Shown piece after piece: positions 1 through 64,000 of a stretch of 64,000 nt of DNA. Origin of the DNA: Candidatus Lindowbacteria bacterium RIFCSPLOWO2_12_FULL_62_27 (GTDB lineage: Bacteria; Lindowbacteria; 2-12-FULL-62-27). The stretch's first letter is position 1, and each line of letters opens with the position of its first letter. The position numbers were made by a program, and so were the translations under genes. The notes below the pieces were generated by a model. That model ran no database searches. It was not told the DNA's origin and saw only the letters and a list, made by a program, of their open reading frames with translations. The stretch lies in contig MFPR01000012.1 of the NCBI GenBank assembly GCA_001784175.1, positions 1 through 64,000 of the forward strand, given 5' to 3'.

Positions 1-2247
1 CGCCCCCTGGCCGCTGTTTCGAATCACGAGTCCCACTTTGATCCCTGTCTGGCCCCGGCTGACCGAATCCGATGCGGATACAACGCCCGCGACCGTCAAT
101 ACTCCAGCGCCCTCGACGACCCAGGAATCCACGCCAGGATACGCCGTGCCGTCCGTGTCGCCGACGGAGAGCGACGCGCGGTTGCCGTCCGTGCCCGTGC
201 AGGACGTGACGTCGATGGTGTCCGACGTCACGCCCGACGTGGTGTCCGCCTGACCGCCGACCGCAACGGTAAACGTGTACGTGTCGCCGCTTCCCCCCGA
301 CACGCCCGTGGGTCCGCTGCTCATCGTGGCCGTAAATCCGTCGGTGTCCGCCTGGTCGTTGTCCCGGCGTTTGAACGAGAATGTGATCCCCGCGGAATCC
401 AAAACGAGCCTTGCCTCGCCGATGTTCAGGACATGGATATCCACCGTGTAGGATTTCCCCTGATACACGGTGTCGGTCGATGAAGTCACATAGCCGATGT
501 ACGGCCGGGCCGGCGTCTGAACGACGACCGTATCCGGATTTACGGCCCGCGAATCATGCGTGGCCGCGCCGATCCGGATGTCCAGCCCGCTGACGGTGTC
601 ATGCACCGCCAGCCGGCCGAGGGGCGCCGTGTCCGTGACGGAAAACCGGTACGTGAACGTCTCCGTCGCCCCGCCTGCGATCGTTGTCGATGTCGCCGAC
701 CGCGTGCCCACAAAGAAACTGTCCGACGCGGTGTCACTGCCGCTGCCGTCATACACAAACACCAGCGTATCCGCCGTCACCGTGCAGGAATTCTCACCGA
801 CGTTGGCGACGGTCACGATGACCTGCACGCTGTCCGACCCGCTCTGCCCGCGCGTCACGGAATCGGGCGTGATGGAGACCGCCAGTACGGTAAGCTCCGC
901 CGCCGCGTACACGCGCCACACAAACGAATCGTTGTCCCCGGCATCGCTGTCACTGCCGTCGGCCATGAACGTGTTGAACTTCGTGTCGACGCCCTCGAAA
1001 TACGCCGTGATCGTGTCGAATCCGGTGTCGGCGCCGGTCTTGATGATGACGTAATAACTGAACGTATCCTCAACTGACCCCGCCGGAATGATCGTATCAT
1101 TGGTGACGCCGGTGTCTCGAAACCGGAGGACGGTGAAACTGTCGCTGACGTTGGCCCCATCCCGCGCGCGTCTGAACACAAGCGTGTCGCCTCCGGACAG
1201 CCCGGCCGAATCGACCGCCGCCGTGTTTTTGATCACCACCTGCACGACAATGCTGTCCCCAGCCGTCTGCCCCTGCCCCCGTGTCACGGCCGCCCCGCTC
1301 GACACCACGATGCGCACAACGTCCAGCGTGGCGGGTTTGCGGACCTTAAGCACGCGGCTGTCGGCCCATCCGCTGACGACGCCATCATTCATCCGCGCAC
1401 GCACGCGCCAGTAGTACAAGTTATCAGCGGCCAGATCAGATGACCGGACATATGTTTCCGTGTCAACGGCGTTGGCTTCGGAAGGCGAGTCGAAGTAATA
1501 CCCGTTGAACGCCGCTGGAAACGACGACGCCGTGTCGATCTGGATTTCGTAGCTGTCGGGCAACATCGTGTCAGGAAACGTAAACACAAATACAGGCCGG
1601 ACAGCGTTGGTTTCGGCGCCGGTATCCGGCGAACTCAATTTCGGCGTGTCGTTAAACTGGATATTGACAACTCCGCTTTCCACACTATTTAGAACCGACA
1701 CCCCACTTTTAACAAGGGCCGTCGGGAAACTGCCGGATATTGTTTGGCCCACCGAAAAAACCTTTGTAAATCCAATCGTCAGTATTCCCGGTTTAATGGC
1801 TCGAAACGTAATATCAGCCATCTTCTTATCGGTAATCGAGCCCATCGACGAACTTGTAACCAACCCAAACACAGTTGTCCCGGTCGTATTATCGAGAAAC
1901 GGATAAACTTGATCATTGGGATTGTTCGTTGTCCTCGTATCCCAGAAAGTACCGCTGCCGCCGGTAGCCAGTAGTGAATCAATAACCTGAACAATACTTG
2001 CCGAAAACGATATATTTGCATACGCCTCCGCCGCATGGGTATCCGTCCTCACATAAACTTTGATGGGTATCGTTTCTCCGACATAGGCAATAAGCGGCGA
2101 ATCGGCAGGAATGGTGTCTCCGGAGGATTCGGTGATCGAGATGGAGCCGGGCAGATAGACCGCCTGCGACGAACCCGCAAAGCAGACCAAAAGGGCCGCG
2201 CCGATAATGATGGAAGCCAGTAGACGAAATATCGGTTTACCACCCAT
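1..2247 (-). CDS. Exported cohesin-like protein with CARDB-like repeats (3' end outside window)
   Basis: This reading frame is open from an ATG at 2247 to base 1 (749 codons, no stop), so the C-terminus lies beyond the window. Residues 1-30 are a signal peptide (MGGKPIFRLL, hydrophobic core, SSQA cleavage site). Residues about 32-190 resemble a cohesin fold: a strand motif near VGETIPIKVYV, then ITDKKMADITFRAIKPG. About 195-300 is FN3-like (YYWRVRARMNDG). The rest holds about four CARDB-like beta modules, each opening with a pattern like SVTRGQSGSDSVQV. The first 300 residues are paralogous to the whole 309-residue protein at 3126-4055. The start follows the same ATGGGTGGTAAACCG pattern as that gene and overlaps a 19-residue dockerin-stub ORF by 11 bp. 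Likely role: surface or extracellular scaffold for the neighbouring dockerin proteins. Export is clear; the cohesin call is inferred from fold-like motifs and neighbours. Confidence 0.75.
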   Translation of the reverse strand, partial: MGGKPIFRLLASIIIGAALLVCFAGSSQAVYLPGSISITESSGDTIPADSPLIAYVGETIPIKVYVRTDTHAAEAYANISFSASIVQVIDSLLATGGSGTFWDTRTTNNPNDQVYPFLDNTTGTTVFGLVTSSSMGSITDKKMADITFRAIKPGILTIGFTKVFSVGQTISGSFPTALVKSGVSVLNSVESGVVNIQFNDTPKLSSPDTGAETNAVRPVFVFTFPDTMLPDSYEIQIDTASSFPAAFNGYYFDSPSEANAVDTETYVRSSDLAADNLYYWRVRARMNDGVVSGWADSRVLKVRKPATLDVVRIVVSSGAAVTRGQGQTAGDSIVVQVVIKNTAAVDSAGLSGGDTLVFRRARDGANVSDSFTVLRFRDTGVTNDTIIPAGSVEDTFSYYVIIKTGADTGFDTITAYFEGVDTKFNTFMADGSDSDAGDNDSFVWRVYAAAELTVLAVSITPDSVTRGQSGSDSVQVIVTVANVGENSCTVTADTLVFVYDGSGSDTASDSFFVGTRSATSTTIAGGATETFTYRFSVTDTAPLGRLAVHDTVSGLDIRIGAATHDSRAVNPDTVVVQTPARPYIGYVTSSTDTVYQGKSYTVDIHVLNIGEARLVLDSAGITFSFKRRDNDQADTDGFTATMSSGPTGVSGGSGDTYTFTVAVGGQADTTSGVTSDTIDVTSCTGTDGNRASLSVGDTDGTAYPGVDSWVVEGAGVLTVAGVVSASDSVSRGQTGIKVGLVIRNSGQGA

Positions 2248-2296
2248 CGTCTTTTGGCCCCCAGTTATCGACGATGGCCGGTCCACTTCCTGTCAT
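2237..2296 (-). CDS. 19-residue mini-ORF, stub of a dockerin tail, upstream of the cohesin-like gene
   Basis: An ATG at 2296 follows a good ribosome-binding site (AAGGGGG, 6 bases upstream). It opens a 19-codon frame ending IVDNWGPKDDGW and TAA. These last residues are the same as the C-terminal end of the dockerin modules in the two large proteins to the right (IVDNWGQTEDGW, IVDNWGQTDDGW). The stop overlaps the ATG of the cohesin-like gene by 11 bp, exactly as in the full-length genes. It is either a relic of a deleted dockerin gene or a retained leader that delivers ribosomes to the next start. Confidence 0.45.
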   Translation of the reverse strand: MTGSGPAIVDNWGPKDDGW

Positions 2297-2357
2297 CCTA
2301 AACCCCCTTGAAACCTCACTGTGAGCATTAACCCAAAAGGACATATCGCTGTCAAGC
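2273..2357. repeat. Leader repeat, copy 1 (pairs with 3039-3122)
   Basis: About 80 bp running from the MTGSG start of the mini-ORF through its ribosome-binding site and promoter. It matches 3039-3122 at roughly four of five positions, with the same orientation. The two copies flank the decayed toxin-antitoxin module between them, suggesting duplication around an insertion or recombination between gene ends. Confidence 0.6.
2327..2355 (-). promoter_or_regulatory. Candidate sigma-70-type promoter for the left cohesin-like gene
   Basis: On the minus strand, TTGACA (2355-2350) and GTTAAT (2332-2327) are separated by 17 bases, 30 bases upstream of the mini-ORF start. The diverged second copy of this region (about 3092-3120) keeps the same spacing with TTGACG and GTTAAT. 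Confidence 0.4.
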
Positions 2358-2444
2358 ATTCAAATCCCCTCCGGCGGCTGTGACGCTTCCATGCGTCCCA
2401 GACTACCCGACTCTGGGTACGGCGGCATCCCTGCCGCCGCCTTC

Positions 2445-2479
2445 TTGACTCGCCCGTTCCGATTTCGGATACTTCGGGC
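2445..2479 (+). promoter_or_regulatory. Conserved leaderless-type promoter of the antitoxin/PIN module, copy 1
   Basis: TTGACT (2445-2450), a 17-base spacer, then GATACT (2468-2473), then six bases to the ATG at 2480. The expected transcription start is at or next to the ATG, so the message would have no leader and no ribosome-binding site. The block ATTTCGGATACTTCGGGC immediately before ATG recurs unchanged at 21365-21382 and 21957-21974, each time in front of an antitoxin-like ORF. Confidence 0.45.
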
Positions 2480-2689
2480 ATGAGAACAGTTGCCGGTCGA
2501 AATTCGGGAATCAGCATGCGGAGCGGGCATATGGACCCGGAAGGCGCAAAAAAGGCCGTGCTGGCGGCGCGGGCCAACAAGCGAAAAAACGGAGGCCGGT
2601 TTAAGGGCCTGAGCCGGGAACAGATTTTGGTGCAAATTAAAAAATCCAGGTATGAGATTTTCGAGGAACGATTTGGGGTGTGTAACTGA
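2480..2689 (+). CDS. Small antitoxin-like protein (partner of a truncated PIN toxin)
   Basis: A 69-residue basic protein. Its C-terminal half (GLSREQILVQIKKSRYEIFE) has the same layout as the antitoxin-like protein at 21975-22157 (GKTEEEILRAMKKTREELW): a short glycine-rich turn, then an amphipathic helix with KK/R and E/W. The N-terminal portion lacks the MALIRKIQAMSDKYGG segment of the other copies. It directly precedes and overlaps a PIN-domain fragment in another frame, the usual antitoxin-toxin order. Probably a decayed module. The family is not one I can name firmly; VapB-like is an inference from the PIN neighbour. Confidence 0.45.
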   Translation: MRTVAGRNSGISMRSGHMDPEGAKKAVLAARANKRKNGGRFKGLSREQILVQIKKSRYEIFEERFGVCN

Positions 2690-2894
2690 AAACGACGATC
2701 TGGTTCCGATGGCCTTGTATGCCAAATATGTCAGCCGGAACTTGAAGTCCGCCGACGCCTTGATTGCCGCATATTCCGAGTGGGTCAAGGCCGAATTGTT
2801 GGTCAGCGAAAACCGTGATTTCTTGGCGCTGTCAACCCCCCTGCCGTTTCGAGTCGTGAAAGCGGCCGCATTCCTGCGAGAATTCGCCGTCTGA
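2652..2894 (+). pseudogene. C-terminal remnant of a PIN-domain toxin
   Basis: An 80-codon frame overlapping the end of the antitoxin-like gene. From about residue 33 it reads SADALIAAYSEWVKAELLVS then ENRDFLAL and a terminal FLREF, which fits the last third of PIN_3-type RNases (acidic D/A helix, LVSENRDF strand, closing FL-x-x-F). The N-terminal half with the first catalytic aspartates (the VLDAN motif seen at 22150) is missing, so an internal deletion has fused the antitoxin end to the toxin tail. It is followed by an inverted repeat (GACGCC/GGCGTC near 2920-2938) and the flank TATAATATGGAGAGG, which is also found after the other copy. Confidence 0.5.
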
Positions 2895-3038
2895 TTCATC
2901 CCGCGCCCCTTCTATAGCCCGACGCCGAATTAGGCGTCAGAACCCCACTATATAATATGGAGAGGGGAACGACCACGGTGCGCTTCATGGCACGCTCCGC
3001 ACGCCCGGCGGCGATGGCCGGGGCCTACCGCATTGTGA

Positions 3039-3122
3039 ATCTCCCAGTCCGCTCCCTGTCATCCTATACCCCCTCAAAGCTCATTGTGAACATTAACCCC
3101 AAAAAGCGTATTGCCGTCAAGC
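3039..3122. repeat. Leader repeat, copy 2 (pairs with 2273-2357)
   Basis: Lies just beyond the stop codon of the 309-residue cohesin-like gene (stop at 3126). It retains the TTGACG-17-GTTAAT spacing and the MTGSG mini-ORF start, but diverges before the dockerin stub, so it leads nowhere obvious. Between 2895 and 3038 I see no gene, only the flank of the decayed toxin-antitoxin module. Confidence 0.6.
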
Positions 3123-3125
3123 GAA

Positions 3126-4055
3126 TCACCGCTTCGGGCGTGGCCGAACCACGGCCAGCGCGCGGGAATCCGACCACCCACTCACTACCCCGTCGTTCGT
3201 CCACGCGCGTGCGCGCCAGTAGTACATGGCCGGCGGCAGATCGGACGAGAGCACATGCGTCTCCGTGTCGATGGGGTTCGCCTCCGAAGCCGTATCCACG
3301 AAATACCCATTCGCAAACGCCGGCGATGTATCGATCTGGATTTCGTAGCCGTCCGCCGGCATCGTGTCAGGAAACGTGAACACAAACGCCGGTCGCGCCG
3401 AACTACTCTCGCTATTGTTCGCAGGCGAACTCAATTTCGGGGTGTCGTTGAATAGTACATTGATAACGCCGCCTTCCACACGATTTAAAACCGACACCCC
3501 GCGTTTGACAATGGCCGTCGGGAAACTGCCGCATATTGTTTCACCCGGCGCAAAAATATTTGCGAAGCCCATCGTGGAAATTCCCGGCTTAATGGCTCGA
3601 AACACAAGGTCGGCCATCTTCTTGTCGGTGATCGCGCCCGGAGACGAACTTGCCAGCAACCCCAACACGATTGTTCCGGTCGCATTATCGAGAAACGGAT
3701 ACAGGCTGGAAATTTTTGCCGCGACCAAACTTCTCGAACCTCTCGTATCCCAAAATGCCCCCCCGCCTCCTCCGGCAACTTGCGAATCTATTACCCGCAG
3801 TATGCTTGGCGAAAATGTTACATTCGCATATACCTCCGCCGCATGGGTGTCCGTCCTCACATAAACTTTGATCGGTATCGTATTTCCGACGTAGGCAGTA
3901 AGCGGGGACGCGGCAGGAATGGTGTCTCCTGAGGAATTTGTGATCGAGATGGAGCCGGCCGGATAGGCCGCCTGCGATGAACCCTCAGAGCAGACTGAGA
4001 GGGACGCGCCGAGAATAATGGATAGCAATATACGAAATATCGGTTTACCACCCAT
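3126..4055 (-). CDS. Exported cohesin-like protein (309 residues)
   Basis: Start chosen at ATG 4055. It gives a clean signal peptide (MGGKPIFRILLSIILGASLS, cleavage near SSQA) and overlaps the upstream stop by 11 bp; a longer frame to 4262 merely re-reads the upstream dockerin in another phase. Residues about 33-190 form a cohesin-like beta domain (VGNTIPIKVYV, FSPSILRVIDS, ITDKKMADLVFRAIKPG). Residues 200-305 are FN3-like with YYWRARAWTNDG. The protein ends right after this domain, with no sortase, SLH or membrane anchor. Its first 300 residues parallel the protein at 1-2247. Being co-translated after two dockerin proteins, it probably binds their dockerins outside the cell. Pairing and specificity are inferred. 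Confidence 0.8.
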   Translation of the reverse strand: MGGKPIFRILLSIILGASLSVCSEGSSQAAYPAGSISITNSSGDTIPAASPLTAYVGNTIPIKVYVRTDTHAAEVYANVTFSPSILRVIDSQVAGGGGGAFWDTRGSRSLVAAKISSLYPFLDNATGTIVLGLLASSSPGAITDKKMADLVFRAIKPGISTMGFANIFAPGETICGSFPTAIVKRGVSVLNRVEGGVINVLFNDTPKLSSPANNSESSSARPAFVFTFPDTMPADGYEIQIDTSPAFANGYFVDTASEANPIDTETHVLSSDLPPAMYYWRARAWTNDGVVSGWSDSRALAVVRPRPKR

Positions 4056-7000
4056 CTTCGGTTTGCCCCCAATTATCGACGATGACGGACCAATCGCCGG
4101 GGCCGACATCGCCGCTGTTGTTGGAATCCGCGGTCGGATCGGTGGACCCCCAATTATCGACGACCACCGACCAATCGCCGGGGCCGATGTCGCCGCTGCC
4201 GTTCGCGTCGCCCTTGACCAAAGATGGTATCGTAATACCGGCGCCTCCGTTAATGACGCCATTTGCGATGGTAACGCTGACCCTGCGGGTCAAAGCGCCC
4301 GGCGCCTTGATTTCAATCCTATAGTCGCCATCGAGGCCGTTGCCCAAGCTCATGATTCCGGTCGCGCCCGTTGTGTCTTGAGAAAGCGCTGTGGCCGAAT
4401 CCGAAGCATTTTTCAGGGACACCGAAATGCCGGACGAATCCCTGCTGCCCGGCACGCTGAAAGATATGGAAAATTGCGTACCCCCGGAACCGGCCCACAT
4501 CGCCGGACTGTTCAGATAAACCGAAGCGGTCCGCCCGCCGCTGTCGGTCAAGGTGAGCAGGCGATACCCGCCGACGGTGATGGAGACGGTGCATTGACTG
4601 ACGCCGCTGACGAACGACGCGGAGGCACTCGGCGTCACGGCGCCGGAGTCGATGGAAAGTATGACGGGATTGACGGCAACCATATATGTCTCGCCGAACT
4701 GGCCGCGCGCCACGATCCGCAGGGCGAACGATACTCCCGCCGCGACGGTATCCGGAGGGATGAGTCGATAAGACGTGAGCTGCCATTGTCGGACGGAATA
4801 CGAGTAGAAACTCTCGTTCTCGTACGGCGCCGTATCCACCGCCGTCACGCAGTAGTAGTAGTCCGTTCCCGGGCCTGCGCCCGTGTCCTGAAATCGCCGG
4901 ATCCCCGTCGCCGCGCTTACCTGGCCGACCTTATTCCATGACGACGTGTCCGCCACCGCGCTGCGGTAGATGCGATATAGGCCGACCCCCACCGCGCCGC
5001 CGGTCGTCTCCTCGTTCGTCGAAACCGCCGCCCACTCCAGGATCACGCTCGTGTCGTTGCCGACCACCGCAACCGTGTCCGGCGCCCGCGGCGCGGTCGT
5101 ATCGGCGCCGGCGGTGGTGTCGACCTCGGCCAGACGCCACGGCGTGTAAAGGACTGAATCCGCGTTTACGTTTTGGAATATCCTATTTCGAATCGTCAGG
5201 GAATCCGTCGTGTACCAGTAATTGCGGTCGAAGGTGAATGGACCCGGGGAGGAGGTGGGGGCATTGTAGACGGCACGGTCCGGATAGGTCGATGAGGGTT
5301 TGATGTTGTTTTTCTCGAATGTATTGGATACGGACGAGTAGGCGACATAGACCTGATAATCACGATTATCTCTGATGGTGTTCTGAACAAACACGTTGTA
5401 CGAGCCGTAACCAATGTTGACCCCGTAGTAGTTGGTGGTGGACGCCAGAAGATTGTTCCTGAAAATGTTGCTGTCTGCGCCATTATATATGTCAACCGCA
5501 TAATTGTAACTGGACGTCACGGCATTTCCGAGGATCCAGTTCCCCTTCGCGATGGAGAGTTGAAGTCCGGACGTTGCCCCGCTGATCGTATTGGCGGTGA
5601 CGGTGTTACCGCTTACGGTACCCAGCGAGATAGCTGTTCCACCGGACGTGATGGTGTTGCTCCCGATCGTGTTCGTGTCCGATCCGCTCGCCAGGCCGAC
5701 CGCCTCGCCAGACTGGACGTTCAACGTGTTGTTCGAGATCGTGTTGCCGGAACTGGCGGTCAAGGACGCGCCGTATGTGTTGTTGGAGAAATAATTGTTG
5801 TCGATGGTATTGCCGGAGGAACCTGAAAGTGCAATGCCGCTTTGCCCCATGTAGGTGAACACGCTGGCCGAAATCGAGTTGGTGTCGGAACCGCTGGAAA
5901 GCAGGATTCCGTACTGGCATCCCGAGACGGTGGCGGCTTTGAGGGTCGAGCGATCGACGTTGATGAATTTGACGCCTCGGTACGCATTGTAGACCGCCAG
6001 ATTTCGGATCAGGAGATTCACCCGGTTGTCGGCATAAATCCCGTATTGATTGAAATCGGAATACAAGCCGGGAGGATTGAGAATCGTCGAGGACGAGTCC
6101 TTGCCGATCAGGCTGATGCTGTCGGCGGTAATGTTGATGACGGCCGACTCCGAAGCGGTGCTCGCCACCCTCGTCGTATAAACGCCGGAATCGAGCCAGA
6201 TCGTGTCCCCCGCCGTGGCCACGCTCATCGCCTTCGACGGACTCAAAAACGGCCTTTGAATCGTACCGTCGCCCATCAGGTCCGATCCGGCGGCATAGGT
6301 GAAGGAATCGCCCGACGTCGTCGTGTCGTTCACGTACCAGTTCACGACCGGTTGCGCGGCCGCCGAATCGTAGGAGGGCTGCGAATCCGAATAGAAACTT
6401 TCATTCACAAACGGCAAGGCCCCGTCAATGGCCGTGACCCGATAAAAGTAATTGTCCGTCAGCAAAGACACGTTCGTGTCCTGGTGCCGGATCACGCCCG
6501 AACCGACCTGAGCCACCTGCACCCACGACGACGTGTCCTTCACTTTGCTGCGGTACACCCGGTACCCCGACAACCCCGCCCCGCCCGCATTTCCGTCCTC
6601 ATTTGCCGTTACCGCCGACCACTCGAGAACCACCAGCGTGTCGCTCGGCCGGCCGAGGATCGCCACCGTGTCCGGGGCTTCGGGCGCGACGATATCGGCG
6701 CCCGATGCCGTGTCGACCCCGCCTGTTCGATAGGGGGAGAATGCCGACGCGGTGTCGGCGAATTTCGCCTTGATCGTCACCGAATCTATCGACCCAAACC
6801 AGTTGCGGGTGATGGTCTGAGTGAGACCGCCTTGGTTGTACACGTTGTTGACGGCGTTGCCGGTGATGTTGTTTCTCCGGATGACGTTGGCGCCGGACGA
6901 TCCGGCGATCCACACGCCCGTGTCGTTGGACTGGATGTCGTTTTGGACGACGGCGGTCGAATCCGAACTTGAAATATAAACGCCGGCCTGCGCGTTCGAA

Positions 7001-10000
7001 CCGGCCGCGTTGTTCGTCACCGTGTTGTTGTTCGAATTCGACTCCACCATAACGCCGACGGAATTCGAATGGGCGATGTTGTTGCTCACCGTGTTGTTCG
7101 AACTCCGATTGAGAATGACGCCCCAGAAATTCGAATGGGCCGTGTTGTTCGTCACCGCGTTGGTGTCGGAACCATCGAGGAGATGAATCCCAATGCCGCC
7201 GCAGGACGACGCGCTGTCGCCGAGAATCGTCGACAGGTCCACGTTGTCGAAATGAATTCCGTCGTACGCCCCTGTCACGCCGATGTTCTTGACCAGGAGG
7301 TTGACCTGCGTGTCGGCGTAGATGCCGTAGAGGCCGCTTTGCGTGTTCGCGCCCGGCGGATCGATCACCGTCGCGTTCGAATCCTTGCCGATGATCGTGA
7401 TCCCGTCCGTGTCGATCTTGAATGCCGCGGTCTCCGTGGACGAAACCGTCACATAGGTATCCGCGTACAATCCGGCGTCGATGTAAATCACATCGCCGGA
7501 CTTGGCCGATTGCATCACGCGCGCCACTGAACGGAACGGTTTCGACCGTGAACCGTCGCCGTACGCCGTGTCGGTTCCCCCGGCGTAGGTGAACGAGTCG
7601 GCCGACGCCGCCGTGTCGTTCACGAACCAGGTCTTCTGCGACGAATTCTGCGCGGCGTCGGAAGGCTGGGAGTCGCTGTAAAAGCTCTCGTTGGCAAAGG
7701 GACTGGCCGCGTCGAAGGCCGTGACCCGGTAATAATACGGCTGCCACTGCAATACGGCCGTATCCTGGTACCGGATCGCGCCCGACCCGACCTGCCCGAC
7801 CTGCATCCACCACGATGTATCCTTGACCGTGCTGCGGTATACGCGGTAACCCGCCAGCGTGACGTTGCCGCCGTTGGCTTCCTCCAGCGTCGTCACGTTC
7901 GACCACTCGAGGATGATCGACGTGTCGCTGGCGCCCTGCCCGACGATCGCCACCGTGTCCGGAGCTTTCGGCGCCGTCGTGTCGGCGCCGGCGGTGGTGT
8001 CGACCGTACCGAGGCGGAACGGCTGCCATGCGCTCGCCGTGTCGCCAACCCTGGCTTTGATCGTCACCGAGTCGGTCGAGCCGAACCAGTTGCGCGTCAG
8101 GGTCTGGATGAGACCGCCGGCGTTCCACACGTGGTAGGCGTTGTTGCCGATGATGTTGTTTTTCGTGATGATGTTATTTCTGGACGCAGCGAAAATCCCC
8201 ACGCCCGTGTCGTTGAACGTCACTTCGTTTTGGGTGATGACATTTGTATCCGAACTTGACAGATAAATACCGGTCATCGTATTCGAACGGGCCGTGTTAT
8301 GGCTCACCGCGTTCTTCGAAGACGCAGTGAGATGGATGCCGTCCAACGAATTCGAACCGGCCGTGTTGTGGCTCAACGTGCAGGTGTCGGAACCGTTCAA
8401 TAGATGGATTCCGTGACCGCCGTTCGAGGATGCGCTGACGCCCGTGAGGGTCGACTGATCCACATTCACAAACTTGATTCCATCGTACGCCCCCGTCACC
8501 CCGAGATTCTGTATGCGAAGCCCGACTTGCGTGTCGGCGTAGATGCCGTAGAGGTTGGCGTCGGTATTCGCCCCCGGCGGGTCGATCACCGTCGCGGCTG
8601 AGTCCTTGCCGATAATCGTCAGGTTGTTCGTGTCGATTTTGATGCCGGCATTCTCGGTCGATGAAACCTTGACGTAGGAGTCGTACATCCCCGCGTCGAC
8701 ATGGAGGGTGTCGCCGGATTTGGCCTTGTTGAGAGCCCGGATGATCGTGCGAAACGGGGCGGAGGGGGAACCGACCCCTGTCGTGTCTGAGCCGGAGGCG
8801 TAGGTGAAGGAGTCGGTGGCACCGTTCACCCACGTGTCGTTCACGTACCATGTTTGGGCCCGGGTATCGCGGATGAACGCGGTGAAGAGCGCCCGGCCGC
8901 CCACCAGCGTGATGTTGTCAATCTCCACGCGCGCGGGATTGCCGGTATAAGGTTGGGAATTGGGCGACGAGGTCGCGTCAAACCGCGTTTTGTTTCCGGT
9001 GCCCGGCCACGGGTTGGCGGCCGTTGCCGCGGTCACATCGACGTCCGAGCTGTCCGCCTCCACCAGATCCACCCGGCGGTGCGGTACGGCGGAACTGACG
9101 TTGTTGATGTTGTTCATGGCGAGTGTGCCCATGCTGTTGTCGATATGCCAGATGAGCAGGCCGGAACCGGGGGCGGAATCGATGCCGTAGGGGGAGCTCG
9201 GCGCGCGGTATTCGATGAGGAAATATTCCGTTTCGTTGCCGGCGTTGGCGTAAATTTTACAGACCTTGGAATCCGTTTCGGAACGCGACAGATCAACAGC
9301 CGTGTCCGCCGATACCACGACGGCGCCGAGCCAGCCCAACAATTCGCGGTGCCACGGGTCGATCATCGCCGGCGAATCGCCTTCGGGCCGGCCGATATAA
9401 TTCCCGCTGGCCATGAGCGACCAGTCCGACACGCCGGCTGATTGCGTGACGGTGTTGTAGATGTCGGCCAGCCCCAAAACGTGGCCCATCTCATGGCAGA
9501 ACGTCCCCATCGGCGCCACACGGTCGTATGGGCCAAACGGCCCCGGGCCGGCCGTCCCCGGCATCATGATGGCGAGGGTGACGGTGTCCTGCGTCTGCCG
9601 GTCCGTATAACTGTCGTTCAAACCATCGAACATGCTGGCGCTCAAATCTCCGCCGAGCCCGCTGACCTGTTTGCTCATCCCGGCGTAGAATACGGCAACG
9701 AAATCGTAGTAGCCGAAGTTGACCCACGTGTCGACGCGCTCGCAGACTTCGCGGATGAGGTCCGCCTGCCGCATGCCGGTGGCGTAGTAGCCCATCGTCT
9801 CGGAGGCCGTGACCATGAGCGTGTCAAAAACGGTGGAGGACATCTGAAGCTGATTGTAGGAGACCATGCGGTAGTAGTTATCGGCGCGGCTCAAGATTAT
9901 CCGGATGGTGTCGCCGACGGAATTGGTGTCGCCGAGCAGGTCGGGCGCGAACTGGCCGCTGCCGCTGGTGACAGCGTCGTTGTCGGCTTGGAACTGCACG

Positions 10001-10311
10001 ATGAACGCCGCAACCTTGAGATTGCCGGTCGGGGCGGGCGTTCTGTTCGGCGCCATTCTGCCGCCGCCACCCGCCGGCGCCGAAAGCGTCCGTTTGGAAA
10101 TCTTGCTCCAGAGATGGCCCACCCTGTCCGGGCACAACACGGGAACGGTTTCGCCGCGCGCGCGCATCTCGGCGATGATTTTCGGATGGTACGGCGCCGC
10201 CTGCGCGGGGCAAAGTGAAAAGTGCAAAGTGAAAAGCGCAAAGCAAGCGGCCAAGAGCAGCGGGATAGGCGCACAGCCCGATCCGGGCATATTAATCGGT
10301 CTACCACCCAT
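4045..10311 (-). CDS. Secreted M6-type metalloprotease with beta-helix modules and C-terminal dockerin
   Basis: About 2088 residues. The start at 10311 (or the ATG three bases upstream) keeps the 11-bp overlap with the preceding stop and gives a signal peptide ending AQAA; an ATG at 10290 is the alternative. Order: M6-like zinc peptidase (about 60-470) with HEMGH-VLGLAD near 272, i.e. the HExxH zinc helix with its glutamate, and the downstream DWSLMASG turn. Then come three modules of about 300 residues, each a NosD/PbH1 right-handed beta-helix (repeats like NTVSNN and GIYADTQVNL), separated by FN3-like domains (EWSAVT, YYYRVTA). A carboxypeptidase-regulatory-like segment and a dockerin follow (2020-2088), with two calcium-loop repeats, GDANGSGDIGPGDW and DSNNSGDVGPGDW. 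The three helix modules are recognisable duplications. Likely an extracellular protease held by a cohesin partner. Confidence 0.85.
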   Translation of the reverse strand: MGGRPINMPGSGCAPIPLLLAACFALFTLHFSLCPAQAAPYHPKIIAEMRARGETVPVLCPDRVGHLWSKISKRTLSAPAGGGGRMAPNRTPAPTGNLKVAAFIVQFQADNDAVTSGSGQFAPDLLGDTNSVGDTIRIILSRADNYYRMVSYNQLQMSSTVFDTLMVTASETMGYYATGMRQADLIREVCERVDTWVNFGYYDFVAVFYAGMSKQVSGLGGDLSASMFDGLNDSYTDRQTQDTVTLAIMMPGTAGPGPFGPYDRVAPMGTFCHEMGHVLGLADIYNTVTQSAGVSDWSLMASGNYIGRPEGDSPAMIDPWHRELLGWLGAVVVSADTAVDLSRSETDSKVCKIYANAGNETEYFLIEYRAPSSPYGIDSAPGSGLLIWHIDNSMGTLAMNNINNVSSAVPHRRVDLVEADSSDVDVTAATAANPWPGTGNKTRFDATSSPNSQPYTGNPARVEIDNITLVGGRALFTAFIRDTRAQTWYVNDTWVNGATDSFTYASGSDTTGVGSPSAPFRTIIRALNKAKSGDTLHVDAGMYDSYVKVSSTENAGIKIDTNNLTIIGKDSAATVIDPPGANTDANLYGIYADTQVGLRIQNLGVTGAYDGIKFVNVDQSTLTGVSASSNGGHGIHLLNGSDTCTLSHNTAGSNSLDGIHLTASSKNAVSHNTARSNTMTGIYLSSSDTNVITQNEVTFNDTGVGIFAASRNNIITKNNIIGNNAYHVWNAGGLIQTLTRNWFGSTDSVTIKARVGDTASAWQPFRLGTVDTTAGADTTAPKAPDTVAIVGQGASDTSIILEWSNVTTLEEANGGNVTLAGYRVYRSTVKDTSWWMQVGQVGSGAIRYQDTAVLQWQPYYYRVTAFDAASPFANESFYSDSQPSDAAQNSSQKTWFVNDTAASADSFTYAGGTDTAYGDGSRSKPFRSVARVMQSAKSGDVIYIDAGLYADTYVTVSSTETAAFKIDTDGITIIGKDSNATVIDPPGANTQSGLYGIYADTQVNLLVKNIGVTGAYDGIHFDNVDLSTILGDSASSCGGIGIHLLDGSDTNAVTNNTAHSNFWGVILNRSSNNTVSNNIAHSNSVGVMVESNSNNNTVTNNAAGSNAQAGVYISSSDSTAVVQNDIQSNDTGVWIAGSSGANVIRRNNITGNAVNNVYNQGGLTQTITRNWFGSIDSVTIKAKFADTASAFSPYRTGGVDTASGADIVAPEAPDTVAILGRPSDTLVVLEWSAVTANEDGNAGGAGLSGYRVYRSKVKDTSSWVQVAQVGSGVIRHQDTNVSLLTDNYFYRVTAIDGALPFVNESFYSDSQPSYDSAAAQPVVNWYVNDTTTSGDSFTYAAGSDLMGDGTIQRPFLSPSKAMSVATAGDTIWLDSGVYTTRVASTASESAVINITADSISLIGKDSSSTILNPPGLYSDFNQYGIYADNRVNLLIRNLAVYNAYRGVKFINVDRSTLKAATVSGCQYGILLSSGSDTNSISASVFTYMGQSGIALSGSSGNTIDNNYFSNNTYGASLTASSGNTISNNTLNVQSGEAVGLASGSDTNTIGSNTITSGGTAISLGTVSGNTVTANTISGATSGLQLSIAKGNWILGNAVTSSYNYAVDIYNGADSNIFRNNLLASTTNYYGVNIGYGSYNVFVQNTIRDNRDYQVYVAYSSVSNTFEKNNIKPSSTYPDRAVYNAPTSSPGPFTFDRNYWYTTDSLTIRNRIFQNVNADSVLYTPWRLAEVDTTAGADTTAPRAPDTVAVVGNDTSVILEWAAVSTNEETTGGAVGVGLYRIYRSAVADTSSWNKVGQVSAATGIRRFQDTGAGPGTDYYYCVTAVDTAPYENESFYSYSVRQWQLTSYRLIPPDTVAAGVSFALRIVARGQFGETYMVAVNPVILSIDSGAVTPSASASFVSGVSQCTVSITVGGYRLLTLTDSGGRTASVYLNSPAMWAGSGGTQFSISFSVPGSRDSSGISVSLKNASDSATALSQDTTGATGIMSLGNGLDGDYRIEIKAPGALTRRVSVTIANGVINGGAGITIPSLVKGDANGSGDIGPGDWSVVVDNWGSTDPTADSNNSGDVGPGDWSVIVDNWGQTEDGW

Positions 10312-13300
10312 CATCCGTTTGCCCCCAATTATCGACGATGACCGACCAATCGCCGGGACCGACATCGCCGCTGTTGTTGGAATCCGCATCCGGAGAGGTG
10401 GCCCCCCAATTGTCGACGACCACCGACCAATCGCCCGGGCCGATGTCGCCGCTGCCGTTCGCGTCGCCTTTGATTAAAGGCGGGATGGTTATACCGGCGC
10501 CGCCATTAATGACGCCATTGAGCACGGTAAAGCTGACTCTCCGCGTAAGCGATCCGGACGCTTTAAGTTCTATTTTGTATTCACCATCGGGAATTGATTC
10601 TAAATCGATTCCCCCATTCGTATCGGTCGTTCCGCTGGCGGTGGCAAGACTTGAGTCATAACTGGGCCTTATATAAACACGAATTCCGGAGAAGTTATTG
10701 TTTCCAGTAGTTGCGAATGCGATGGTGTCTATACCGTTCCCCGTTCTTGAATTGATTGAAGGTGTAAATTGGAACCGTTCTCGAAACAGGATTCCCGGAT
10801 GATCATCCTCAAATTTGATCAGGCCCACACCCGGCGCGTAATAGACGGTATCCGCATGATACCAATCCGTGCCGGTTTCAGACATGACCAGACAATTGGT
10901 AAAAGTAAGACCACTCGGCAGCGTCACGGTGGCGGTCTTCGAAAGTATTTTTGTTTTTTCCACCGCGCCGTGCCGCCGCGTCCGCGTGTATGTGGTTCCG
11001 ACAACTGGGGTGGCGGGTATCATGATAAAGCCGGTACTGTTCAGCGACTCGGCGGCCGTATAGAAATCGTGCCCGCCGTCGTCCCAGACCTCCAGCGTTC
11101 GGATATTTCCTTCATTGTCCTGCGCGACGGAGTAATGCTCATAGTACGGTGAATCAGACGGGGAATTTTCGACGCTGACGTACCGGAAATCGGTCACCCC
11201 GTCAATTTGCAGAGACTGCAACTGCGAGATCGTGAGCGTGACGGTCTCGCCCCCTACCAGGCCGCTGAGTGTCCAGCCCGATGCGCCCAGCCCATCCGGG
11301 CCGAGATAAGGGTTCACTCGATCTGCGTTCAGAGCGTTGTTCGTCACATAATACCTGCTGGATCCTCCGATGATGTTTCCCTGCGCGCTAAGAATGGTGG
11401 GCGTATTGTTTTTCAAAAAAATCAGTCGGCGGTTCGTTCCGTCATAGCCCGACACGGCCAGATCCAGATCGGCGTCATTGTCATAATTTCCCCAGCGCGC
11501 GGCGCCGCCATTTATACCAGCATTCGTCCCCAGCGGCTCGGCGATTTTGCTCAACACGCCATTGCCCTCGTTCCGATAGACGATCAGCCGATTGTTAAGA
11601 CCGTCTGTTGTTCCCGCGATGACAAGGTCGAGTTTACCGTCATTGTCGTAATCGCCCCAGTTCACGGACGACCAGAACACGCCCGCATTCGCGCCCATCG
11701 GATCGAGGGCCTTGGCAAAACTGTCATTGCCGATATTTTTGAAGACGACCAGATATTCATCTGCGCCGCTCGCTCCGGATACAACCAGATCCAGGTCGCC
11801 GTCATTGTCGTAATCTCCCCAGTCCAGCGATCCGTCATAGAAACCGCTATTGGCGCCCATCGGTTCGACACTCTTGATAAAACTGTCGCCGCCGATGTTT
11901 TTAAACACGATAAAGCGGGGGGCGTCAGGCGAGCCGTCGGCCGTGCCGGCGGCGGCGAAATCCAAGTCACCGTCCCGATCGTAGTCGCCCCATTGTACCG
12001 CGCAGTTCGACAACCCGGCGGTTGCGCCTAGAGGCTGAACGATGATTGAAAAATTGTTGCCGCCATTGTTGCGGATCACCATCAGTCTCGTGTTCGTCCC
12101 GTCAAACCCGCAGGCCGCAAGGTCCAAATCTCCATCTCCGTCATAATCCCCCCATTGGATGGAACTGTATGTGAGACCCGTATTCGAGCCCATCGGCTGG
12201 GAGGCGGCCGTAAACCCGCTGTTGCCGGCGTTTTGATAGATGATCAATCGTTTGTTCGTTCCGTCATCGCCGATGACCGCCAGATCCAGGTCGGCGTCAC
12301 CGTCATAATCCCCCCAATCGACAGATCCGTATTTCACTCCTTTGTAGTTGCCCATGGGTTCAGATGCGACGGTGAAAATGCCGCCGTCATTTCTGTACAC
12401 GATCAACCTGTAGTTCCCTACCGTATTGAGTCCGGCAATGACAATGTCCTGATCGCCGTCGTTGTCGTAGTCTCCCCAATCGATCGAACTCCAGAGTACC
12501 GGCACGTCCAAAGGCTCCTGGCCCGCGGTGAAGGTCGGGGTGTCCGTGCCGATCACAAATGGGCCGACATGGAAAACCCCCGGCGAAACAAGGCCGACCC
12601 TGTCGACCGTTCTAACATGGACATACCAATTGCCTTTTGATGAAATCATGTAGCTGGAAGTTGGCGTATCCACATCCTTTATAAGGTCAGGTGTATCACT
12701 CTGATTTTTCGACCACAAAACCGAATAGCCGGCCACGCCGGCGCCGCTGTCCGACGCCCCGCTCCAATTGACGGTGATGGTTCCGAGAGAACTCGGAGCG
12801 TTTGGCGGTGGTGTCGCGGAAATCACGGACGAGGGCGCCTGTGGGGCGATTTTGTCGATGCCGAACTCGGACGTATAATGCCATGATGTGGCAAATCCGT
12901 CGGAATCCCCCGCGCGGACTCGGACCCTATATCCAAACCCGTGGGATAAATTTCTGGCGTCGAATTTTAAAGACCATCCGTTGGTATCGGAAGAATAATC
13001 GCGCGCCGGAGCGACGGTGTCTTCGGATGAGGGCATGGCGGAATAACTGTCGGCGAGATTTTCGAGCTCAAATTCAATGTAGCTGATTGCGCCGGAAATG
13101 GTGTCAGGGGGAACAACTTGAACTGTAAACACATTATTGATTGCCCGATACCATGCATTGGTCGTCGGACCTCGAATGGAATAAGCCGAAACGGGATCCG
13201 AGTCGGTCGAAAATTGCCACACATCGCCGCGTGTGAGACCGTACGCGTTTCTGGCGTCAATACGCCAGTAATAGGTTTTACCCATCGCCAACTGCGGCTG

Positions 13301-16300
13301 GTAACTTGTAACGCTTCTGCTCGCCCGGCTATCGCTCGCCTGATGGATAGGCGAGGTTCCGAAATAAACGTCATAGCTCGTCGCGCCGCCGCCGTCCGCC
13401 CACGACAAAAATGCGTTCAGTGACTGGTTGGTCGCCCCGTTCGACGGAAACGGGCTTGCCGCCTTGATGGGAGGACTGTTCACCGGCCTCGGATAAATCC
13501 GCAGAGCCTGCTGGTTGGAAATCGTGCTGATGGGGAAGGAACTGGATCCCACCGTACCCGTTTCGTTCTCGATTCCCCATGTCGCGCTGTTGCCGTTGGC
13601 GTAAATGCCGGTCATGTTCTTGTACTGAAATACGATCTCGTTGAGGGTTTCATACAAAATCATCTGGAATGTGTGCGACCCTTCGTTCGGGGAATGCGGG
13701 ACTGCCTCCCATTGGACGATGAACTGCCGCGTGGGATAGCTTCCCGATGTTCTATAATATATGTTCCCTCCCGCCTCCGGGTTCAGATCGTCCCAGAACG
13801 GCGCAATCGTGTTGTTCGGCTGGGCGCCGCCCGGTATTGATTGGTTGACAGGGTATCCGCCGATGAGCGTCGTATCGAACGTCACAAACCCGTTGGATGA
13901 AATCATCAGCCGGCTGTAATTTTTTCCGAAATAGTTGAAATTAAAACCGATGTTTGTCGGCAGCAGTGTGTCGTTGGTCGTGTCTGAAAGACGATTGCCC
14001 GTGGCGGAAATGTCCAGCCAGTTATATGCAACAATCTCGGACTGGTATAATCCGCTTGAGATTGTCGCCGTGACGGCCGGCGGATCCTTTATGGTGATTG
14101 TCTGATTCGCGGCCACGCCGCGCCGTACCGCCACGTCGCCGTCTGGAAATGTGACACGAATGTCAACGGCCGCCGCAGTCCTTATCCCGACGACCAAGGG
14201 CGATGCGGCGTCGACAATACGCATCGCATAGTCCGCCCCCGGCACAAAATCGCCACCCCCGTTCAGGTCCACTTCCACCTTGGCCCCAATCGCCGTGCGG
14301 TCCGGCTGCGCGTCGGATTCTTCCGCGTTGCCATTTGAGTCTGTTACTATTTGAAATTTTACAAAGTTTTTCCCGGGAAGATTATTTTTAAAAACAATCA
14401 ATCGACGATTTGCTCCATCATACCCTGAAACAGTCAGATCCAAATCTCCATCTTCATCACGATCTACCCACGCAATTGATCCTTCATCCACACCCACATT
14501 TGGACCCATAGGCTCTGCCATATTCGTAAAACGTCCATCTCCACTATTTCGGTATATGATCAATCTCCTGTCAGTTCCACTTTGTAATCCAGCAACGGCC
14601 AAGTCCAAATAACCGTCTGCGTCATAATCACCCCAGGCGATCGACGATTTGTATACTCCGCTGTCAATGGCCATTGGTTCTATGGCTCTTGTAAAAGCTC
14701 CATCTCCGTCGTTGCGGAATATGATTATATTTTTTGTTCCTGCTCCAAGAGATGAACTGAGTCCTGTAATAGCAAGATCCGGATCTCCATCATTGTCATA
14801 ATCAGCCCATGAGAGTGACGAATAATTCACTCCTGCATTTGTACCCATTGGCTCTGCCACATTCGTAAAAATGCCGTTCCCATCGTTGCGAAAAATAATC
14901 AACCGTCTCGATGTTCCGCTCCAGCCAGACACGGCCAAATCCATATCCAAATCTCCATCGTAATCGGCCCAACCAATTGATGAATTACTTACACCAGCAT
15001 TCATGCCCATTGGTTCAGCCGCATTGGAAAAGGTACCACTTCCGTTATTCTGAAAAATGACCAGTCTTTTGTTGTTTGAAAAATCCACACCTGAAACTGC
15101 GATGTCTAAATCATTATCTCTGTCGTAGTCGGCCCATGCTATCGCGGGGTCGCTCAGTCCTGCATTAAAACCCATAGGTTCAGCAGCATTTATAAAACTG
15201 TCGTTACCAGCGTTTCTGAAAATAATGAATCTATTGAGACCGGCAACAGCTATATCTAATTTTCCATCGTTATCATAATCTCCCCACGCTATTGACGCAT
15301 AATATATACCGTAATTGGCACCCATGGGTTCTGGCCCAGATGAGAAGAACTCGCTGTCAGAATTATTCAGTATATAAAACCTCAGATAACCCCAATAATC
15401 TATGCCAGATACAGCTAAATCCACGTCAAAATCTGCATCATAATCACCCCACGCAATAGAAGACCGATATACGCCATCGCCAAAATCAGACCAAACAGGA
15501 TTTACAAAAATCCCCAGTGTAGTATCCATAACAATTATCGTCTGATTGACCGCGACGGCCTCTTGCATGATCACATCGCCGTCGGGGAAAGTCACTCTCA
15601 CATCGACAGATGTGGCGCTGCCCACTCCCAGGTGACCCGGTCCTTGATAGTAATCCCATCCGTCACCCGCGCCAATCAGCGCCTCAGCGTATCTCCCAAA
15701 CCCCGGCGCGAAATCGGCTGCGCCGTCCAAATCGACTTCCACTTTTGCCCCGATGGCAAGCCGGTCCGGCTGGGCATCCGATTCCGAGGCGTTGCCGTTG
15801 GTGTCTGTCAACGCGATAACCTTGATGTAATTTCTGCCGCCGGAACCGTTCTCGACGAGATTGTTTTTGTACAGGATGTCCTGACCGGGGCCGCCAAGAT
15901 ACAGGTCGAGGTCGCCGTCATTATCGTAGTCTGCGAATGCGGCAACTTCATCCCAGCCCGTCGTATAATCCGTCACGCCCGCACTTGTTGTGGCATTTGA
16001 AAATGTGCCGTTGCCGTTGTTCCGGTACAGGATTTGCTGATAATAATTGTTGATAATCACGTCCATGTCTCCGTCGTTGTCATAATCTCCAGCGGCTATT
16101 GTGCCGTTGCAATACGACGAGTCCGTCACTCCGGAGCTTGACGAAACATCCGTGAACGTGCCATTGCCGTTATTCTTATAAACACGCGGCGCCTGCGCCC
16201 AATTGGCTATAAACAGATCAAAGTCACCGTCATTGTCGTAGTCCAGCCACAAAGGAGCGTCGGCCGCGAAGACGCCGTTGATACCCGCGCTCGCGGCGAC

Positions 16301-19300
16301 TTCCGTGAATGTCCCATTGCCGTTGTTCCTATAAAGATAGGAGGGATTTCCCCACTCGTTCGCGACAAAAATGTCCAGGTCACCGTCGTTGTCATAATCC
16401 GCCCACGACACACCTTCACCATTGGCCGTCTCCGTCAATATCCCGGCACTCGATGTAGAATCCACAAAATCGCCTGCGCCGGTATTATTGTATAAACGGT
16501 CCTGACCGCCCGCCGAAGTTACGAACAAGTCGAGGTCTCCGTCCCTATCATAATCTAAAACTGCCACCGCCTCAGCATCTGCATCCACGTTGGTTATCGA
16601 TCCGGTTATTTTACTGAATGACGAACCGGTACCGTTGTTCTTGTATAGATAGGATTGGCCACTGGTGTTGGAGGCCAATAAATCCAGCCCGCCATTATTG
16701 TCGAAATCGCCCCATACAGGCGCGACCAATTCCGTCGCACTGCCTGTAATTCCGAGCGACCCGGCTACATTCGTGAATGTCTGGTTGCCGTTATTTTTGT
16801 AAAGAAAGGGATTGGCGCCGTCCACCAAAACAAAAATGTCAACATAACTGTCATTGTTATAGTCGCCCCAAGCCAGACCGTCTCCGCCGAGGCTTTCACT
16901 CAGACCCGCCGCCGCGTCTGCACGAGTGAATGTGGCATTGGCCTGAGTAGCTTGAGTCTGGGTATCAGAATAAATCCGCAATGCCAGATTGTTGTATATT
17001 CCGCTTACCGGAAACATGCTCCGGCCTGCCATCCCGTCTTGATTTTCCGTCCCCCACGTGGCGCTGTTTCCGTTGGCGTACTGGCCGGACATGGTGTTGT
17101 ATTGGAACAGGATTTCGCCGTTTTCCTGCAAGATCAATTGAAATGTATACGAACCCTCGCTCGGATAATGCGGCACACCATTCCATTGGACGATGAATTT
17201 TTGGTTGGGCGACGAACCGGTTGTCTTGTAGTAAATAGCCCCGCCAGAAGCCGGATTGAGATCGTCCCAAAACGGCGCAATAAAATTGTTCGGCTGGTTT
17301 GTATTCGGAATGGCCACATTATTGTATTCGGTCGCCGACGAGGAGCCAAAAACAACGTGGCCGTTGGATGAGATTTTAAGTTGCGAATAGCTTGTGCCGT
17401 AGAAACTGAAATTAAATCCTATATTGACCAGTTTTGATCCGTCATCCGTATTGCCCGCATCCGGTGACCACAATGTTCCGTCCGTGGCGGTGACCCAATT
17501 GTACGTCACAACGCTTGCCGACACCGTATCGCCCGCCGGCGCGACCGGCGTCGCCAGTCCCGATACGCCGTAGGCGTAATTTCTTGCCGCATCGAAACTG
17601 TATGCGGTGTAGTAATAGGTCGTGCCGTTTGTGCGCCCTGCATCCGTAAAGCTTGTTCCTGTGGAATTATAAATGACAGTGCCATTGCCAATCGCCGATC
17701 CGGCAGGATACGACTGCCCGGCCAAGGGAAATCCCGCTAGAGAGGAGACGGCCGACCTGACCATGACCACGCCGGCAAAATCGGCGCCCGGGTTTGTCCA
17801 AGTCAAACCAGCCTGCGCGTTGCCGACCGAGGCGCTGAAGTTCGTAACATCCGACGGTGGCGTCACGTCTGCGGCCGACACGGGCGTCGCATTGATGGTC
17901 GCGCCGCCTGAGTAATCGTTGGCCGAATTGTAACTACACACTTTGTAGTAGTACGTTGTTCCGTTACTCACGCCGGTCCGTGTATCCGCCGTTCCAGTCG
18001 ATTTATAGACGACCGTATCCCCACCAATGACGCTCCCGACCGAATAACTCGTGCCGTTTGAAGGAATCCCCGCCACTGGTTCGCCGACGCGATACAGAAT
18101 AATATTGCCGGAAAAATTGGCGCTCGGATTATTCCAGGTCAGGCTGACCTGACCATTGCCGGGCGACGCTGTCAGACCAAAAACATTGCTGGGAATAGAA
18201 CTGCTTGCAGTCGCCGGTACCGCGCTGACGGCGACGCCGCCGGCATAATTTCTAGAGGAATCGTGGCTGAAGACTTTGTAATAGTAGGTCGTGCCGTTAG
18301 TCAGATTTTGATTATCGGCGAGCGAAGAACTTGCGCCGGCATACACAACGATCGAGCTTCCGATCGTATTGCCCGCCAGGTAGGACGTTCTATTTATGGG
18401 AGCGTCATTGACGGAACTGGTACTGCGTAAAATCACAACCCCTGAAAAATCGGATCCGGGATTTGTCCAGTTCAGGCTCAGCGTGCCGTCCCCGCCGGAT
18501 GCAGCAAGACCGGTGACGTCGGCCGGCGGTGTTTGATCGAACGGCGTGGCCGACTGTGTAACTCCAGAAGAATAATTCCTGGTCGCATCGTAGCTGAACG
18601 CTTTATAATAGTAGGTTGTCCCATTCGTCAAACTCGTGTGAGTAGTAGATATACCACTGGAACTGTAAAGGACAGTCCCATCTCCGAGTGGATTTCCTGC
18701 GGTATAGGATGTTGTTTGTGTCGGCACACCAGTCGGATAACCCCCAGTGCGTTGCACAATCAACACGCCGGCAAAATCCGAAGCCGACGGATTCGACCAC
18801 GTTAAATTATTCTGCCCATCTCCGGGGGCGGCGGAAAATGCCGATATGTCTGCGGGCGCCGTGGCATCCACGCCGGCTGGCGTGGCGCTTGTCGAAACGC
18901 CTGTCGCATAATTTCTCGCTGAATCATAGCTGTAGATTCTGTAATAATAGGTGGTGCCGTTCGTTAAATATTGATCGGGAAAACTTGAGTTGCTCGTGCT
19001 GAGCGTAACCAAAATCACCTGTGCATTGCCGATGGTATTACCGTACCAGTATGTCTGATTTGGTGTAGGATTGGTATTCGGGGCGCTCCCCGTGCTGCGA
19101 AGAATCAGCACCCCCGCGAAATCGGATGCCGGTTCGGTCCAATATAGAGTAACTTGTTGATTGCCCGCCGAGGATGAAACCCCCGTCACAGATGCGGGAG
19201 CAGCTACATCCGGGGCGGTAGGCGTGGCACGCGTCCAAACGCTGCGTGTATAATTGCGCGCGGAGTCGTAACTAAAAGCCCGGTACACATATTCCACGCC

Positions 19301-21145
19301 AGTTGTGACATCGGCGTCGGTAATAGTCACGCTTCCGCTGGGGGATAAAGAGGCATTGTTATAAATAATTTTCCCTTCTCCGATAAATGAATTCGCAGTG
19401 TACGAACTTCCATTCGCCGGCTCGCTCAGCGTATTACTGCTGGACGAGAGAAATCGCAGAATCAACACACCCGTAAAATCCGAGGTGGCCGGGTTTGTCC
19501 AACTCACGCGAACTTGATTGTTGAGATTATAGACATCGGTCGCAAAACTTGAAACAGCATCCGGCGCCTGATTGTCGACTTTGAACTGCACGCTTTCGAC
19601 CCACGAAGAGAAGACACCGGCCTCGTCCATCGCCCTCGCCCTGATCTTAACTGACAAATTGATCCCCGATATGACTTGGATGCTATCCCAAACTTTACTC
19701 TCATTTACTGAAGCGGACGGGGCTGGATATACAAACCCCAAACTTATCCAGCCAGACCCCAAATTATACTGGAACTCAATCTGGGAAATTTTGACGATAT
19801 TCTGATAACCGGTCGCTGTTGCGGATACGGTGATGTTTCCTCTATACCACTGTGTTGTCGAGTTGGGCGCCGTGATAGTCAAATTCGCTTTGACCGTGTT
19901 GATAAATTCATCCATGAACCCGGCGGAATAACTTATCGCATCTGGCAGCAGGGTTTCTGTTGCCCAGTATTGAGCCAGAGATTTACCATTTGCAACTTTA
20001 GGTTTAGCATAATTAGTGATATGATTCTCAAAGTAGTAGTAACCATAACCATTACCCAAATCACTTTCGCGCCATAACGCGTCGTTCACCAGTGGCTTGT
20101 TAAATGATGGCACGGTGAGATCCTGAGGAAGAGGCGGTGGCGGGACATTTCCATTCGATAATCGGTTGTAGATATGCCAGTAGTTATTCGTAGCATGATC
20201 TATAAAATATACGGCAAACTGTTCATTGAGTGATCCGGATGAAACAACGATCTCGTCCCACTGGGAATTGTCGCTATAATTATTATCGTAGTTCGTGAGT
20301 TTACCATAGTAACTATTTGCATTATATCCGGTAGTTGCCATATTCCTGAGATAATCTTGAATCGAACCTGTCTTATAAACACCAAGACGAGTTGCAGACT
20401 TCGCGTAGGTGGCCAAGGCATTGTAATTGTTCGTACACCACTGCTCGTAGCCATTCCCCGTGTGAGCCACATTCTCAACGCCGTGTTTATCGTCATGAAC
20501 ATGCGCCGGAACTGACATGTCTTGGATTAAGTGTACAACATGCCCCAACGCAAAAAAGGCTTTATTGAAGTTTCTCTCTCTATAATACCGCAATGCATCT
20601 TGATAGTCGTATGAATTCGTGCTGTTCGCGGCTACTATGCCGGACCATGTCAGTGCATCCACGTGAGTATTGGTTGTAAGAGCGTAGGCACCGCTTAAAC
20701 GGGCACCATCGGTTGCACGATAAAAGTGATTATAAAATCGACCATTGTTATAATCATAGCTTCTATCTTCTCCCCATACACCATCAATAATGTCGTTCCC
20801 TGCGCCTGGATCATTATTTGATCTAGAACCATTATCGAGGTGACTCCAGAGCGATTCATACGTGGAGTAATATTGCGATTGAGATTGGAGAAGCGCCAAT
20901 GCCTCCCGCGTAATATGTTCATGGACATTCTCGGTGTATGCATATGATCGACGGACTGGGATCAGAACGAAATAAAGGATCGAAAAAAGAGACAGTGTCA
21001 GACAGAGCTTTATAGGTTTACGAATTCTCGGTGAAAAAGTCGATCCCTCTGGATGTGCGCCGGTGGCCGAATGACCGTTGGACAGGCGGCGGTTCATGTT
21101 GCTGGGAACAGACTGCGACAAACGTCGAATGTCCCGGCCATCCAT
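10301..21145 (-). CDS. Giant secreted zinc phospholipase C-like / FG-GAP protein with C-terminal dockerin
   Basis: About 3614 residues; TTG 21160 and ATG 21097 are other possible starts, and none has a strong ribosome-binding site. In numbering from 21160: hydrophobic export segment 51-67, then a zinc-dependent phospholipase C-like domain (about 76-400) with HEHITREAL and GHVVHLIQDMSVPAHVHDD, which supply the His/Asp zinc ligands. Next are seven or so FN3 domains (520-1210), a nidogen-like domain (1217-1400), FG-GAP/VCBS repeats (DYDNDGDLDL) and an ASPIC/UnbV domain (to about 1880). A second FG-GAP block with another ASPIC/UnbV domain runs to about 2357, then a second nidogen-like domain, further FN3-like domains and a third FG-GAP block (2877-3257). 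A dockerin with two calcium loops (3553-3619) closes the chain. FG-GAP blades suggest beta-propellers for adhesion. First gene of the cohesin-dockerin chain. Confidence 0.85.
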   Translation of the reverse strand: MDGRDIRRLSQSVPSNMNRRLSNGHSATGAHPEGSTFSPRIRKPIKLCLTLSLFSILYFVLIPVRRSYAYTENVHEHITREALALLQSQSQYYSTYESLWSHLDNGSRSNNDPGAGNDIIDGVWGEDRSYDYNNGRFYNHFYRATDGARLSGAYALTTNTHVDALTWSGIVAANSTNSYDYQDALRYYRERNFNKAFFALGHVVHLIQDMSVPAHVHDDKHGVENVAHTGNGYEQWCTNNYNALATYAKSATRLGVYKTGSIQDYLRNMATTGYNANSYYGKLTNYDNNYSDNSQWDEIVVSSGSLNEQFAVYFIDHATNNYWHIYNRLSNGNVPPPPLPQDLTVPSFNKPLVNDALWRESDLGNGYGYYYFENHITNYAKPKVANGKSLAQYWATETLLPDAISYSAGFMDEFINTVKANLTITAPNSTTQWYRGNITVSATATGYQNIVKISQIEFQYNLGSGWISLGFVYPAPSASVNESKVWDSIQVISGINLSVKIRARAMDEAGVFSSWVESVQFKVDNQAPDAVSSFATDVYNLNNQVRVSWTNPATSDFTGVLILRFLSSSSNTLSEPANGSSYTANSFIGEGKIIYNNASLSPSGSVTITDADVTTGVEYVYRAFSYDSARNYTRSVWTRATPTAPDVAAPASVTGVSSSAGNQQVTLYWTEPASDFAGVLILRSTGSAPNTNPTPNQTYWYGNTIGNAQVILVTLSTSNSSFPDQYLTNGTTYYYRIYSYDSARNYATGVSTSATPAGVDATAPADISAFSAAPGDGQNNLTWSNPSASDFAGVLIVQRTGGYPTGVPTQTTSYTAGNPLGDGTVLYSSSGISTTHTSLTNGTTYYYKAFSYDATRNYSSGVTQSATPFDQTPPADVTGLAASGGDGTLSLNWTNPGSDFSGVVILRSTSSVNDAPINRTSYLAGNTIGSSIVVYAGASSSLADNQNLTNGTTYYYKVFSHDSSRNYAGGVAVSAVPATASSSIPSNVFGLTASPGNGQVSLTWNNPSANFSGNIILYRVGEPVAGIPSNGTSYSVGSVIGGDTVVYKSTGTADTRTGVSNGTTYYYKVCSYNSANDYSGGATINATPVSAADVTPPSDVTNFSASVGNAQAGLTWTNPGADFAGVVMVRSAVSSLAGFPLAGQSYPAGSAIGNGTVIYNSTGTSFTDAGRTNGTTYYYTAYSFDAARNYAYGVSGLATPVAPAGDTVSASVVTYNWVTATDGTLWSPDAGNTDDGSKLVNIGFNFSFYGTSYSQLKISSNGHVVFGSSSATEYNNVAIPNTNQPNNFIAPFWDDLNPASGGAIYYKTTGSSPNQKFIVQWNGVPHYPSEGSYTFQLILQENGEILFQYNTMSGQYANGNSATWGTENQDGMAGRSMFPVSGIYNNLALRIYSDTQTQATQANATFTRADAAAGLSESLGGDGLAWGDYNNDSYVDIFVLVDGANPFLYKNNGNQTFTNVAGSLGITGSATELVAPVWGDFDNNGGLDLLASNTSGQSYLYKNNGTGSSFSKITGSITNVDADAEAVAVLDYDRDGDLDLFVTSAGGQDRLYNNTGAGDFVDSTSSAGILTETANGEGVSWADYDNDGDLDIFVANEWGNPSYLYRNNGNGTFTEVAASAGINGVFAADAPLWLDYDNDGDFDLFIANWAQAPRVYKNNGNGTFTDVSSSSGVTDSSYCNGTIAAGDYDNDGDMDVIINNYYQQILYRNNGNGTFSNATTSAGVTDYTTGWDEVAAFADYDNDGDLDLYLGGPGQDILYKNNLVENGSGGRNYIKVIALTDTNGNASESDAQPDRLAIGAKVEVDLDGAADFAPGFGRYAEALIGAGDGWDYYQGPGHLGVGSATSVDVRVTFPDGDVIMQEAVAVNQTIIVMDTTLGIFVNPVWSDFGDGVYRSSIAWGDYDADFDVDLAVSGIDYWGYLRFYILNNSDSEFFSSGPEPMGANYGIYYASIAWGDYDNDGKLDIAVAGLNRFIIFRNAGNDSFINAAEPMGFNAGLSDPAIAWADYDRDNDLDIAVSGVDFSNNKRLVIFQNNGSGTFSNAAEPMGMNAGVSNSSIGWADYDGDLDMDLAVSGWSGTSRRLIIFRNDGNGIFTNVAEPMGTNAGVNYSSLSWADYDNDGDPDLAITGLSSSLGAGTKNIIIFRNDGDGAFTRAIEPMAIDSGVYKSSIAWGDYDADGYLDLAVAGLQSGTDRRLIIYRNSGDGRFTNMAEPMGPNVGVDEGSIAWVDRDEDGDLDLTVSGYDGANRRLIVFKNNLPGKNFVKFQIVTDSNGNAEESDAQPDRTAIGAKVEVDLNGGGDFVPGADYAMRIVDAASPLVVGIRTAAAVDIRVTFPDGDVAVRRGVAANQTITIKDPPAVTATISSGLYQSEIVAYNWLDISATGNRLSDTTNDTLLPTNIGFNFNYFGKNYSRLMISSNGFVTFDTTLIGGYPVNQSIPGGAQPNNTIAPFWDDLNPEAGGNIYYRTSGSYPTRQFIVQWEAVPHSPNEGSHTFQMILYETLNEIVFQYKNMTGIYANGNSATWGIENETGTVGSSSFPISTISNQQALRIYPRPVNSPPIKAASPFPSNGATNQSLNAFLSWADGGGATSYDVYFGTSPIHQASDSRASRSVTSYQPQLAMGKTYYWRIDARNAYGLTRGDVWQFSTDSDPVSAYSIRGPTTNAWYRAINNVFTVQVVPPDTISGAISYIEFELENLADSYSAMPSSEDTVAPARDYSSDTNGWSLKFDARNLSHGFGYRVRVRAGDSDGFATSWHYTSEFGIDKIAPQAPSSVISATPPPNAPSSLGTITVNWSGASDSGAGVAGYSVLWSKNQSDTPDLIKDVDTPTSSYMISSKGNWYVHVRTVDRVGLVSPGVFHVGPFVIGTDTPTFTAGQEPLDVPVLWSSIDWGDYDNDGDQDIVIAGLNTVGNYRLIVYRNDGGIFTVASEPMGNYKGVKYGSVDWGDYDGDADLDLAVIGDDGTNKRLIIYQNAGNSGFTAASQPMGSNTGLTYSSIQWGDYDGDGDLDLAACGFDGTNTRLMVIRNNGGNNFSIIVQPLGATAGLSNCAVQWGDYDRDGDLDFAAAGTADGSPDAPRFIVFKNIGGDSFIKSVEPMGANSGFYDGSLDWGDYDNDGDLDLVVSGASGADEYLVVFKNIGNDSFAKALDPMGANAGVFWSSVNWGDYDNDGKLDLVIAGTTDGLNNRLIVYRNEGNGVLSKIAEPLGTNAGINGGAARWGNYDNDADLDLAVSGYDGTNRRLIFLKNNTPTILSAQGNIIGGSSRYYVTNNALNADRVNPYLGPDGLGASGWTLSGLVGGETVTLTISQLQSLQIDGVTDFRYVSVENSPSDSPYYEHYSVAQDNEGNIRTLEVWDDGGHDFYTAAESLNSTGFIMIPATPVVGTTYTRTRRHGAVEKTKILSKTATVTLPSGLTFTNCLVMSETGTDWYHADTVYYAPGVGLIKFEDDHPGILFRERFQFTPSINSRTGNGIDTIAFATTGNNNFSGIRVYIRPSYDSSLATASGTTDTNGGIDLESIPDGEYKIELKASGSLTRRVSFTVLNGVINGGAGITIPPLIKGDANGSGDIGPGDWSVVVDNWGATSPDADSNNSGDVGPGDWSVIVDNWGQTDDGW

Positions 21146-21216
21146 AAAGAGGCCGTGCAACGCCGGGTCACCGGCGCGTCACTGGGGGTCACCGGGGTCA
21201 GGCGTAGGTTTATAGG

Positions 21217-21243
21217 TTTATACTCAGATCGACTTTGACTCAA
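21217..21243 (-). promoter_or_regulatory. Weak candidate promoter for the giant exoprotein gene
   Basis: On the minus strand TTGAGT (21243-21238) and TATAAA (21222-21217) lie about 60-70 bases upstream of the candidate starts. The spacer is only 15 bases, which is short, so the call is tentative. Confidence 0.25.
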
Positions 21244-21382
21244 TTGAAGCCCCAAAGCTGACAGCGCCATCGGAGGGACGCCATTCCCGCACTACCCGTC
21301 AAGCAGTACGCGGCATCGCGCCGGGTACAACGCACGCGGCGCGTGTTCCATGAGTCCCGGCGCGATTTCGGATACTTCGGGC

Positions 21383-21467
21383 ATGAAAGCGAGAGTGAAT
21401 GATGGTGAGAGGAAAGCGCTGGCTCTCATCCGGAAAATCCAGGCGATGTCGGACAAGTACGGGGGGC
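21383..21467 (+). pseudogene. Fragment of the antitoxin-like gene, copy 2
   Basis: ATG 21383 follows the same GATTTCGGATACTTCGGGC block as the other two copies. It encodes a run ending ALIRKIQAMSDKYGG, matching residues of the copy at 21975. After KYGG the similarity stops and the frame continues into unrelated sequence. The -35 region is degenerate here. No PIN toxin follows. From 21468 to 21930 I find no gene. Confidence 0.5.
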
Positions 21468-21713
21468 ATCCCGATCGATACCGGTTGAGACACCCCGCCA
21501 TCCGCCGCACGGCTGTCATTCCGACGCCATGGACGGCATTATACCCGGAGCGATACGAGTCGTGCCGAATTCCGGAGGGTATGCCGGCATCCGCCATCAT
21601 TTCATCGGTCGAATCCATCCTTCGCCTCCGCATCCCAAGAAATATCTCATCATAAAGCCGGATCGAACCGCCGGAGGCCAAGCCGGCGTCGGGGGAGGCT
21701 GTTCACATTACTA

Positions 21714-21750
21714 CTTATAGTATAGAGAAAAATTATGCTTCTTATAGTAT
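21714..21750. repeat. AT-rich direct repeat (CTTATAGTAT twice)
   Basis: CTTATAGTAT occurs at 21714-21723 and 21741-21750, with the starts 27 bases apart, inside an AT-rich island in otherwise GC-rich DNA. It could be a regulator-binding site or a promoter remnant; no adjacent intact gene explains it. Confidence 0.35.
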
Positions 21751-21939
21751 TACCATGTCAAGAACCCGGCCGAAAATAACGTGGGAAAGCACAGTCACAT
21801 CGTGATACAGCCCGCGGGCATGGTAACAGGCCCCCCCCCATTTTGACATTGTCCGATACCAGGCTGGAGAGGCGATTCGGGCACGTTTACGGGAAAACGG
21901 CGCCATGCATTGAGACCCTGAAACATCACCGCCGGTTCC

Positions 21940-21974
21940 TTGACTCGTCCGGCGGGATTTCGGATACTTCGGGC
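21940..21974 (+). promoter_or_regulatory. Conserved leaderless-type promoter of the antitoxin/PIN module, copy 3
   Basis: TTGACT (21940-21945), a 17-base spacer and GATACT (21963-21968) stand six bases before the ATG at 21975. Geometry and sequence match copy 1 at 2445, including the bases between -10 and ATG. Confidence 0.45.
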
Positions 21975-22157
21975 ATGAAAACGAAAAGCAAGAACGCCGC
22001 GCGCGGCCGAAGAGCCATGGCGCTGATCCGGAAAATCCAGGCGATGTCGGACAAGTACGGGGGGCCGACGAAAGGCAAGACGGAGGAGGAAATCCTTCGC
22101 GCGATGAAGAAAACCCGCGAAGAACTCTGGGACAAATATCTTGCATCTCGTCCTTGA
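21975..22157 (+). CDS. Antitoxin-like protein (60 residues), best-preserved copy
   Basis: Start at ATG 21975, chosen because the conserved promoter block ends there; longer upstream frames are spurious. The protein is basic at the N-terminus (MKTKSKNAARGRR), then MALIRKIQAMSDKYGG, then an amphipathic helix (EEEILRAMKKTREELWDKYL). It overlaps the start of a PIN-domain fragment by 17 bp, the order and overlap typical of type II toxin-antitoxin operons. Likely role: neutralise and co-repress with a PIN RNase, but the toxin here is destroyed. Family not recognised beyond that context. Confidence 0.55.
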   Translation: MKTKSKNAARGRRAMALIRKIQAMSDKYGGPTKGKTEEEILRAMKKTREELWDKYLASRP

Positions 22158-22243
22158 TGCCAACGAGTTTATCTTCGCCTTAGGCAATTTTAGAAAACCT
22201 TCCTGTCTGCACGGCGGAGGAGTTTCTCGCGAAATACTCGTAA
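22141..22243 (+). pseudogene. Collapsed PIN-domain toxin gene
   Basis: From TTG 22141 the frame reads HLVLDANEFIFALGNFRKPS, the first strand of a PIN domain with its catalytic aspartate and the acidic/E position. Within about 20 codons the frame is lost. In the +1 frame just after, TAEEFLAKYS and a TAA at 22241 fit the closing helix of PIN_3 proteins (ending in EFL). The central part, about 90 codons, is missing, so the gene is a deletion product. From here to 22397 no gene is seen. The flank contains TATAATATGGAGAGG, shared with the 3' side of copy 1 (about 2951). Confidence 0.5.
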
Positions 22244-22397
22244 GTTGCCCGCCGCCGGATCCGGTGTCAGGAGGGCGCCGTATAATATGGAGAGGACGAC
22301 CAGAATCCGTTTCAGGAGCGGGGAGAGAGACAGCCAAGAAGGGACGGCGGCGGACCGACAAAGTCAGGGGGGATGACGGGGGGTCTCCATCCGCCGT

Positions 22398-22718
22398 TCA
22401 CCCCGCGTCCGCGGCCCCCGTTCGGATCGTTTCGCTTTCCGTCAGCGGCGAGACGAAGATTTTCCCGTCGCCCGGGTTGCCGGTGCGGGCGGCGATTTTG
22501 ATGGAGTCGATGGCGAGGTCCACGGCGCTGTCCTTGACGACGGCCAGGATGAGAACCTTGGGGAGTTCCTCGTAGCGGACGGTGCCGGCGACGAGGCCCT
22601 TCTGGCGGCCGCGGCCGAAGACGTCGATTTTCGTGTAGGCGTTCACCCCGCTTTTGGCGAGATGGTCGATCACGTCCTTTTCCTTTTCCCTGCGAACGAT
22701 TGCTTGAATCATTTTCAT
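22398..22718 (-). CDS. P-II family nitrogen regulator
   Basis: 106 residues. The start at ATG 22718 overlaps the nitrite reductase stop as ATGA; a longer frame upstream is only a shadow of that gene. P-II features: MKMIQAIVRREKEKDVIDHL at the N-terminus, GRGRQKGLVAGTVRYEELPK (a T-loop much shorter than in GlnB/GlnK), and the B-loop signature with GDGKIFVSPL. It is expected to form trimers that sense ATP/ADP and 2-oxoglutarate. Last gene of the nitrate operon, so it probably monitors or gates nitrite reduction or nitrate uptake. Shortened T-loops occur in NifI-type and other specialised P-II proteins; the partner is unknown. Confidence 0.85.
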   Translation of the reverse strand: MKMIQAIVRREKEKDVIDHLAKSGVNAYTKIDVFGRGRQKGLVAGTVRYEELPKVLILAVVKDSAVDLAIDSIKIAARTGNPGDGKIFVSPLTESETIRTGAADAG

Positions 22719-25700
22719 GATGCCTCCACCACCTCCGGGACCAAGCCCACGCGTTTTTCGGATTTGGGCATTTTGTCGATCAGCCGCTGCTCGATCATTT
22801 TTTCGACCGCCGCGAATCCCAGGCGGCCGATGGTGTCGCGCACGGTTTCGCCCGACGTGCGATTGAGGAGGATCACGTCGAGAAGCGAGTCGAGGGTCGG
22901 CACGACCATGTCCTCCGTGACTTTGCGCGCCACCGGCTGGGCGAGCTCCACTTTCGCGTCGCCCTGCCCCCCCTGGCCGATCCGGCCGCAGGCGACCATC
23001 GTATAGGAATAGCGTTTCTCCTCGCCCACGGCCGACATGGACCCGACAAGCCCGATGTCCGCGAGCTGCTGTTTGGTGCAACTGTTCGGACATCCCGAGA
23101 TGCTGATGAGGAGTCCCTCGAGGAGCGCAGCCTTGGCGGGGTCGATGGGACTGAATTTTTTGATAATGTCGCGTGCGGCGCCCTGGGAATTGGTCACGGC
23201 GAGGACGCAGAACTCGGTGCCGACGCAGGCGGTGACGCGCAGATTCTTGGATCTGTCTTTGAGCTTGAGCCTCGCGCGTTTCAGGTGCTCGATCAAGAGC
23301 GGGAGTTTTGCGGCCCGGACATAGTGAAATTCGATGTCCTGGTCCTTCGTGAAACACGCCTCGCCGTTTCCATATCGCCGGCAAATTTCGGCGGCCTCCC
23401 GGATCTGCCAGCCCTCGATTTCGCCGAGCGTGACGTCGAGTTCGACGCGGACGTATCCCGGCTCGGATTGGGGATGGCAACCGGGGGGAAAGGACTGGGA
23501 CCCCCTCACCCTGACCCTCTCCCCCATTCGGGGGAGAGGGGAAAAAGCGTACAAGATTCGTTCGAAGAAAGAAGGCAGCGCAGGCTTTTTCGGAGTGATC
23601 GCCAGCGGGATCTGAAAAGCGCGGTTTTCGGGCATGGCCTTTTTTTCGGCGAAGACTTTTTCGAACTCCGCCGTGAATTTTTCGCGGCCCCAATCCTCGA
23701 TCAGATGTTTGAGCCTTGATTTTTCCTTTGTGCGGATGCCGTGTTTCATGTGGATTTCGAAAATCGTCTGGCAGACAGCGAGAACCTCCGACGGGGTCAC
23801 AAAGTCGCGGATTTTGAATCCGAGCATTGCGCGCTTGCCCAGACTGCCGCCGACCCAGGCTTCGAAACCGGGTTCAGCCTCCTTACGCACCGGCACGAAC
23901 GCGATGTCGTTGATCTGCGCTTCGCCGCCGCAGTCAGGACCGCCGGCGAAATAGATGTTGAGGCGGTTGGGCATTTTGGAATTGATGTAGTCCGAGCGCT
24001 GGACAAAATGGTCGGAGATCGCCTTGGCCCAGGCATGCGCGTCGACCTTCGCGCACGGGCAGATGTGCGAATGCGGGCAGGCGGCGACATTGCGCATGGT
24101 GTGGCCGCAACTGGACCGGGTCGTGATCCCGACCCGTTCGAGCCGGTCCCAGATGGCGGGGACTTCGTCGACTTTGACCCAGTGAAGCTCGATGTCCTGC
24201 CGCGTGGTCAGGTGTCCCCAGCCGCGACCATGGAGATCGGCGACTTCGGCCAGCGCCATGAGCTGCTTGGCGGTGACTTTGCCGCCGGGGATGCGGATCC
24301 GCATCATGAAAAAGCCGGCGTGCTTCTGGCTGCAGACGCCGTATGTTTTCAGGCGGTAATAATCGTCTTCCGACAGCGCGAACGCGCCCTGTTGGCGGAT
24401 TTTTTCCCAGTCGAGCGACAGCCCCTCCTGCTTGATTTTTTCGACCGGAAGGACCCGCGGATATTCGCGCGGAACGTCAAATCGCTGAGGCGCGGGCGGC
24501 GCCGGCCTGCCGCCGAGCGTTTCTTTGATTATCGTGTCGACAAGCGACGCGCAGGACCCGCATCCTGTCGATGCTTTGGTGCAGCGCGCCACGTCCGCCA
24601 CCGTCTTGCAGTCCTTCTCGCGGATCGCCTTGACGATGGTTCCCTTGGACACGGAATTGCAGTTGCAGACCTGGTCGGTGTCGGCCATCGCCGTCCCGCT
24701 GATCACGATGCGATCCTTGGCCGCGACCTGTTCGTTGACCATCGACTGAATCTCGGCCATGCGGTCGGTGACCTCGCGGCCGGATTTGATGAGATTGAAC
24801 AATTCCTGTCCGTTCTTCTTGGTGCCCAGGAGGATCATGCCGACCAGCCGGCCGCGCTGAAGAACGACTTTTTTATAGACGCCCTTGGTGGAATCGATGA
24901 AGACGAGTTTCTCGTATCCCGGGCCGCCCAGAAATTGCCCGGCCGACATGAGTTCCACGCCGGCCACTTTCAGCACCGTCGCGCACACCGAGCCTTCATA
25001 CCGCAGCGCGCCGGGGCCGACCATCGCGTCGGCCGCGACCCGGACCTGCTCACGGATCGGATCGATGAAGCCGTACACTTTTCCGCGATGCTCGACGACG
25101 TCACCGACCGCAAAGATGTCAGGGTGCGAGGTCTGCAGGCGGTCGTTAACGATCAGACCGCGGTGGGCGGCCAGGCCGGCCGCGCGGGCCAGCTCCAGAT
25201 TGGGCCGGACACCGGTGCAGACGAGGACGAGATCCGCCGGCATGTCCTCTCCGGACTTGAGGCGGATGCCTTCGACTTTTCCGTTCCCCAGAATTTCGGT
25301 TGCCGTGGTGTTTAGAAGGAATTCGATTCCCATGCGCTCCATTTCGCGTTTCAGAAGCGCCGCGCCGAGATCGTCGAGCTGCAGTTCCATCAGGCGGTCC
25401 ATCAGATGGACGACCGTGACCGACAATCCGTGATTGATCAGGCCACGCGCCGCTTCAAGGCCCAGGAGGCCGCCGCCGATGACCACGGCACGGCGAGATT
25501 TTTGTGCCAGATCCAGAATGCGCTCGCAGTCTTCGAGCGTCCGAAAACACAGGACGCCCGCCTTGTCCGCCCCCTGCATCGGCGGGATGAAGGGACTGCC
25601 GCCGACCGCGATGAGGAGCCGGTCGAACGGCGTGACAGCGCCCGACGCGTCCGTGACGGTTTTGCCCTCCGGATCGATCGACGCCACGCGCGCGCCGGCG

Positions 25701-25939
25701 CGCAGGTCAATCCGGTTTTGTTCGTACCATTCCCTCGGATTGAGGACGATGTCCTTCGCTGCGCGTTTGCCGGCGACGACGTCGGACAGAAGAATCCGGT
25801 TGTAATTGACATGCGGCTCGTCCCCGAAGATCGTCACGGCGACGGTGGGATCGAGTTTCAGGACTTCCTCCACGGCGGCCACGCCGGCCATGCCGTTGCC
25901 GATCACAACCAGGCGTTTCGGCTTCGGATCAGAACTCAT
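22715..25939 (-). CDS. Assimilatory nitrite reductase, NirB-type flavin module fused to NirA-type siroheme module
   Basis: 1074 residues. ATG 25939 overlaps the NarK stop by 11 bp. Domains: FAD/NAD(P)-binding reductase (1-400, GNGMAGVAA and a second Rossmann motif VVIGGGLLGLEAA), then a BFD-like [2Fe-2S] domain (about 415-475, CNCNSVSKG and CGSC). Then come two NiR/SiR repeats: the first (about 500-790) with TMRNVAACP, the second (about 815-1000) with the four siroheme/[4Fe-4S] cysteines, CVGTEFC near 908 and GCPNSC near 951. Reduces nitrite to ammonium using NAD(P)H, in the cytoplasm. Longer than E. coli NirB (847), because a complete two-repeat ferredoxin-type reductase follows the flavin half. 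A palindromic repeat (23501-23541) is inserted in frame in the linker between repeats, residues about 799-813. No separate nirD is seen. Confidence 0.88.
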   Translation of the reverse strand: MSSDPKPKRLVVIGNGMAGVAAVEEVLKLDPTVAVTIFGDEPHVNYNRILLSDVVAGKRAAKDIVLNPREWYEQNRIDLRAGARVASIDPEGKTVTDASGAVTPFDRLLIAVGGSPFIPPMQGADKAGVLCFRTLEDCERILDLAQKSRRAVVIGGGLLGLEAARGLINHGLSVTVVHLMDRLMELQLDDLGAALLKREMERMGIEFLLNTTATEILGNGKVEGIRLKSGEDMPADLVLVCTGVRPNLELARAAGLAAHRGLIVNDRLQTSHPDIFAVGDVVEHRGKVYGFIDPIREQVRVAADAMVGPGALRYEGSVCATVLKVAGVELMSAGQFLGGPGYEKLVFIDSTKGVYKKVVLQRGRLVGMILLGTKKNGQELFNLIKSGREVTDRMAEIQSMVNEQVAAKDRIVISGTAMADTDQVCNCNSVSKGTIVKAIREKDCKTVADVARCTKASTGCGSCASLVDTIIKETLGGRPAPPAPQRFDVPREYPRVLPVEKIKQEGLSLDWEKIRQQGAFALSEDDYYRLKTYGVCSQKHAGFFMMRIRIPGGKVTAKQLMALAEVADLHGRGWGHLTTRQDIELHWVKVDEVPAIWDRLERVGITTRSSCGHTMRNVAACPHSHICPCAKVDAHAWAKAISDHFVQRSDYINSKMPNRLNIYFAGGPDCGGEAQINDIAFVPVRKEAEPGFEAWVGGSLGKRAMLGFKIRDFVTPSEVLAVCQTIFEIHMKHGIRTKEKSRLKHLIEDWGREKFTAEFEKVFAEKKAMPENRAFQIPLAITPKKPALPSFFERILYAFSPLPRMGERVRVRGSQSFPPGCHPQSEPGYVRVELDVTLGEIEGWQIREAAEICRRYGNGEACFTKDQDIEFHYVRAAKLPLLIEHLKRARLKLKDRSKNLRVTACVGTEFCVLAVTNSQGAARDIIKKFSPIDPAKAALLEGLLISISGCPNSCTKQQLADIGLVGSMSAVGEEKRYSYTMVACGRIGQGGQGDAKVELAQPVARKVTEDMVVPTLDSLLDVILLNRTSGETVRDTIGRLGFAAVEKMIEQRLIDKMPKSEKRVGLVPEVVEAS
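23501..23541. repeat. CCCTCACCC/CTCTCCCCC palindromic repeat, inside the nitrite reductase gene
   Basis: CCCTCTCCCCC and GGGGGAGAGGG form a hairpin with a four-base loop, preceded by a CCCTCACCCT tail. It is translated in frame as SPLPRMGERVRVRG within the linker of the reductase. Same family as copies near 34707, 50975, 51044, 54821 and 57911. Confidence 0.85.
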
Positions 25940-27221
25940 GATAGGCCACCTGCATCTGCACCCGGCCGCCAAACGGCCAGAGGTCCGGCGCCACGCGGAC
26001 CTTCGCCCGCCCGCCGTCGTCGACCCATGTCCGGGTCCAGTCCGACTGCGCCCGGCGAAACACGTAGAGCGCGATCGTCGCCATCGCCATGAAGGCGATG
26101 AAACCCCAAGCGAAGGAATCGCTGTATTGTTTGGACAGCCCCATGGCGTTCGGGACGAGCCCGCCGCCCAGGCCCCCGATTTCGCCGATCATGCTGCCGG
26201 CCACGGCCGTCGTGACGGGCCAGCGAAGCGGCACGAGTTGAAAGAGCGCGCCGTTGCCCGCGCCGAAGGCGGCGAAGCAGACCATGAAGAGGGCCGTCGT
26301 CGCCACAAGGCCAAGATCGAAACTGGCCGTGAACATGCAGGCGATGATGACGCAGAACATCAGCGTCAGCGTGTTGATCCCGCCCCATCGGTCGCTCAGC
26401 CACCCGCCGAAAACGCGGATGCAACTGCCCATGAGCGCGGCCAGCATGGTGAGCTGTCCGGCCTCGACTTTCGACACGCCGAACTGGTCGTGGTAATAGG
26501 TCGGAAGAAAATTGGAAAGCCCGATGAATCCCCCGAAGGTGACGATGTACATCAGATTGAATACCCAGCCGTCCTTTTCCCACAAACACTCGAGGTGCTT
26601 CATCAACGACAAATGCTCGGTGTCCGGCGGTTCCTTGGCGAAGACGATCATGACGACGATGGGAAGCAGCATGAAGAGGGCGCCGAAGCCGTAGACAGCG
26701 CTCCAACCGTACTGCGCCGCCAGCGGCGGCGCGCAGAGGACCGCGAGAACGGTGCCGCTGTTGCCGGCGCCGGCGATGCCCATGGCCAGGCCCTTGTGCC
26801 GGGCCGGAAACCAGCCGGAGCCCAGCGACAGCGCCACGCCGAAACTCGCGCCGGCGATTCCGAGGAGCACGCCCATCCGGATGACTTCGGAGAACGTGTC
26901 GACCATGAAATAGCCGTAGAGCAGCGCGAAGAAAATGACGCTCATTTCCAGGAGCGCCGCGTTTTTCCGGCCGATGTACTGGGCCAGAATGCCGAGCGGA
27001 AACCGCATGAGCGCGCCGGACAGAATGGGAATGGAGATCATGAACCCCTTTTGCGCGGGCGACAAATGAAAGGTTTCGCTGATGAAGGGCGCCATCGCGC
27101 CGTTCAGGACCCAGATGGCGAAACAGAAATCGAAATACAGAAACGACGACCACAACGTCGGCGCATGGCCGGAGTTGAGGAACGCCCGGAAGTTGGTCGC
27201 GGACCTCTGAAGGAATCTCAT
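25929..27221 (-). CDS. Nitrate/nitrite transporter of the major facilitator superfamily (NarK/NrtP type)
   Basis: 430 residues from ATG 27221, which has a G-rich ribosome-binding site and starts one base after the P-II stop; the longer upstream frame is spurious. About 12 hydrophobic segments. Nitrate-signature-like glycine stretches lie in TM5 (GIAGAGNSGTVLAVL) and TM11 (GSMIGEIGGLGGG), and there is an MFS loop FPLGILAQYIGRKNAAL between TM2 and TM3. It lies between a P-II gene and the nitrite reductase, so it most likely imports nitrate for assimilation. The last 40 residues are a cytoplasmic tail. Confidence 0.88.
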   Translation of the reverse strand: MRFLQRSATNFRAFLNSGHAPTLWSSFLYFDFCFAIWVLNGAMAPFISETFHLSPAQKGFMISIPILSGALMRFPLGILAQYIGRKNAALLEMSVIFFALLYGYFMVDTFSEVIRMGVLLGIAGASFGVALSLGSGWFPARHKGLAMGIAGAGNSGTVLAVLCAPPLAAQYGWSAVYGFGALFMLLPIVVMIVFAKEPPDTEHLSLMKHLECLWEKDGWVFNLMYIVTFGGFIGLSNFLPTYYHDQFGVSKVEAGQLTMLAALMGSCIRVFGGWLSDRWGGINTLTLMFCVIIACMFTASFDLGLVATTALFMVCFAAFGAGNGALFQLVPLRWPVTTAVAGSMIGEIGGLGGGLVPNAMGLSKQYSDSFAWGFIAFMAMATIALYVFRRAQSDWTRTWVDDGGRAKVRVAPDLWPFGGRVQMQVAYHEF

Positions 27222-27222
27222 C

Positions 27223-27537
27223 TCAGGATTTCCCCCCGGTCCGGACGGTGTATGCCTCCCGCACGCTCTGGACAAAGACCTTGCCGTCGCCCGGCCGGCC
27301 CGTCCGGGCCTCCTCTTCGATCGCGCGCTTCGCGCGAGGGAAATCCTCGTCGGACACGGCCAGGAACAGCATGAGCTTGGACAGCTCATCGTAGTTGACC
27401 GAGCCGACCTGCACGCCGCGCTCCACGCCGTGGCCGAGCACCGGCAGCTTGGTCATGGCAAAAATTCCCTCCTTTTCGAGGCGGCCGATCACCTCGGCCT
27501 CCTTTTCCGGACGGATCACGGCTCTGATCAGTTTCAT
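27223..27537 (-). CDS. P-II family nitrogen regulator
   Basis: 104 residues. ATG 27537 overlaps the preceding stop as ATGA. MKLIRAVIRPEKEAEVIGRL, then GHGVERGVQVGSVNYDELSK (short T-loop) and TGRPGDGKVFVQSV (nucleotide-binding B-loop). About half identical in pattern to the P-II protein at 22398, so the two are probably paralogs forming homo- or heterotrimers. Placed immediately before the transporter, which makes transporter control the simplest guess. Confidence 0.85.
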   Translation of the reverse strand: MKLIRAVIRPEKEAEVIGRLEKEGIFAMTKLPVLGHGVERGVQVGSVNYDELSKLMLFLAVSDEDFPRAKRAIEEEARTGRPGDGKVFVQSVREAYTVRTGGKS

Positions 27538-28721
27538 ATCGCCACCACGCCCCGTTCGCTTGTGCTGACCCGCACGGCGTCTTCGGCGTCAAGGACAAAA
27601 ATCTTGCCGTCCCCGTATTCGCCTTTGCCGGTGCGGTTGGCCTTGATGAGGCTGCGGATCACACGCGGGACCTGGTTTTCCTCGACGAAGATATGAAACA
27701 ACTGTTTCGGCAAAAACTTGATGGCCGCATCGCCATCCTCCGGCGAGGGAAACTTGAGCCCGCGTTGCCGGCCTCGGCCCAGGACGGGGTAGGTGGTGAA
27801 CTGGTAGACGCCGTTTTCCTCAAGGGCCTTTTCCGTCTCCATTCGCCGGGTGGACCGGACGATGGCAACGATTTCCCGGAGAACGCCCGTTTGAGTTTTG
27901 ACCTCCGGATTCTGCGCCCGGACCGGACTGCCTGCTCGGGCGGTGATGGCGGGAGCCAGCGCGACGGGGACCGACTGCTTCAGCCCGTCCCCGGCCACGC
28001 CGACCCGGTCGGCGTCGGAGACGCCGGCACTTGGGGCGCCGGAGGCGCTGACCCGGCCGTTTCCCGCGTCTTCCGCCGGCGGCGGCGGATCGCCGGCCCG
28101 CCCGGGCGGAAGATCAATGTTGTATTTCTGTGTCCATGTGGAATTAAGTTTTGCGCTGGGGCTCTGGCCCAAAAGGCGCTTGATGCCGCACGGATCGTAT
28201 CGAAACGCGCGGACGGACCCGACCCATTTGACGCTCTTGTACCCTTGGAGAAACGGCACCACGAGCCGGAGGGGACCGCCGTGCTGAATCGGCAGCGGCG
28301 CGCCGTTCATGCCGTATGCGAGGAGGACCCGGGGATCGCGGGCTTCGCCGCGGGACAGCGTTTCAAAATAGACGCCATCCCGGGAATAGAATGCATAGTA
28401 GCCGTCGGGGCTGGTTTCGATTTTGAGAAAGTCGAGCACGTCCGCCAGCCGGACGCCCTCCCACTCCACCTCCTGGGACCAGTTGAATATCTGGCAGATG
28501 AGCGGCAGCTTGAGCTTGACGCGCGGCAGGTCCGCAACGGTCTTCCAGGAAATGGACCGCGGCTGCTCCTCAAGGCCGCACACGAACAGCCGGAGGTCAT
28601 TCAGTTCCTGCGGCGCCGGAATCGGATACAGGCACAACACCGGCAGCGGATCGGCTTCAAAGTCGATCTTGAAGAACTTGTCCGCAAACTTCGGATATAA
28701 AACCCCTTCCCGTACGCTCAT
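27534..28721 (-). CDS. Sulfite-oxidase-family molybdopterin protein fused to a P-II domain
   Basis: 395 residues from ATG 28721 (ribosome-binding site GGGAG). Residues 1-200 are an oxidoreductase molybdopterin-binding domain: LPLICQIFNWS carries the expected molybdenum-ligand cysteine, and GMNGAPLPIQHGGPLRLVVP and GYKSVKWVGSV are typical of the family. No signal peptide or twin-arginine motif, so it is cytoplasmic. A proline-rich linker (about 205-275) contains an in-frame 49-bp repeat (residues 221-237). Residues 280-390 are a P-II domain (LGRGRQRGLKF, then YGDGKIFVLDA). First gene of an operon with a nitrate transporter and nitrite reductase, and no other nitrate reductase is visible. Plant-type nitrate reductases belong to this molybdopterin family, so it may be the nitrate reductase; this is a hypothesis. 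No haem or flavin domain is attached. Confidence 0.8.
   Translation of the reverse strand: MSVREGVLYPKFADKFFKIDFEADPLPVLCLYPIPAPQELNDLRLFVCGLEEQPRSISWKTVADLPRVKLKLPLICQIFNWSQEVEWEGVRLADVLDFLKIETSPDGYYAFYSRDGVYFETLSRGEARDPRVLLAYGMNGAPLPIQHGGPLRLVVPFLQGYKSVKWVGSVRAFRYDPCGIKRLLGQSPSAKLNSTWTQKYNIDLPPGRAGDPPPPAEDAGNGRVSASGAPSAGVSDADRVGVAGDGLKQSVPVALAPAITARAGSPVRAQNPEVKTQTGVLREIVAIVRSTRRMETEKALEENGVYQFTTYPVLGRGRQRGLKFPSPEDGDAAIKFLPKQLFHIFVEENQVPRVIRSLIKANRTGKGEYGDGKIFVLDAEDAVRVSTSERGVVAI
28011..28059. repeat. 49-bp twin-hairpin repeat, in-frame in the molybdopterin/P-II gene
   Basis: Contains GGCGTC-GGA-GACGCC and GCGCC-GGA-GGCGC, two small hairpins with GGA loops. Near-identical 49-bp copies at 34546-34594 (carA) and 46689-46737 (purQ), all in the same orientation. 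Here it is translated as [16 protein letters not shown] in the interdomain linker. Confidence 0.9.
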
Positions 28722-28789
28722 GCTTCTCCCTCAACTCCCGTAGTGTCGCCGGACCGCGCAGGGCGGCCGGGTTTCAAAAAACAGATCAA

Positions 28790-28818
28790 TTTGTATCCAA
28801 AATAGAGCCGATTGTCAA
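28790..28818 (-). promoter_or_regulatory. Sigma-70-type promoter of the nitrate assimilation operon
   Basis: On the minus strand TTGACA (28818-28813), a 17-base spacer and TACAAA (28795-28790), about 70 bases before the molybdopterin/P-II start. The surrounding 28820-28920 is strongly AT-rich and contains CTAAAC/GTTTAG inverted arms (28865-28870 and 28875-28880), a possible regulator site or the end of the purA transcript. No gene lies between 28722 and 28991. Confidence 0.6.
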
Positions 28819-28991
28819 GCAAAATATTAAAAAAATTATTATATGTACAAACGCCATCATATAACTAAACGTTTGTTTAGAAAACTATTAATTTTTTAAA
28901 TAATTGTTTATTTCCGGTTGGGGATGACGGGGGTGAATGTAGCAATGTAGAAGAATGACACCTCGTCCTCGTCTCCTGGTCCTGGTCCGCA

Positions 28992-30245
28992 CTACCATAT
29001 CGGCCGGACGGCCAGGGTTTGATCCCGGTGCGCGCCCACGGACACGGCGGCCAGCGGTGTTCCGGACAGGGCGGCGACCAGGTCCAGGTACCGCCGGGCG
29101 GCCGGCGGGAGATTTTCGAATCGCCGGACGCCGGAAAGGTCTTCCTGCCAGCCTTCCGCCGTCGTGTACGTCACCGTGACCCGCGACAGGGCTTCGTGAT
29201 CCGCCGGAAATGCCGCAATCCTGGCGCCGTCGATTCGGTATTCGGTGGCGATGTGGAGCGGATGGATGCCCGTGAGGACGTCGAGTTTGGTGAGGACCAG
29301 CCCTGAAAACCCGTTCAGATCGCACGCGTACCGCAAGGCGACGGCGTCGAGCCACCCGCAGCGCCGGGGGCGGCCGGTCGTCGTGCCGTATTCGTTGCCG
29401 GCGGCGCGGACCCGGTCGCCGAGCTCGTTTTGAAGTTCGGTCGGAAACGGTCCCTGACCCACGCGGGTGGTGTAGGCTTTGCTCACGCCGAAAACGTTGC
29501 CGATCAAATTTGGCGGAATCCCCGCGCCGACCGCGACGCCGGCCGCGGTCGTGTAGGAGGAAGTGACGTACGGATAGGTTCCGGCGGAAAGATCGAGAAG
29601 CACCCCCTGCGCGCCTTCGAAAAGAACTCGCGAGCCTTCCTTAAGAGCCCCTCGAATCAAACGGCCCGTATCGGCGAGATAAGGCGCGAACCGGGCGCGC
29701 CAGGTTTGGAACACGTCCGGAATCGCCGATGCGTCCCAACCGACGTCGCGCACCTGATCCGGATGGGCGTTCCACAGAGCCGCGATGCGATCGAGGATCG
29801 CCGTGTCGCTGCGAAGATCGCCCGCCCTGATTCCGATGCGCGCCGAGCGGTCCGCATAGGCCGGGCCGATGCCCCGGGCCGTCGTTCCGATCATTCCACC
29901 GCCGGCATCGAGTTTTTTGTGATGCGGAAGCACCAGATGGGCGCGGTCGCTGATTTTGAGCCGGCCCGTGGGGTCGAGACCCGCCGACCGGAGCGTCTGA
30001 ATTTCCTCCCAGAGCGTGTCGAGATCGATCACCATGCCCTCGGCCAGGACGGAGGTGGCGCCGCGAATGACGCCGCTGGGCATGAGATGCAGTTTGAACG
30101 TGCGCGTTCCTGCGACGACGGTGTGGCCGGCGTTGGCCCCGCCCTGAAACCGCACGACCACGTCGGCATTCTCGCAGAGATAGTCCGTCACCTTGCCTTT
30201 CCCTTCGTCCCCCCACTGCGCGCCGATGATCGCGATGGACGGCAT
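28992..30245 (-). CDS. purA: Adenylosuccinate synthetase
   Basis: 417 residues, MPSIAIIGAQWGDEGKGKVT at the N-terminus with the GDEGKGK phosphate loop. Other hallmarks are FQGGANAGHT, GTTARGIGPAYADR, LFEGAQGVLLD and GTTTGRPRRCGWLDA. GTP-dependent joining of IMP and aspartate, the first step to AMP. Starts two bases after the carB stop; the long frame upstream is a shadow of carB. Last gene of the nucleotide supercluster; its partner purB is not in the window. Confidence 0.97.
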   Translation of the reverse strand: MPSIAIIGAQWGDEGKGKVTDYLCENADVVVRFQGGANAGHTVVAGTRTFKLHLMPSGVIRGATSVLAEGMVIDLDTLWEEIQTLRSAGLDPTGRLKISDRAHLVLPHHKKLDAGGGMIGTTARGIGPAYADRSARIGIRAGDLRSDTAILDRIAALWNAHPDQVRDVGWDASAIPDVFQTWRARFAPYLADTGRLIRGALKEGSRVLFEGAQGVLLDLSAGTYPYVTSSYTTAAGVAVGAGIPPNLIGNVFGVSKAYTTRVGQGPFPTELQNELGDRVRAAGNEYGTTTGRPRRCGWLDAVALRYACDLNGFSGLVLTKLDVLTGIHPLHIATEYRIDGARIAAFPADHEALSRVTVTYTTAEGWQEDLSGVRRFENLPPAARRYLDLVAALSGTPLAAVSVGAHRDQTLAVRPIW

Positions 30246-30247
30246 CG

Positions 30248-33200
30248 TTATATTTTGACGGCATGCGGCCGTGAGATGTCCTGCAAGGCCTCCAGATCGA
30301 GCGTGCGGGTCTGGAGAGAGCGGATTCCGTCCACGGCGCGCCGGGCGGCGGCGACGGTGGTCATGACCGGGATCGAGGCGGCGATGACGGCGCGCCGGAT
30401 GAGCCGCGAATCCGATTGCGCGGCGGTGGACCGGAAGGTGTTGAACAGCATTTGAATTTTTCCGGCCCGAATCCATTCGATAATCCCGTCCGGTTTCATG
30501 CGTTTCGGCAGGACCCGGAGCGGCACGCCCCGCGCAGCGAGGTACGCGCCCGTTCCCTCCGTTGCGGCGAGCCTGAATCCCAGCCGGACGAGATCGCGGG
30601 CGATCGGTACAAACGCCTCTTTGTCCGGGTCCTTGACGCTGATCAGCACAAGGCCACGCGTGGGCAGGGGGAACCCGGACGATTCCTGGGATTTGGCGAA
30701 TGCCAATCCCGGATCCCGGCTGATGCCCATGACCTCCCCGGTCGACCGCATCTCCGGCCCCAGGCCGATATCGGTGTTGCTGAACTTGAGAAACGGCAGC
30801 ACGGCCTCCTTGACGCAACAGCGTGCCGGAAAATAGAGGCGTCGCGGGTCCAGAAGTTTTCCAAGCCGTTCGCCCATGATCACCCGCGTGGCGATGTCGA
30901 TCAGCGGAATGCCGGAGGCCTTGGACACGAACGGCACCGTGCGGGACGCGCGTGGATTCACTTCCAGGACATACAGCGAGCCGTTCTGCAGGGCGAACTG
31001 AACGTTCAAAAGGCCGCGCACGCGGAGCTTGCGGGCCAACGTGACCGTTGCGCGCTGAATGTTCCGGAGATGTTCGCGGGTCAGGGTGAGGGGCGGATAA
31101 AAAGAGGCCGAATCGCCGGAATGCACGCCGGCTTCTTCGACATGCTCCTCGATCCCGACCACCGCGCAGTCCCGGCCGTCGCTGACGGCATCGACGTCAA
31201 TTTCGATCGCGTCCCGGAGGTAGCGGTCGATCAGGATCGGCCGGCCCTCTGAAGTCTTGAGGGCCTCCGCGAGCGCCCCGTCAAGCCCCTCCGCGTCGAG
31301 GACAATCTCCATCGCGCGCCCGCCCAGCACATAGGAAGGCCGGACGAGAAGCGGGAATCCCATGCGCCGCGCAACCCGCCGGCCCTCCTCGATGGTTTTC
31401 ACCGACGCGTTTTCCGGCCGGATCAGTCCGGCGGCGTGGAGGACCGCATCGAATTTCTGCCGGTCTTCCGCGCGATCGATGTCTTCCTGCGCCGTGCCGA
31501 GGATCCGGACGCCCGCGCGGGCCAGGTCGTGGCTGAGGTTGAGCGGTGTCTGGCCGCCGAGCTGAATGATCACGCCGAGGGGGCGCTCGCGGTCCACGAT
31601 ATTGAGCACGTCCTCGGACGTGAGCGGCTCGAAATACAGCCGGTCGGACACGTACGGGTCCGTGCTGACCGTTTCCGGATTGCAATTCACGAGGACCGCG
31701 CGGTATCCCATGCGTTTCAGCGTAAGGACTGCGCGGACACAGCAGTAATCGAATTCGATTCCCTGGCCGATCCGGTTGGGCCCGCCGCCGAGGATCACCA
31801 CCGTCCTCCGGCCATGCCCCTCCGGGCGAGCCGGGACACCCTCATACGTCGAATAATAATATGGAGTGACAGAACGGAATTCGGCCGCGCAGGTGTCGAC
31901 GAGAGAATAGGCGGGCAGGACCCGATGCCGCTTCCGCTCCGCCCGGACACTCGCGGGTGTTCGGCCGGTGAGAAACGCGATCTGCGCGTCCGCGTATCCC
32001 CAGGACTTCGCCGTCCGGAACAGTTCGGGCGAAAACGCGCGGCGTCGGCCGGCGCGCAGACCCGACTCGAATTTCACCATCCGCCGAATATTATCGATAA
32101 ACCACGGGTCGATGCCGGAGGTGCGCGCGAGATGTTCCGGCCGGGCGCCCATCATCAGCGCATATTTGATCGCGAACAGGCGGTCGCAGTTGGGCGAAGA
32201 CACCTTGTAGAGCAAAATCTTGTACAGCCGGCGGAACGCCGCCGATGTCCGGCCCGACCGAATGGCCTTCATCACGTCGGGTTCCATCCCGCGGCCGTCG
32301 GCGCCCAGTCCCCACCGGCCGATCTCGAGTCCGCGAATGCCCTTCTGGAGGGACTCGCGGAAATTCCGGCCGATCGCCATCACTTCGCCCACCGATTTCA
32401 TCTGCGCGTTGAGCGTATCGTCGGCCGAAAGGAATTTTTCGAACGCGAACCGCGGGATTTTGGTGACGACATAATCGAGGGTAGGCTCGAAGGACGCGGG
32501 CGTAACGCGCGTGACGTCGTTCTGGATTTCGTCGAGCGTGTATCCGAGCGCGAGTTTGGTCGCGACCTTGGCGATCGGATACCCGGTGGCCTTGGAGGCG
32601 AGGGCGCTGGAGCGGGACACGCGCGGGTTCATTTCAATGACGAGACACCGGTACGTCCGCGGATGCAACGCGAACTGGATGTTGCACCCGCCGGTGTCGA
32701 CGCCGATTTCGCGGACAATTTTTTTCGCCGCGTCCCGCATCCGCTGAAAAACCGCGTCCGGCAGCGTCTGGGCCGGCGCGACGCAGACGCTGTCGCCGGT
32801 GTGAACGCCCATCGGATCGATGTTCTCGATCGAACACACGACGATGAAGTTGTCGGCGCAGTCCCGGATGACTTCCAGCTCGAACTCCTTCCAGCCCAGC
32901 ACCGACTCCTCCACCAGGACCTGGTGGACGGGACTCAGCCCAAGAGCGCGCGAGGCGAGGTCGACGAGTTCCCGAGGATTATGCGCGATGCCGGCGCCGG
33001 TGCCGCCGAGGGTGAAGGACGGGCGCAAGATCACGGGAAACCCGAGGCGGCGCGCGATCGATTGAACATCCCGCACGGACGACGCAACGCCGCTGGCCGG
33101 GACCTCGAGCCCGATTCGGATCATCGCCTGCTTGAACCGCTGCCGATCCTCCGCCTTTCGGATCGCTTCCACGCTCGCGCCGATGACCCGGACGCGGCGC

Positions 33201-33529
33201 CGCCGGAAAAATCCGGCGTCGGCCAGTTGCGTCACGAGGTTCAGCGCCGTCTGGCCGCCCATGGTCGGCAAAATTGCGTCGACCCGCTCCCGCGACACGA
33301 TGTGTTCCACCACCGCCGGATTCATCGGCTCGATGTACGTCCGGTCGGCGGTCTCGACGTCCGTCATGATGGTGGCGGGGTTGTTGTTGAGCAACACGAC
33401 CTTCAGCCCTTCCTCACGGAGCGCCCGGCACGCCTGGGAGCCGGAATAATCGAACTCGCACGCCTGGCCGATGACGATCGGCCCGGAGCCGATCAGGAGC
33501 ACGGTGTGAATGTCCGGTCGGCGGGGCAT
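30248..33529 (-). CDS. carB: Carbamoyl-phosphate synthase large subunit
   Basis: 1093 residues from ATG 33529, one base after car[21 protein letters not shown] opens the first ATP-grasp half ([20 protein letters not shown]); the second half begins near [22 protein letters not shown]-terminal MGS-like allosteric domain (about 955-1080) begins at [13 protein letters not shown]. Makes carbamoyl phosphate for pyrimidines and arginine with CarA. Adjacent carA and the pyr genes indicate use in UMP synthesis. Confidence 0.97.
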
Positions 33530-33530
33530 G

Positions 33531-34694
33531 TCAGCGTTTCTTGCACATCGTAAGAAAGCGGTCGAAAAGGTCCAGACTGTCTCTCGGCCCGGGTGACGAC
33601 TCGGGGTGAAACTGGACGCCAAACGCCGCTTTCCCGGGAAACTCCAGGCCCTCCACCGTCCCGTCGTACAAACTCTCGTGGGTGATCCGGCATCCGCGCG
33701 AGGGCGGTCGGGGCATTCGCACGGAGAATCCGTGATTCTGGGTCGTGATGGCCACGCGGCCGTTCCCGGACGCGCGCACAGGATGATTGGCGCCGCGGTG
33801 GCCGAATTTGAGCTTGAACGTTTTCAATCCGCCGGCCAGCCCGAGGAGCTGGTGGCCGAGACAGATGCCGAACATCGGCGTTTTGCCGAGAAGGGCCCGG
33901 ATATGCCCGATGGGCTGACGCATGGCGGCCGGATCGCCCGGGCCGTTCGAAAGGAGCACGCCGTCGAGTCTCGCCGACAGGATGTCTACCGCCCGCGTCG
34001 ACGCGGGAACGCGCCAGACCGAGACGCCGCGCCGGAGCAGCTCGTTCACGATGCTCTGCTTGACGCCGTAATCGACGAGGGCGATCTTCAGTCCGGATTT
34101 TTTCTTCGGCAGATGCCAGCGCGGCCGTTTCAAGGTGACGCGCGGCGACAGATCCATGCCCGCCATGTCGGGCACGGCGGCCAACAACGCCCGCGCGCGG
34201 GCCGGCGGCGTTTCGATCGGCGCGAGGACGCCGTTTTGCGATCCCCCGTCACGCAGAAGTTCCGTGAGACGCCGCGTATCGACGCCGGTCAGACCCGGCA
34301 CGCCGGCCGAGCGCAGCGCCGCGTCGAGCGACAGGCGCGTTTGCGGATTGGAAAAAACGGGAGAGAGTTCCGAAACGATCAGCCCGACCACCTGGATTTT
34401 CCCGGACTCCATCCGGCGCCGTTCGAAACCGTAGTTGCCGATCAGGGGATTCGTCAGTACCAGGATCTGCCCGGCAAAGGATGGGTCCGTCAACGATTCC
34501 GTGTATCCGGTCATCGAAGTCGTGAACACCACTTCTCCTCCGGCCGGCGTCGGAGACGCCGGCACTTGGAGCGCCGGAGGCGCTGACCCGGCCGGCAGCC
34601 GGCGGCGGGCGCCAAAGACCACGCCCGGAAAAATCTCACCGGATTTCAGGACAAGCTTTGCCCGTCTTACGTCGAATTTCAATTGGCCTCCCAC
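33531..34694 (-). CDS. carA: Carbamoyl-phosphate synthase small (glutaminase) subunit
   Basis: About 387 residues. I prefer GTG 34694, five bases after GGGAG; GTG 34721 lies inside a palindromic repeat and TTG 34682 is another option. CPSase_sm_chain domain ([11 protein letters not shown], then [14 protein letters not shown]), then a class I glutaminase with [11 protein letters not shown] (nucleophile Cys) and GVQFHPE. A 49-bp repeat is inserted in frame at residues about 34-50, between GVVFGA and GEVVF, where CarA proteins normally have only a few residues. The enzyme remains otherwise intact. Confidence 0.95.
34546..34594. repeat. 49-bp twin-hairpin repeat, in-frame in carA
   Basis: Same element as at 28011 and 46689, one or two bases different (TTGGAGCGCC in place of TTGGGGCGCC). 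In carA it is read in a different phase, giving [15 protein letters not shown], still without a stop. Confidence 0.9.
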
Positions 34695-34706
34695 CGGATC
34701 TCCCTG

Positions 34707-34747
34707 CCCCCTCACCCCCACCCTCTCCCCCTGCGGGGGAGAGGGGG
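34707..34747. repeat. CCCTCACCC/CTCTCCCCC palindromic repeat between guaA and carA
   Basis: CCCTCTCCCCC, CTGC, then GGGGGAGAGGG, with the CCCTCACCC tail on the left. It fills most of the 61-bp gap between the guaA stop and carA. The hairpin could attenuate or stabilise the message. Confidence 0.85.
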
Positions 34748-34755
34748 CTGAACAG

Positions 34756-36273
34756 CTACTCCCACTCGATGCTGGCGGGAGGTTTGGTTGAGACGTCGTA
34801 CAATACTCTGTTGACGCCCTTCACGCCGTTCAGAATCGCGTTCGAAATCTCCCGGAGAATGCCGTGCGGGAGATCCGCCCAGTCCGCCGTCATGGCGTCC
34901 TGGCTGATTACGCACCGGACCGAGAGCGCATACTCGTACGAACGCTCGTCGCCCTTGATGCCGACCGTCCGGACCGGCAGGAGCACGCACAAGGCCTGCC
35001 ATATTTTAGAATACCAGCCCCACTGCTTTAAAATCCGGATGAGAATCACATCGGCCTCACGCAGGATATCCAGTTTCTCCCCCGTCACGCAACCCGGGAT
35101 GCGGACCGCCAAGCCCGGCCCCGGAAAGGGATGCCGGCCAAGAATGTCGGGCGGGACGCCCAGGACTTTCCCAAGCTCGCGGACTTCGTCCTTGAACAAG
35201 TCGGAGAGCGGCTCGATGATTTTGCCCTCGCGTTTAAGCTCGAGAATTTTTCCGACGCGGTTGTGGTGCGTTTTGATCCTGGACGCAATCTCCGATCCGC
35301 TCGTGCCGCTCTCGATCACGTCCGGGTAGAGTGTGCCCTGGGCCAGAAGCTCAATGTGGCCGGCGGCCGCATGAAACTCGCGAACGAAGAGGTCGCCGAT
35401 GATCTCCCGCTTTTGTTCCGGATCGGCCACGCCGTCGAGCGCGGCCAGAAACCGCGCGCCCGCATCGATTTTCTCCACGCGGAGGCCAAGCGCCTCAAAG
35501 TTGCGGACGACCTCGCCGGCCTCGTTTTTCCGCAGAAGGCCCGTGTCGACGAGGATCGGCCGCATCCGGACGCCGGATTCGCGAAGCAGGACCGCGAGGA
35601 CCGTCGAATCGACCCCGCCCGAGACGGCGCAGACGACCTCGCGGCCCTTCACGACCTCGGGAATCGTCCGGAGGAGTTCGTTTTTGTAGGACGCGATGGA
35701 ATAATCGGGACTGAGGCGGCACAAGGAGAGAAAATTTCGCAGTATTTTTGTTCCTTCCTCCGTGTGGCTGACTTCGGGATGAAACTGAATCCCGTAGAAC
35801 CGCTCGTTCCACCGGATCGCCACCGGATGCTCGGTCGAGTTGCGCGCGAGGATGCGGCCATCGGCCGGCCACTCGGTGACGGTGTCGGAGTGGCTCATCC
35901 AGACGCGGAGGGTGCGGCCGAGGCCGTTGAAGAGGGTGTTGTTTTCGTCCACGTGAATCTGGGCCGGCCCGTATTCCCGGACGGCGCCGGCCGTCACCCG
36001 ACCCCCGAACCGGACGTTCAGCATCTGCATGCCGTAACAGATGCCGAGCACGGGCGCCTGGAGACTCTTGAGATACTCGAGATCCACGTCCGGCGCGTTC
36101 GGCTCGACGACGCTTCTCGGGCCGCCGGACAGAATCACGGCCGCCACCGGCCCGAGGCTCCGAATCTCCGAGGGCGGATACAGCCGCGCGAAGAATCCGA
36201 GTTCGCGGATCCGGCGGACGATCAGTTGAGAATACTGCGAGCCGTAATCGAGAACCGCGACCTGTGTTTTCAT
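34756..36273 (-). CDS. guaA: GMP synthase (glutamine-hydrolysing)
   Basis: 505 residues from ATG 36273 (ATGA overlap with guaB). [20 protein letters not shown] opens a class I glutaminase domain with GICYGMQ (Cys nucleophile) and QFHPEVSHTE. Then comes the ATP-pyrophosphatase domain with the PP-loop VSGGVDST, and the dimerisation domain ending KPPASIEWE. Amidates XMP to GMP. Product GMP/guanine is the expected ligand source for the riboswitch ahead of this cluster. Confidence 0.97.
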   Translation of the reverse strand: MKTQVAVLDYGSQYSQLIVRRIRELGFFARLYPPSEIRSLGPVAAVILSGGPRSVVEPNAPDVDLEYLKSLQAPVLGICYGMQMLNVRFGGRVTAGAVREYGPAQIHVDENNTLFNGLGRTLRVWMSHSDTVTEWPADGRILARNSTEHPVAIRWNERFYGIQFHPEVSHTEEGTKILRNFLSLCRLSPDYSIASYKNELLRTIPEVVKGREVVCAVSGGVDSTVLAVLLRESGVRMRPILVDTGLLRKNEAGEVVRNFEALGLRVEKIDAGARFLAALDGVADPEQKREIIGDLFVREFHAAAGHIELLAQGTLYPDVIESGTSGSEIASRIKTHHNRVGKILELKREGKIIEPLSDLFKDEVRELGKVLGVPPDILGRHPFPGPGLAVRIPGCVTGEKLDILREADVILIRILKQWGWYSKIWQALCVLLPVRTVGIKGDERSYEYALSVRCVISQDAMTADWADLPHGILREISNAILNGVKGVNRVLYDVSTKPPASIEWE

Positions 36274-37727
36274 TTTTGATTCGCCGTGACCGGCTCTTCG
36301 GACACGATGACGTCGTGGGTTTTGCTTTCCTGCAAGCCGCCCGGCGTGATGCGGACGAACTGCGCCTTCGCGCGAAGCTCCTCGAGATTTTGCGCCCCGA
36401 TGTATCCCATACCGGAGCGGACGCCGCCGACAAGTTGAAAGACCGTCATGTCGAGGCCGCCGCGATACGGGACGCGCGCCTCCACTCCCTCGGGCACCAG
36501 TTTCCCGGACCCGTTCTGGCCGTAGCGGTCGCTCGATCCTTTTCTCATCGCCTTGATCGATCCCATCCCCCAGTATTCCTTGAACGTTTTTCCCTGCCAG
36601 ATCACCGTCTGGCCGGGGCTTTCCTCGGTGCCCGCAAACAGGGATCCGATCATGACCGATGACGCGCCGGCCGCGAGCGCCTTGAGGATGTCGCCCGCAA
36701 ATCGGATGCCGCCATCGGCGATGACCGGGATTTTCTTTTTCCGGCAAACGCGGACAACGTTCAGAATGGCGGTAAACTGCGGAACGCCGACACCCGAAAT
36801 CATGCGCGTCGTGCAGATCGATCCGGGCCCGAGCCCCACCTTGACCGCCGACGCTCCCGCCCGAACCAGCGCTTCGGCGCCTTCCTCCGTGACGACGTTG
36901 CCGGCCACGACGGGGAAACCCTTCAGCTTTTTTCGAAGCTCGCGCAGAAGGCCGATCACACGCGTCGTATGGCCGGTGGCCGTGTCGATGAACAGGCAAT
37001 CGCAGCCGGCCTTCGCCAGCCGCGCAGCGCGTTCCACCGGATCGCCGCTCACGCCGATCGCGGCGCCCACGCGCAGCCGCCCGCTCGAATCCTTGCAGGC
37101 GTTCTGGTGCGTCGCGCGCTTTTCGATGTCCTTGCCGGTCATCAGCCCGCACAGCCGGCCCTGCGTGTCGACAAGGGGCAATTTTTCGATCCGATGTTTG
37201 TAAATGATCGATTTGGCCGCGGCGAGGCTTGTGTTCGGAGCCGCGGTCACCAGTTTCTCCCGCGGCGTCATCACCGTTCGGACCTGCGCGTTTTCGTTTT
37301 CGAGAAACCGGATGTCCCGCCGCGTGACCATCCCCTTCAATACGCCCGCCGCGTCGATCACGGGAAACCCGGATAGATGTTTTTCCTCCATGAGATGCAT
37401 GAGTTCCGCGACGGTCGCGTCCGGCCGCACGGTGAAGGGCCGGTCGACGACGATATGTTCGGACCGTTTTACTTTTTCCACGAGTTCACACTGTTTTTCG
37501 ACCGTGCAATTCCGGTGGATGACGCCCATGCCGCCTTCGCGGGCCAGCGCGATCGCAAGCTTGTCTTCGGTGACGGTGTCCATGGCCGCGGAGAGGAGGG
37601 GAATATTCAGCGTGATGCCGTCGGCGAGGACCGTTTTCACGTCAATCTCGCCGGGAAGGACGTCGCTCAGGCGCGGGACCAGAAGGACGTCGTCGAAGGT
37701 CAGACCGAACGGCAGTTGACCGTTCAT
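36270..37727 (-). CDS. guaB: IMP dehydrogenase
   Basis: 485 residues from ATG 37727 (ATGA overlap with pyrE). A TIM barrel is interrupted by two CBS domains (about 95-205, e.g. [10 protein letters not shown]). Catalytic loop [15 protein letters not shown] with the active-site Cys; flap region [17 protein letters not shown]. Oxidises IMP to XMP with NAD, the committed step to guanine nucleotides. Confidence 0.97.
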
Positions 37728-38311
37728 GCCGCCACCTTCTTCGTGCCCGGCCGGACGGGGAAACCGCCGGTGCGGCACATCGGGCACTCCGACTCGTCAT
37801 ACACGGGAAGCTTCATGGAAAGGATCGCCTCGATGGGACGGCCGTTCCAGTCCGCGCGGCCGGACCGGTTGACGACCGCGAACACACCCGCGATGGCCGC
37901 GCCCGCGTCCTCCACCAGCCGGTTCAATTCGTCGAGCGTGCCGCCTGTGGTGATGACGTCCTCCACCAGCAGAATTCTTTCCGCGGGCCGGATGGAGAAA
38001 CTGCGCCGGAGGACAAGGCGATCGTCCGGATGGCGTTCCGCGAAGATGGCGCGGCATCCGAGCGCAAGCGCCACCTGCTGGCCCACCGGCACGCCGCCGA
38101 TCGCGGCCGACAACACCGTATCGACCCCGGGGCTTGTTCGAAACGGATGCACGGCGCTTTCGATAAGCCGTGAAAGCAGTCGGGGATGCTGAGTGAGCAT
38201 CGCGACCTGAAAGTAGTGCCCGCTATGTTTCCCGCTGGCCAGCGCGAAATGCCCGACTTTGAGCGCCTGGCAGGTCTTGAAGACATCCAGAATTTCATCC
38301 GTGGATTGCAT
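37724..38311 (-). CDS. pyrE: Orotate phosphoribosyltransferase
   Basis: 195 residues from ATG 38311, overlapping pyrF by 17 bp; the upstream extension is out of phase with pyrF and not used. PRPP motif ILLVEDVITTGGTL; substrate loop ALASGKHSGHYFQV. C-terminal extension with a Cys-x2-Cys pair (ESECPMCRTGG), as in some bacterial PyrE forms. Converts orotate to OMP. Confidence 0.94.
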   Translation of the reverse strand: MQSTDEILDVFKTCQALKVGHFALASGKHSGHYFQVAMLTQHPRLLSRLIESAVHPFRTSPGVDTVLSAAIGGVPVGQQVALALGCRAIFAERHPDDRLVLRRSFSIRPAERILLVEDVITTGGTLDELNRLVEDAGAAIAGVFAVVNRSGRADWNGRPIEAILSMKLPVYDESECPMCRTGGFPVRPGTKKVAA

Positions 38312-39062
38312 GGTTGATTTTGTCCCTCCAATCGATCGCCCGGCCGTGAAACCCGTTGTGGCCGGAGTCATAGAGCACGCCTCTCGAAACATTGACCACC
38401 ACCGACTCCGGCCGGCGGAGCGCCGAGAGGCGCCGCGCGTCCCCGTTTTGAGCGCCGAGTCCCGGAATCAAGAGCGGCGCGTCAGGGATGCGCGCCATCC
38501 GCTCGTCCGTCAGTTGCGTCAGGCCCAGCACGAACCCCAGCGTGGCTGGATAGGATTTGGACTGCTCGGCCATCCGAAGCACATGGTCGAAGACGAATCC
38601 GTCTTCTGTCTTTTTCAACTGCAACTCCTCCGCGCCCGCATTGGACGTGATCGCCAGGACATAGACGCCCTTGTCGCCGTAACTCAAAAACGGCTCGCAG
38701 GCATCGAACCCCAGATACGGGTTCACCGTCACGGCCGCGACGTTCCAGTGCTCGAAGTATGCCTTGGCATAATAGGCCTGTGTTTCCGGTATATCGCCGC
38801 GCTTGGCATCCAGAATGACCGGAACCGCCTCCGGGATGTAATGCAAAAGATCGTTGAGCATCTTGTATCCGTAGACGCCCATGGCCTCGAAGTACGCGAT
38901 GTTCGGCTTGAAGGCCGCAGCCGCATCCGACACGGCGTCGACGACCCGCCGCAGGAAATCGTATACATCACCCTGAATCAGATGCGGCCGGGGGTCGAGA
39001 CCAACGCAGAGATGCGACCCCGTTTTTTCGATCCGGGCGCGCAACCGCTCCGTATAAGTCAT
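38295..39062 (-). CDS. pyrF: Orotidine 5'-phosphate decarboxylase
   Basis: 255 residues. ATG 39062 is chosen for its ATGA overlap with pyrD and a GGAG site ten bases upstream; ATG 39080 would add six residues. LCVGLDPRPHL at the N-terminus and the catalytic DAKRGDIPET loop. Decarboxylates OMP to UMP. Confidence 0.95.
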   Translation of the reverse strand: MTYTERLRARIEKTGSHLCVGLDPRPHLIQGDVYDFLRRVVDAVSDAAAAFKPNIAYFEAMGVYGYKMLNDLLHYIPEAVPVILDAKRGDIPETQAYYAKAYFEHWNVAAVTVNPYLGFDACEPFLSYGDKGVYVLAITSNAGAEELQLKKTEDGFVFDHVLRMAEQSKSYPATLGFVLGLTQLTDERMARIPDAPLLIPGLGAQNGDARRLSALRRPESVVVNVSRGVLYDSGHNGFHGRAIDWRDKINHAIHG

Positions 39063-39880
39063 TTTTCTAAACTCCGCCATTCATGCAGGATCCGCCGGAT
39101 GGCGTCCGGATAGACGTACTGGATACTGCCGACTTGGACGGCCTTTGCGCCCACGCTCAGAAATTCCTGCACGTCGCGGCCCGACCGCACGCCGCCCGAG
39201 GCGATCACCGGAATGCGGACACGATCGGATGTATAAAACACATTGTAGAGCGACATCGGTTTGACCGCTGGGCCTGCCAGTCCCCCCTGGAGTCTCCGGC
39301 CGCCGGGCGTGAAGGCGATGGCCGGATAGGTGTTGCAGACCGTGACCGCGTCGGCGCCGTGTTCCTCGCACACCACCGCCGCCTCGACGCAGGAATACGG
39401 CGGGAGTTTCGCGCACATCCATTTCCGGCTCGACCGACGCGCGGCCCGGACCATGTCCCGCACGAACCGGAGGTCGACCGACGGCATCACCCGGCGCTGC
39501 CGGACGTTGGGGCAGGACAGGTTGAGTTCGTATCCAGAAATTTTCCGGCTCGATTCCATTTTCTCCAGCAGCGCCGTCATCTCCGCCGGCCGCTCGGCGT
39601 AAACGCTGGCGATGAACGCCGTCGGAAACCGGACGCCCCGCACCGATTCCAGAAACCGGTCGACGCCGGGGTTTTCGAGGCCGACAAAGTTGACCGTGCC
39701 GGACGGCGTTTCGACGAGGCGCGGCGGCGGATGGCCGGGCCGCGGCCTGGCCGTGATGGTCTTGCAAATGAACGCGCCCGCGTGACGATATAAAGATTGA
39801 TGCTTGTCTCCGAGCCCGAACGTCCCGCTGGCGGAGATCAGCGGATTTTTGAGAACGAGCTTACCGAGTCTGACGGCCAT
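39059..39880 (-). CDS. pyrD: Dihydroorotate dehydrogenase, class 1B catalytic subunit
   Basis: 273 residues from ATG 39880 (GGAG eight bases upstream). MAVRLGKLVLKNPLISASGT, KTITARPRPG, NFVGLENPG and NLSCPNV mark a class 1B FMN enzyme; VIASGGVRSGRD and GSIQYVYPD form the FMN phosphate site. About 30 residues shorter than usual PyrD. Works with PyrK, whose gene overlaps its start by 20 bp, passing electrons to NAD. Confidence 0.94.
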   Translation of the reverse strand: MAVRLGKLVLKNPLISASGTFGLGDKHQSLYRHAGAFICKTITARPRPGHPPPRLVETPSGTVNFVGLENPGVDRFLESVRGVRFPTAFIASVYAERPAEMTALLEKMESSRKISGYELNLSCPNVRQRRVMPSVDLRFVRDMVRAARRSSRKWMCAKLPPYSCVEAAVVCEEHGADAVTVCNTYPAIAFTPGGRRLQGGLAGPAVKPMSLYNVFYTSDRVRIPVIASGGVRSGRDVQEFLSVGAKAVQVGSIQYVYPDAIRRILHEWRSLEK

Positions 39881-40646
39881 TGGAGTCTCCAAGAGAAATC
39901 AGTTCTTCGCGAAACACAGGGCCTTCGTCGCACGCGCGGAAATATCCGTCGCCATGCCGTTTTTTGACGGGGCACGTGTAACAGATCCCGAATCCGCACC
40001 CCATCATCTCCTCCAGGGACACTTCGATCTCCGGAATCCGGCCCCGCGCCAGCTCCGCCACCGCCCGGATCATTCCGGTCGGGCCGCACACGAAGCACCG
40101 GCGGTAACGTTGCAGCGGAAGATTGGCAACGCGTTCCGTCACGAGGCCGTCGGTTTCTTCGACGACAATCTGCGCGCCCACGCGGAGATTCCGGAGGAGA
40201 CCGCCGGCCACATCCCTCGCGGACCGAACGCCGTACAAAACCGTCTGCCGGACATTCATTTCCTTCAGGCGGCGAATCAAATAATAGACGCCGCCCAATC
40301 CCGTGCCGCCCGCAACCACCAGCACGGAGTCCGCCGCATCCACATCGAGCGAGAATGTGTTTCCGCACGGGCCGAGGATCGATATCCGTTCGCCGGGACG
40401 AAACTGCGCCATCCGCACGGTTCCCGGGCCGATGACTTTGTAGAGAATGTCGATCCGGCGCCCGCGGACGTCCATGACGCTGAAGGGCCGGCGAAGAAAC
40501 GGTTCCGTGTCGTGGCCGTTGTGGCAGAGGACCTGCAAAAACTGACCGGGCCTGATTTCCGGGAAAACGCCCGCGTCCAGCGTCAGTACGTGATAGGCGC
40601 CGGAAACCTTTTTATTCCGAATAACACGGGACAGGACGTCTTTCAT
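39861..40646 (-). CDS. pyrK: Dihydroorotate dehydrogenase electron-transfer subunit
   Basis: 261 residues from ATG 40646, overlapping the pyrC end by 35 bp. FAD-binding beta-barrel (RRPFSVMD, GPCGNTFSLD), NAD-binding domain (VVAGGTGLGG), and a C-terminal [2Fe-2S] cluster with MGCGFGICYTCPVK and a later CDEGPVF cysteine. Partner of PyrD 1B. Confidence 0.94.
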   Translation of the reverse strand: MKDVLSRVIRNKKVSGAYHVLTLDAGVFPEIRPGQFLQVLCHNGHDTEPFLRRPFSVMDVRGRRIDILYKVIGPGTVRMAQFRPGERISILGPCGNTFSLDVDAADSVLVVAGGTGLGGVYYLIRRLKEMNVRQTVLYGVRSARDVAGGLLRNLRVGAQIVVEETDGLVTERVANLPLQRYRRCFVCGPTGMIRAVAELARGRIPEIEVSLEEMMGCGFGICYTCPVKKRHGDGYFRACDEGPVFREELISLGDSNGRQTR

Positions 40647-41931
40647 CTGTCCTCCGATCCAGCGCCAGATCGCCGCCCACGACGACCTTCTCGACCGACC
40701 CCCAAAGCTCCCGGCCCAGAAAAGGCGTGTTGCAGCTTTTGGACTTGATGAAGTTCCGGTCCACGCGGGTCCGGGCCTCCGGATCAAAAACGACGAAGTC
40801 GGCCCGGTTGTTCCGGCGGATCGCTGCGTCCTCCAGCCCCAGAAGCTTTCTGGGCGCGGTCGAGAAGCACCGCGCGATCACATCCCACGTGAGCTTTTCG
40901 CTGCGAATGAAATGCGTATGGATCGAGATCAGGGCCGTATCGAGGCCGATGACGCCGAAGGGCGCGCCGCAGAAGTCCTGGTTTTTCTCAAAACTGTTGT
41001 GCGGCGCGTGGTCAGTCGCGAGACAATCGATCGTCCCGTCTTTGAGGCCCTCGAGGAGGCGCGAGCGGTCTTCGGCCCTGCGCAGCGGCGGATTCATTTT
41101 GAAATTGGTGTCGTACTCGGCGATGTCGGATTCGGAAAAGATCAGGTGCTGCGGCGTGACCTCGCAACTGGCCTGCACCCCGGCCTCCTTGAACCGCCGG
41201 ACGATTTCAAGTCCGCCGGCGGTCGAGAGATGCTGGATGTGAATCCGGGCCCGCGTCCACTGGGCGATCCGCAGGTCCCGCTCGATGCAGATTTCCTCGC
41301 TGACCGCCGGAATGCCCGGCAGGCCCAGCCGGTAGGAGATCGCGCCTTCGTTCACGGCGCCGGACTCCGAAAGTTCCCGGACCTCGCAGTGGCTGCCGAC
41401 GAGCAGGCGGAAATTCCGGGCGTATTCCATCGCGCGCCGGAGGAGCCGCGGGTCCGACACGGGATCGCCGTCGTCCGTGATCATGACGGCGCCTTTTTCG
41501 AACATGTCCCCGATCTCCGCCAGCTCCTTCCCCGCGCGGCCGCGCGAGATGCAGCCGGCTGTGTAGACCGCCACGCGCGATTTTTCGCGCGCAAGGTTGT
41601 ACACGAACCGCACCATGCCGCCGCTGTCGATCGCGGGGTCGGTGTTGGGCATGGCCAAAAGCCCGGTGACGCCGCCGTTCAGGGCCGCGTCGCTGCCGGT
41701 CTCGATCGTCTCCTTGTCCTCGCGGCCCGGTTCGCGCAAATGCACATGCATGTCGAACAGACCCGGCAAAAGCAGCCTGCCCCCGCAGTCGATCACCTGC
41801 ATCGAATGGTACGGCTCGAGGCGCGGCTCCACCGCGGCGATCCGGCCGTCCTCCACCAGCACGTCCGCCGGCTGCGGCGTTCGGTCCGAATCGGAAACGA
41901 CCCGGCCGCCCTGAAAGAGAATTTTTTTCAT
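40612..41931 (-). CDS. pyrC: Dihydroorotase
   Basis: 439 residues from ATG 41931 (ATGA overlap with pyrB). Zinc motif DMHVHLREPG; LLAMPNTDP; SHCE and HIQHLSTAG zinc ligands; catalytic TDHAPH. Class I type dihydroorotase, cyclising carbamoyl aspartate. All catalytic histidines appear present, so it is not an inactive PyrC'. Confidence 0.95.
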   Translation of the reverse strand: MKKILFQGGRVVSDSDRTPQPADVLVEDGRIAAVEPRLEPYHSMQVIDCGGRLLLPGLFDMHVHLREPGREDKETIETGSDAALNGGVTGLLAMPNTDPAIDSGGMVRFVYNLAREKSRVAVYTAGCISRGRAGKELAEIGDMFEKGAVMITDDGDPVSDPRLLRRAMEYARNFRLLVGSHCEVRELSESGAVNEGAISYRLGLPGIPAVSEEICIERDLRIAQWTRARIHIQHLSTAGGLEIVRRFKEAGVQASCEVTPQHLIFSESDIAEYDTNFKMNPPLRRAEDRSRLLEGLKDGTIDCLATDHAPHNSFEKNQDFCGAPFGVIGLDTALISIHTHFIRSEKLTWDVIARCFSTAPRKLLGLEDAAIRRNNRADFVVFDPEARTRVDRNFIKSKSCNTPFLGRELWGSVEKVVVGGDLALDRRTDERRPVPCYSE

Positions 41932-42905
41932 ACGAGGGCCGGCGCCAGGTCCGGCGCCTTCTCCTGAACCGAAAGATTCAGCAGGTACAGGACCGCCATC
42001 CGGACGGCGATTCCGTTTTCGACCTGCTGATTGATCAGGCACCGCTCGTAGTCCATGACCTCGTCGATGAGTTCAACGCCGCGGTTGACGGGTCCCGGAT
42101 GCATGACATAGATGCCGCGGCTCACGATGTCCCGGTACCGTTCCCGCGTGACGCCGAAGGAGTGATGATACTCCCGCATGCTCGGAAAGAAATTGGCCTT
42201 CTGCCGTTCGAGTTGCAGCCGCAGCAGATACACGACGTCGGGCTCCCAGCGAAGCGCCTCCTCGAAGCAGGAGAACACCGACAGGTGCGGCGGCAGGGTC
42301 GATGGAATGAGGGTGCCGGCGCCGAAGACCGCGACGTTCATGCCCAGCCGGTGGAGGCACCGGCTGGTCGACCGGGCGACGCGGGAATGAAGGATGTCGC
42401 CGACGATCAGGACCTTTTTCCCGGCGAGGTCCGGGAAAATTTCCCTCAGCGTGTACGCGTCGAGGAGCGCCTGCGTCGGATGCGCGTGGAATCCGTCCCC
42501 GGCGTTGATCACGGAGGCCGTGGTGTTGCGCGCGATCAGTTCGGGCACGCCGGCCACCGAATGGCGGATCACGATGAAATCGGATTTCATCGACTGAAGC
42601 GTCGCCACCGTGTCCAGGATCGATTCGCCCTTGACCACGCTCGACTGCGCCACCGCGAAATTGGCGACGTCGGCCGACAGCCGTTTAGCCGCGATCTCAA
42701 AGGACGTCCGGGTGCGCGTGGACGGCTCGTAAAACAACTGCAGGACGGTTTTGCCCTTGAGCGGCGGCACCTTTTTGACGGAACGGGTGAAAAGCTCCTT
42801 GAAGGGCTTCGCCGTTTCCAGGATCAGATGAATTTCATCGAGCGAGAGCGTCTCGATGTCGAGGAGATCCTTTCGGGTCATCCTCGTCTTCCGGGGTTTT
42901 CTCAT
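41928..42905 (-). CDS. pyrB: Aspartate carbamoyltransferase, catalytic subunit
   Basis: 325 residues from ATG 42905 (ATGA overlap with pyrR). Carbamoyl phosphate motif YEPSTRTRTSFE; HPTQALLDAYT; MHPGPVNRGVE near the C-terminus. No pyrI regulatory gene is nearby, as expected where PyrR is present. First committed step of UMP synthesis. Confidence 0.96.
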   Translation of the reverse strand: MRKPRKTRMTRKDLLDIETLSLDEIHLILETAKPFKELFTRSVKKVPPLKGKTVLQLFYEPSTRTRTSFEIAAKRLSADVANFAVAQSSVVKGESILDTVATLQSMKSDFIVIRHSVAGVPELIARNTTASVINAGDGFHAHPTQALLDAYTLREIFPDLAGKKVLIVGDILHSRVARSTSRCLHRLGMNVAVFGAGTLIPSTLPPHLSVFSCFEEALRWEPDVVYLLRLQLERQKANFFPSMREYHHSFGVTRERYRDIVSRGIYVMHPGPVNRGVELIDEVMDYERCLINQQVENGIAVRMAVLYLLNLSVQEKAPDLAPALV

Positions 42906-43459
42906 TCCTCCGCCCCCTCTCTCAGAAGATACACGGCGTCTTCCGAGTCGGTCTCACGGAACCGGACACGGACGCGCTCCCGCGCCTCGGTCCGGACATA
43001 ACGGCCCGTGTAGTTCGGACAGATCGGCAGCTCGCGGTTGCCGCGGTCGATCAGGACCGCAAGCTCGATTCGCGCCGGCCGGCCGTAATCGATCAGCTCG
43101 TCGATCGCCGCGCGGACGGTGCGGCCGGTATAGAGAACGTCGTCGAACAGGATGATGAAGGACCCCTGCACGTCAAACGGGATTGCGGAGCTTTTCACAG
43201 CCGCCGCCGCGCCCAGGTTGTCCTGGTCGTCGCGGTAGAGCGTAATGTCGAGCGTGCCTTTGGACAGGCATGAATTTTTTTCGGAGACAACCTGGTAGAC
43301 ACGGTCTGCGAAGACGACGCCGCGGGTATGAATGCCGACAAAGGCCATCGACCGGTCGCCGTATTTGTCCAGGATCTCGTACGCGATCCGCCGGACCGTG
43401 TGTTCCATCTCCTCCGAGTTCAAAACCCGGACCCGGTCGAGCGACTCGGCTGCACGCAC
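42902..43459 (-). CDS. pyrR: PyrR: pyr regulator / uracil phosphoribosyltransferase
   Basis: 185 residues from GTG 43459, two bases after purE and behind the G-rich site GGGAGGGAC. The PRPP-binding motif IILFDDVLYTGRTVRAA and the dimer segment FVGIHTRGV are diagnostic. In other bacteria PyrR binds a pyr mRNA hairpin when UMP is high. I see no obvious PyrR anti-antiterminator around pyrB, where genes overlap with no leader, so its control target is unclear. Confidence 0.93.
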   Translation of the reverse strand: MRAAESLDRVRVLNSEEMEHTVRRIAYEILDKYGDRSMAFVGIHTRGVVFADRVYQVVSEKNSCLSKGTLDITLYRDDQDNLGAAAAVKSSAIPFDVQGSFIILFDDVLYTGRTVRAAIDELIDYGRPARIELAVLIDRGNRELPICPNYTGRYVRTEARERVRVRFRETDSEDAVYLLREGAEE

Positions 43460-43461
43460 GG

Positions 43462-43875
43462 TCAGTCCCTCCCCTTCAGCTTCAAAATCCGGTGCGCCAG
43501 GATACAGGCGTTGAGCGGCGCCTTCGGATGCAAGCCCACGCTCGCCACCGGCACGTCGCCCGGCGACTGGACGATCGACAACAGCGCGTCCATCCCGCCG
43601 AGCGGGCCGGAAGGAACCGGCACGCCGATGACCGGAACGTCCAGCCGGACCGCCACGATGCCCGGCAGGGCCGCCGACAGGCCCGCCACGGCGAGAACGA
43701 CGCCGACCGCAGGATCGGATTTCAGCGAATCGAGATACGCGGTCAGTTCGTCGAAGTTCCGGTGCACCGAGAGCACGCGCTCCTCGTAGGCGACGCCGTT
43801 TTTGGCCAGATACGCCCGGCCCGGCTCAAGATACGCCTTGTCGTTTTCGCTGCCATACAGAATGACGATCTTCAT
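43462..43875 (-). CDS. purE: PurE-type N5-CAIR mutase / AIR carboxylase
   Basis: 137 residues, MKIVILYGSENDKAYLEPGR. The usual GSxSD loop reads GSENDK, and the usual SAHR reads SVHRN; AVAGLSAALPGIVA and GVPVPSGPLGGMDALLSIVQ follow the family. Slightly short. No purK is adjacent, and the altered loop leaves open whether it uses N5-CAIR or CO2 directly (class II). Confidence 0.85.
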   Translation of the reverse strand: MKIVILYGSENDKAYLEPGRAYLAKNGVAYEERVLSVHRNFDELTAYLDSLKSDPAVGVVLAVAGLSAALPGIVAVRLDVPVIGVPVPSGPLGGMDALLSIVQSPGDVPVASVGLHPKAPLNACILAHRILKLKGRD

Positions 43876-43892
43876 TTGAACTCCTTCCCGCC

Positions 43893-45188
43893 TCAGGCCG
43901 CGAACGCGCCGGCCACCGTCGCCTCTTCAAAATGAAGCCGGCCGATGTCCGAGCGGTAACACATGCCGTCAAACCGGATGCGCCGGACCGCCCGATAGGC
44001 CCGCCGAACGGCGCTGTCCCTGTCCCGGCCCGTCGCGGTCACGGCGATGACCCGGCCGCCGTCCACCGCAAATCCTCCGTCCGGCCGGCGCCGCGTCCCG
44101 GAATGATAAACGTTCGCGTTCTTCACTTCCGCCAATCCTTCGATCGGTTCGCCTGCACTCGGCCGGTACGGATAAAATCTTGATGCAAGAACAACGCATA
44201 CGCTGCACAGCGTGTTGAACCCGATCAAATTTTTGTCAAGCGGTCCGCGCGCCGCGCGGTCCAGATAGGTCGCGATGTCTCCGTACATCAAGGGGAGAAT
44301 CGCTTCGGCCTCCGGGTCTCCAAACCGGCAGTTGTACTCGAGGACCTTCGGGCCATCCGCTGTGAGCATGAGCCCGAAATAGAGAAACCCTCGATAGGAC
44401 ATATCCTCTGTCTGGATCCCGCGCAGGGTCGGCCGGATGACCGATTGTTCGATCTCGGCCATCGTGTCCTCCGGCACAAGATAGAGGGACGCGATCGCGC
44501 CCATCCCGCCGGTGTTGGGTCCCCGATCCTCGTCCATGAGCGGCTTGTAGTCCCGGGCCGGAACGAACACCTGATACGCGGCGCCGGACACGGCGCAGAT
44601 GACCGAGACTTCCTTTCCTTCCAAGCGCTCCTCGACCACGATACCCGTGGGCTGCCCATACTGCTTCTGCTGAAACACGCGATCTATAAACTCCTCGACA
44701 TCGGCTTCCGTTCGGCAGACCGATACGCCCTTTCCGGCCGCCAAGCCGTCAAATTTCAAAACGACCGGATGGGACCGAACCAGCGCCCGGACCTCCTGGG
44801 GCGATCGCGCGAACGAAAACGGCGCCGTGGGAATGTTGTTCCGCCGCATGAATTCCTTGGCAAACATTTTGCTTGTCTCAAGTCTGGCCGCGTTTCGCGT
44901 CGGTCCCCACACTGCGATCCCGACGTCCTTGCAGCGGTCGGCCAGGCCATCGGCCAGCCAGGATTCGTCACCGATGATGCACAAGTCGATCCCGAGGCGC
45001 GTCATCCCGGCCACAAGGTCCGCCGAAGCCCACACCGGAAGCGGCGCCGCGATGTCCCGCAGGGCGTCGCTGCCCGGGTAAACGAACAGGTCGGGGCGCG
45101 ACGGCGACTCGCGCAGCGCCTGAACCAGCGCGTGCTCCCGGCCGCCTTTGCCCACCACCAGGACTTTTTTTCTTTCAGATCCGGACAT
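43893..45188 (-). CDS. purD: Phosphoribosylamine-glycine ligase
   Basis: 431 residues, ATG 45188, overlapping purF by 14 bp. VLVVGKGGREHAL (nucleotide-binding fold), ATP-grasp HPVVLKFDGLAAGKGV, DEDRGPNTGGMGA, YNCRFGDPEAEAILP. Makes GAR from phosphoribosylamine, the product of PurF next door. FDGLAAGKGV replaces the usual KADGLAAGKGV. Confidence 0.95.
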   Translation of the reverse strand: MSGSERKKVLVVGKGGREHALVQALRESPSRPDLFVYPGSDALRDIAAPLPVWASADLVAGMTRLGIDLCIIGDESWLADGLADRCKDVGIAVWGPTRNAARLETSKMFAKEFMRRNNIPTAPFSFARSPQEVRALVRSHPVVLKFDGLAAGKGVSVCRTEADVEEFIDRVFQQKQYGQPTGIVVEERLEGKEVSVICAVSGAAYQVFVPARDYKPLMDEDRGPNTGGMGAIASLYLVPEDTMAEIEQSVIRPTLRGIQTEDMSYRGFLYFGLMLTADGPKVLEYNCRFGDPEAEAILPLMYGDIATYLDRAARGPLDKNLIGFNTLCSVCVVLASRFYPYRPSAGEPIEGLAEVKNANVYHSGTRRRPDGGFAVDGGRVIAVTATGRDRDSAVRRAYRAVRRIRFDGMCYRSDIGRLHFEEATVAGAFAA

Positions 45189-46581
45189 AGAGATGTTCCT
45201 CCCTCGATTTTGTGATGCAATTGAGATCGTTTGTCACGTCCACCGGATAATTTCCGGTAAAACAGGCCCGACAGGTTCTCTCTCCCACCACTTCACGGAG
45301 GGATTCAGGTGAAAGGAATTTGATCGAGTCGACGCCCAGATGCCGGGCCAGTTGGTCCGCCGGAAATTTATTCGCCAGAAAGTCGTTCCGGTCCGGCATG
45401 TCGATCCCGAAATAGCAGGGAAAGCGGACCATCGGAGACGCGATCCGCAGATGAATTTCCGACGCGCCGCGCTCGCGCAGGAGATGCACTATTTTTTTCG
45501 ACGTCGTGCCGCGAACCACCGAATCGTCCACCACGACAACGCGTTTACCCCGGACCGTGTCCGGAATCGTGTTGAACTTTTTCCTGACCGAGAGGTCGCG
45601 GTCGGCCTGGTAGGGCGCGATGAAACTTCGGCCGGTATAATGGCTTCGAATGAGGACGATGTCGTACGGGATGCCGGAAGCCATCGCGTATCCGAGCGCG
45701 GCCGAATTCGAGGAATCGGGGATGCCGGTGACGATGTCGGCGTCGACGGGATGCTCTTCATGAAGCCGCCGGCCCAGTTGAATGCGGTATGAATGAATCG
45801 ACCTGCCCTTGAAGAGGCTGTCCGGCCGCGAAAAGTAGATCATTTCGAACGAACAGATTTTTTCGTCCGGGGGCATCAGGAGCCGGAACGGCTCGACGCC
45901 TTTTTCGGAAACGTAAAAGCCGTCCCCCGGCGCGATCTCCGACACGTGGTCGGCGCCGAGGATGTCGAAGGCGCAGGTTTCCGACGCAAAATAGATCGCG
46001 GCGCCTTTCTTGCCGAGATACAGCGGCCGAAATCCCATCGGGTCCCGGACGGCGGCGATGCCGTCATTGAAGAGAAAGACGAGCGAATAGGCGCCTTCGA
46101 CGCCGAGAAGTCCCTTTTGAATTTTTTTGACCGGGGCCACATCGCCGGCGCGGACGATCCGATGAAGGATGACCTCGGTGTCGCTCGTGGTCCGGAACAC
46201 GGATCCTTTGAGTTCAAGATCCTCCTTGAGTCTCCGCGCATTGATGATGTTGCCGTTGTGCGCCACGGCGATGATCCGGTCCCGATGCACGACTTCGAGC
46301 GGCTGGATGTCCTTCTCCGCCTCGCTGCCCGCCGTCGAGTACCGCACGTGCCCGATGCCGAACGCGCCGGGGAGCCGGTTCAGAGTGTCCTCGGAAAACG
46401 CCTGCGTCACCAGGCCCAGGCTCCGGTGCAAACCATACCGGCCGCCGCCCGAACTCACCACCATACCCGCGCTTTCCTGTCCCCGGTGCTGCTGGGCATA
46501 GAGACCCAAGTACAGATCACGGGCCGCCGTCGGACTGCCGAACACGCCGAATACGCCACACTTCTCACGAAGGCCCATCAT
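45175..46581 (-). CDS. purF: Amidophosphoribosyltransferase
   Basis: 468 residues from ATG 46581, ATGA overlap with purQ. A short propeptide MMGLREK precedes the catalytic CGVFGVFG cysteine, as in the Bacillus-type enzyme. Fe-S ligands: SETC, RFPCYFG and CRAC, so a [4Fe-4S] cluster is expected. PRPP loop VVVVDDSVVRGTTS. First committed step of purine synthesis. Confidence 0.96.
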   Translation of the reverse strand: MMGLREKCGVFGVFGSPTAARDLYLGLYAQQHRGQESAGMVVSSGGGRYGLHRSLGLVTQAFSEDTLNRLPGAFGIGHVRYSTAGSEAEKDIQPLEVVHRDRIIAVAHNGNIINARRLKEDLELKGSVFRTTSDTEVILHRIVRAGDVAPVKKIQKGLLGVEGAYSLVFLFNDGIAAVRDPMGFRPLYLGKKGAAIYFASETCAFDILGADHVSEIAPGDGFYVSEKGVEPFRLLMPPDEKICSFEMIYFSRPDSLFKGRSIHSYRIQLGRRLHEEHPVDADIVTGIPDSSNSAALGYAMASGIPYDIVLIRSHYTGRSFIAPYQADRDLSVRKKFNTIPDTVRGKRVVVVDDSVVRGTTSKKIVHLLRERGASEIHLRIASPMVRFPCYFGIDMPDRNDFLANKFPADQLARHLGVDSIKFLSPESLREVVGERTCRACFTGNYPVDVTNDLNCITKSREEHLYVRI

Positions 46582-47393
46582 CGCGGATCGCCCGCCCCGA
46601 CAGATACATCGCGTCGCACCAGATGGTTGTATATGGATTTGAAAAAATAGTATCCCCATCCCCAGCGGGACTGCGCCGACGGCGGGCTGGCGTCGGAGAC
46701 GCCGGCACTTGGGGCGCCGGAGGCGCTGACCCGGCCGGAACCCCAGTCCGGATCGTAGTGATCTTCGCTGTACAGGAATCGCTCCGGATGCGGCATGAGG
46801 CCGAACACGCGACCCGAATCGTCCTGCAAACCCGCGATCGCGCAGGCCGAGCCGTTCACGTTGTCTTCATACACGAGCGGCGCCAGTCCCGAAGCGATGT
46901 AGGATTCCGCCAGCCCCGGCCGGGCGACAAACCGGCCCTCCCGATGGGCGATCGGCAGCTCGAAGACGTCCGGGAGGGCTGAGAGATAGGGATTGTCCGG
47001 GCACAGCGTCCGAAGCCGGACCCATCGGCAGAGGAAGGCATGGCTTGCGTTTTCGATCAGCCGGCCTTCCGGCAGAAGGCCGAGCTGAACGAGAATCTGA
47101 AACCCGTTGCAGATGCCCAGGATCAATCCGCCGGCCGACCGGTAGGCCAGGAGCGCATCGCCCAGTTTCCGCTGGATCTCCAGCCGCGCAAGCCGGCCCG
47201 CGCCGATGTAATCGCCGTAACTGAATCCGCCCGGAAGAACCAGGAGGTCCGAGCCGCAAATGAGTTCGCGGGTCGCATCCGAAAAGGGCACGATGTCGGC
47301 GGCAAATCCTGCCAGCCGCAGCGCCCGCGCCGTTTCCCCGTCACAGTTCGTGCCGGGAAATTTCAGAAGTGTCGCTTGAGGCCGTTTTTCCAT
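46578..47393 (-). CDS. purQ: FGAM synthase glutaminase subunit
   Basis: 271 residues from ATG 47393, overlapping purL by 31 bp. LKFPGTNCDGETARALRLAG, nucleophile LGICNGFQILVQLGLLP, and MPHPERF as the His-Glu pair. A 49-bp repeat lies in frame at residues about 219-235, after HYDPDWG and before WGYYFFKSI, extending the usual C-terminus. Supplies ammonia to PurL through PurS. Confidence 0.94.
   Translation of the reverse strand: MEKRPQATLLKFPGTNCDGETARALRLAGFAADIVPFSDATRELICGSDLLVLPGGFSYGDYIGAGRLARLEIQRKLGDALLAYRSAGGLILGICNGFQILVQLGLLPEGRLIENASHAFLCRWVRLRTLCPDNPYLSALPDVFELPIAHREGRFVARPGLAESYIASGLAPLVYEDNVNGSACAIAGLQDDSGRVFGLMPHPERFLYSEDHYDPDWGSGRVSASGAPSAGVSDASPPSAQSRWGWGYYFFKSIYNHLVRRDVSVGAGDPR
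46689..46737. repeat. 49-bp twin-hairpin repeat, in-frame in purQ
   Basis: Copy of the element at 28011 with the same reading phase ([16 protein letters not shown]). The host protein continues normally on both sides, so the insertion is tolerated. Confidence 0.9.
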
Positions 47394-49807
47394 ATCTCTT
47401 TCAATTCCGTGATCGGTTCGGTCAGCCAGGGGTCGCGCGCAGCGTCCATGCGGATGATCAGGTTCCGATGCACGGGCGTGGCCTGGCCGAGGATGGAGAA
47501 CGGCGTTCCGGCAAACCGTTCGTAGACGTCGCCCAGATGCGCCTTGTCCACCTCGAACAGGATCCGGCCGTTCGACTCGGAAAACAAAAGATCCGCCGGA
47601 CCGAGGCCGCGTTCGCGGTCCATTCGAACGAGGTCGATCTCCACGCCGGCCCGCGTCGAAAACGCCAGCTCGCACAGAGCCACCGCGAGGCCCCCCTCCG
47701 AAACGTCATGCGCCGACAGGATCAATCCCGACTGCACGCATTCATGAAACCGCCGGTACGTCTCAAATACCCGGTCCGCTTCCAGCCCCGGCGCCGCGCC
47801 ATCCTCCACGCCCAGCATCCGATGAAACGCGCTGCCTCCCAGTTCCCCTTTCGTTTGGCCGGCCAGGCAGATCATGGTGTCCGACCGGCGCAGCGTTGCG
47901 CCCGTTACGTGGTCTTTGCGATCCACGACGCCGAGCGCGGTCACAAGAAGCGTGACGGGGATCGAGCGGGCCGTTCCGCCGGAAACGAAATAATTATGAA
48001 AGGAATCTTTTCCGGAAATGAACGGCGCGCCGTACGTTTCCGCCGCGTGCGACATCCCTTTGACGCATTCGACCAGCCGGCCCAGCTCGTCGGGACGATC
48101 CGGATCGCCCATGCAAAAATTGTCGAGAAGTGCGATCTTGTCGGGATGCGCGCCGGCCACGACCACCTGCCGCACCGCCTCATCCACGGCCGACTGGCCC
48201 ATCCGGTACGGATCGAGAATCCCGTACTGCGGCAAAAGTGACACGCCGATGGCGATGCACTTGGCGGTTCCTTCCGCCCGAACGACGACGCCGTCCTGGG
48301 CATTGTCGCCGCCGGCGCCGGCCAGAGGCTTGAGGACCGTGTTGCCCTGAACCTCAAAATCATATTCGCGGATGACGGGCTCCCGCGAGGCGATGTTCAT
48401 ATCCCCGAGCAGGGACCGGACCCACTGGCGCATATCCCGCCGCGCGGTGGCCGTCCGGTCGAGGGCGGGCGTGGCGGGCGCCACCCCAAGAGACCGGGAC
48501 GCCGGAGAATATTCGGACCGCAGAGATTTCTGCGGCGCCGAGTGGAGGAATTCCACATCAAGGCGGCACTGCCGCTGTCCGGCCGCGAAGACTTCGAGGG
48601 CGGGCGTGCCCGTGATCTCGCCGATTTCGACGCATTCGGTTTCATGCCGCACCGCCAGCCGGTCCAGCGCATCCAGGTCGGCCGGACGGACCGCCATCAC
48701 CATGCGCTCCTGGCTTTCGGAAAGAAAAATTTCCCACGGTTCGAGATTCTCTTCTTTGAGCGGGACGCGGTCCAGATCGACCCGCGCGCCGGCCGCCCGC
48801 GCCATCTCGCCGATGGCGCTTGAGAGGCCGCCGGCGCCGCAATCGGTGATCGCCTCGATGAGCCCCGCCTCGCGCGCTTCCAATATGAAGTCCGTCAGTT
48901 TTTTTTCCTCAATCGGGTTTCCGATCTGAACCGCCTGCCGGTCCGACTCGTGACTCTCGCCGGTCAGGGACGCTGACGAAAAGGTCGCGCCGTGCAGTCC
49001 GTCCCGGCCCGTCCGCGCGCCGGCCACGACAATTTTCAAGCCGGGATACACTGCCTTTGGAATGGCACGAGTCGGAATCAGGCCGGCGGCGCCGCAGAAA
49101 ACCAGCGGGTTGCAGGTGAACCGATCGTCAAAATGAATCGCGCCTGCGACCGTCGGAATGCCCATCCGGTTGCCGTAGTCGCGCACGCCCCTCACCACGC
49201 CGCGGAAAACGCCCAGCGGATGGATCACGCCGCCGGGCAGGGCATCCGGATCGGCGTCCGGCCGGCCGAAACAGAAAACGTCCAGGCTCGCAACCGGTTT
49301 GGCGGCCTGGCCCGCGCCCAGAATGTCCCGGATGACGCCGCCCAGGCCGGTGTTCGCGCCGGCGTAAGGCTCGATCGCGGACGGATGATTATGGGTTTCG
49401 ACTTTCAGGCACGCGGCCGTCGTGTCATCCAGCCGGATGAAGCCGGCGTTGTCGTCGAATGCGCCGAGGACAAATCCGGGCTTTTGCCGCCGGATCCGGT
49501 CGGTGACGCCTTGAATGAAGGTCGCGAAAATGCCGTCCACAATTTCGGTCTTCCGGCCGTTCCGGTGAATGATCCGAGCGTTGAATACGCGGTGCTTGCA
49601 GTGCTCGCTCCACGTCTGCGCCAGGACCTCGATCTCGAGCAGGGTCGGCCGGCGGCTCAGGCTCCGGAAATAATCCTGGATCGCAATGAGGTCGGGGACC
49701 GACAGCGGCAGTTTTCGTTGAGCGCTGAATGCCGCCATCTCGTCGATGGTCTCCACGTCGAGCTGCGGCGCGGCTTCAGGCGATTCCAGAAGCGTCGAAT
49801 CAAGCAT
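47363..49807 (-). CDS. purL: FGAM synthase, small PurL type
   Basis: 814 residues; ATG 49807 overlaps purS by 8 bp. Two AIRS-type halves: TWSEHCKHRVF, KVETHNHPSAIEPY and GAGGLSSAIGEMA in the first, SGKDSFHNYF and SAHDVSEGGLAVAL in the second. No glutaminase domain, so PurQ and PurS are needed; both genes are adjacent. ATP-dependent conversion of FGAR to FGAM. Confidence 0.96.
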   Translation of the reverse strand: MLDSTLLESPEAAPQLDVETIDEMAAFSAQRKLPLSVPDLIAIQDYFRSLSRRPTLLEIEVLAQTWSEHCKHRVFNARIIHRNGRKTEIVDGIFATFIQGVTDRIRRQKPGFVLGAFDDNAGFIRLDDTTAACLKVETHNHPSAIEPYAGANTGLGGVIRDILGAGQAAKPVASLDVFCFGRPDADPDALPGGVIHPLGVFRGVVRGVRDYGNRMGIPTVAGAIHFDDRFTCNPLVFCGAAGLIPTRAIPKAVYPGLKIVVAGARTGRDGLHGATFSSASLTGESHESDRQAVQIGNPIEEKKLTDFILEAREAGLIEAITDCGAGGLSSAIGEMARAAGARVDLDRVPLKEENLEPWEIFLSESQERMVMAVRPADLDALDRLAVRHETECVEIGEITGTPALEVFAAGQRQCRLDVEFLHSAPQKSLRSEYSPASRSLGVAPATPALDRTATARRDMRQWVRSLLGDMNIASREPVIREYDFEVQGNTVLKPLAGAGGDNAQDGVVVRAEGTAKCIAIGVSLLPQYGILDPYRMGQSAVDEAVRQVVVAGAHPDKIALLDNFCMGDPDRPDELGRLVECVKGMSHAAETYGAPFISGKDSFHNYFVSGGTARSIPVTLLVTALGVVDRKDHVTGATLRRSDTMICLAGQTKGELGGSAFHRMLGVEDGAAPGLEADRVFETYRRFHECVQSGLILSAHDVSEGGLAVALCELAFSTRAGVEIDLVRMDRERGLGPADLLFSESNGRILFEVDKAHLGDVYERFAGTPFSILGQATPVHRNLIIRMDAARDPWLTEPITELKEIWKNGLKRHF

Positions 49808-50249
49808 GGCTCACACACCACTCGTGAATAACCGGATTGGCCGCGTCCCGGCGGAACCGCTCCAAAAATTCAGCGGCTGCGGGCACGGCCCGCACATAAA
49901 ACCGGCGGGCGATCCGCAGATCGTTCAGCCGGAATTTTTCCGGGGCGGCGGCGCGGTAATAATTGAGGATCGATTCACGCTCAAGATCGAGCATATTCGG
50001 TTTCAACCGGATGTCGACCCTGGCGTCTCCCTCGAAGTACGGCCGGTCGGAAAAATGCGCGATTTCGCCGACCCCGTCGACCAACGCGTCCAGGAGAAAC
50101 GCCCGCAGCGACCGTTCATCCCCGGAGAAATCCAGCGTGTAGACCCGCGTCTCCCGGAACGTCGCGCCCGCCGGCGCCGGCGTGTGCGTCATCTCGCCCG
50201 CGGCCCGGCTTTCCAGGAAGCGGGACACGACCTCAAGCGTGGACCGCAC
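49800..50249 (-). CDS. purS: PurS-like FGAM synthase subunit with N-terminal extension
   Basis: 149 residues from GTG 50249, or 130 from ATG 50192; neither has a strong ribosome-binding site. The C-terminal 75 residues align by eye with PurS: LKPNMLDLERESI, then LNDLRIARRFYV, then a closing helix and ANPVIHEW (PurS has LKESVLD, VQDVRIGK, LANTVIEDY). About 55-70 extra residues precede this (RVYTLDFSGDERSLRAFLLD), not seen in standard 80-residue PurS. Lies between purC and purL, as expected. Confidence 0.82.
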   Translation of the reverse strand: MRSTLEVVSRFLESRAAGEMTHTPAPAGATFRETRVYTLDFSGDERSLRAFLLDALVDGVGEIAHFSDRPYFEGDARVDIRLKPNMLDLERESILNYYRAAAPEKFRLNDLRIARRFYVRAVPAAAEFLERFRRDAANPVIHEWCVSHA

Positions 50250-50949
50250 CGGCCACCCGACCCAGAACTTCGCTGTAACTGCCCATCACGTCGCCCATGT
50301 CACGCCGGAACCGGTCCTTGTCCAGGATTTTCCCTGTCTCCGTGTCCCACAGTCGGCACGTGTCCGGCGTGATCTCATCCGCGAGGATGATATCCTTTTT
50401 CTGAGGGCACAGGCGGCCAAACTCGAGTTTAAAATCGACCAGCCGGATGCCGATCTTTTTGAAAAATCCGGTGAGGAGATCGTTGACCTGCGAAGCCAGA
50501 AACCGCACCGTGTTCAGTTCCCGGACGGTCGCCAGCCGCATCTCGCGGATGTGCTCCTGCGTGATCATCGGATCGCCCAGCTCGTCGCTTTTGTAATAGT
50601 ACTCAAAAATCGGCGAGGAGAGCAGGCGGCCCTCCTCCCAGCCGGTCCGTTTGGCCAGGCTTCCCGCCACCGTGTTGCGCACGACGACTTCGACGGGAAT
50701 GATCTCGACCCGGCGCACGATCAAGTGCGTGTCGTCCACGTCGCGCACCAGGTGCGTGGGGATGCCGTCCTGTTCGAGCAGGTTCAGGAAATAATAGGTG
50801 AGCCGCTTGTTGATCCGGCCCTTGTCCTTGAACTGCGTCTTCTTTAGCCCGTTGAAGGCCGTCGCATCGTCCTTGAACTCCATCAGAAGCTCGTCCGGCC
50901 GGTCGGTCAGATACAGCCGTTTGGCTTTTCCTTCGTATAGAAGTTGCAT
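50233..50949 (-). CDS. purC: SAICAR synthase
   Basis: 238 residues, MQLLYEGKAKRLYLTDRPDE with the YEGKAK nucleotide loop; VRNTVAGSLAKR; VDFKLEFGR; ILADEITPDTCRLWD. Condenses CAIR with aspartate. First gene of the 19-gene purine/pyrimidine run; its leader contains a purine riboswitch and two palindromic repeats. Confidence 0.96.
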   Translation of the reverse strand: MQLLYEGKAKRLYLTDRPDELLMEFKDDATAFNGLKKTQFKDKGRINKRLTYYFLNLLEQDGIPTHLVRDVDDTHLIVRRVEIIPVEVVVRNTVAGSLAKRTGWEEGRLLSSPIFEYYYKSDELGDPMITQEHIREMRLATVRELNTVRFLASQVNDLLTGFFKKIGIRLVDFKLEFGRLCPQKKDIILADEITPDTCRLWDTETGKILDKDRFRRDMGDVMGSYSEVLGRVAGAVHA

Positions 50950-50974
50950 GGTCCTTACCCCCTGTTTCCGCGTA

Positions 50975-51023
50975 TCCTCCCTCTCCCGCCTGTGGCGGGA
51001 GAGGGTCGGGGTGAGGGTGGCAG
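50975..51023. repeat. CTCTCCC palindromic repeat in the purC leader (inverted orientation)
   Basis: CCCTCTCCCGCC-TGT-GGCGGGAGAGGG with the GGGTGAGGG tail on the right, i.e. opposite to the neighbour at 51044. The two copies can also pair with each other through their tails, making a large structure just before purC. Confidence 0.8.
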
Positions 51024-51043
51024 GTTTCGGTCGTCGCCATCTG

Positions 51044-51091
51044 CCCCCCTCACCTCAATCCTCTCCCCCCTGCGGGGGGAGAGGAGGTGAG
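51044..51091. repeat. CCCTCACC/CTCTCCCC palindromic repeat in the purC leader
   Basis: CCTCTCCCCCC-TGC-GGGGGGAGAGG with the CCCTCACCTC tail on the left. Between riboswitch and purC, where strong hairpins could serve as part of the expression platform or simply be insertions. Confidence 0.8.
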
Positions 51092-51207
51092 TAGTTACGT
51101 TCGTTCTTTGTTCCGGGTAACGGGGGACAGGGCATCTGCCTTTAAGTGAGTGATCTCGCCAGGGCGGGCGGCCAGTGGCCGCGGGCGCGCAAACGGCGGG
51201 CTCAGTC

Positions 51208-51274
51208 ACTCGTAGTCAGGAGGTTCCGGCCTCCTGGTAGATACTCCCGGTCCCATTACCAGGATTATACGAGT
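51208..51274 (-). promoter_or_regulatory. Guanine-type purine riboswitch aptamer before purC
   Basis: Read on the minus strand. P1: ACUCGU (51274-51269) pairs with ACGAGU (51213-51208). J1/2: AUAAU. P2: CCUGG/CCGGG around loop UAAUGGGA. J2/3: AGUAUCUAC. P3: CAGGAGG/CCUCCUG, seven pairs, around loop CCGGAA. J3/1: ACU. The C of J3/1 is the position that selects guanine over adenine, and the core U residues are kept; only the flipped-out U48 position is A. Loops L2/L3 differ from the usual AUAUGG/CCGUAAA, but could still make G-C kissing pairs. Downstream UCACUC (near 51151) can pair with GAGUGA of the P1 3' strand, a possible switching helix. It should repress the purine/pyrimidine run when guanine is plentiful. 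Confidence 0.8.
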
Positions 51275-51318
51275 TCGTGATCCAACGTCTGAAATTCCGT
51301 GATCCTCTCCTAACTTGG

Positions 51319-51340
51319 GCTCGAAATCAAATTTTCGAGC
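51319..51340 (-). terminator. Hairpin after nrdJ
   Basis: GCTCGAAA and TTTCGAGC are perfect 8-base arms around a six-base loop, five bases past the nrdJ stop. No U-run follows, so it may be a 3'-end stabiliser rather than an intrinsic terminator. Confidence 0.4.
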
Positions 51341-51344
51341 GAGT

Positions 51345-54300
51345 TTATGAGCAACCCAATGTGTTGCCGCAGTTTGTACATTTGTAGCAGGTACCGCTCC
51401 GCACCGTGACGTGGCCGCAGGCGTTGCAGAACGGGGCGTCCGACATCAGCGACGAATGGAATTCGTTCACCACCGCCGTCACGCCCGATTTGCCGTTGCC
51501 GCCGTTCGATTTCTCATCAATGTCCTTATCGTCCGGCGGTTTCACCTGCGCGACGTCCGTGCGTTTGAGGTAATCGACCGCCAGGATTCGAAATATCATA
51601 TCGATGACCGAGGTGGAGTACTTCACGTACGGATGGCCTTCGACTGGACCATAGGGCTGAAACCGGCTGAACGTGAAAGAATCGACATATTCCTCCATCG
51701 GGACGCCATATTGTAATCCGAGGGATACGGCAATCGCGAAACAGTTCATCAGGCTCCGAAAGGCCGCGCCCTCCTTGTGCATGTCGATGAACAATTCCCC
51801 GAGCGTCCGGTCCTCGTATTCGCCCGTGCGCAGATACACCTTGTGACCGCCCACCCGCAGCTCATAGGTGATGCCGCCGCGTTTGCGGGGCAACCGACGG
51901 CGGCGCGGACCGGCCTCCTCCCGGGCCGGCGCGGCGCCGTCCTTCTCCTCATCCACCGGGCGGATCGACACGAGGGCCTGCACGGCTTTGGAGCCGTCCC
52001 GATAGATGGAAATGCATTTGCATCCAAGTTTCCACGCCATCCGGTAAGCCTCTTTCACGTCCTCCACGGTCGCGTCGGCGGGCATGTTGATGGTCTTGGA
52101 AATGGACCCGGAAATAAACGGCTGGGCCGCGGCGATCATCCGAATGTGCGACGGCCAGCCCAGCGCGCGCCGGCCATGGATGCCACAGCGGTTGGCGCAA
52201 TCAAAAATCGGGAGATGGTCCTCTTTGAGGTGCGGCGCAAATTCGATGGTCTGCCAGCCGCAAATGTACTTGTTCGCCGTCTCGATGTCTTCCTTTGAGT
52301 AACCCAGATGATCCAGCAGATTGAAATCGAACCGGGTGAGATCATCCTCCGGCACGCCCAGCCGCAGGAGGGCGGCGCGATCGAACGAGGCGGCAGAAAA
52401 TACCTGCGTCAGGTGCAGGGCGTTCGGCAGCATTTCTTCGATTCTTTTAACGCGGCCGGGGTCAAGACCCTTGCCGATCAGAGACTCCGCATGGATGGCC
52501 GGCGCGCCCTGAAACGTCCCTCGCCCGAGCACATGGTGCGTCACGTCGGCGATCTGGTCGTCCGCGTAGCCGAGCCGCCGGAGCGCCTCCGGAACCGCCT
52601 GGTTCACGATCTTGAAGTACCCGCCGCCGGCCAGTTTCTTGAATTTCACCAGCGAATAATCGGGCTCGATTCCGGTCGTGTCGCAATCCATCAGAAGGCC
52701 GATCGTGCCGGTCGGCGCCAGGACCGACGTCTGGGCGTTCCGGAATCCGAATTTCCGTCCCAGGGCCAGCGCATGGTCCCAGGATGCACAGGCCTCTTCG
52801 TAGAGATAATACGTGAGCAGGTCCTTGTCGATCCCATGGGCGGCGTCCCGATGCATTTCGATGACGTCCAGCATGGCCTCGCGGTTTTTCGAATATCCCG
52901 CAAACGGTCCGTTGACTTCCGCCAGCCGCGCGGACTGCGCGTAGGCGGCGCCGCACATGAGCGCCGTCACGGCCGAGCAGACGGCGCGGCCGCGGTCGGA
53001 ATCATAGGGGATGCCCATGAGCATGAGCAGCGTCCCGAGGTTCGCGTAGCCAAGTCCGAGCGGCCGGTAGTCATGAGAATTTTTGGCGATCTCGGCGGTC
53101 GGATAGGACGCGAAATCCACGATGATCTCCTGGGCCGTCGTCAGGAGTTCCACCGTATGCCGGAATGCGGCCACGTCGAAGGCGCCGTCGGGTTTCAAGA
53201 ATTTGGCCAGATTGATCGACGCGAGATTGCAGGCGCTGTCGTCAAGAAACATGTACTCCGAGCAGGGATTGCTCGCGTTGATCCGGCCGGTCTTCTTGCA
53301 CGTGTGCCACCGGTTGATCGTCGTGTCAAACTGCAGGCCGGGGTCGGCGCACTCCCAGGCGGCGTGGCAAATCCTGTCGAACAGGTCCGGCGCGCGGTAT
53401 TCCTTCGCGACCTTGCCCGACGTCACAAACCGCGTCTGCCAGGCGCCGCCCTCCTCGACCGCCCGCATGAATTCGTCCGGAACGCGCACGCTGTTGTTCG
53501 AGTTCTGGCCGCTCACGGTCTTGTAGGCCTCTCCGTCCATCTCGCCGGAAAATCCGGCGGCGATGATCGCGCGCGCCTTCGCCTCCTCCCGCGCCTTCCA
53601 GGACACGAAGGCCTCGATGTCCGGGTGGTCGGCGTTCAGGATCACCATCTTCGCCGCGCGGCGGGTCGTCCCGCCCGATTTGATGGCGCCGCCGACCTTG
53701 TCGTAAATCTCCAGAAACGACATGAGTCCGGAGGAATTCCCGCCGTTCGAGAGCGGCTCGCCCGCGCCCCGCACGGTCGAGTAGTTGCTGCCCGCGCCGG
53801 AGCCGAACTTGAAAATCTTCATCTCGCGTTTCACGTGCTCCGCCAGGTCCATGAGATCGTCCTTGATCGATACGATGAAACACGCGGAAAGCTGCGGCCG
53901 CGAATACGCGTCCTCGGCTTCGCGGGCGGCGTTCAACCTTTCGTCGTAGCAGAAATTCCCGATGGGACTGCCCTTGATTCCATATTCATGTAAAAGCCCG
54001 CAGTTGAACCAGACGGGCGAATTGAACGCGGAGATCTGGTGGATCAGGAGGTGGGTCAGTTCCATTTCGAAAATGTCCGCGTCCTCTTCCGTGCAGAAAA
54101 TCCGCTGCCGCTCGCCCTCCTGCCGGAGCGTCCGGGCCAGCCGCGTCACCACCTGGCGCGCGCCGGTTTCCATGTCGGTCCCGGGCACGCCGGCCTTCCG
54201 AATGTATTTGGACGCCAGTATGTCGGTCGCAAGCTGTGACCAGAACTCGGGCACCTCGATGTCCTTGAGTTCAAAGACCACCGTGCCGTCCGGATTCAGG

Positions 54301-54458
54301 ATGCGGGATGTCCGCTTCGTCCAGGTGATCTCATCGAACGGATGAATTCCTTTTTTAGTGAACACGCGCGTAAATCGCAGGCCTCTCGGCAAATCCCGCC
54401 TCTGCAGGGCCGGACGAACCCTCCGGCCGGCCACCGGCGTCTGAAGTTTCATGGTCAT
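51345..54458 (-). CDS. nrdJ: B12-dependent (class II) ribonucleoside-diphosphate reductase
   Basis: 1037 residues from ATG 54458. ATG 54506 (AGGA five bases upstream) would add 16 residues; the frame to 54605 re-enters the riboswitch. [14 protein letters not shown] at the N-terminus, [33 protein letters not shown] (active-site cysteine and glutamate), [20 protein letters not shown], and a C-terminal zinc-ribbon-like [19 protein letters not shown] tail. Makes deoxyribonucleotides without oxygen dependence, using adenosylcobalamin. Own promoter and own purine riboswitch, directly upstream of the purine cluster. Confidence 0.95.
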
Positions 54459-54602
54459 ATCAAGTCTTTTCGCCCCACCTTCCCCGTTTCTCGACTCTTC
54501 ACTCATTCGCATCCTGATTGGGACCTTCAAAGGAGGGACCACAAGTGAAAGACCTCGCGCGCCATGCATACACCGGCGAACCGCACGCCCGCGAACTCTT
54601 GT

Positions 54603-54671
54603 CACCCGTAGTAGGGAGGTTCCGGCCCCCCTGTAGAAACTCCCGGACCCATTACCAGGATTATACGAGTG
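54603..54671 (-). promoter_or_regulatory. Guanine-type purine riboswitch aptamer before nrdJ
   Basis: Minus strand. P1: CACUCGU (54671-54665) with ACGGGUG (54609-54603), seven pairs including one U-G. J1/2: AUAAU. P2: CCUGG/CCGGG with loop UAAUGGGU. J2/3: AGUUUCUAC, identical to the canonical guanine core. P3: AGGGGGG/CCUCCCU with loop CCGGAA. J3/1: ACU, guanine-type C. It begins about 20 bases after the predicted transcription start and ends 145 bases before the nrdJ ATG. Helices co-vary with the purC copy (P1 and P3 change in both strands), supporting a real structure. Purine-class riboswitches ahead of ribonucleotide reductase are best known from the 2'-deoxyguanosine variants of Mesoplasma. 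The U51-equivalent is retained here, which favours guanine. Confidence 0.8.
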
Positions 54672-54699
54672 AATCTATTTCACATCGCAAACAGTCGGG

Positions 54700-54728
54700 C
54701 TTATACTTGGCTCAAATGCGAATGTCAA
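54700..54728 (-). promoter_or_regulatory. Sigma-70-type promoter of nrdJ
   Basis: TTGACA (54728-54723), a 17-base spacer and TATAAG (54705-54700) on the minus strand. The start of transcription would fall near 54693, about 20 bases ahead of the aptamer P1. Confidence 0.7.
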
Positions 54729-54820
54729 GTCAAAAAAGAAACAATTCCGTATCCGGTCAGAAAATTTTTGTTCCAACAGTCAGCCGGCGCACGTAATGTG
54801 GCATCAGAGAGTATCTATTC

Positions 54821-54865
54821 ACCTCCTCTCCCCCCGAAGGGGGGAGAGGATTGAGGTGAGGGGGG
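54821..54865. repeat. CTCTCCCC palindromic repeat upstream of the nrdJ promoter
   Basis: CCTCTCCCCCC-GAA-GGGGGGAGAGG with the GAGGTGAGGG tail on the right. It lies between the immunity-like gene (ending at 54990) and the nrdJ promoter. The strong hairpin might act as a terminator for the upstream unit. No gene is seen from 54729 to 54989. Confidence 0.8.
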
Positions 54866-54989
54866 CCGATGACGGCCGGGTCCATGGCGCCGCAACGAAT
54901 GGTTGTGTTTAGCCTCCTCGACAAATGCCAACCCGATCGCAAGCGCGCTGGCGGTGGGAAAGAATTTTACACAGTTGTTCCCAAAGGAG

Positions 54990-56078
54990 TTATCGTCCAT
55001 TCTCTTTACCTCGGTCCCGTCGCATGGTCTTGAATAACATATCATCATGCTGATAACGGCTTTCGTTTTTATTTCGATTTTGCTCGTGGATTTCCTTCGA
55101 ATACGTTGATTTCCGATTATTCTTTCCAGCAGAAAGATAGGAATAAAAAATGGATTCATCAAGAATGGGGAACAGCCCCATCAATCCCTCATCGAAGAAG
55201 GTGATGCCTATATGATTACGATGGAGTTTTACCAACCACTTTTTCGTCTCTGGCTTCAGAAGGAGATCCCGATGAGAAAGATATTGGCTCGGTTGGACGA
55301 CCGACCCTGTTACTGAGACCGATCCGCTGTTTTTTTCAGAAAATAATAACTGGGGGATGATGTCTTCTCCATACCTTCCGAATAATTCCAGTTTTGATTT
55401 CACAATGTCTTCGAATTCTGTTGCCTTTTCGTCTTCGGCAATGATCACCCTCTTGTAAAAGTACATGAAGTGGTCATAGTCCGTATCGTTGTTTTGTTTC
55501 TCATCGATGTCACGATTATGAAAATATGCAATCATGGCGCTTTCGATGGAATCGGCTTCAGTTGGAAGGGAGTCCAAAAATTTTTTATATTTGGTATGTC
55601 CTGGTGGTGGAGGCCAAATCCCGTGGGTAGTTAGGATATGGCGTGCTGTTTCAGATGGTGTTCCGTATCCATGCCGTGCCGTCTCGATCAGAAAGTCAAT
55701 CACAGAAGGAACCCTTCTGGCGGCATTCATCCCCCAGAAATCGTACAAGTCCGGGTATCGCCGTTCCATATCTTCAAACGATCTGGATGCCAGAAGCGCA
55801 TTTTGTGCTTGTTTGAATAAAGCATGCCCTTCACTTAATTTGGCCCGTTTGGCATCTCTTGTTCCATCGGGACGATATTTCCACATGATGAGTTCTGACA
55901 AATGCAGTGTGTCATCTGCCGGCGTATTCGAATGGGGGTTTGCGGCTATAGAGAATTCATGCGTAGGGGGGATCCATTCCTCATTCATCAGTAATCCTTT
56001 TCTAAAGAGGAACATAAACAAAATAAATAGGACGATTATCATGACTAAACAGAAGCTGAGCAATCGCAGTCTGAACAC
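54990..56078 (-). CDS. Membrane-anchored protein, candidate immunity protein of the RHS toxin
   Basis: 362 residues. Its GTG start overlaps the RHS stop (TAGTG), so it is translationally coupled. Residues 1-30 are a strong N-terminal transmembrane anchor (LSFCLVMIIVLFILFMFLF) with positive residues before it and RKGLL after it. The remaining 330 residues are soluble, charged, predicted periplasmic, without a motif I know. A membrane-tethered protein right after a toxin gene whose C-terminal domain should cut peptidoglycan fits an immunity role. Local base composition is less GC-rich than the nucleotide cluster, suggesting transfer. Function is inferred from position only. Confidence 0.6.
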   Translation of the reverse strand: MFRLRLLSFCLVMIIVLFILFMFLFRKGLLMNEEWIPPTHEFSIAANPHSNTPADDTLHLSELIMWKYRPDGTRDAKRAKLSEGHALFKQAQNALLASRSFEDMERRYPDLYDFWGMNAARRVPSVIDFLIETARHGYGTPSETARHILTTHGIWPPPPGHTKYKKFLDSLPTEADSIESAMIAYFHNRDIDEKQNNDTDYDHFMYFYKRVIIAEDEKATEFEDIVKSKLELFGRYGEDIIPQLLFSEKNSGSVSVTGSVVQPSQYLSHRDLLLKPETKKWLVKLHRNHIGITFFDEGLMGLFPILDESIFYSYLSAGKNNRKSTYSKEIHEQNRNKNESRYQHDDMLFKTMRRDRGKENGR

Positions 56079-58324
56079 TACGGGAATAAAGGCGGGAGTG
56101 GGTAGGTGGCTGGAAAATAGTTATATGTCTTACCGATGGCATCAATGCTAAAGCGTGGATACATCCATGACGCCAATGGACCAAGCCCCACATGAATGTG
56201 CGGTTTCGGACCGCCGGGAATCTCAAATCCTACTTGATCAAATAATCCACTTGCCGACGCCAGCCGCGCCACACCCAATGGGTTTATGTCTTTGCCCTCG
56301 AACTTGTTTATTGCTCGAAAATCTGCGGCTCGACCTAAAACATGTAGATTTAACGGTAATTTTATGTCCAAAATGGATTGTTCTGCGGGAGTTTTACTGT
56401 AATAGCCGCTAATAATCTTTTGTTCTTCAAGTGTTCTATCACCACCTGTAACAATGAGATCAATCCCATGCTTGAAAGAAAAAAATCTTAGGCGGGCTAG
56501 TAGTAATTTGCTACTTATTTTGACTCCTTTGGAGAATTGTAGCGGCATAGACAATTTAGGGAATCCAACTGACCCGAATCCGAGAATATCGATTCCCGCC
56601 AATGCCCCTCCTAACGTCCCTGAACTTCCCAATGTGCTTGCCATGCCCGCCAGCAAATGCCAATTTGTTTCGAAATCAAAGGCATCCCATGCCGAGCCGT
56701 CTTCGGAACCGGCGTCGCCATCCAATAGACAATGCGCATATGCCCTGTATCTTGGATTTCCCCTTAATCTTCTACTCTCCTCTTTCCTGAGATTCTCATC
56801 CCTGTAACTTCTCCAGCCCAACATCTCTTTCCAAAATACATCGCATGTTACAATATCCTCCATTCGCTCGTCATTTCTGATCTCATGGCGCAGACCCATC
56901 GCGTCGGTGTTGGACACCGGGTTGTTCCCGAACGCCGCGTAGAGATTGATGCGCGACGGATCGGTCGCCTGCTTGGGTGTTGGGTCCTTTGACACGAACC
57001 TCCTTGCCTGCGCGTCATAAAAACGGTGTCGGAAGTAATACCAGCCAGTGACGGGGTCCTGCATCTTGCCTTGAAATCGCGTGTGATCGACGGAGTCGGC
57101 GGTCTGCATGGCGCCGTAGGGATCGATGGTTTCCAGGCTTTCGAGAAGGTTGCCGAATTCATCGCGGACAACTTTCGTAGGGAGATTCGCGGCAAAGTCC
57201 GAATAGATAGCCGTTTTCCGCGCGGCGAGATTTTCCTTCACGATCACATCGTCCTGCATCCGCGTGGGCGTGTATCGCGCCAGCACGTTGCCGCCGGCAT
57301 CCATCTCCGCCAGAATATTCTCGCTCGTTACGTCCCACACGAACCTTCGGTCGTCATTGACCAGACCCGCGTCTTTCTCGATACGCCGAACCAATCGGCC
57401 CTGCGGATCGTACGTGTAATCGACGCTGACGCGGCCCTTCACGGATTTGATCAGACGGTCGTTCCCATCCCACGTGAAAGTGATCTCCATGCCCTTGACC
57501 GACTTGCCGTTCTTTTTCACCTGTCGCATGGCAACGGCCCGGCCGTTGGCGTCATGCACGTATTCGAAGATTTTGCGCTTGCCATGTTTGCCCTTGACGA
57601 TTTCATCATCGTCCTCGCCATCGTCATCCGCGTCCGGCTTTGCGCCGTGTTTCCCCTTGCCCTTCCCTAGATTGTCCTCGTCGTCGTGGTCTTCGTTGTT
57701 GCCATGTCCCTTGTTTTTTCGTTTCTTGAACGTCACAACCTCGCGCCGCGCCAGACGGTCGGCCGCGTCAAAGGTCTGGGTGATTTCCTCGTCGTTGTCT
57801 GTGATTTTCGTAAGATTGCCGCGCGAGTCGTACGTGTATTGAAAATCGATCCCGTCAGGGCGCGTTGCGCGGATCAGCCTGTCGGAGTTGTCGTACGCGT
57901 AGGTGAATCGTCCCTCACCCCTGCCCTCTCCCCCAAGGGGAGAGGGGGATTCTACGTAGCCGATGGCTCGGCCGCGCGGATCGTATTCCCACGTCCGAAT
58001 GAATATCTGCGCGCCGAGGCGGTGCGTCTGCTTTAAGATCCAGCCGGCTGCGTTGTATTCCTTCTCTACAACCTCGCCGTTGGGAAGCGTCCTCTTTTTT
58101 TCGCGATCCTTGGAGTCGTATTCGATCGCGGTGACGCGGCCCGCTCCATCGACCACCTTAGTCACGTGCCCATGAGGGTCGTACTCGTATCGGACGGAAA
58201 TCCCGGCAAGACCGCTTAGTCCCGTAATCCGGTCTTTGGCATCCGACGTGTAGGCAAGCCCGCCAGCCACTGTACCGGAAAACAATACCACCCGACGCGA
58301 TTTCGAGGGCCGACTCGTCCGCAA
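56078..58324 (-). CDS. RHS/YD-repeat polymorphic toxin, 5'-truncated, with M15-peptidase-like C-terminal domain
   Basis: 748 residues from TTG 58324; a TAG lies 21 bases upstream, so no N-terminal secretion domain can be attached and the gene is probably a 5'-truncated RHS. YD repeats run from about residue 40 (YEYDPHGHVTKVVDGAG, YTYDSRGNLTK). A Lys/Asp-rich low-complexity insert is at 220-265. The hyperconserved RHS core ends near residue 475 (GWYYFRHRFYDAQARRFVSK, then INLYAAFGNNPVSNTDAMGL). The C-terminal toxin region contains TGGDRT, LHVLGRAADF and PHIHVGLG, the zinc His/Asp/His pattern of M15 (VanY-like/M15_3) peptidoglycan peptidases. A CTCTCCCC repeat is inserted in frame at residues 125-138. 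Confidence 0.75.
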   Translation of the reverse strand: MRTSRPSKSRRVVLFSGTVAGGLAYTSDAKDRITGLSGLAGISVRYEYDPHGHVTKVVDGAGRVTAIEYDSKDREKKRTLPNGEVVEKEYNAAGWILKQTHRLGAQIFIRTWEYDPRGRAIGYVESPSPLGGEGRGEGRFTYAYDNSDRLIRATRPDGIDFQYTYDSRGNLTKITDNDEEITQTFDAADRLARREVVTFKKRKNKGHGNNEDHDDEDNLGKGKGKHGAKPDADDDGEDDDEIVKGKHGKRKIFEYVHDANGRAVAMRQVKKNGKSVKGMEITFTWDGNDRLIKSVKGRVSVDYTYDPQGRLVRRIEKDAGLVNDDRRFVWDVTSENILAEMDAGGNVLARYTPTRMQDDVIVKENLAARKTAIYSDFAANLPTKVVRDEFGNLLESLETIDPYGAMQTADSVDHTRFQGKMQDPVTGWYYFRHRFYDAQARRFVSKDPTPKQATDPSRINLYAAFGNNPVSNTDAMGLRHEIRNDERMEDIVTCDVFWKEMLGWRSYRDENLRKEESRRLRGNPRYRAYAHCLLDGDAGSEDGSAWDAFDFETNWHLLAGMASTLGSSGTLGGALAGIDILGFGSVGFPKLSMPLQFSKGVKISSKLLLARLRFFSFKHGIDLIVTGGDRTLEEQKIISGYYSKTPAEQSILDIKLPLNLHVLGRAADFRAINKFEGKDINPLGVARLASASGLFDQVGFEIPGGPKPHIHVGLGPLASWMYPRFSIDAIGKTYNYFPATYPLPPLFP
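57911..57949. repeat. CCCTCACCC/CTCTCCCC palindromic repeat inside the RHS gene
   Basis: Translated in frame as SPSPLGGEGRGEGRF between two YD repeats. Same family as the copy inside the nitrite reductase gene, but in another phase. Confidence 0.85.
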
Positions 58325-58639
58325 CCTCTTGTGAAATCGCGGCTAAAGGGGGAAGGGATGATTCATAAGTGCCTGAAAAAAATTCCGAAATTTTGGGCGA
58401 CCCCCCTAAGCGAGTTTTGAAAATGCGGAGAACATTTTCGGCGTGGAGATCGGACAAGAGATGATCGGCGAGGAAATTCAAGCGTGGGTCCGTCGTGTGG
58501 GTGGGTTCGTCTAACACTTCCGCCGTGGCGATCATCGAGGGAAGTCTATCGCATGGCGGTGGGAAAATCAATCGGCGCGTTATGCGGCGCGTCATGCCCA
58601 CGCGTTATGCGGCGACTTGGCGTTTTCCTTACAAATGAT
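58325..58639. other. Intergenic stretch upstream of the truncated RHS gene
   Basis: A 147-codon minus-strand frame (58158-58601) covers this region and runs into the RHS gene in another phase. It has no recognisable domain and no ribosome-binding site at its GTG, so I do not call it. The stretch may be the junction where the RHS gene lost its 5' part. Confidence 0.4.
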
Positions 58640-58852
58640 TCAGGCGGCCTTCGAGAAATGGCGGCGGGCGTATTCCGTGATCTTGTGCATGTCGTCCAGC
58701 GAGTAGACCTGTTCTCCGCAGTCGCCGCACTCCCAATAGGTCGCGCGTGGAACGCGAATCTCCCGACGACGATGGTAATGCGTCAGCGCACCGGTCTTCC
58801 GACGGAAATTTTTTGAATCGCAGGTAGGACAGGTTTTAATTTTTAGTTCCAT
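58640..58852 (-). CDS. YgiT-type zinc-finger protein (MqsA-like N-terminal domain)
   Basis: 70 residues. ATG 58852 has GGAG at a good distance. Two Cys-x2-Cys knuckles, CPTC near residue 8 and CGDC near residue 43, as in the zinc domain of MqsA/YgiT antitoxins, but the usual C-terminal HTH is absent. Overlaps the DUF4258 gene by 17 bp. DUF4258 proteins and YgiT-type fingers often form such pairs, so this is the likely antitoxin or accessory of a toxin-antitoxin pair. Confidence 0.75.
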   Translation of the reverse strand: MELKIKTCPTCDSKNFRRKTGALTHYHRRREIRVPRATYWECGDCGEQVYSLDDMHKITEYARRHFSKAA

Positions 58853-59180
58853 GCCGTTCTCCTTCCCAGTTTTCTCTCGATAGTTTCGCCGAAATCAGAA
58901 AGTAGAAAATTTCCTCGCCGGCTTTTTTCCGTATGGTGCCTTTGGAATATATCTCGATTCCCGAGTTTGTCGGGGCTACAATGATGTAAACCCGCTCGCG
59001 CGGATGTCGGCGGTGTTTGCTTCTCGACCGCTTGGCGCGAACTTCCGTGGCGTTGAGAATGGATTCCACCCCGTCGTCCTCCGTCAGATCGTCCAACGCC
59101 AACTCGATGCGGGCTTTTTTAGAGAACACCACTTTCCCCGTTGTTACCAATTCTTTGATCCGGGTCAGCACGTCATCCAC
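58836..59180 (-). CDS. DUF4258-family protein (toxin-like)
   Basis: 114 residues from GTG 59180; TTG 59216, which overlaps the recombinase stop, is an alternative giving 126. A longer frame to 59705 only re-reads the recombinase. Features: FSKKARIELALDDLTEDD (DUF4258 usually opens with SxHARxRM-like helices), HPRERVYIIVAPTN, and a final strand GEEIFYFLISA. Small basic/acidic RelE-like layout. Its partner is the YgiT-type protein downstream. Confidence 0.65.
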   Translation of the reverse strand: MDDVLTRIKELVTTGKVVFSKKARIELALDDLTEDDGVESILNATEVRAKRSRSKHRRHPRERVYIIVAPTNSGIEIYSKGTIRKKAGEEIFYFLISAKLSRENWEGERHGTKN

Positions 59181-59212
59181 TATCGAGAGATTACCCCGAT
59201 CCTCCGTCGAAA

Positions 59213-60196
59213 TCAATCGGGCGGTCTGGAGATCGCCGAGTCCGCCGGTCCGGCGGGTTTCATCTGCGCGGCGGGGTGCGTGGCGGCGTGGATTTTTTTG
59301 AGCTGATCGATGACGACGTGGGTATAGCGTTCGGTGGTGGCGAGTCCCTTGTGCCCGAGCATGGCCTGAATGAAACGGATGTCGGCGCCGTTTTGGTGCA
59401 TGTGAGTGGCGAAGGTGTGGCGGAAGATGTGGGAGGCGCCGCGTTTTTGGATGTCGGACTTGCGAAGGTATCCGCGGATCCATCCGTTGAGCCGGTTGCG
59501 CGGGATTTGTTTGCCGGTGTTGGATACGAATAACCAGCGCTCGTCCGGAGCGGCGACGAGCTTGTGGCGCGCGTCCTGGGTGTAGGCCGCGATCCACTGC
59601 AAGGCGCGCTCGCCGATGGGCACCACGCGATCCTTGCGGCCTTTGCCTTTTCGCACGATCACCACGCCCTGCTCGCGGACGGCGTCGTCGATCTTGAGGT
59701 TGCAAATCTCCATCCGCCTAATTCCCGTCGAGTAGAACGTCTCCATGATCGCGCGATCGCGCAGGCCCTGGGCGGTGGCGAGATTGGGCTGCGTCAAGAC
59801 GCGCTCGATTTCTTCGCGCGACAAAAAGTCCGTCGGCAGCGTGTTGTCCCGGCGCGGGATGTCGATGTCGGCGGCCGGATTATAGAGGACGAGATTTTGG
59901 CGGATGAGCCAGCGGAAAAACGATCGGATGTGGACGAGGATGGTTTGCTGATAGGCGAGACTGAGGGGGCGGTCGGTTCGCGGGTTGATCGTGTGGAACA
60001 GGTGGCGCTGATAGCGTTCGAGGATCGGGCGGGTGATGTCGGTCGGCCGGAAGATGCCGCGTTCTTCGCACCAGGCGAAAAATTTCCGCATGCTGTATTG
60101 CGAGCGGTTGATCGTGTCCTCGGAGTGGCCTTTGATGCGCGACGCCTCGGCGAACTGCTCGAAGCGCGCTTCGAATCCGGCCGGATCGCGGGGCAT
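59213..60196 (-). CDS. Tyrosine recombinase (XerC/D-like integrase)
   Basis: 327 residues. N-terminal SAM-like core-binding domain (15-105: INRSQYSMRKFFAWCEERGI), then the catalytic domain with STGIRRMEI (Arg), KGKGRKDR (Lys), HIFRHTFATHM (His-x-x-Arg), LGHKGLATTERY (His and Tyr nucleophile). A complete R-K-H-R-H-Y set, so probably active. Lies 26 bp after the primase gene, as in integrated elements. No attachment site was identified. Confidence 0.92.
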   Translation of the reverse strand: MPRDPAGFEARFEQFAEASRIKGHSEDTINRSQYSMRKFFAWCEERGIFRPTDITRPILERYQRHLFHTINPRTDRPLSLAYQQTILVHIRSFFRWLIRQNLVLYNPAADIDIPRRDNTLPTDFLSREEIERVLTQPNLATAQGLRDRAIMETFYSTGIRRMEICNLKIDDAVREQGVVIVRKGKGRKDRVVPIGERALQWIAAYTQDARHKLVAAPDERWLFVSNTGKQIPRNRLNGWIRGYLRKSDIQKRGASHIFRHTFATHMHQNGADIRFIQAMLGHKGLATTERYTHVVIDQLKKIHAATHPAAQMKPAGPADSAISRPPD

Positions 60197-60222
60197 TCGC
60201 CGCTAAGGGAAGGGAAATTTTA

Positions 60223-63200
60223 CTACGACGACACCGTACTACGACGGCGGCCGTTTCCCAATATATGCGTTTTGGCCCAATTTTGCATCAGCGCGCGGGA
60301 AGCTTTCGAGGCTGTGAGGATTGCGCCGAAATTTGGCTTCCGCGAACCCGCCGCGAACCCACCGTTTTGAGGCCGTTTTGATACCGCGAGGTTGGGCTTT
60401 TCAGCCGCGAGGTGGCTGTTTTCCACCGCGAGGTTGGCGTCGTAGTTGAATGGCTCCGGCGTTTTCAGGGTCGTAACATCAATCAAACCCGGACAAAACT
60501 TGCGGCCGTCCTTGCCCTGGCCGTCGTAGAGCAGTTCATACTCGAACGAGATCCCGCGCGCGCCGCGATGGATCAGGACGTACTCCAGGTCATCCAGTTT
60601 TTTCATGTGGTCTTTCACCTGCGTGGGACTCATGCCCGCGTAGTCGCGCACGTCGCGGCGGGTGAATCGGACGTTTTCACGCGGGACGTTTTGTTCGGCG
60701 GCGCGGCGGGTCACGAGGTCGTCGAGGATCAAGAGAAGCCGACGCGTGGGCGCCGGCATTTCGTCCAGGGACCGGCCGAGGATTTCATCGGCCAGTTTAT
60801 TCGCCGCCGCGATGTCCTCCGGCGTCGATTCGATCACTTGGACGGTCTTGCCGCCGATTTTGACGGGTCGAAGCGGGCGTTGATACTGGTTGAGAAGCGT
60901 GATCGACAAAATGAGCGTGAGATATTTGGGATGGTCGCGGCGGGTTCGGATGCACGTGTCGTTAAACGTCAACTGGTCGGCGTAGGGGTTGATGACTGGC
61001 AACGGCCGCAAGAGGCGCTGGGCGTTTCGATGCCGGCGCAGGATCGCTTCGCGCTCCGCCAGCCGCACAAGTCCGGCGAGGGTGTGGCTCTGGCGCTGCA
61101 TGTCGTGGATTCGTTTCGTCTGGTCCCGATCCTCGTTGACCGTTTCGATCAGCATCCGGTTCATGAGTTCTTCCGCGATGTCCAGCTTCGTCGTCGTCAT
61201 AAACACGCTGGCGGGGCCGGGCCTTTCCTTCCGGCGCGCGATGAGGTTGCCGGTTTGCGGGTCTTTGATGGTCGCGGCGATGACGAGTTTGCCGTCGCTC
61301 ATGAAAAGTTTGATGGAGTAGCCGGCCTTGGCGGCGCCTTCTTCCTCCGCGATCGCCAGAATTTTGTGCCGGAGATCCACGTCGTCGAGATAAAAGAGGG
61401 CCTGACCCGTCATCGCGCTGAAGTCAACGACGTCCTCCGGCGGCATGAGGGACAGGATCGCGTTCATGACTGCCGTTTTGCCGGCGGCGGTCATGGATTG
61501 GACCAGCAGGTGGAGCGGCGCATCGAGTTTTCTGGACGTGGCGGCGATGTATCCGGCCAGGAGGTTCGTCGTCTCGCCCACCATGCCGATGGATTCGAAA
61601 TCGCGCGCGATTTGGGCGAGCAGGTCGGGCGATTTCAAGAACGCCAGCGCCTCATCGCGGTCCGCGTCGGTCATCGGCGGCGGCGCGTCTTTGGGCGCGA
61701 GTTTCTTTTGAATGAGCGCGTCCCGCATCACTTCGAGTTTGAGCAAGAGTTTCCGAAGGTCATCCTTGAGTACATTCTCCGGAAGGCTCATCTCCACGGC
61801 GGCGGCTTTGAGAAAGGCCGCGCGCAGATTGGCGTTGGCCAGGTCAAAGGTGTGCATATGGTAGCGATTGCCGCAGCTGACGCTGACGTTCAATTTCAAA
61901 ACGCTGTAGCTCGTGTTTTTCTCCAAGTCCCGGATCCGCCACGCGCGGCCGTCAAACGCCTCGTCCAGCAGATGGTCGTTGCCGGCCGGGATCGCCGCCG
62001 CCTCCGGCTCCGCAAGGGCCTCCGGCGGCCCACACGGGTGCATGTCCGACGCGGCCGGATCGGGCGGCGCCGGCGTCAGGGCTTCGATGGGCGCCGCCGC
62101 TTCGGGCGCGGCTAAAGGAATGGATTCATCTTTTTCCTTAGTTGCCGGCGCCGGCAGGACCGAAGGCGCAGAATCGGCGCGGGCCTGCGCCGGCGGCGCC
62201 GTCGCGCAATTTTTGCAGAGCCACGCCGCGCCGCGAAGGAGCGCCCCCAGCGCGTCGGCCGGATCGGAGACGGCGCGCGCGAAGTCGTTCGCGTCCTGGC
62301 CGTGCGGAAACTCGACGCGGAAACACTCAAAGCCCCGCGCGCACAAGATCGGCGCGAGCTTCGCCGCAGCGCGCTCGCCGGCGTCGTCGCGGTCGTAGGC
62401 GATCAACACTTTTTTGATTCCGTATTTTTTGAACGCGGCCAGATGATCCTGTGTGAATCCCTCGATCCCGTAGCTGGCCGTGACGTTGCGGTATCCCGCG
62501 CACCAGAACGTCAGCGCGTCGATCAACGCCTCGCACAAAATCACTTCGGTGGATGCGGCCAGGGCCGACACGTTCCAGACGCCTTTGTGCGGCCCGGGCA
62601 AATACAAATGTTCCGGGGCGTCCCGGCTGGTCTTTTGGATTCGACGGCCGTAGATTTCGGTCACGGCGCCGCTTTCGTCGAACACCGGAAACTCGACGCA
62701 GCCGCAAAAATGTTCCCGGAACGTTTCCCGATAAATGCCCAGACGCCGCAGCCGGTCCCGAAGGTCGCGGCCTTCCTTCACCGCCGAAAACGGCAGGCGA
62801 TAGCCGAGCGTGCGGTTGGCGTAGCCGAGTTTGAAATGGTCAAGGGCGCCGGCGTGGCCGATCCGCCGGCGTTCGAGGTAAGCCAGCGCGTCCGGCGAGT
62901 CTTTCAGGGTCTCGTGATAGAACTCGACGACCTGGCGCAGCGCCGTTTGATCGTCGGCGGTTCGTTCGATGGGCGGCGGAAGTTTTTTGACGGAGAGGGC
63001 GACCGGCGGGCGTTTGGGGTTGATCTGCGACAGCGCCACATCATGGCGGCGCAGAAGTTCGACGGCGTGCGTGAAGGACACGCCCTCCGCTTTCATCACC
63101 CACGCGATCACGTCGCCTCCGGCCTGGCACGCGCCGAGACAGTGCCAGAGATTTTTTTCCGGCGTAATCACGAGAGATGGTGAGTGATCCGAGTGGAAGG

Positions 63201-63330
63201 GACACAGGCCAATCAGGTCCTTTCCGTGGGGTTTCAATTCGACGCCGCGGCGTTGTGCCAGGTCCGCGACGCTCACGTCGCGTTTGATTCGGTCGAGTTC
63301 TTCTTGCGGGATTCGCCGGCGTGCTCCCAT
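60223..63330 (-). CDS. Mobile-element primase: CHC2 zinc finger, Toprim and ATPase-like domains
   Basis: 1035 residues, ATG 63330 behind AAGGGA. CHC2 zinc-binding domain (15-95: LCPFHSDHSPSL and WHCLGACQAGGDV). DnaG-like linker, then Toprim (about 245-330: VILCEALIDAL with the catalytic Glu, IAYDRDDAGE with DxD). An Ala/Pro-rich linker (365-435) precedes a C-terminal ATPase-like region with a P-loop-like TAAGKTAVMN near 615 and ALFYLDDVDL/IAEEEGA as possible acidic motif. The C-terminal 150 residues contain a winged-helix-like stretch (YAGMSPTQVKDHMKKLDDLE). Likely replicates an integrative element with the recombinase. Not the chromosomal DnaG. Confidence 0.85.
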   Translation of the reverse strand: MGARRRIPQEELDRIKRDVSVADLAQRRGVELKPHGKDLIGLCPFHSDHSPSLVITPEKNLWHCLGACQAGGDVIAWVMKAEGVSFTHAVELLRRHDVALSQINPKRPPVALSVKKLPPPIERTADDQTALRQVVEFYHETLKDSPDALAYLERRRIGHAGALDHFKLGYANRTLGYRLPFSAVKEGRDLRDRLRRLGIYRETFREHFCGCVEFPVFDESGAVTEIYGRRIQKTSRDAPEHLYLPGPHKGVWNVSALAASTEVILCEALIDALTFWCAGYRNVTASYGIEGFTQDHLAAFKKYGIKKVLIAYDRDDAGERAAAKLAPILCARGFECFRVEFPHGQDANDFARAVSDPADALGALLRGAAWLCKNCATAPPAQARADSAPSVLPAPATKEKDESIPLAAPEAAAPIEALTPAPPDPAASDMHPCGPPEALAEPEAAAIPAGNDHLLDEAFDGRAWRIRDLEKNTSYSVLKLNVSVSCGNRYHMHTFDLANANLRAAFLKAAAVEMSLPENVLKDDLRKLLLKLEVMRDALIQKKLAPKDAPPPMTDADRDEALAFLKSPDLLAQIARDFESIGMVGETTNLLAGYIAATSRKLDAPLHLLVQSMTAAGKTAVMNAILSLMPPEDVVDFSAMTGQALFYLDDVDLRHKILAIAEEEGAAKAGYSIKLFMSDGKLVIAATIKDPQTGNLIARRKERPGPASVFMTTTKLDIAEELMNRMLIETVNEDRDQTKRIHDMQRQSHTLAGLVRLAEREAILRRHRNAQRLLRPLPVINPYADQLTFNDTCIRTRRDHPKYLTLILSITLLNQYQRPLRPVKIGGKTVQVIESTPEDIAAANKLADEILGRSLDEMPAPTRRLLLILDDLVTRRAAEQNVPRENVRFTRRDVRDYAGMSPTQVKDHMKKLDDLEYVLIHRGARGISFEYELLYDGQGKDGRKFCPGLIDVTTLKTPEPFNYDANLAVENSHLAAEKPNLAVSKRPQNGGFAAGSRKPNFGAILTASKASRALMQNWAKTHILGNGRRRSTVSS

Positions 63331-63351
63331 ATTTCCCTTAGCTGCCTCTCT

Positions 63352-63365
63352 GCCCGAAATCGGGC
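63352..63365. promoter_or_regulatory. Palindrome GCCCGA-AA-TCGGGC ahead of the primase gene
   Basis: Perfect six-base arms with a two-base centre, 22 bases upstream of the primase ATG. Might be an operator for the primase; a TTGACA (63385-63380, minus strand) lies nearby without a convincing -10. Confidence 0.25.
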
Positions 63366-63432
63366 GGTTTTGGAAAACGTGTCAAGGGGGTCGCTTCAAA
63401 AATTCGCTCTTTTTACGACCATCTAAAAACGA

Positions 63433-63467
63433 CTTGACTTATAGACCATTTGGTCTATACTGTCAAG
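63433..63467 (+). promoter_or_regulatory. Promoter with embedded palindromic operator of the XRE regulator
   Basis: TTGACT (63434-63439), a 16-base spacer and TATACT (63456-63461). Inside lies TATAGACCA-TT-TGGTCTATA (63440-63459), a perfect nine-base dyad overlapping the spacer and -10. An outer dyad CTTGAC/GTCAAG (63433-63438, 63462-63467) nearly shares its centre. A half-site GGTCTAT recurs at 63484. Very likely the autoregulatory operator of the following HTH protein. Confidence 0.7.
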
Positions 63468-63512
63468 CGTTATTTTGGAGAGGGTCTATCTGCAACTAAA
63501 AGGAGGAATACA

Positions 63513-63929
63513 ATGGACGTGGAAAAAAATTGTGAAGGAGTGATGTCTATGCCACGTCCACCGTCCAAGGCGTCGCGGAGGGATGCGAAATATAATCAAG
63601 AATTGGCCGAACGAATCAAAGCAGTCCGTAAGTCCCGAGGTTTAACGCAGGCAGAACTGGCGGAGAGAATCGGAGAAACGCAAAGGGCTCTTAGCCACTA
63701 CGAAATGGCTCAGCGCAGGCTACCGGCGGAGACTCTCTTGAAAATTGCACAGACATTACGAGTTCCAATGACAGAGTTGACCAATGGAAAGTATGTATCA
63801 CCGCCCAAAAATGGCCGAAAGCTTCGCGCGATCGTGGAAAAAATAGAAACGCTACCACCCAAAAAGCAACAGCAAGTTGTCGATTACATCGCGTTCATTT
63901 CCCAGAATGGCCAGCGCGTAGCAGCCTAA
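63513..63929 (+). CDS. XRE-family helix-turn-helix regulator
   Basis: 138 residues from ATG 63513, chosen for AAGGAGG six bases upstream; the longer frame from 63450 would start inside the promoter. Residues about 29-85 form a Cro/CI HTH (LAERIKAVRKSRGLTQAELA, then ETQRALSHYE and LLKIAQTLRVP). A C-terminal helix PPKKQQQVVDYIAFI is a common dimerisation tail in this group. Divergent from the mobile-element primase, so it probably controls the element. From 63930 to the window end I see no gene. Confidence 0.88.
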   Translation: MDVEKNCEGVMSMPRPPSKASRRDAKYNQELAERIKAVRKSRGLTQAELAERIGETQRALSHYEMAQRRLPAETLLKIAQTLRVPMTELTNGKYVSPPKNGRKLRAIVEKIETLPPKKQQQVVDYIAFISQNGQRVAA

Positions 63930-64000
63930 CCCGAAAAAGAAAAACCCCGAAGTCGTCGAGCCGCATCACGCGAATGTGATTGAAGTCGCGTCGCCTATGA

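Follow-up and report, generated by a model that had tools for sequence, protein, structure and literature searches.

A guanine-class purine riboswitch aptamer ahead of nrdJ, a class II ribonucleotide reductase gene, in a Candidatus Lindowbacteria bacterium

The usual targets of purine riboswitches are pur genes, xpt-pbuX, guaA and pbuG (PMC4342826). Riboswitches described as preceding ribonucleotide reductase (RNR) genes include the 2'-dG-I riboswitch of Mesoplasma florum, a purine-class aptamer (PMC8872408), and the cobalamin riboswitches of Streptomyces nrdABS and of Bacillus methanolicus (PMC4342826). In both classes of 2'-deoxyguanosine (2'-dG) riboswitch a cytosine at position 58/51 is critical to nucleoside selectivity, the change U51C alone being enough to convert a guanine aptamer to 2'-dG, while class 2'-dG-II is further marked by G-C as its junction pair and by two inserted bases in J3/1 (PMC8872408).

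The locus described here shares with that of Mesoplasma florum the placing of a purine-class aptamer upstream of an RNR gene, but the Mesoplasma target is the beta subunit of a class I-type enzyme and the Lindowbacteria target is the class II enzyme NrdJ; the specificity residue is C58 (equivalent to 51) in the former and U51 in the Lindowbacteria aptamers. The cobalamin riboswitches of Streptomyces and Bacillus methanolicus likewise stand before RNR genes, but sense B12; no cobalamin riboswitch was matched within the 64-kb window. With the guanine riboswitches (RF00167; xpt, pur operon, guaA and pbuG type) the locus has in common the fold, U51, C74, the loop-loop G/C pairs and the proposed P1-based switching, and one of its two aptamers likewise precedes purC; it differs in its target, nrdJ, and in its phylum, Lindowbacteria.

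The window, meaning the whole 64,000-nt stretch analysed, comes from Candidatus Lindowbacteria bacterium RIFCSPLOWO2_12_FULL_62_27. The relevant features all lie on its minus strand, where nrdJ, a second aptamer, purC, a 149-aa ORF and purL follow one another in that order:

54700..54728 (-), sigma-70-type promoter TTGACA-17-TATAAG with 11 of 12 consensus bases; transcript start expected near 54693
54589..54688 (-), purine riboswitch aptamer of nrdJ, P1 to P1' at 54672-54602; RF00167 67.8 bits
54532..54561 (-), conserved leader block of nrdJ, with putative anti-P1 UUUCACUUGUGGU (54550-54538) running on into putative anti-SD UCCCUCCUU (54538-54529)
54473..54485 (-), probable Shine-Dalgarno (SD) region GGGGAAGGUGGGG of nrdJ, sequestered in the predicted fold with the aptamer enforced
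51345..54458 (-), nrdJ, class II B12-dependent ribonucleotide reductase, from profile matches
51193..51292 (-), second purine aptamer, in the purC leader, carrying U48A; RF00167 66.6 bits
50233..50949 (-), purC (SAICAR synthetase); TIGR00081 234 bits, PF01259 272 bits
49800..50249 (-), ORF of 149 aa between purC and purL, without a Pfam or NCBIfam match
47363..49807 (-), purL (FGAM synthase II); TIGR01736 592 bits, cutoff 526

The sequence-only reading had placed a purine-class aptamer between a strong promoter and nrdJ, and the searches bear this out. The nrdJ product matches class II RNR profiles (NF005122 at 1240 bits, TIGR02504 at 588 bits with a cutoff of 400, and PF02867), and its class II N-terminal domain is also above threshold (PF08471, 88 bits, cutoff 27). 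The promoter ends 11 bases upstream of the RF00167 match, and two matches of promoter grade were found against 0.03 expected per window. Translation of nrdJ probably begins at the ATG at 54458, as judged from the SD and from the point where similarity to a relative of the same family but another genus (G002, one of three genomes of the phylum compared) sets in, which gives a leader of about 140 bases from aptamer to start codon. About 50 bases separate the nrdJ stop from the second aptamer on the same strand. Upstream of that aptamer the window contains no convincing promoter, the sole consensus match having its TATAAT within the aptamer.

Several other features of the neighbourhood may be recorded. 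The 149-aa ORF has a similar ORF in the equivalent position in G002, and from its position it possibly has a PurS-like role, perhaps as a divergent PurS. Near-identical GC-rich palindromes (CUCACCUC..CUCUCCCCCC..GGGGGGAGAG..GAGGUGAG), a dispersed repeat, occur at 54818-54872 and 50995-51095, one lying 5' of the nrdJ promoter and the others 3' of the purC aptamer, before purC itself. A second PurC-like frame in the same genome (G000:C30:40406-41077, minus strand), 31% identical to the window PurC, contains one in-frame TGA; beyond the two window aptamers that genome has no RF00167 match. At 59213-63330 (-) a XerC-like recombinase adjoins a 1035-aa protein that has Toprim and DnaG-type zinc finger domains; the pair may belong to an integrated element.

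RF00167 has only two matches in the 4.39-Mb genome, both within the window and both far above its gathering score of 37 bits (E 9.2e-10 for the nrdJ copy). The three helices with conserved junctions and the GG/CC kissing interaction between L2 and L3 are present; in the nrdJ copy every P1 and P3 pair is standard, as are six of the seven P2 pairs, the last being U.U where the purC copy has U-A. The nrdJ copy also has A-U in place of the C54-G72 of guanine riboswitches. The earlier suggestion of a second aptamer with compensatory changes in P1 and P3 proved right in the main, most changes being compensatory and some one-sided: in P3 A-U in one copy answers to C-G in the other and G-C to A-U, with one G.U/A-U difference one-sided, and in P1 a U.G/U-A difference is one-sided and a C-G pair corresponds to an unpaired A.G in the purC copy. 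Loops L2 (AAUGGG) and L3 (CCGGAA) do depart from consensus in both copies, as had been noticed, each being one base shorter than in Rfam. The purC aptamer has in addition U48A in J2/3 (GUAUCUAC), found neither in the nrdJ copy nor in any other short-L2 aptamer collected. By its sequence the nrdJ element is a well-formed guanine-class riboswitch, whose target is unusual and whose phylum is little known.

Downstream of the aptamer, the block at 54561-54532 is identical to the G002 nrdJ leader at 26 of 30 positions, a value reached by none of 300 shuffles. Its first part, UUUCACUUGURGU, resembles the P1 5' strand and is complementary to the P1 3' strand ACUACGGGUGA, while its second part, CCYUCC, leads on to bases complementary to those of the nrdJ ribosome site. 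In the unconstrained model fold the block lies in an anti-P1 helix, and in the fold with the aptamer enforced UCCCUCCUU pairs with the SD (GGAAGGUGGGG), with pairing probabilities that reach 0.98. On average the SD is unpaired with a probability of 0.40 in the free fold vs 0.12 with the aptamer enforced, a difference that holds over four leader lengths. The energy of the anti-P1 duplex alone does not stand out, 136 of 1000 shuffles being as good, and the best partner of the anti-SD strand in G002 is a segment not clearly identifiable as the nrdJ SD. In a model that omits ligand, tertiary and loop-loop energies the aptamer state is less stable than the free state by 9-15 kcal/mol, so that switching would need to be co-transcriptional.

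On balance we consider it fairly probable that a guanine-class purine riboswitch controls nrdJ through a translational OFF switch. The aptamer with its guanine-type core, the promoter, the gene and the conserved block can be read directly from the DNA; the mutually exclusive helices and the sequestration of the SD are as predicted by folding; and for the ligand, the direction of control and the effect in vivo we infer the following scheme. The RNA would begin about 20 bases 5' of P1. Binding of guanine (or hypoxanthine) would hold P1 (UCACUCGUA/UACGGGUGA) in place, leaving the leader block free for its anti-SD part to pair with the Shine-Dalgarno region, and little NrdJ would be made. In the ligand-free RNA, the block's copy of the P1 5' strand, UUUCACUUGUGGU, would capture the P1 3' strand including C74, and the ribosome site would be more open. 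The switch perhaps also affects the co-directional purC-purL genes.

A simpler reading than control of nrdJ itself is that nrdJ merely heads a purine operon, with nrdJ, purC, the ORF and purL on one transcript governed by a plain guanine riboswitch and the pur genes as the selected target. The first description of this locus as a setting for RNR control was right that nrdJ has its own promoter and aptamer, but left unweighed the co-directional purC directly after it, which makes this in part a usual purine operon. The common strand, the tight spacing and the lack of a convincing promoter before the window's purC aptamer agree with an operon, as does the habit of purine riboswitches of preceding pur genes (PMC4342826). 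However, purC owns an aptamer, which would make that of nrdJ redundant for purC; a promoter-like TTGACA-17-GACAAT stands just 5' of the purC aptamer in G002; and the predicted target of the first aptamer's platform is the ribosome site of nrdJ. Because a second aptamer precedes purC and the putative anti-SD is directed at nrdJ, we favour control of nrdJ itself, and judge it unlikely that nrdJ is simply the first gene of the operon.

That the guanine-type aptamer works at the level of transcription, by way of Rho or pausing for instance, is rather less likely still: the long leader would leave room for it, but that leader contains no intrinsic terminator-like site and the predicted folds point to the ribosome site.

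As to the ligand, the sequence-only reading had called the core of both copies guanine-like, and so it appears: U51, C74, A21-U75 and a short J3/1 without insertion form a guanine pocket in each, and U51 and C74 recur in the G002 purC aptamer. It had also left the choice between guanine and 2'-dG even and had taken the loops as a clue to it, and neither point survives. The cytosine at 51/58 that marks both 2'-dG classes is absent. The short L2 and L3 are shared with 2'-dG-II, but the additional marks of that class are missing from both copies, which have A-U as the junction-proximal P1 pair and no J3/1 insertion. To examine the loops, one genome from each of 84,980 species was scanned with a pattern for aptamers with a 6-base L2, U or C being allowed at 51. 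The scan returned 33 stretches, from Bacilli, Clostridia, one Spirochaeta and the Lindowbacteria relative; all 33 have U51 and C74, and both CCGGAA and a last P2 pair of U.U are met again in the set. Since guanine-type aptamers from Firmicutes and one Spirochaeta thus share the odd loops, these loops point to no other ligand.

Scoring against both models, as had been proposed, gave a clear result for RF00167 and a weaker one for the 2'-dG-II model RF03165, whose cutoff of 60 bits is reached by neither the nrdJ copy (48.2 bits) nor the purC copy (57.4 bits). Two Spirochaetota aptamers with U51 (L088:1518-1586 and L090:1518-1586) exceed that cutoff, so the RF03165 score tracks loop shape, and short-looped guanine aptamers are probably over-called by this model. 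With U51, C74 and A21-U75 in place, the insertion missing and the loops uninformative, the ligand is largely settled by sequence and guanine is expected for both copies. That the aptamer senses 2'-dG, so that the reductase is under feedback from its end product as it is in Mesoplasma, is very improbable and was rejected on sequence. In its favour, an RNR gene is the target, the short loops resemble those of 2'-dG-II, RF03165 gives the scores above and A48 of the purC copy is also the 2'-dG-II consensus base; but the pocket has U51 and lacks the other marks, the copy closest to 2'-dG-II precedes purC rather than nrdJ, and U51 aptamers pass the same model.

In a partial survey the combination of such an aptamer with nrdJ was not met elsewhere. 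The 27 nrdJ loci searched in Firmicutes, mostly of Clostridia, yielded no purine aptamer, nor did 43 nrdJ-related loci of viral contigs (28 of them nearly full length), and of 28 purine aptamers in 149 Spirochaetota genomes none adjoins nrdJ. A strict purine-aptamer pattern had no match in viral contigs, nor did the nrdJ leader match phage sequences by blastn. The literature consulted contains no report of a purine or guanine riboswitch paired with nrdJ. The riboswitch class is already known; the target and the lineage look new.

Among the relatives, the order of nrdJ, aptamer and purC is also found in G002, in which the nrdJ leader is cut off by a contig end, roughly at the expected end of the aptamer. 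The purC copy is the sole aptamer in that assembly, none having been found before nrdJ, and two near-identical aptamers could have broken the assembly. The G002 nrdJ is itself split into two overlapping frames (L007, G002:C357), perhaps by an assembly error in a low-coverage contig. The third Lindowbacteria genome (81% complete) yielded no copy of this nrdJ and no purine aptamer.

No further PF02867 protein and no NRDD was found in the genome under study, a 94% complete MAG in which absence is not proof, and NrdR was found in none of the three Lindowbacteria genomes; the same RNR and NrdR searches were positive in many control genomes. Because NrdJ is the sole RNR detected, guanine could set the only known dNTP supply, and the cell probably tunes its supply of DNA precursors to the guanine level. 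A broader proposal, to which we give somewhat less than even credence, is that the phylum's only RNR is set by a guanine riboswitch without the usual repressor NrdR, so that one signal scales all production of dNTPs together with purine synthesis de novo, the nrdJ and purC switches making up a small guanine regulon that joins the supply of RNA and DNA precursors. The association of a guanine pocket with an RNR target indicates that gene context alone does not predict the ligand and, in a lineage without a detected NrdR or second RNR, dNTP synthesis would, if this is confirmed, join the guanine riboswitch regulon.
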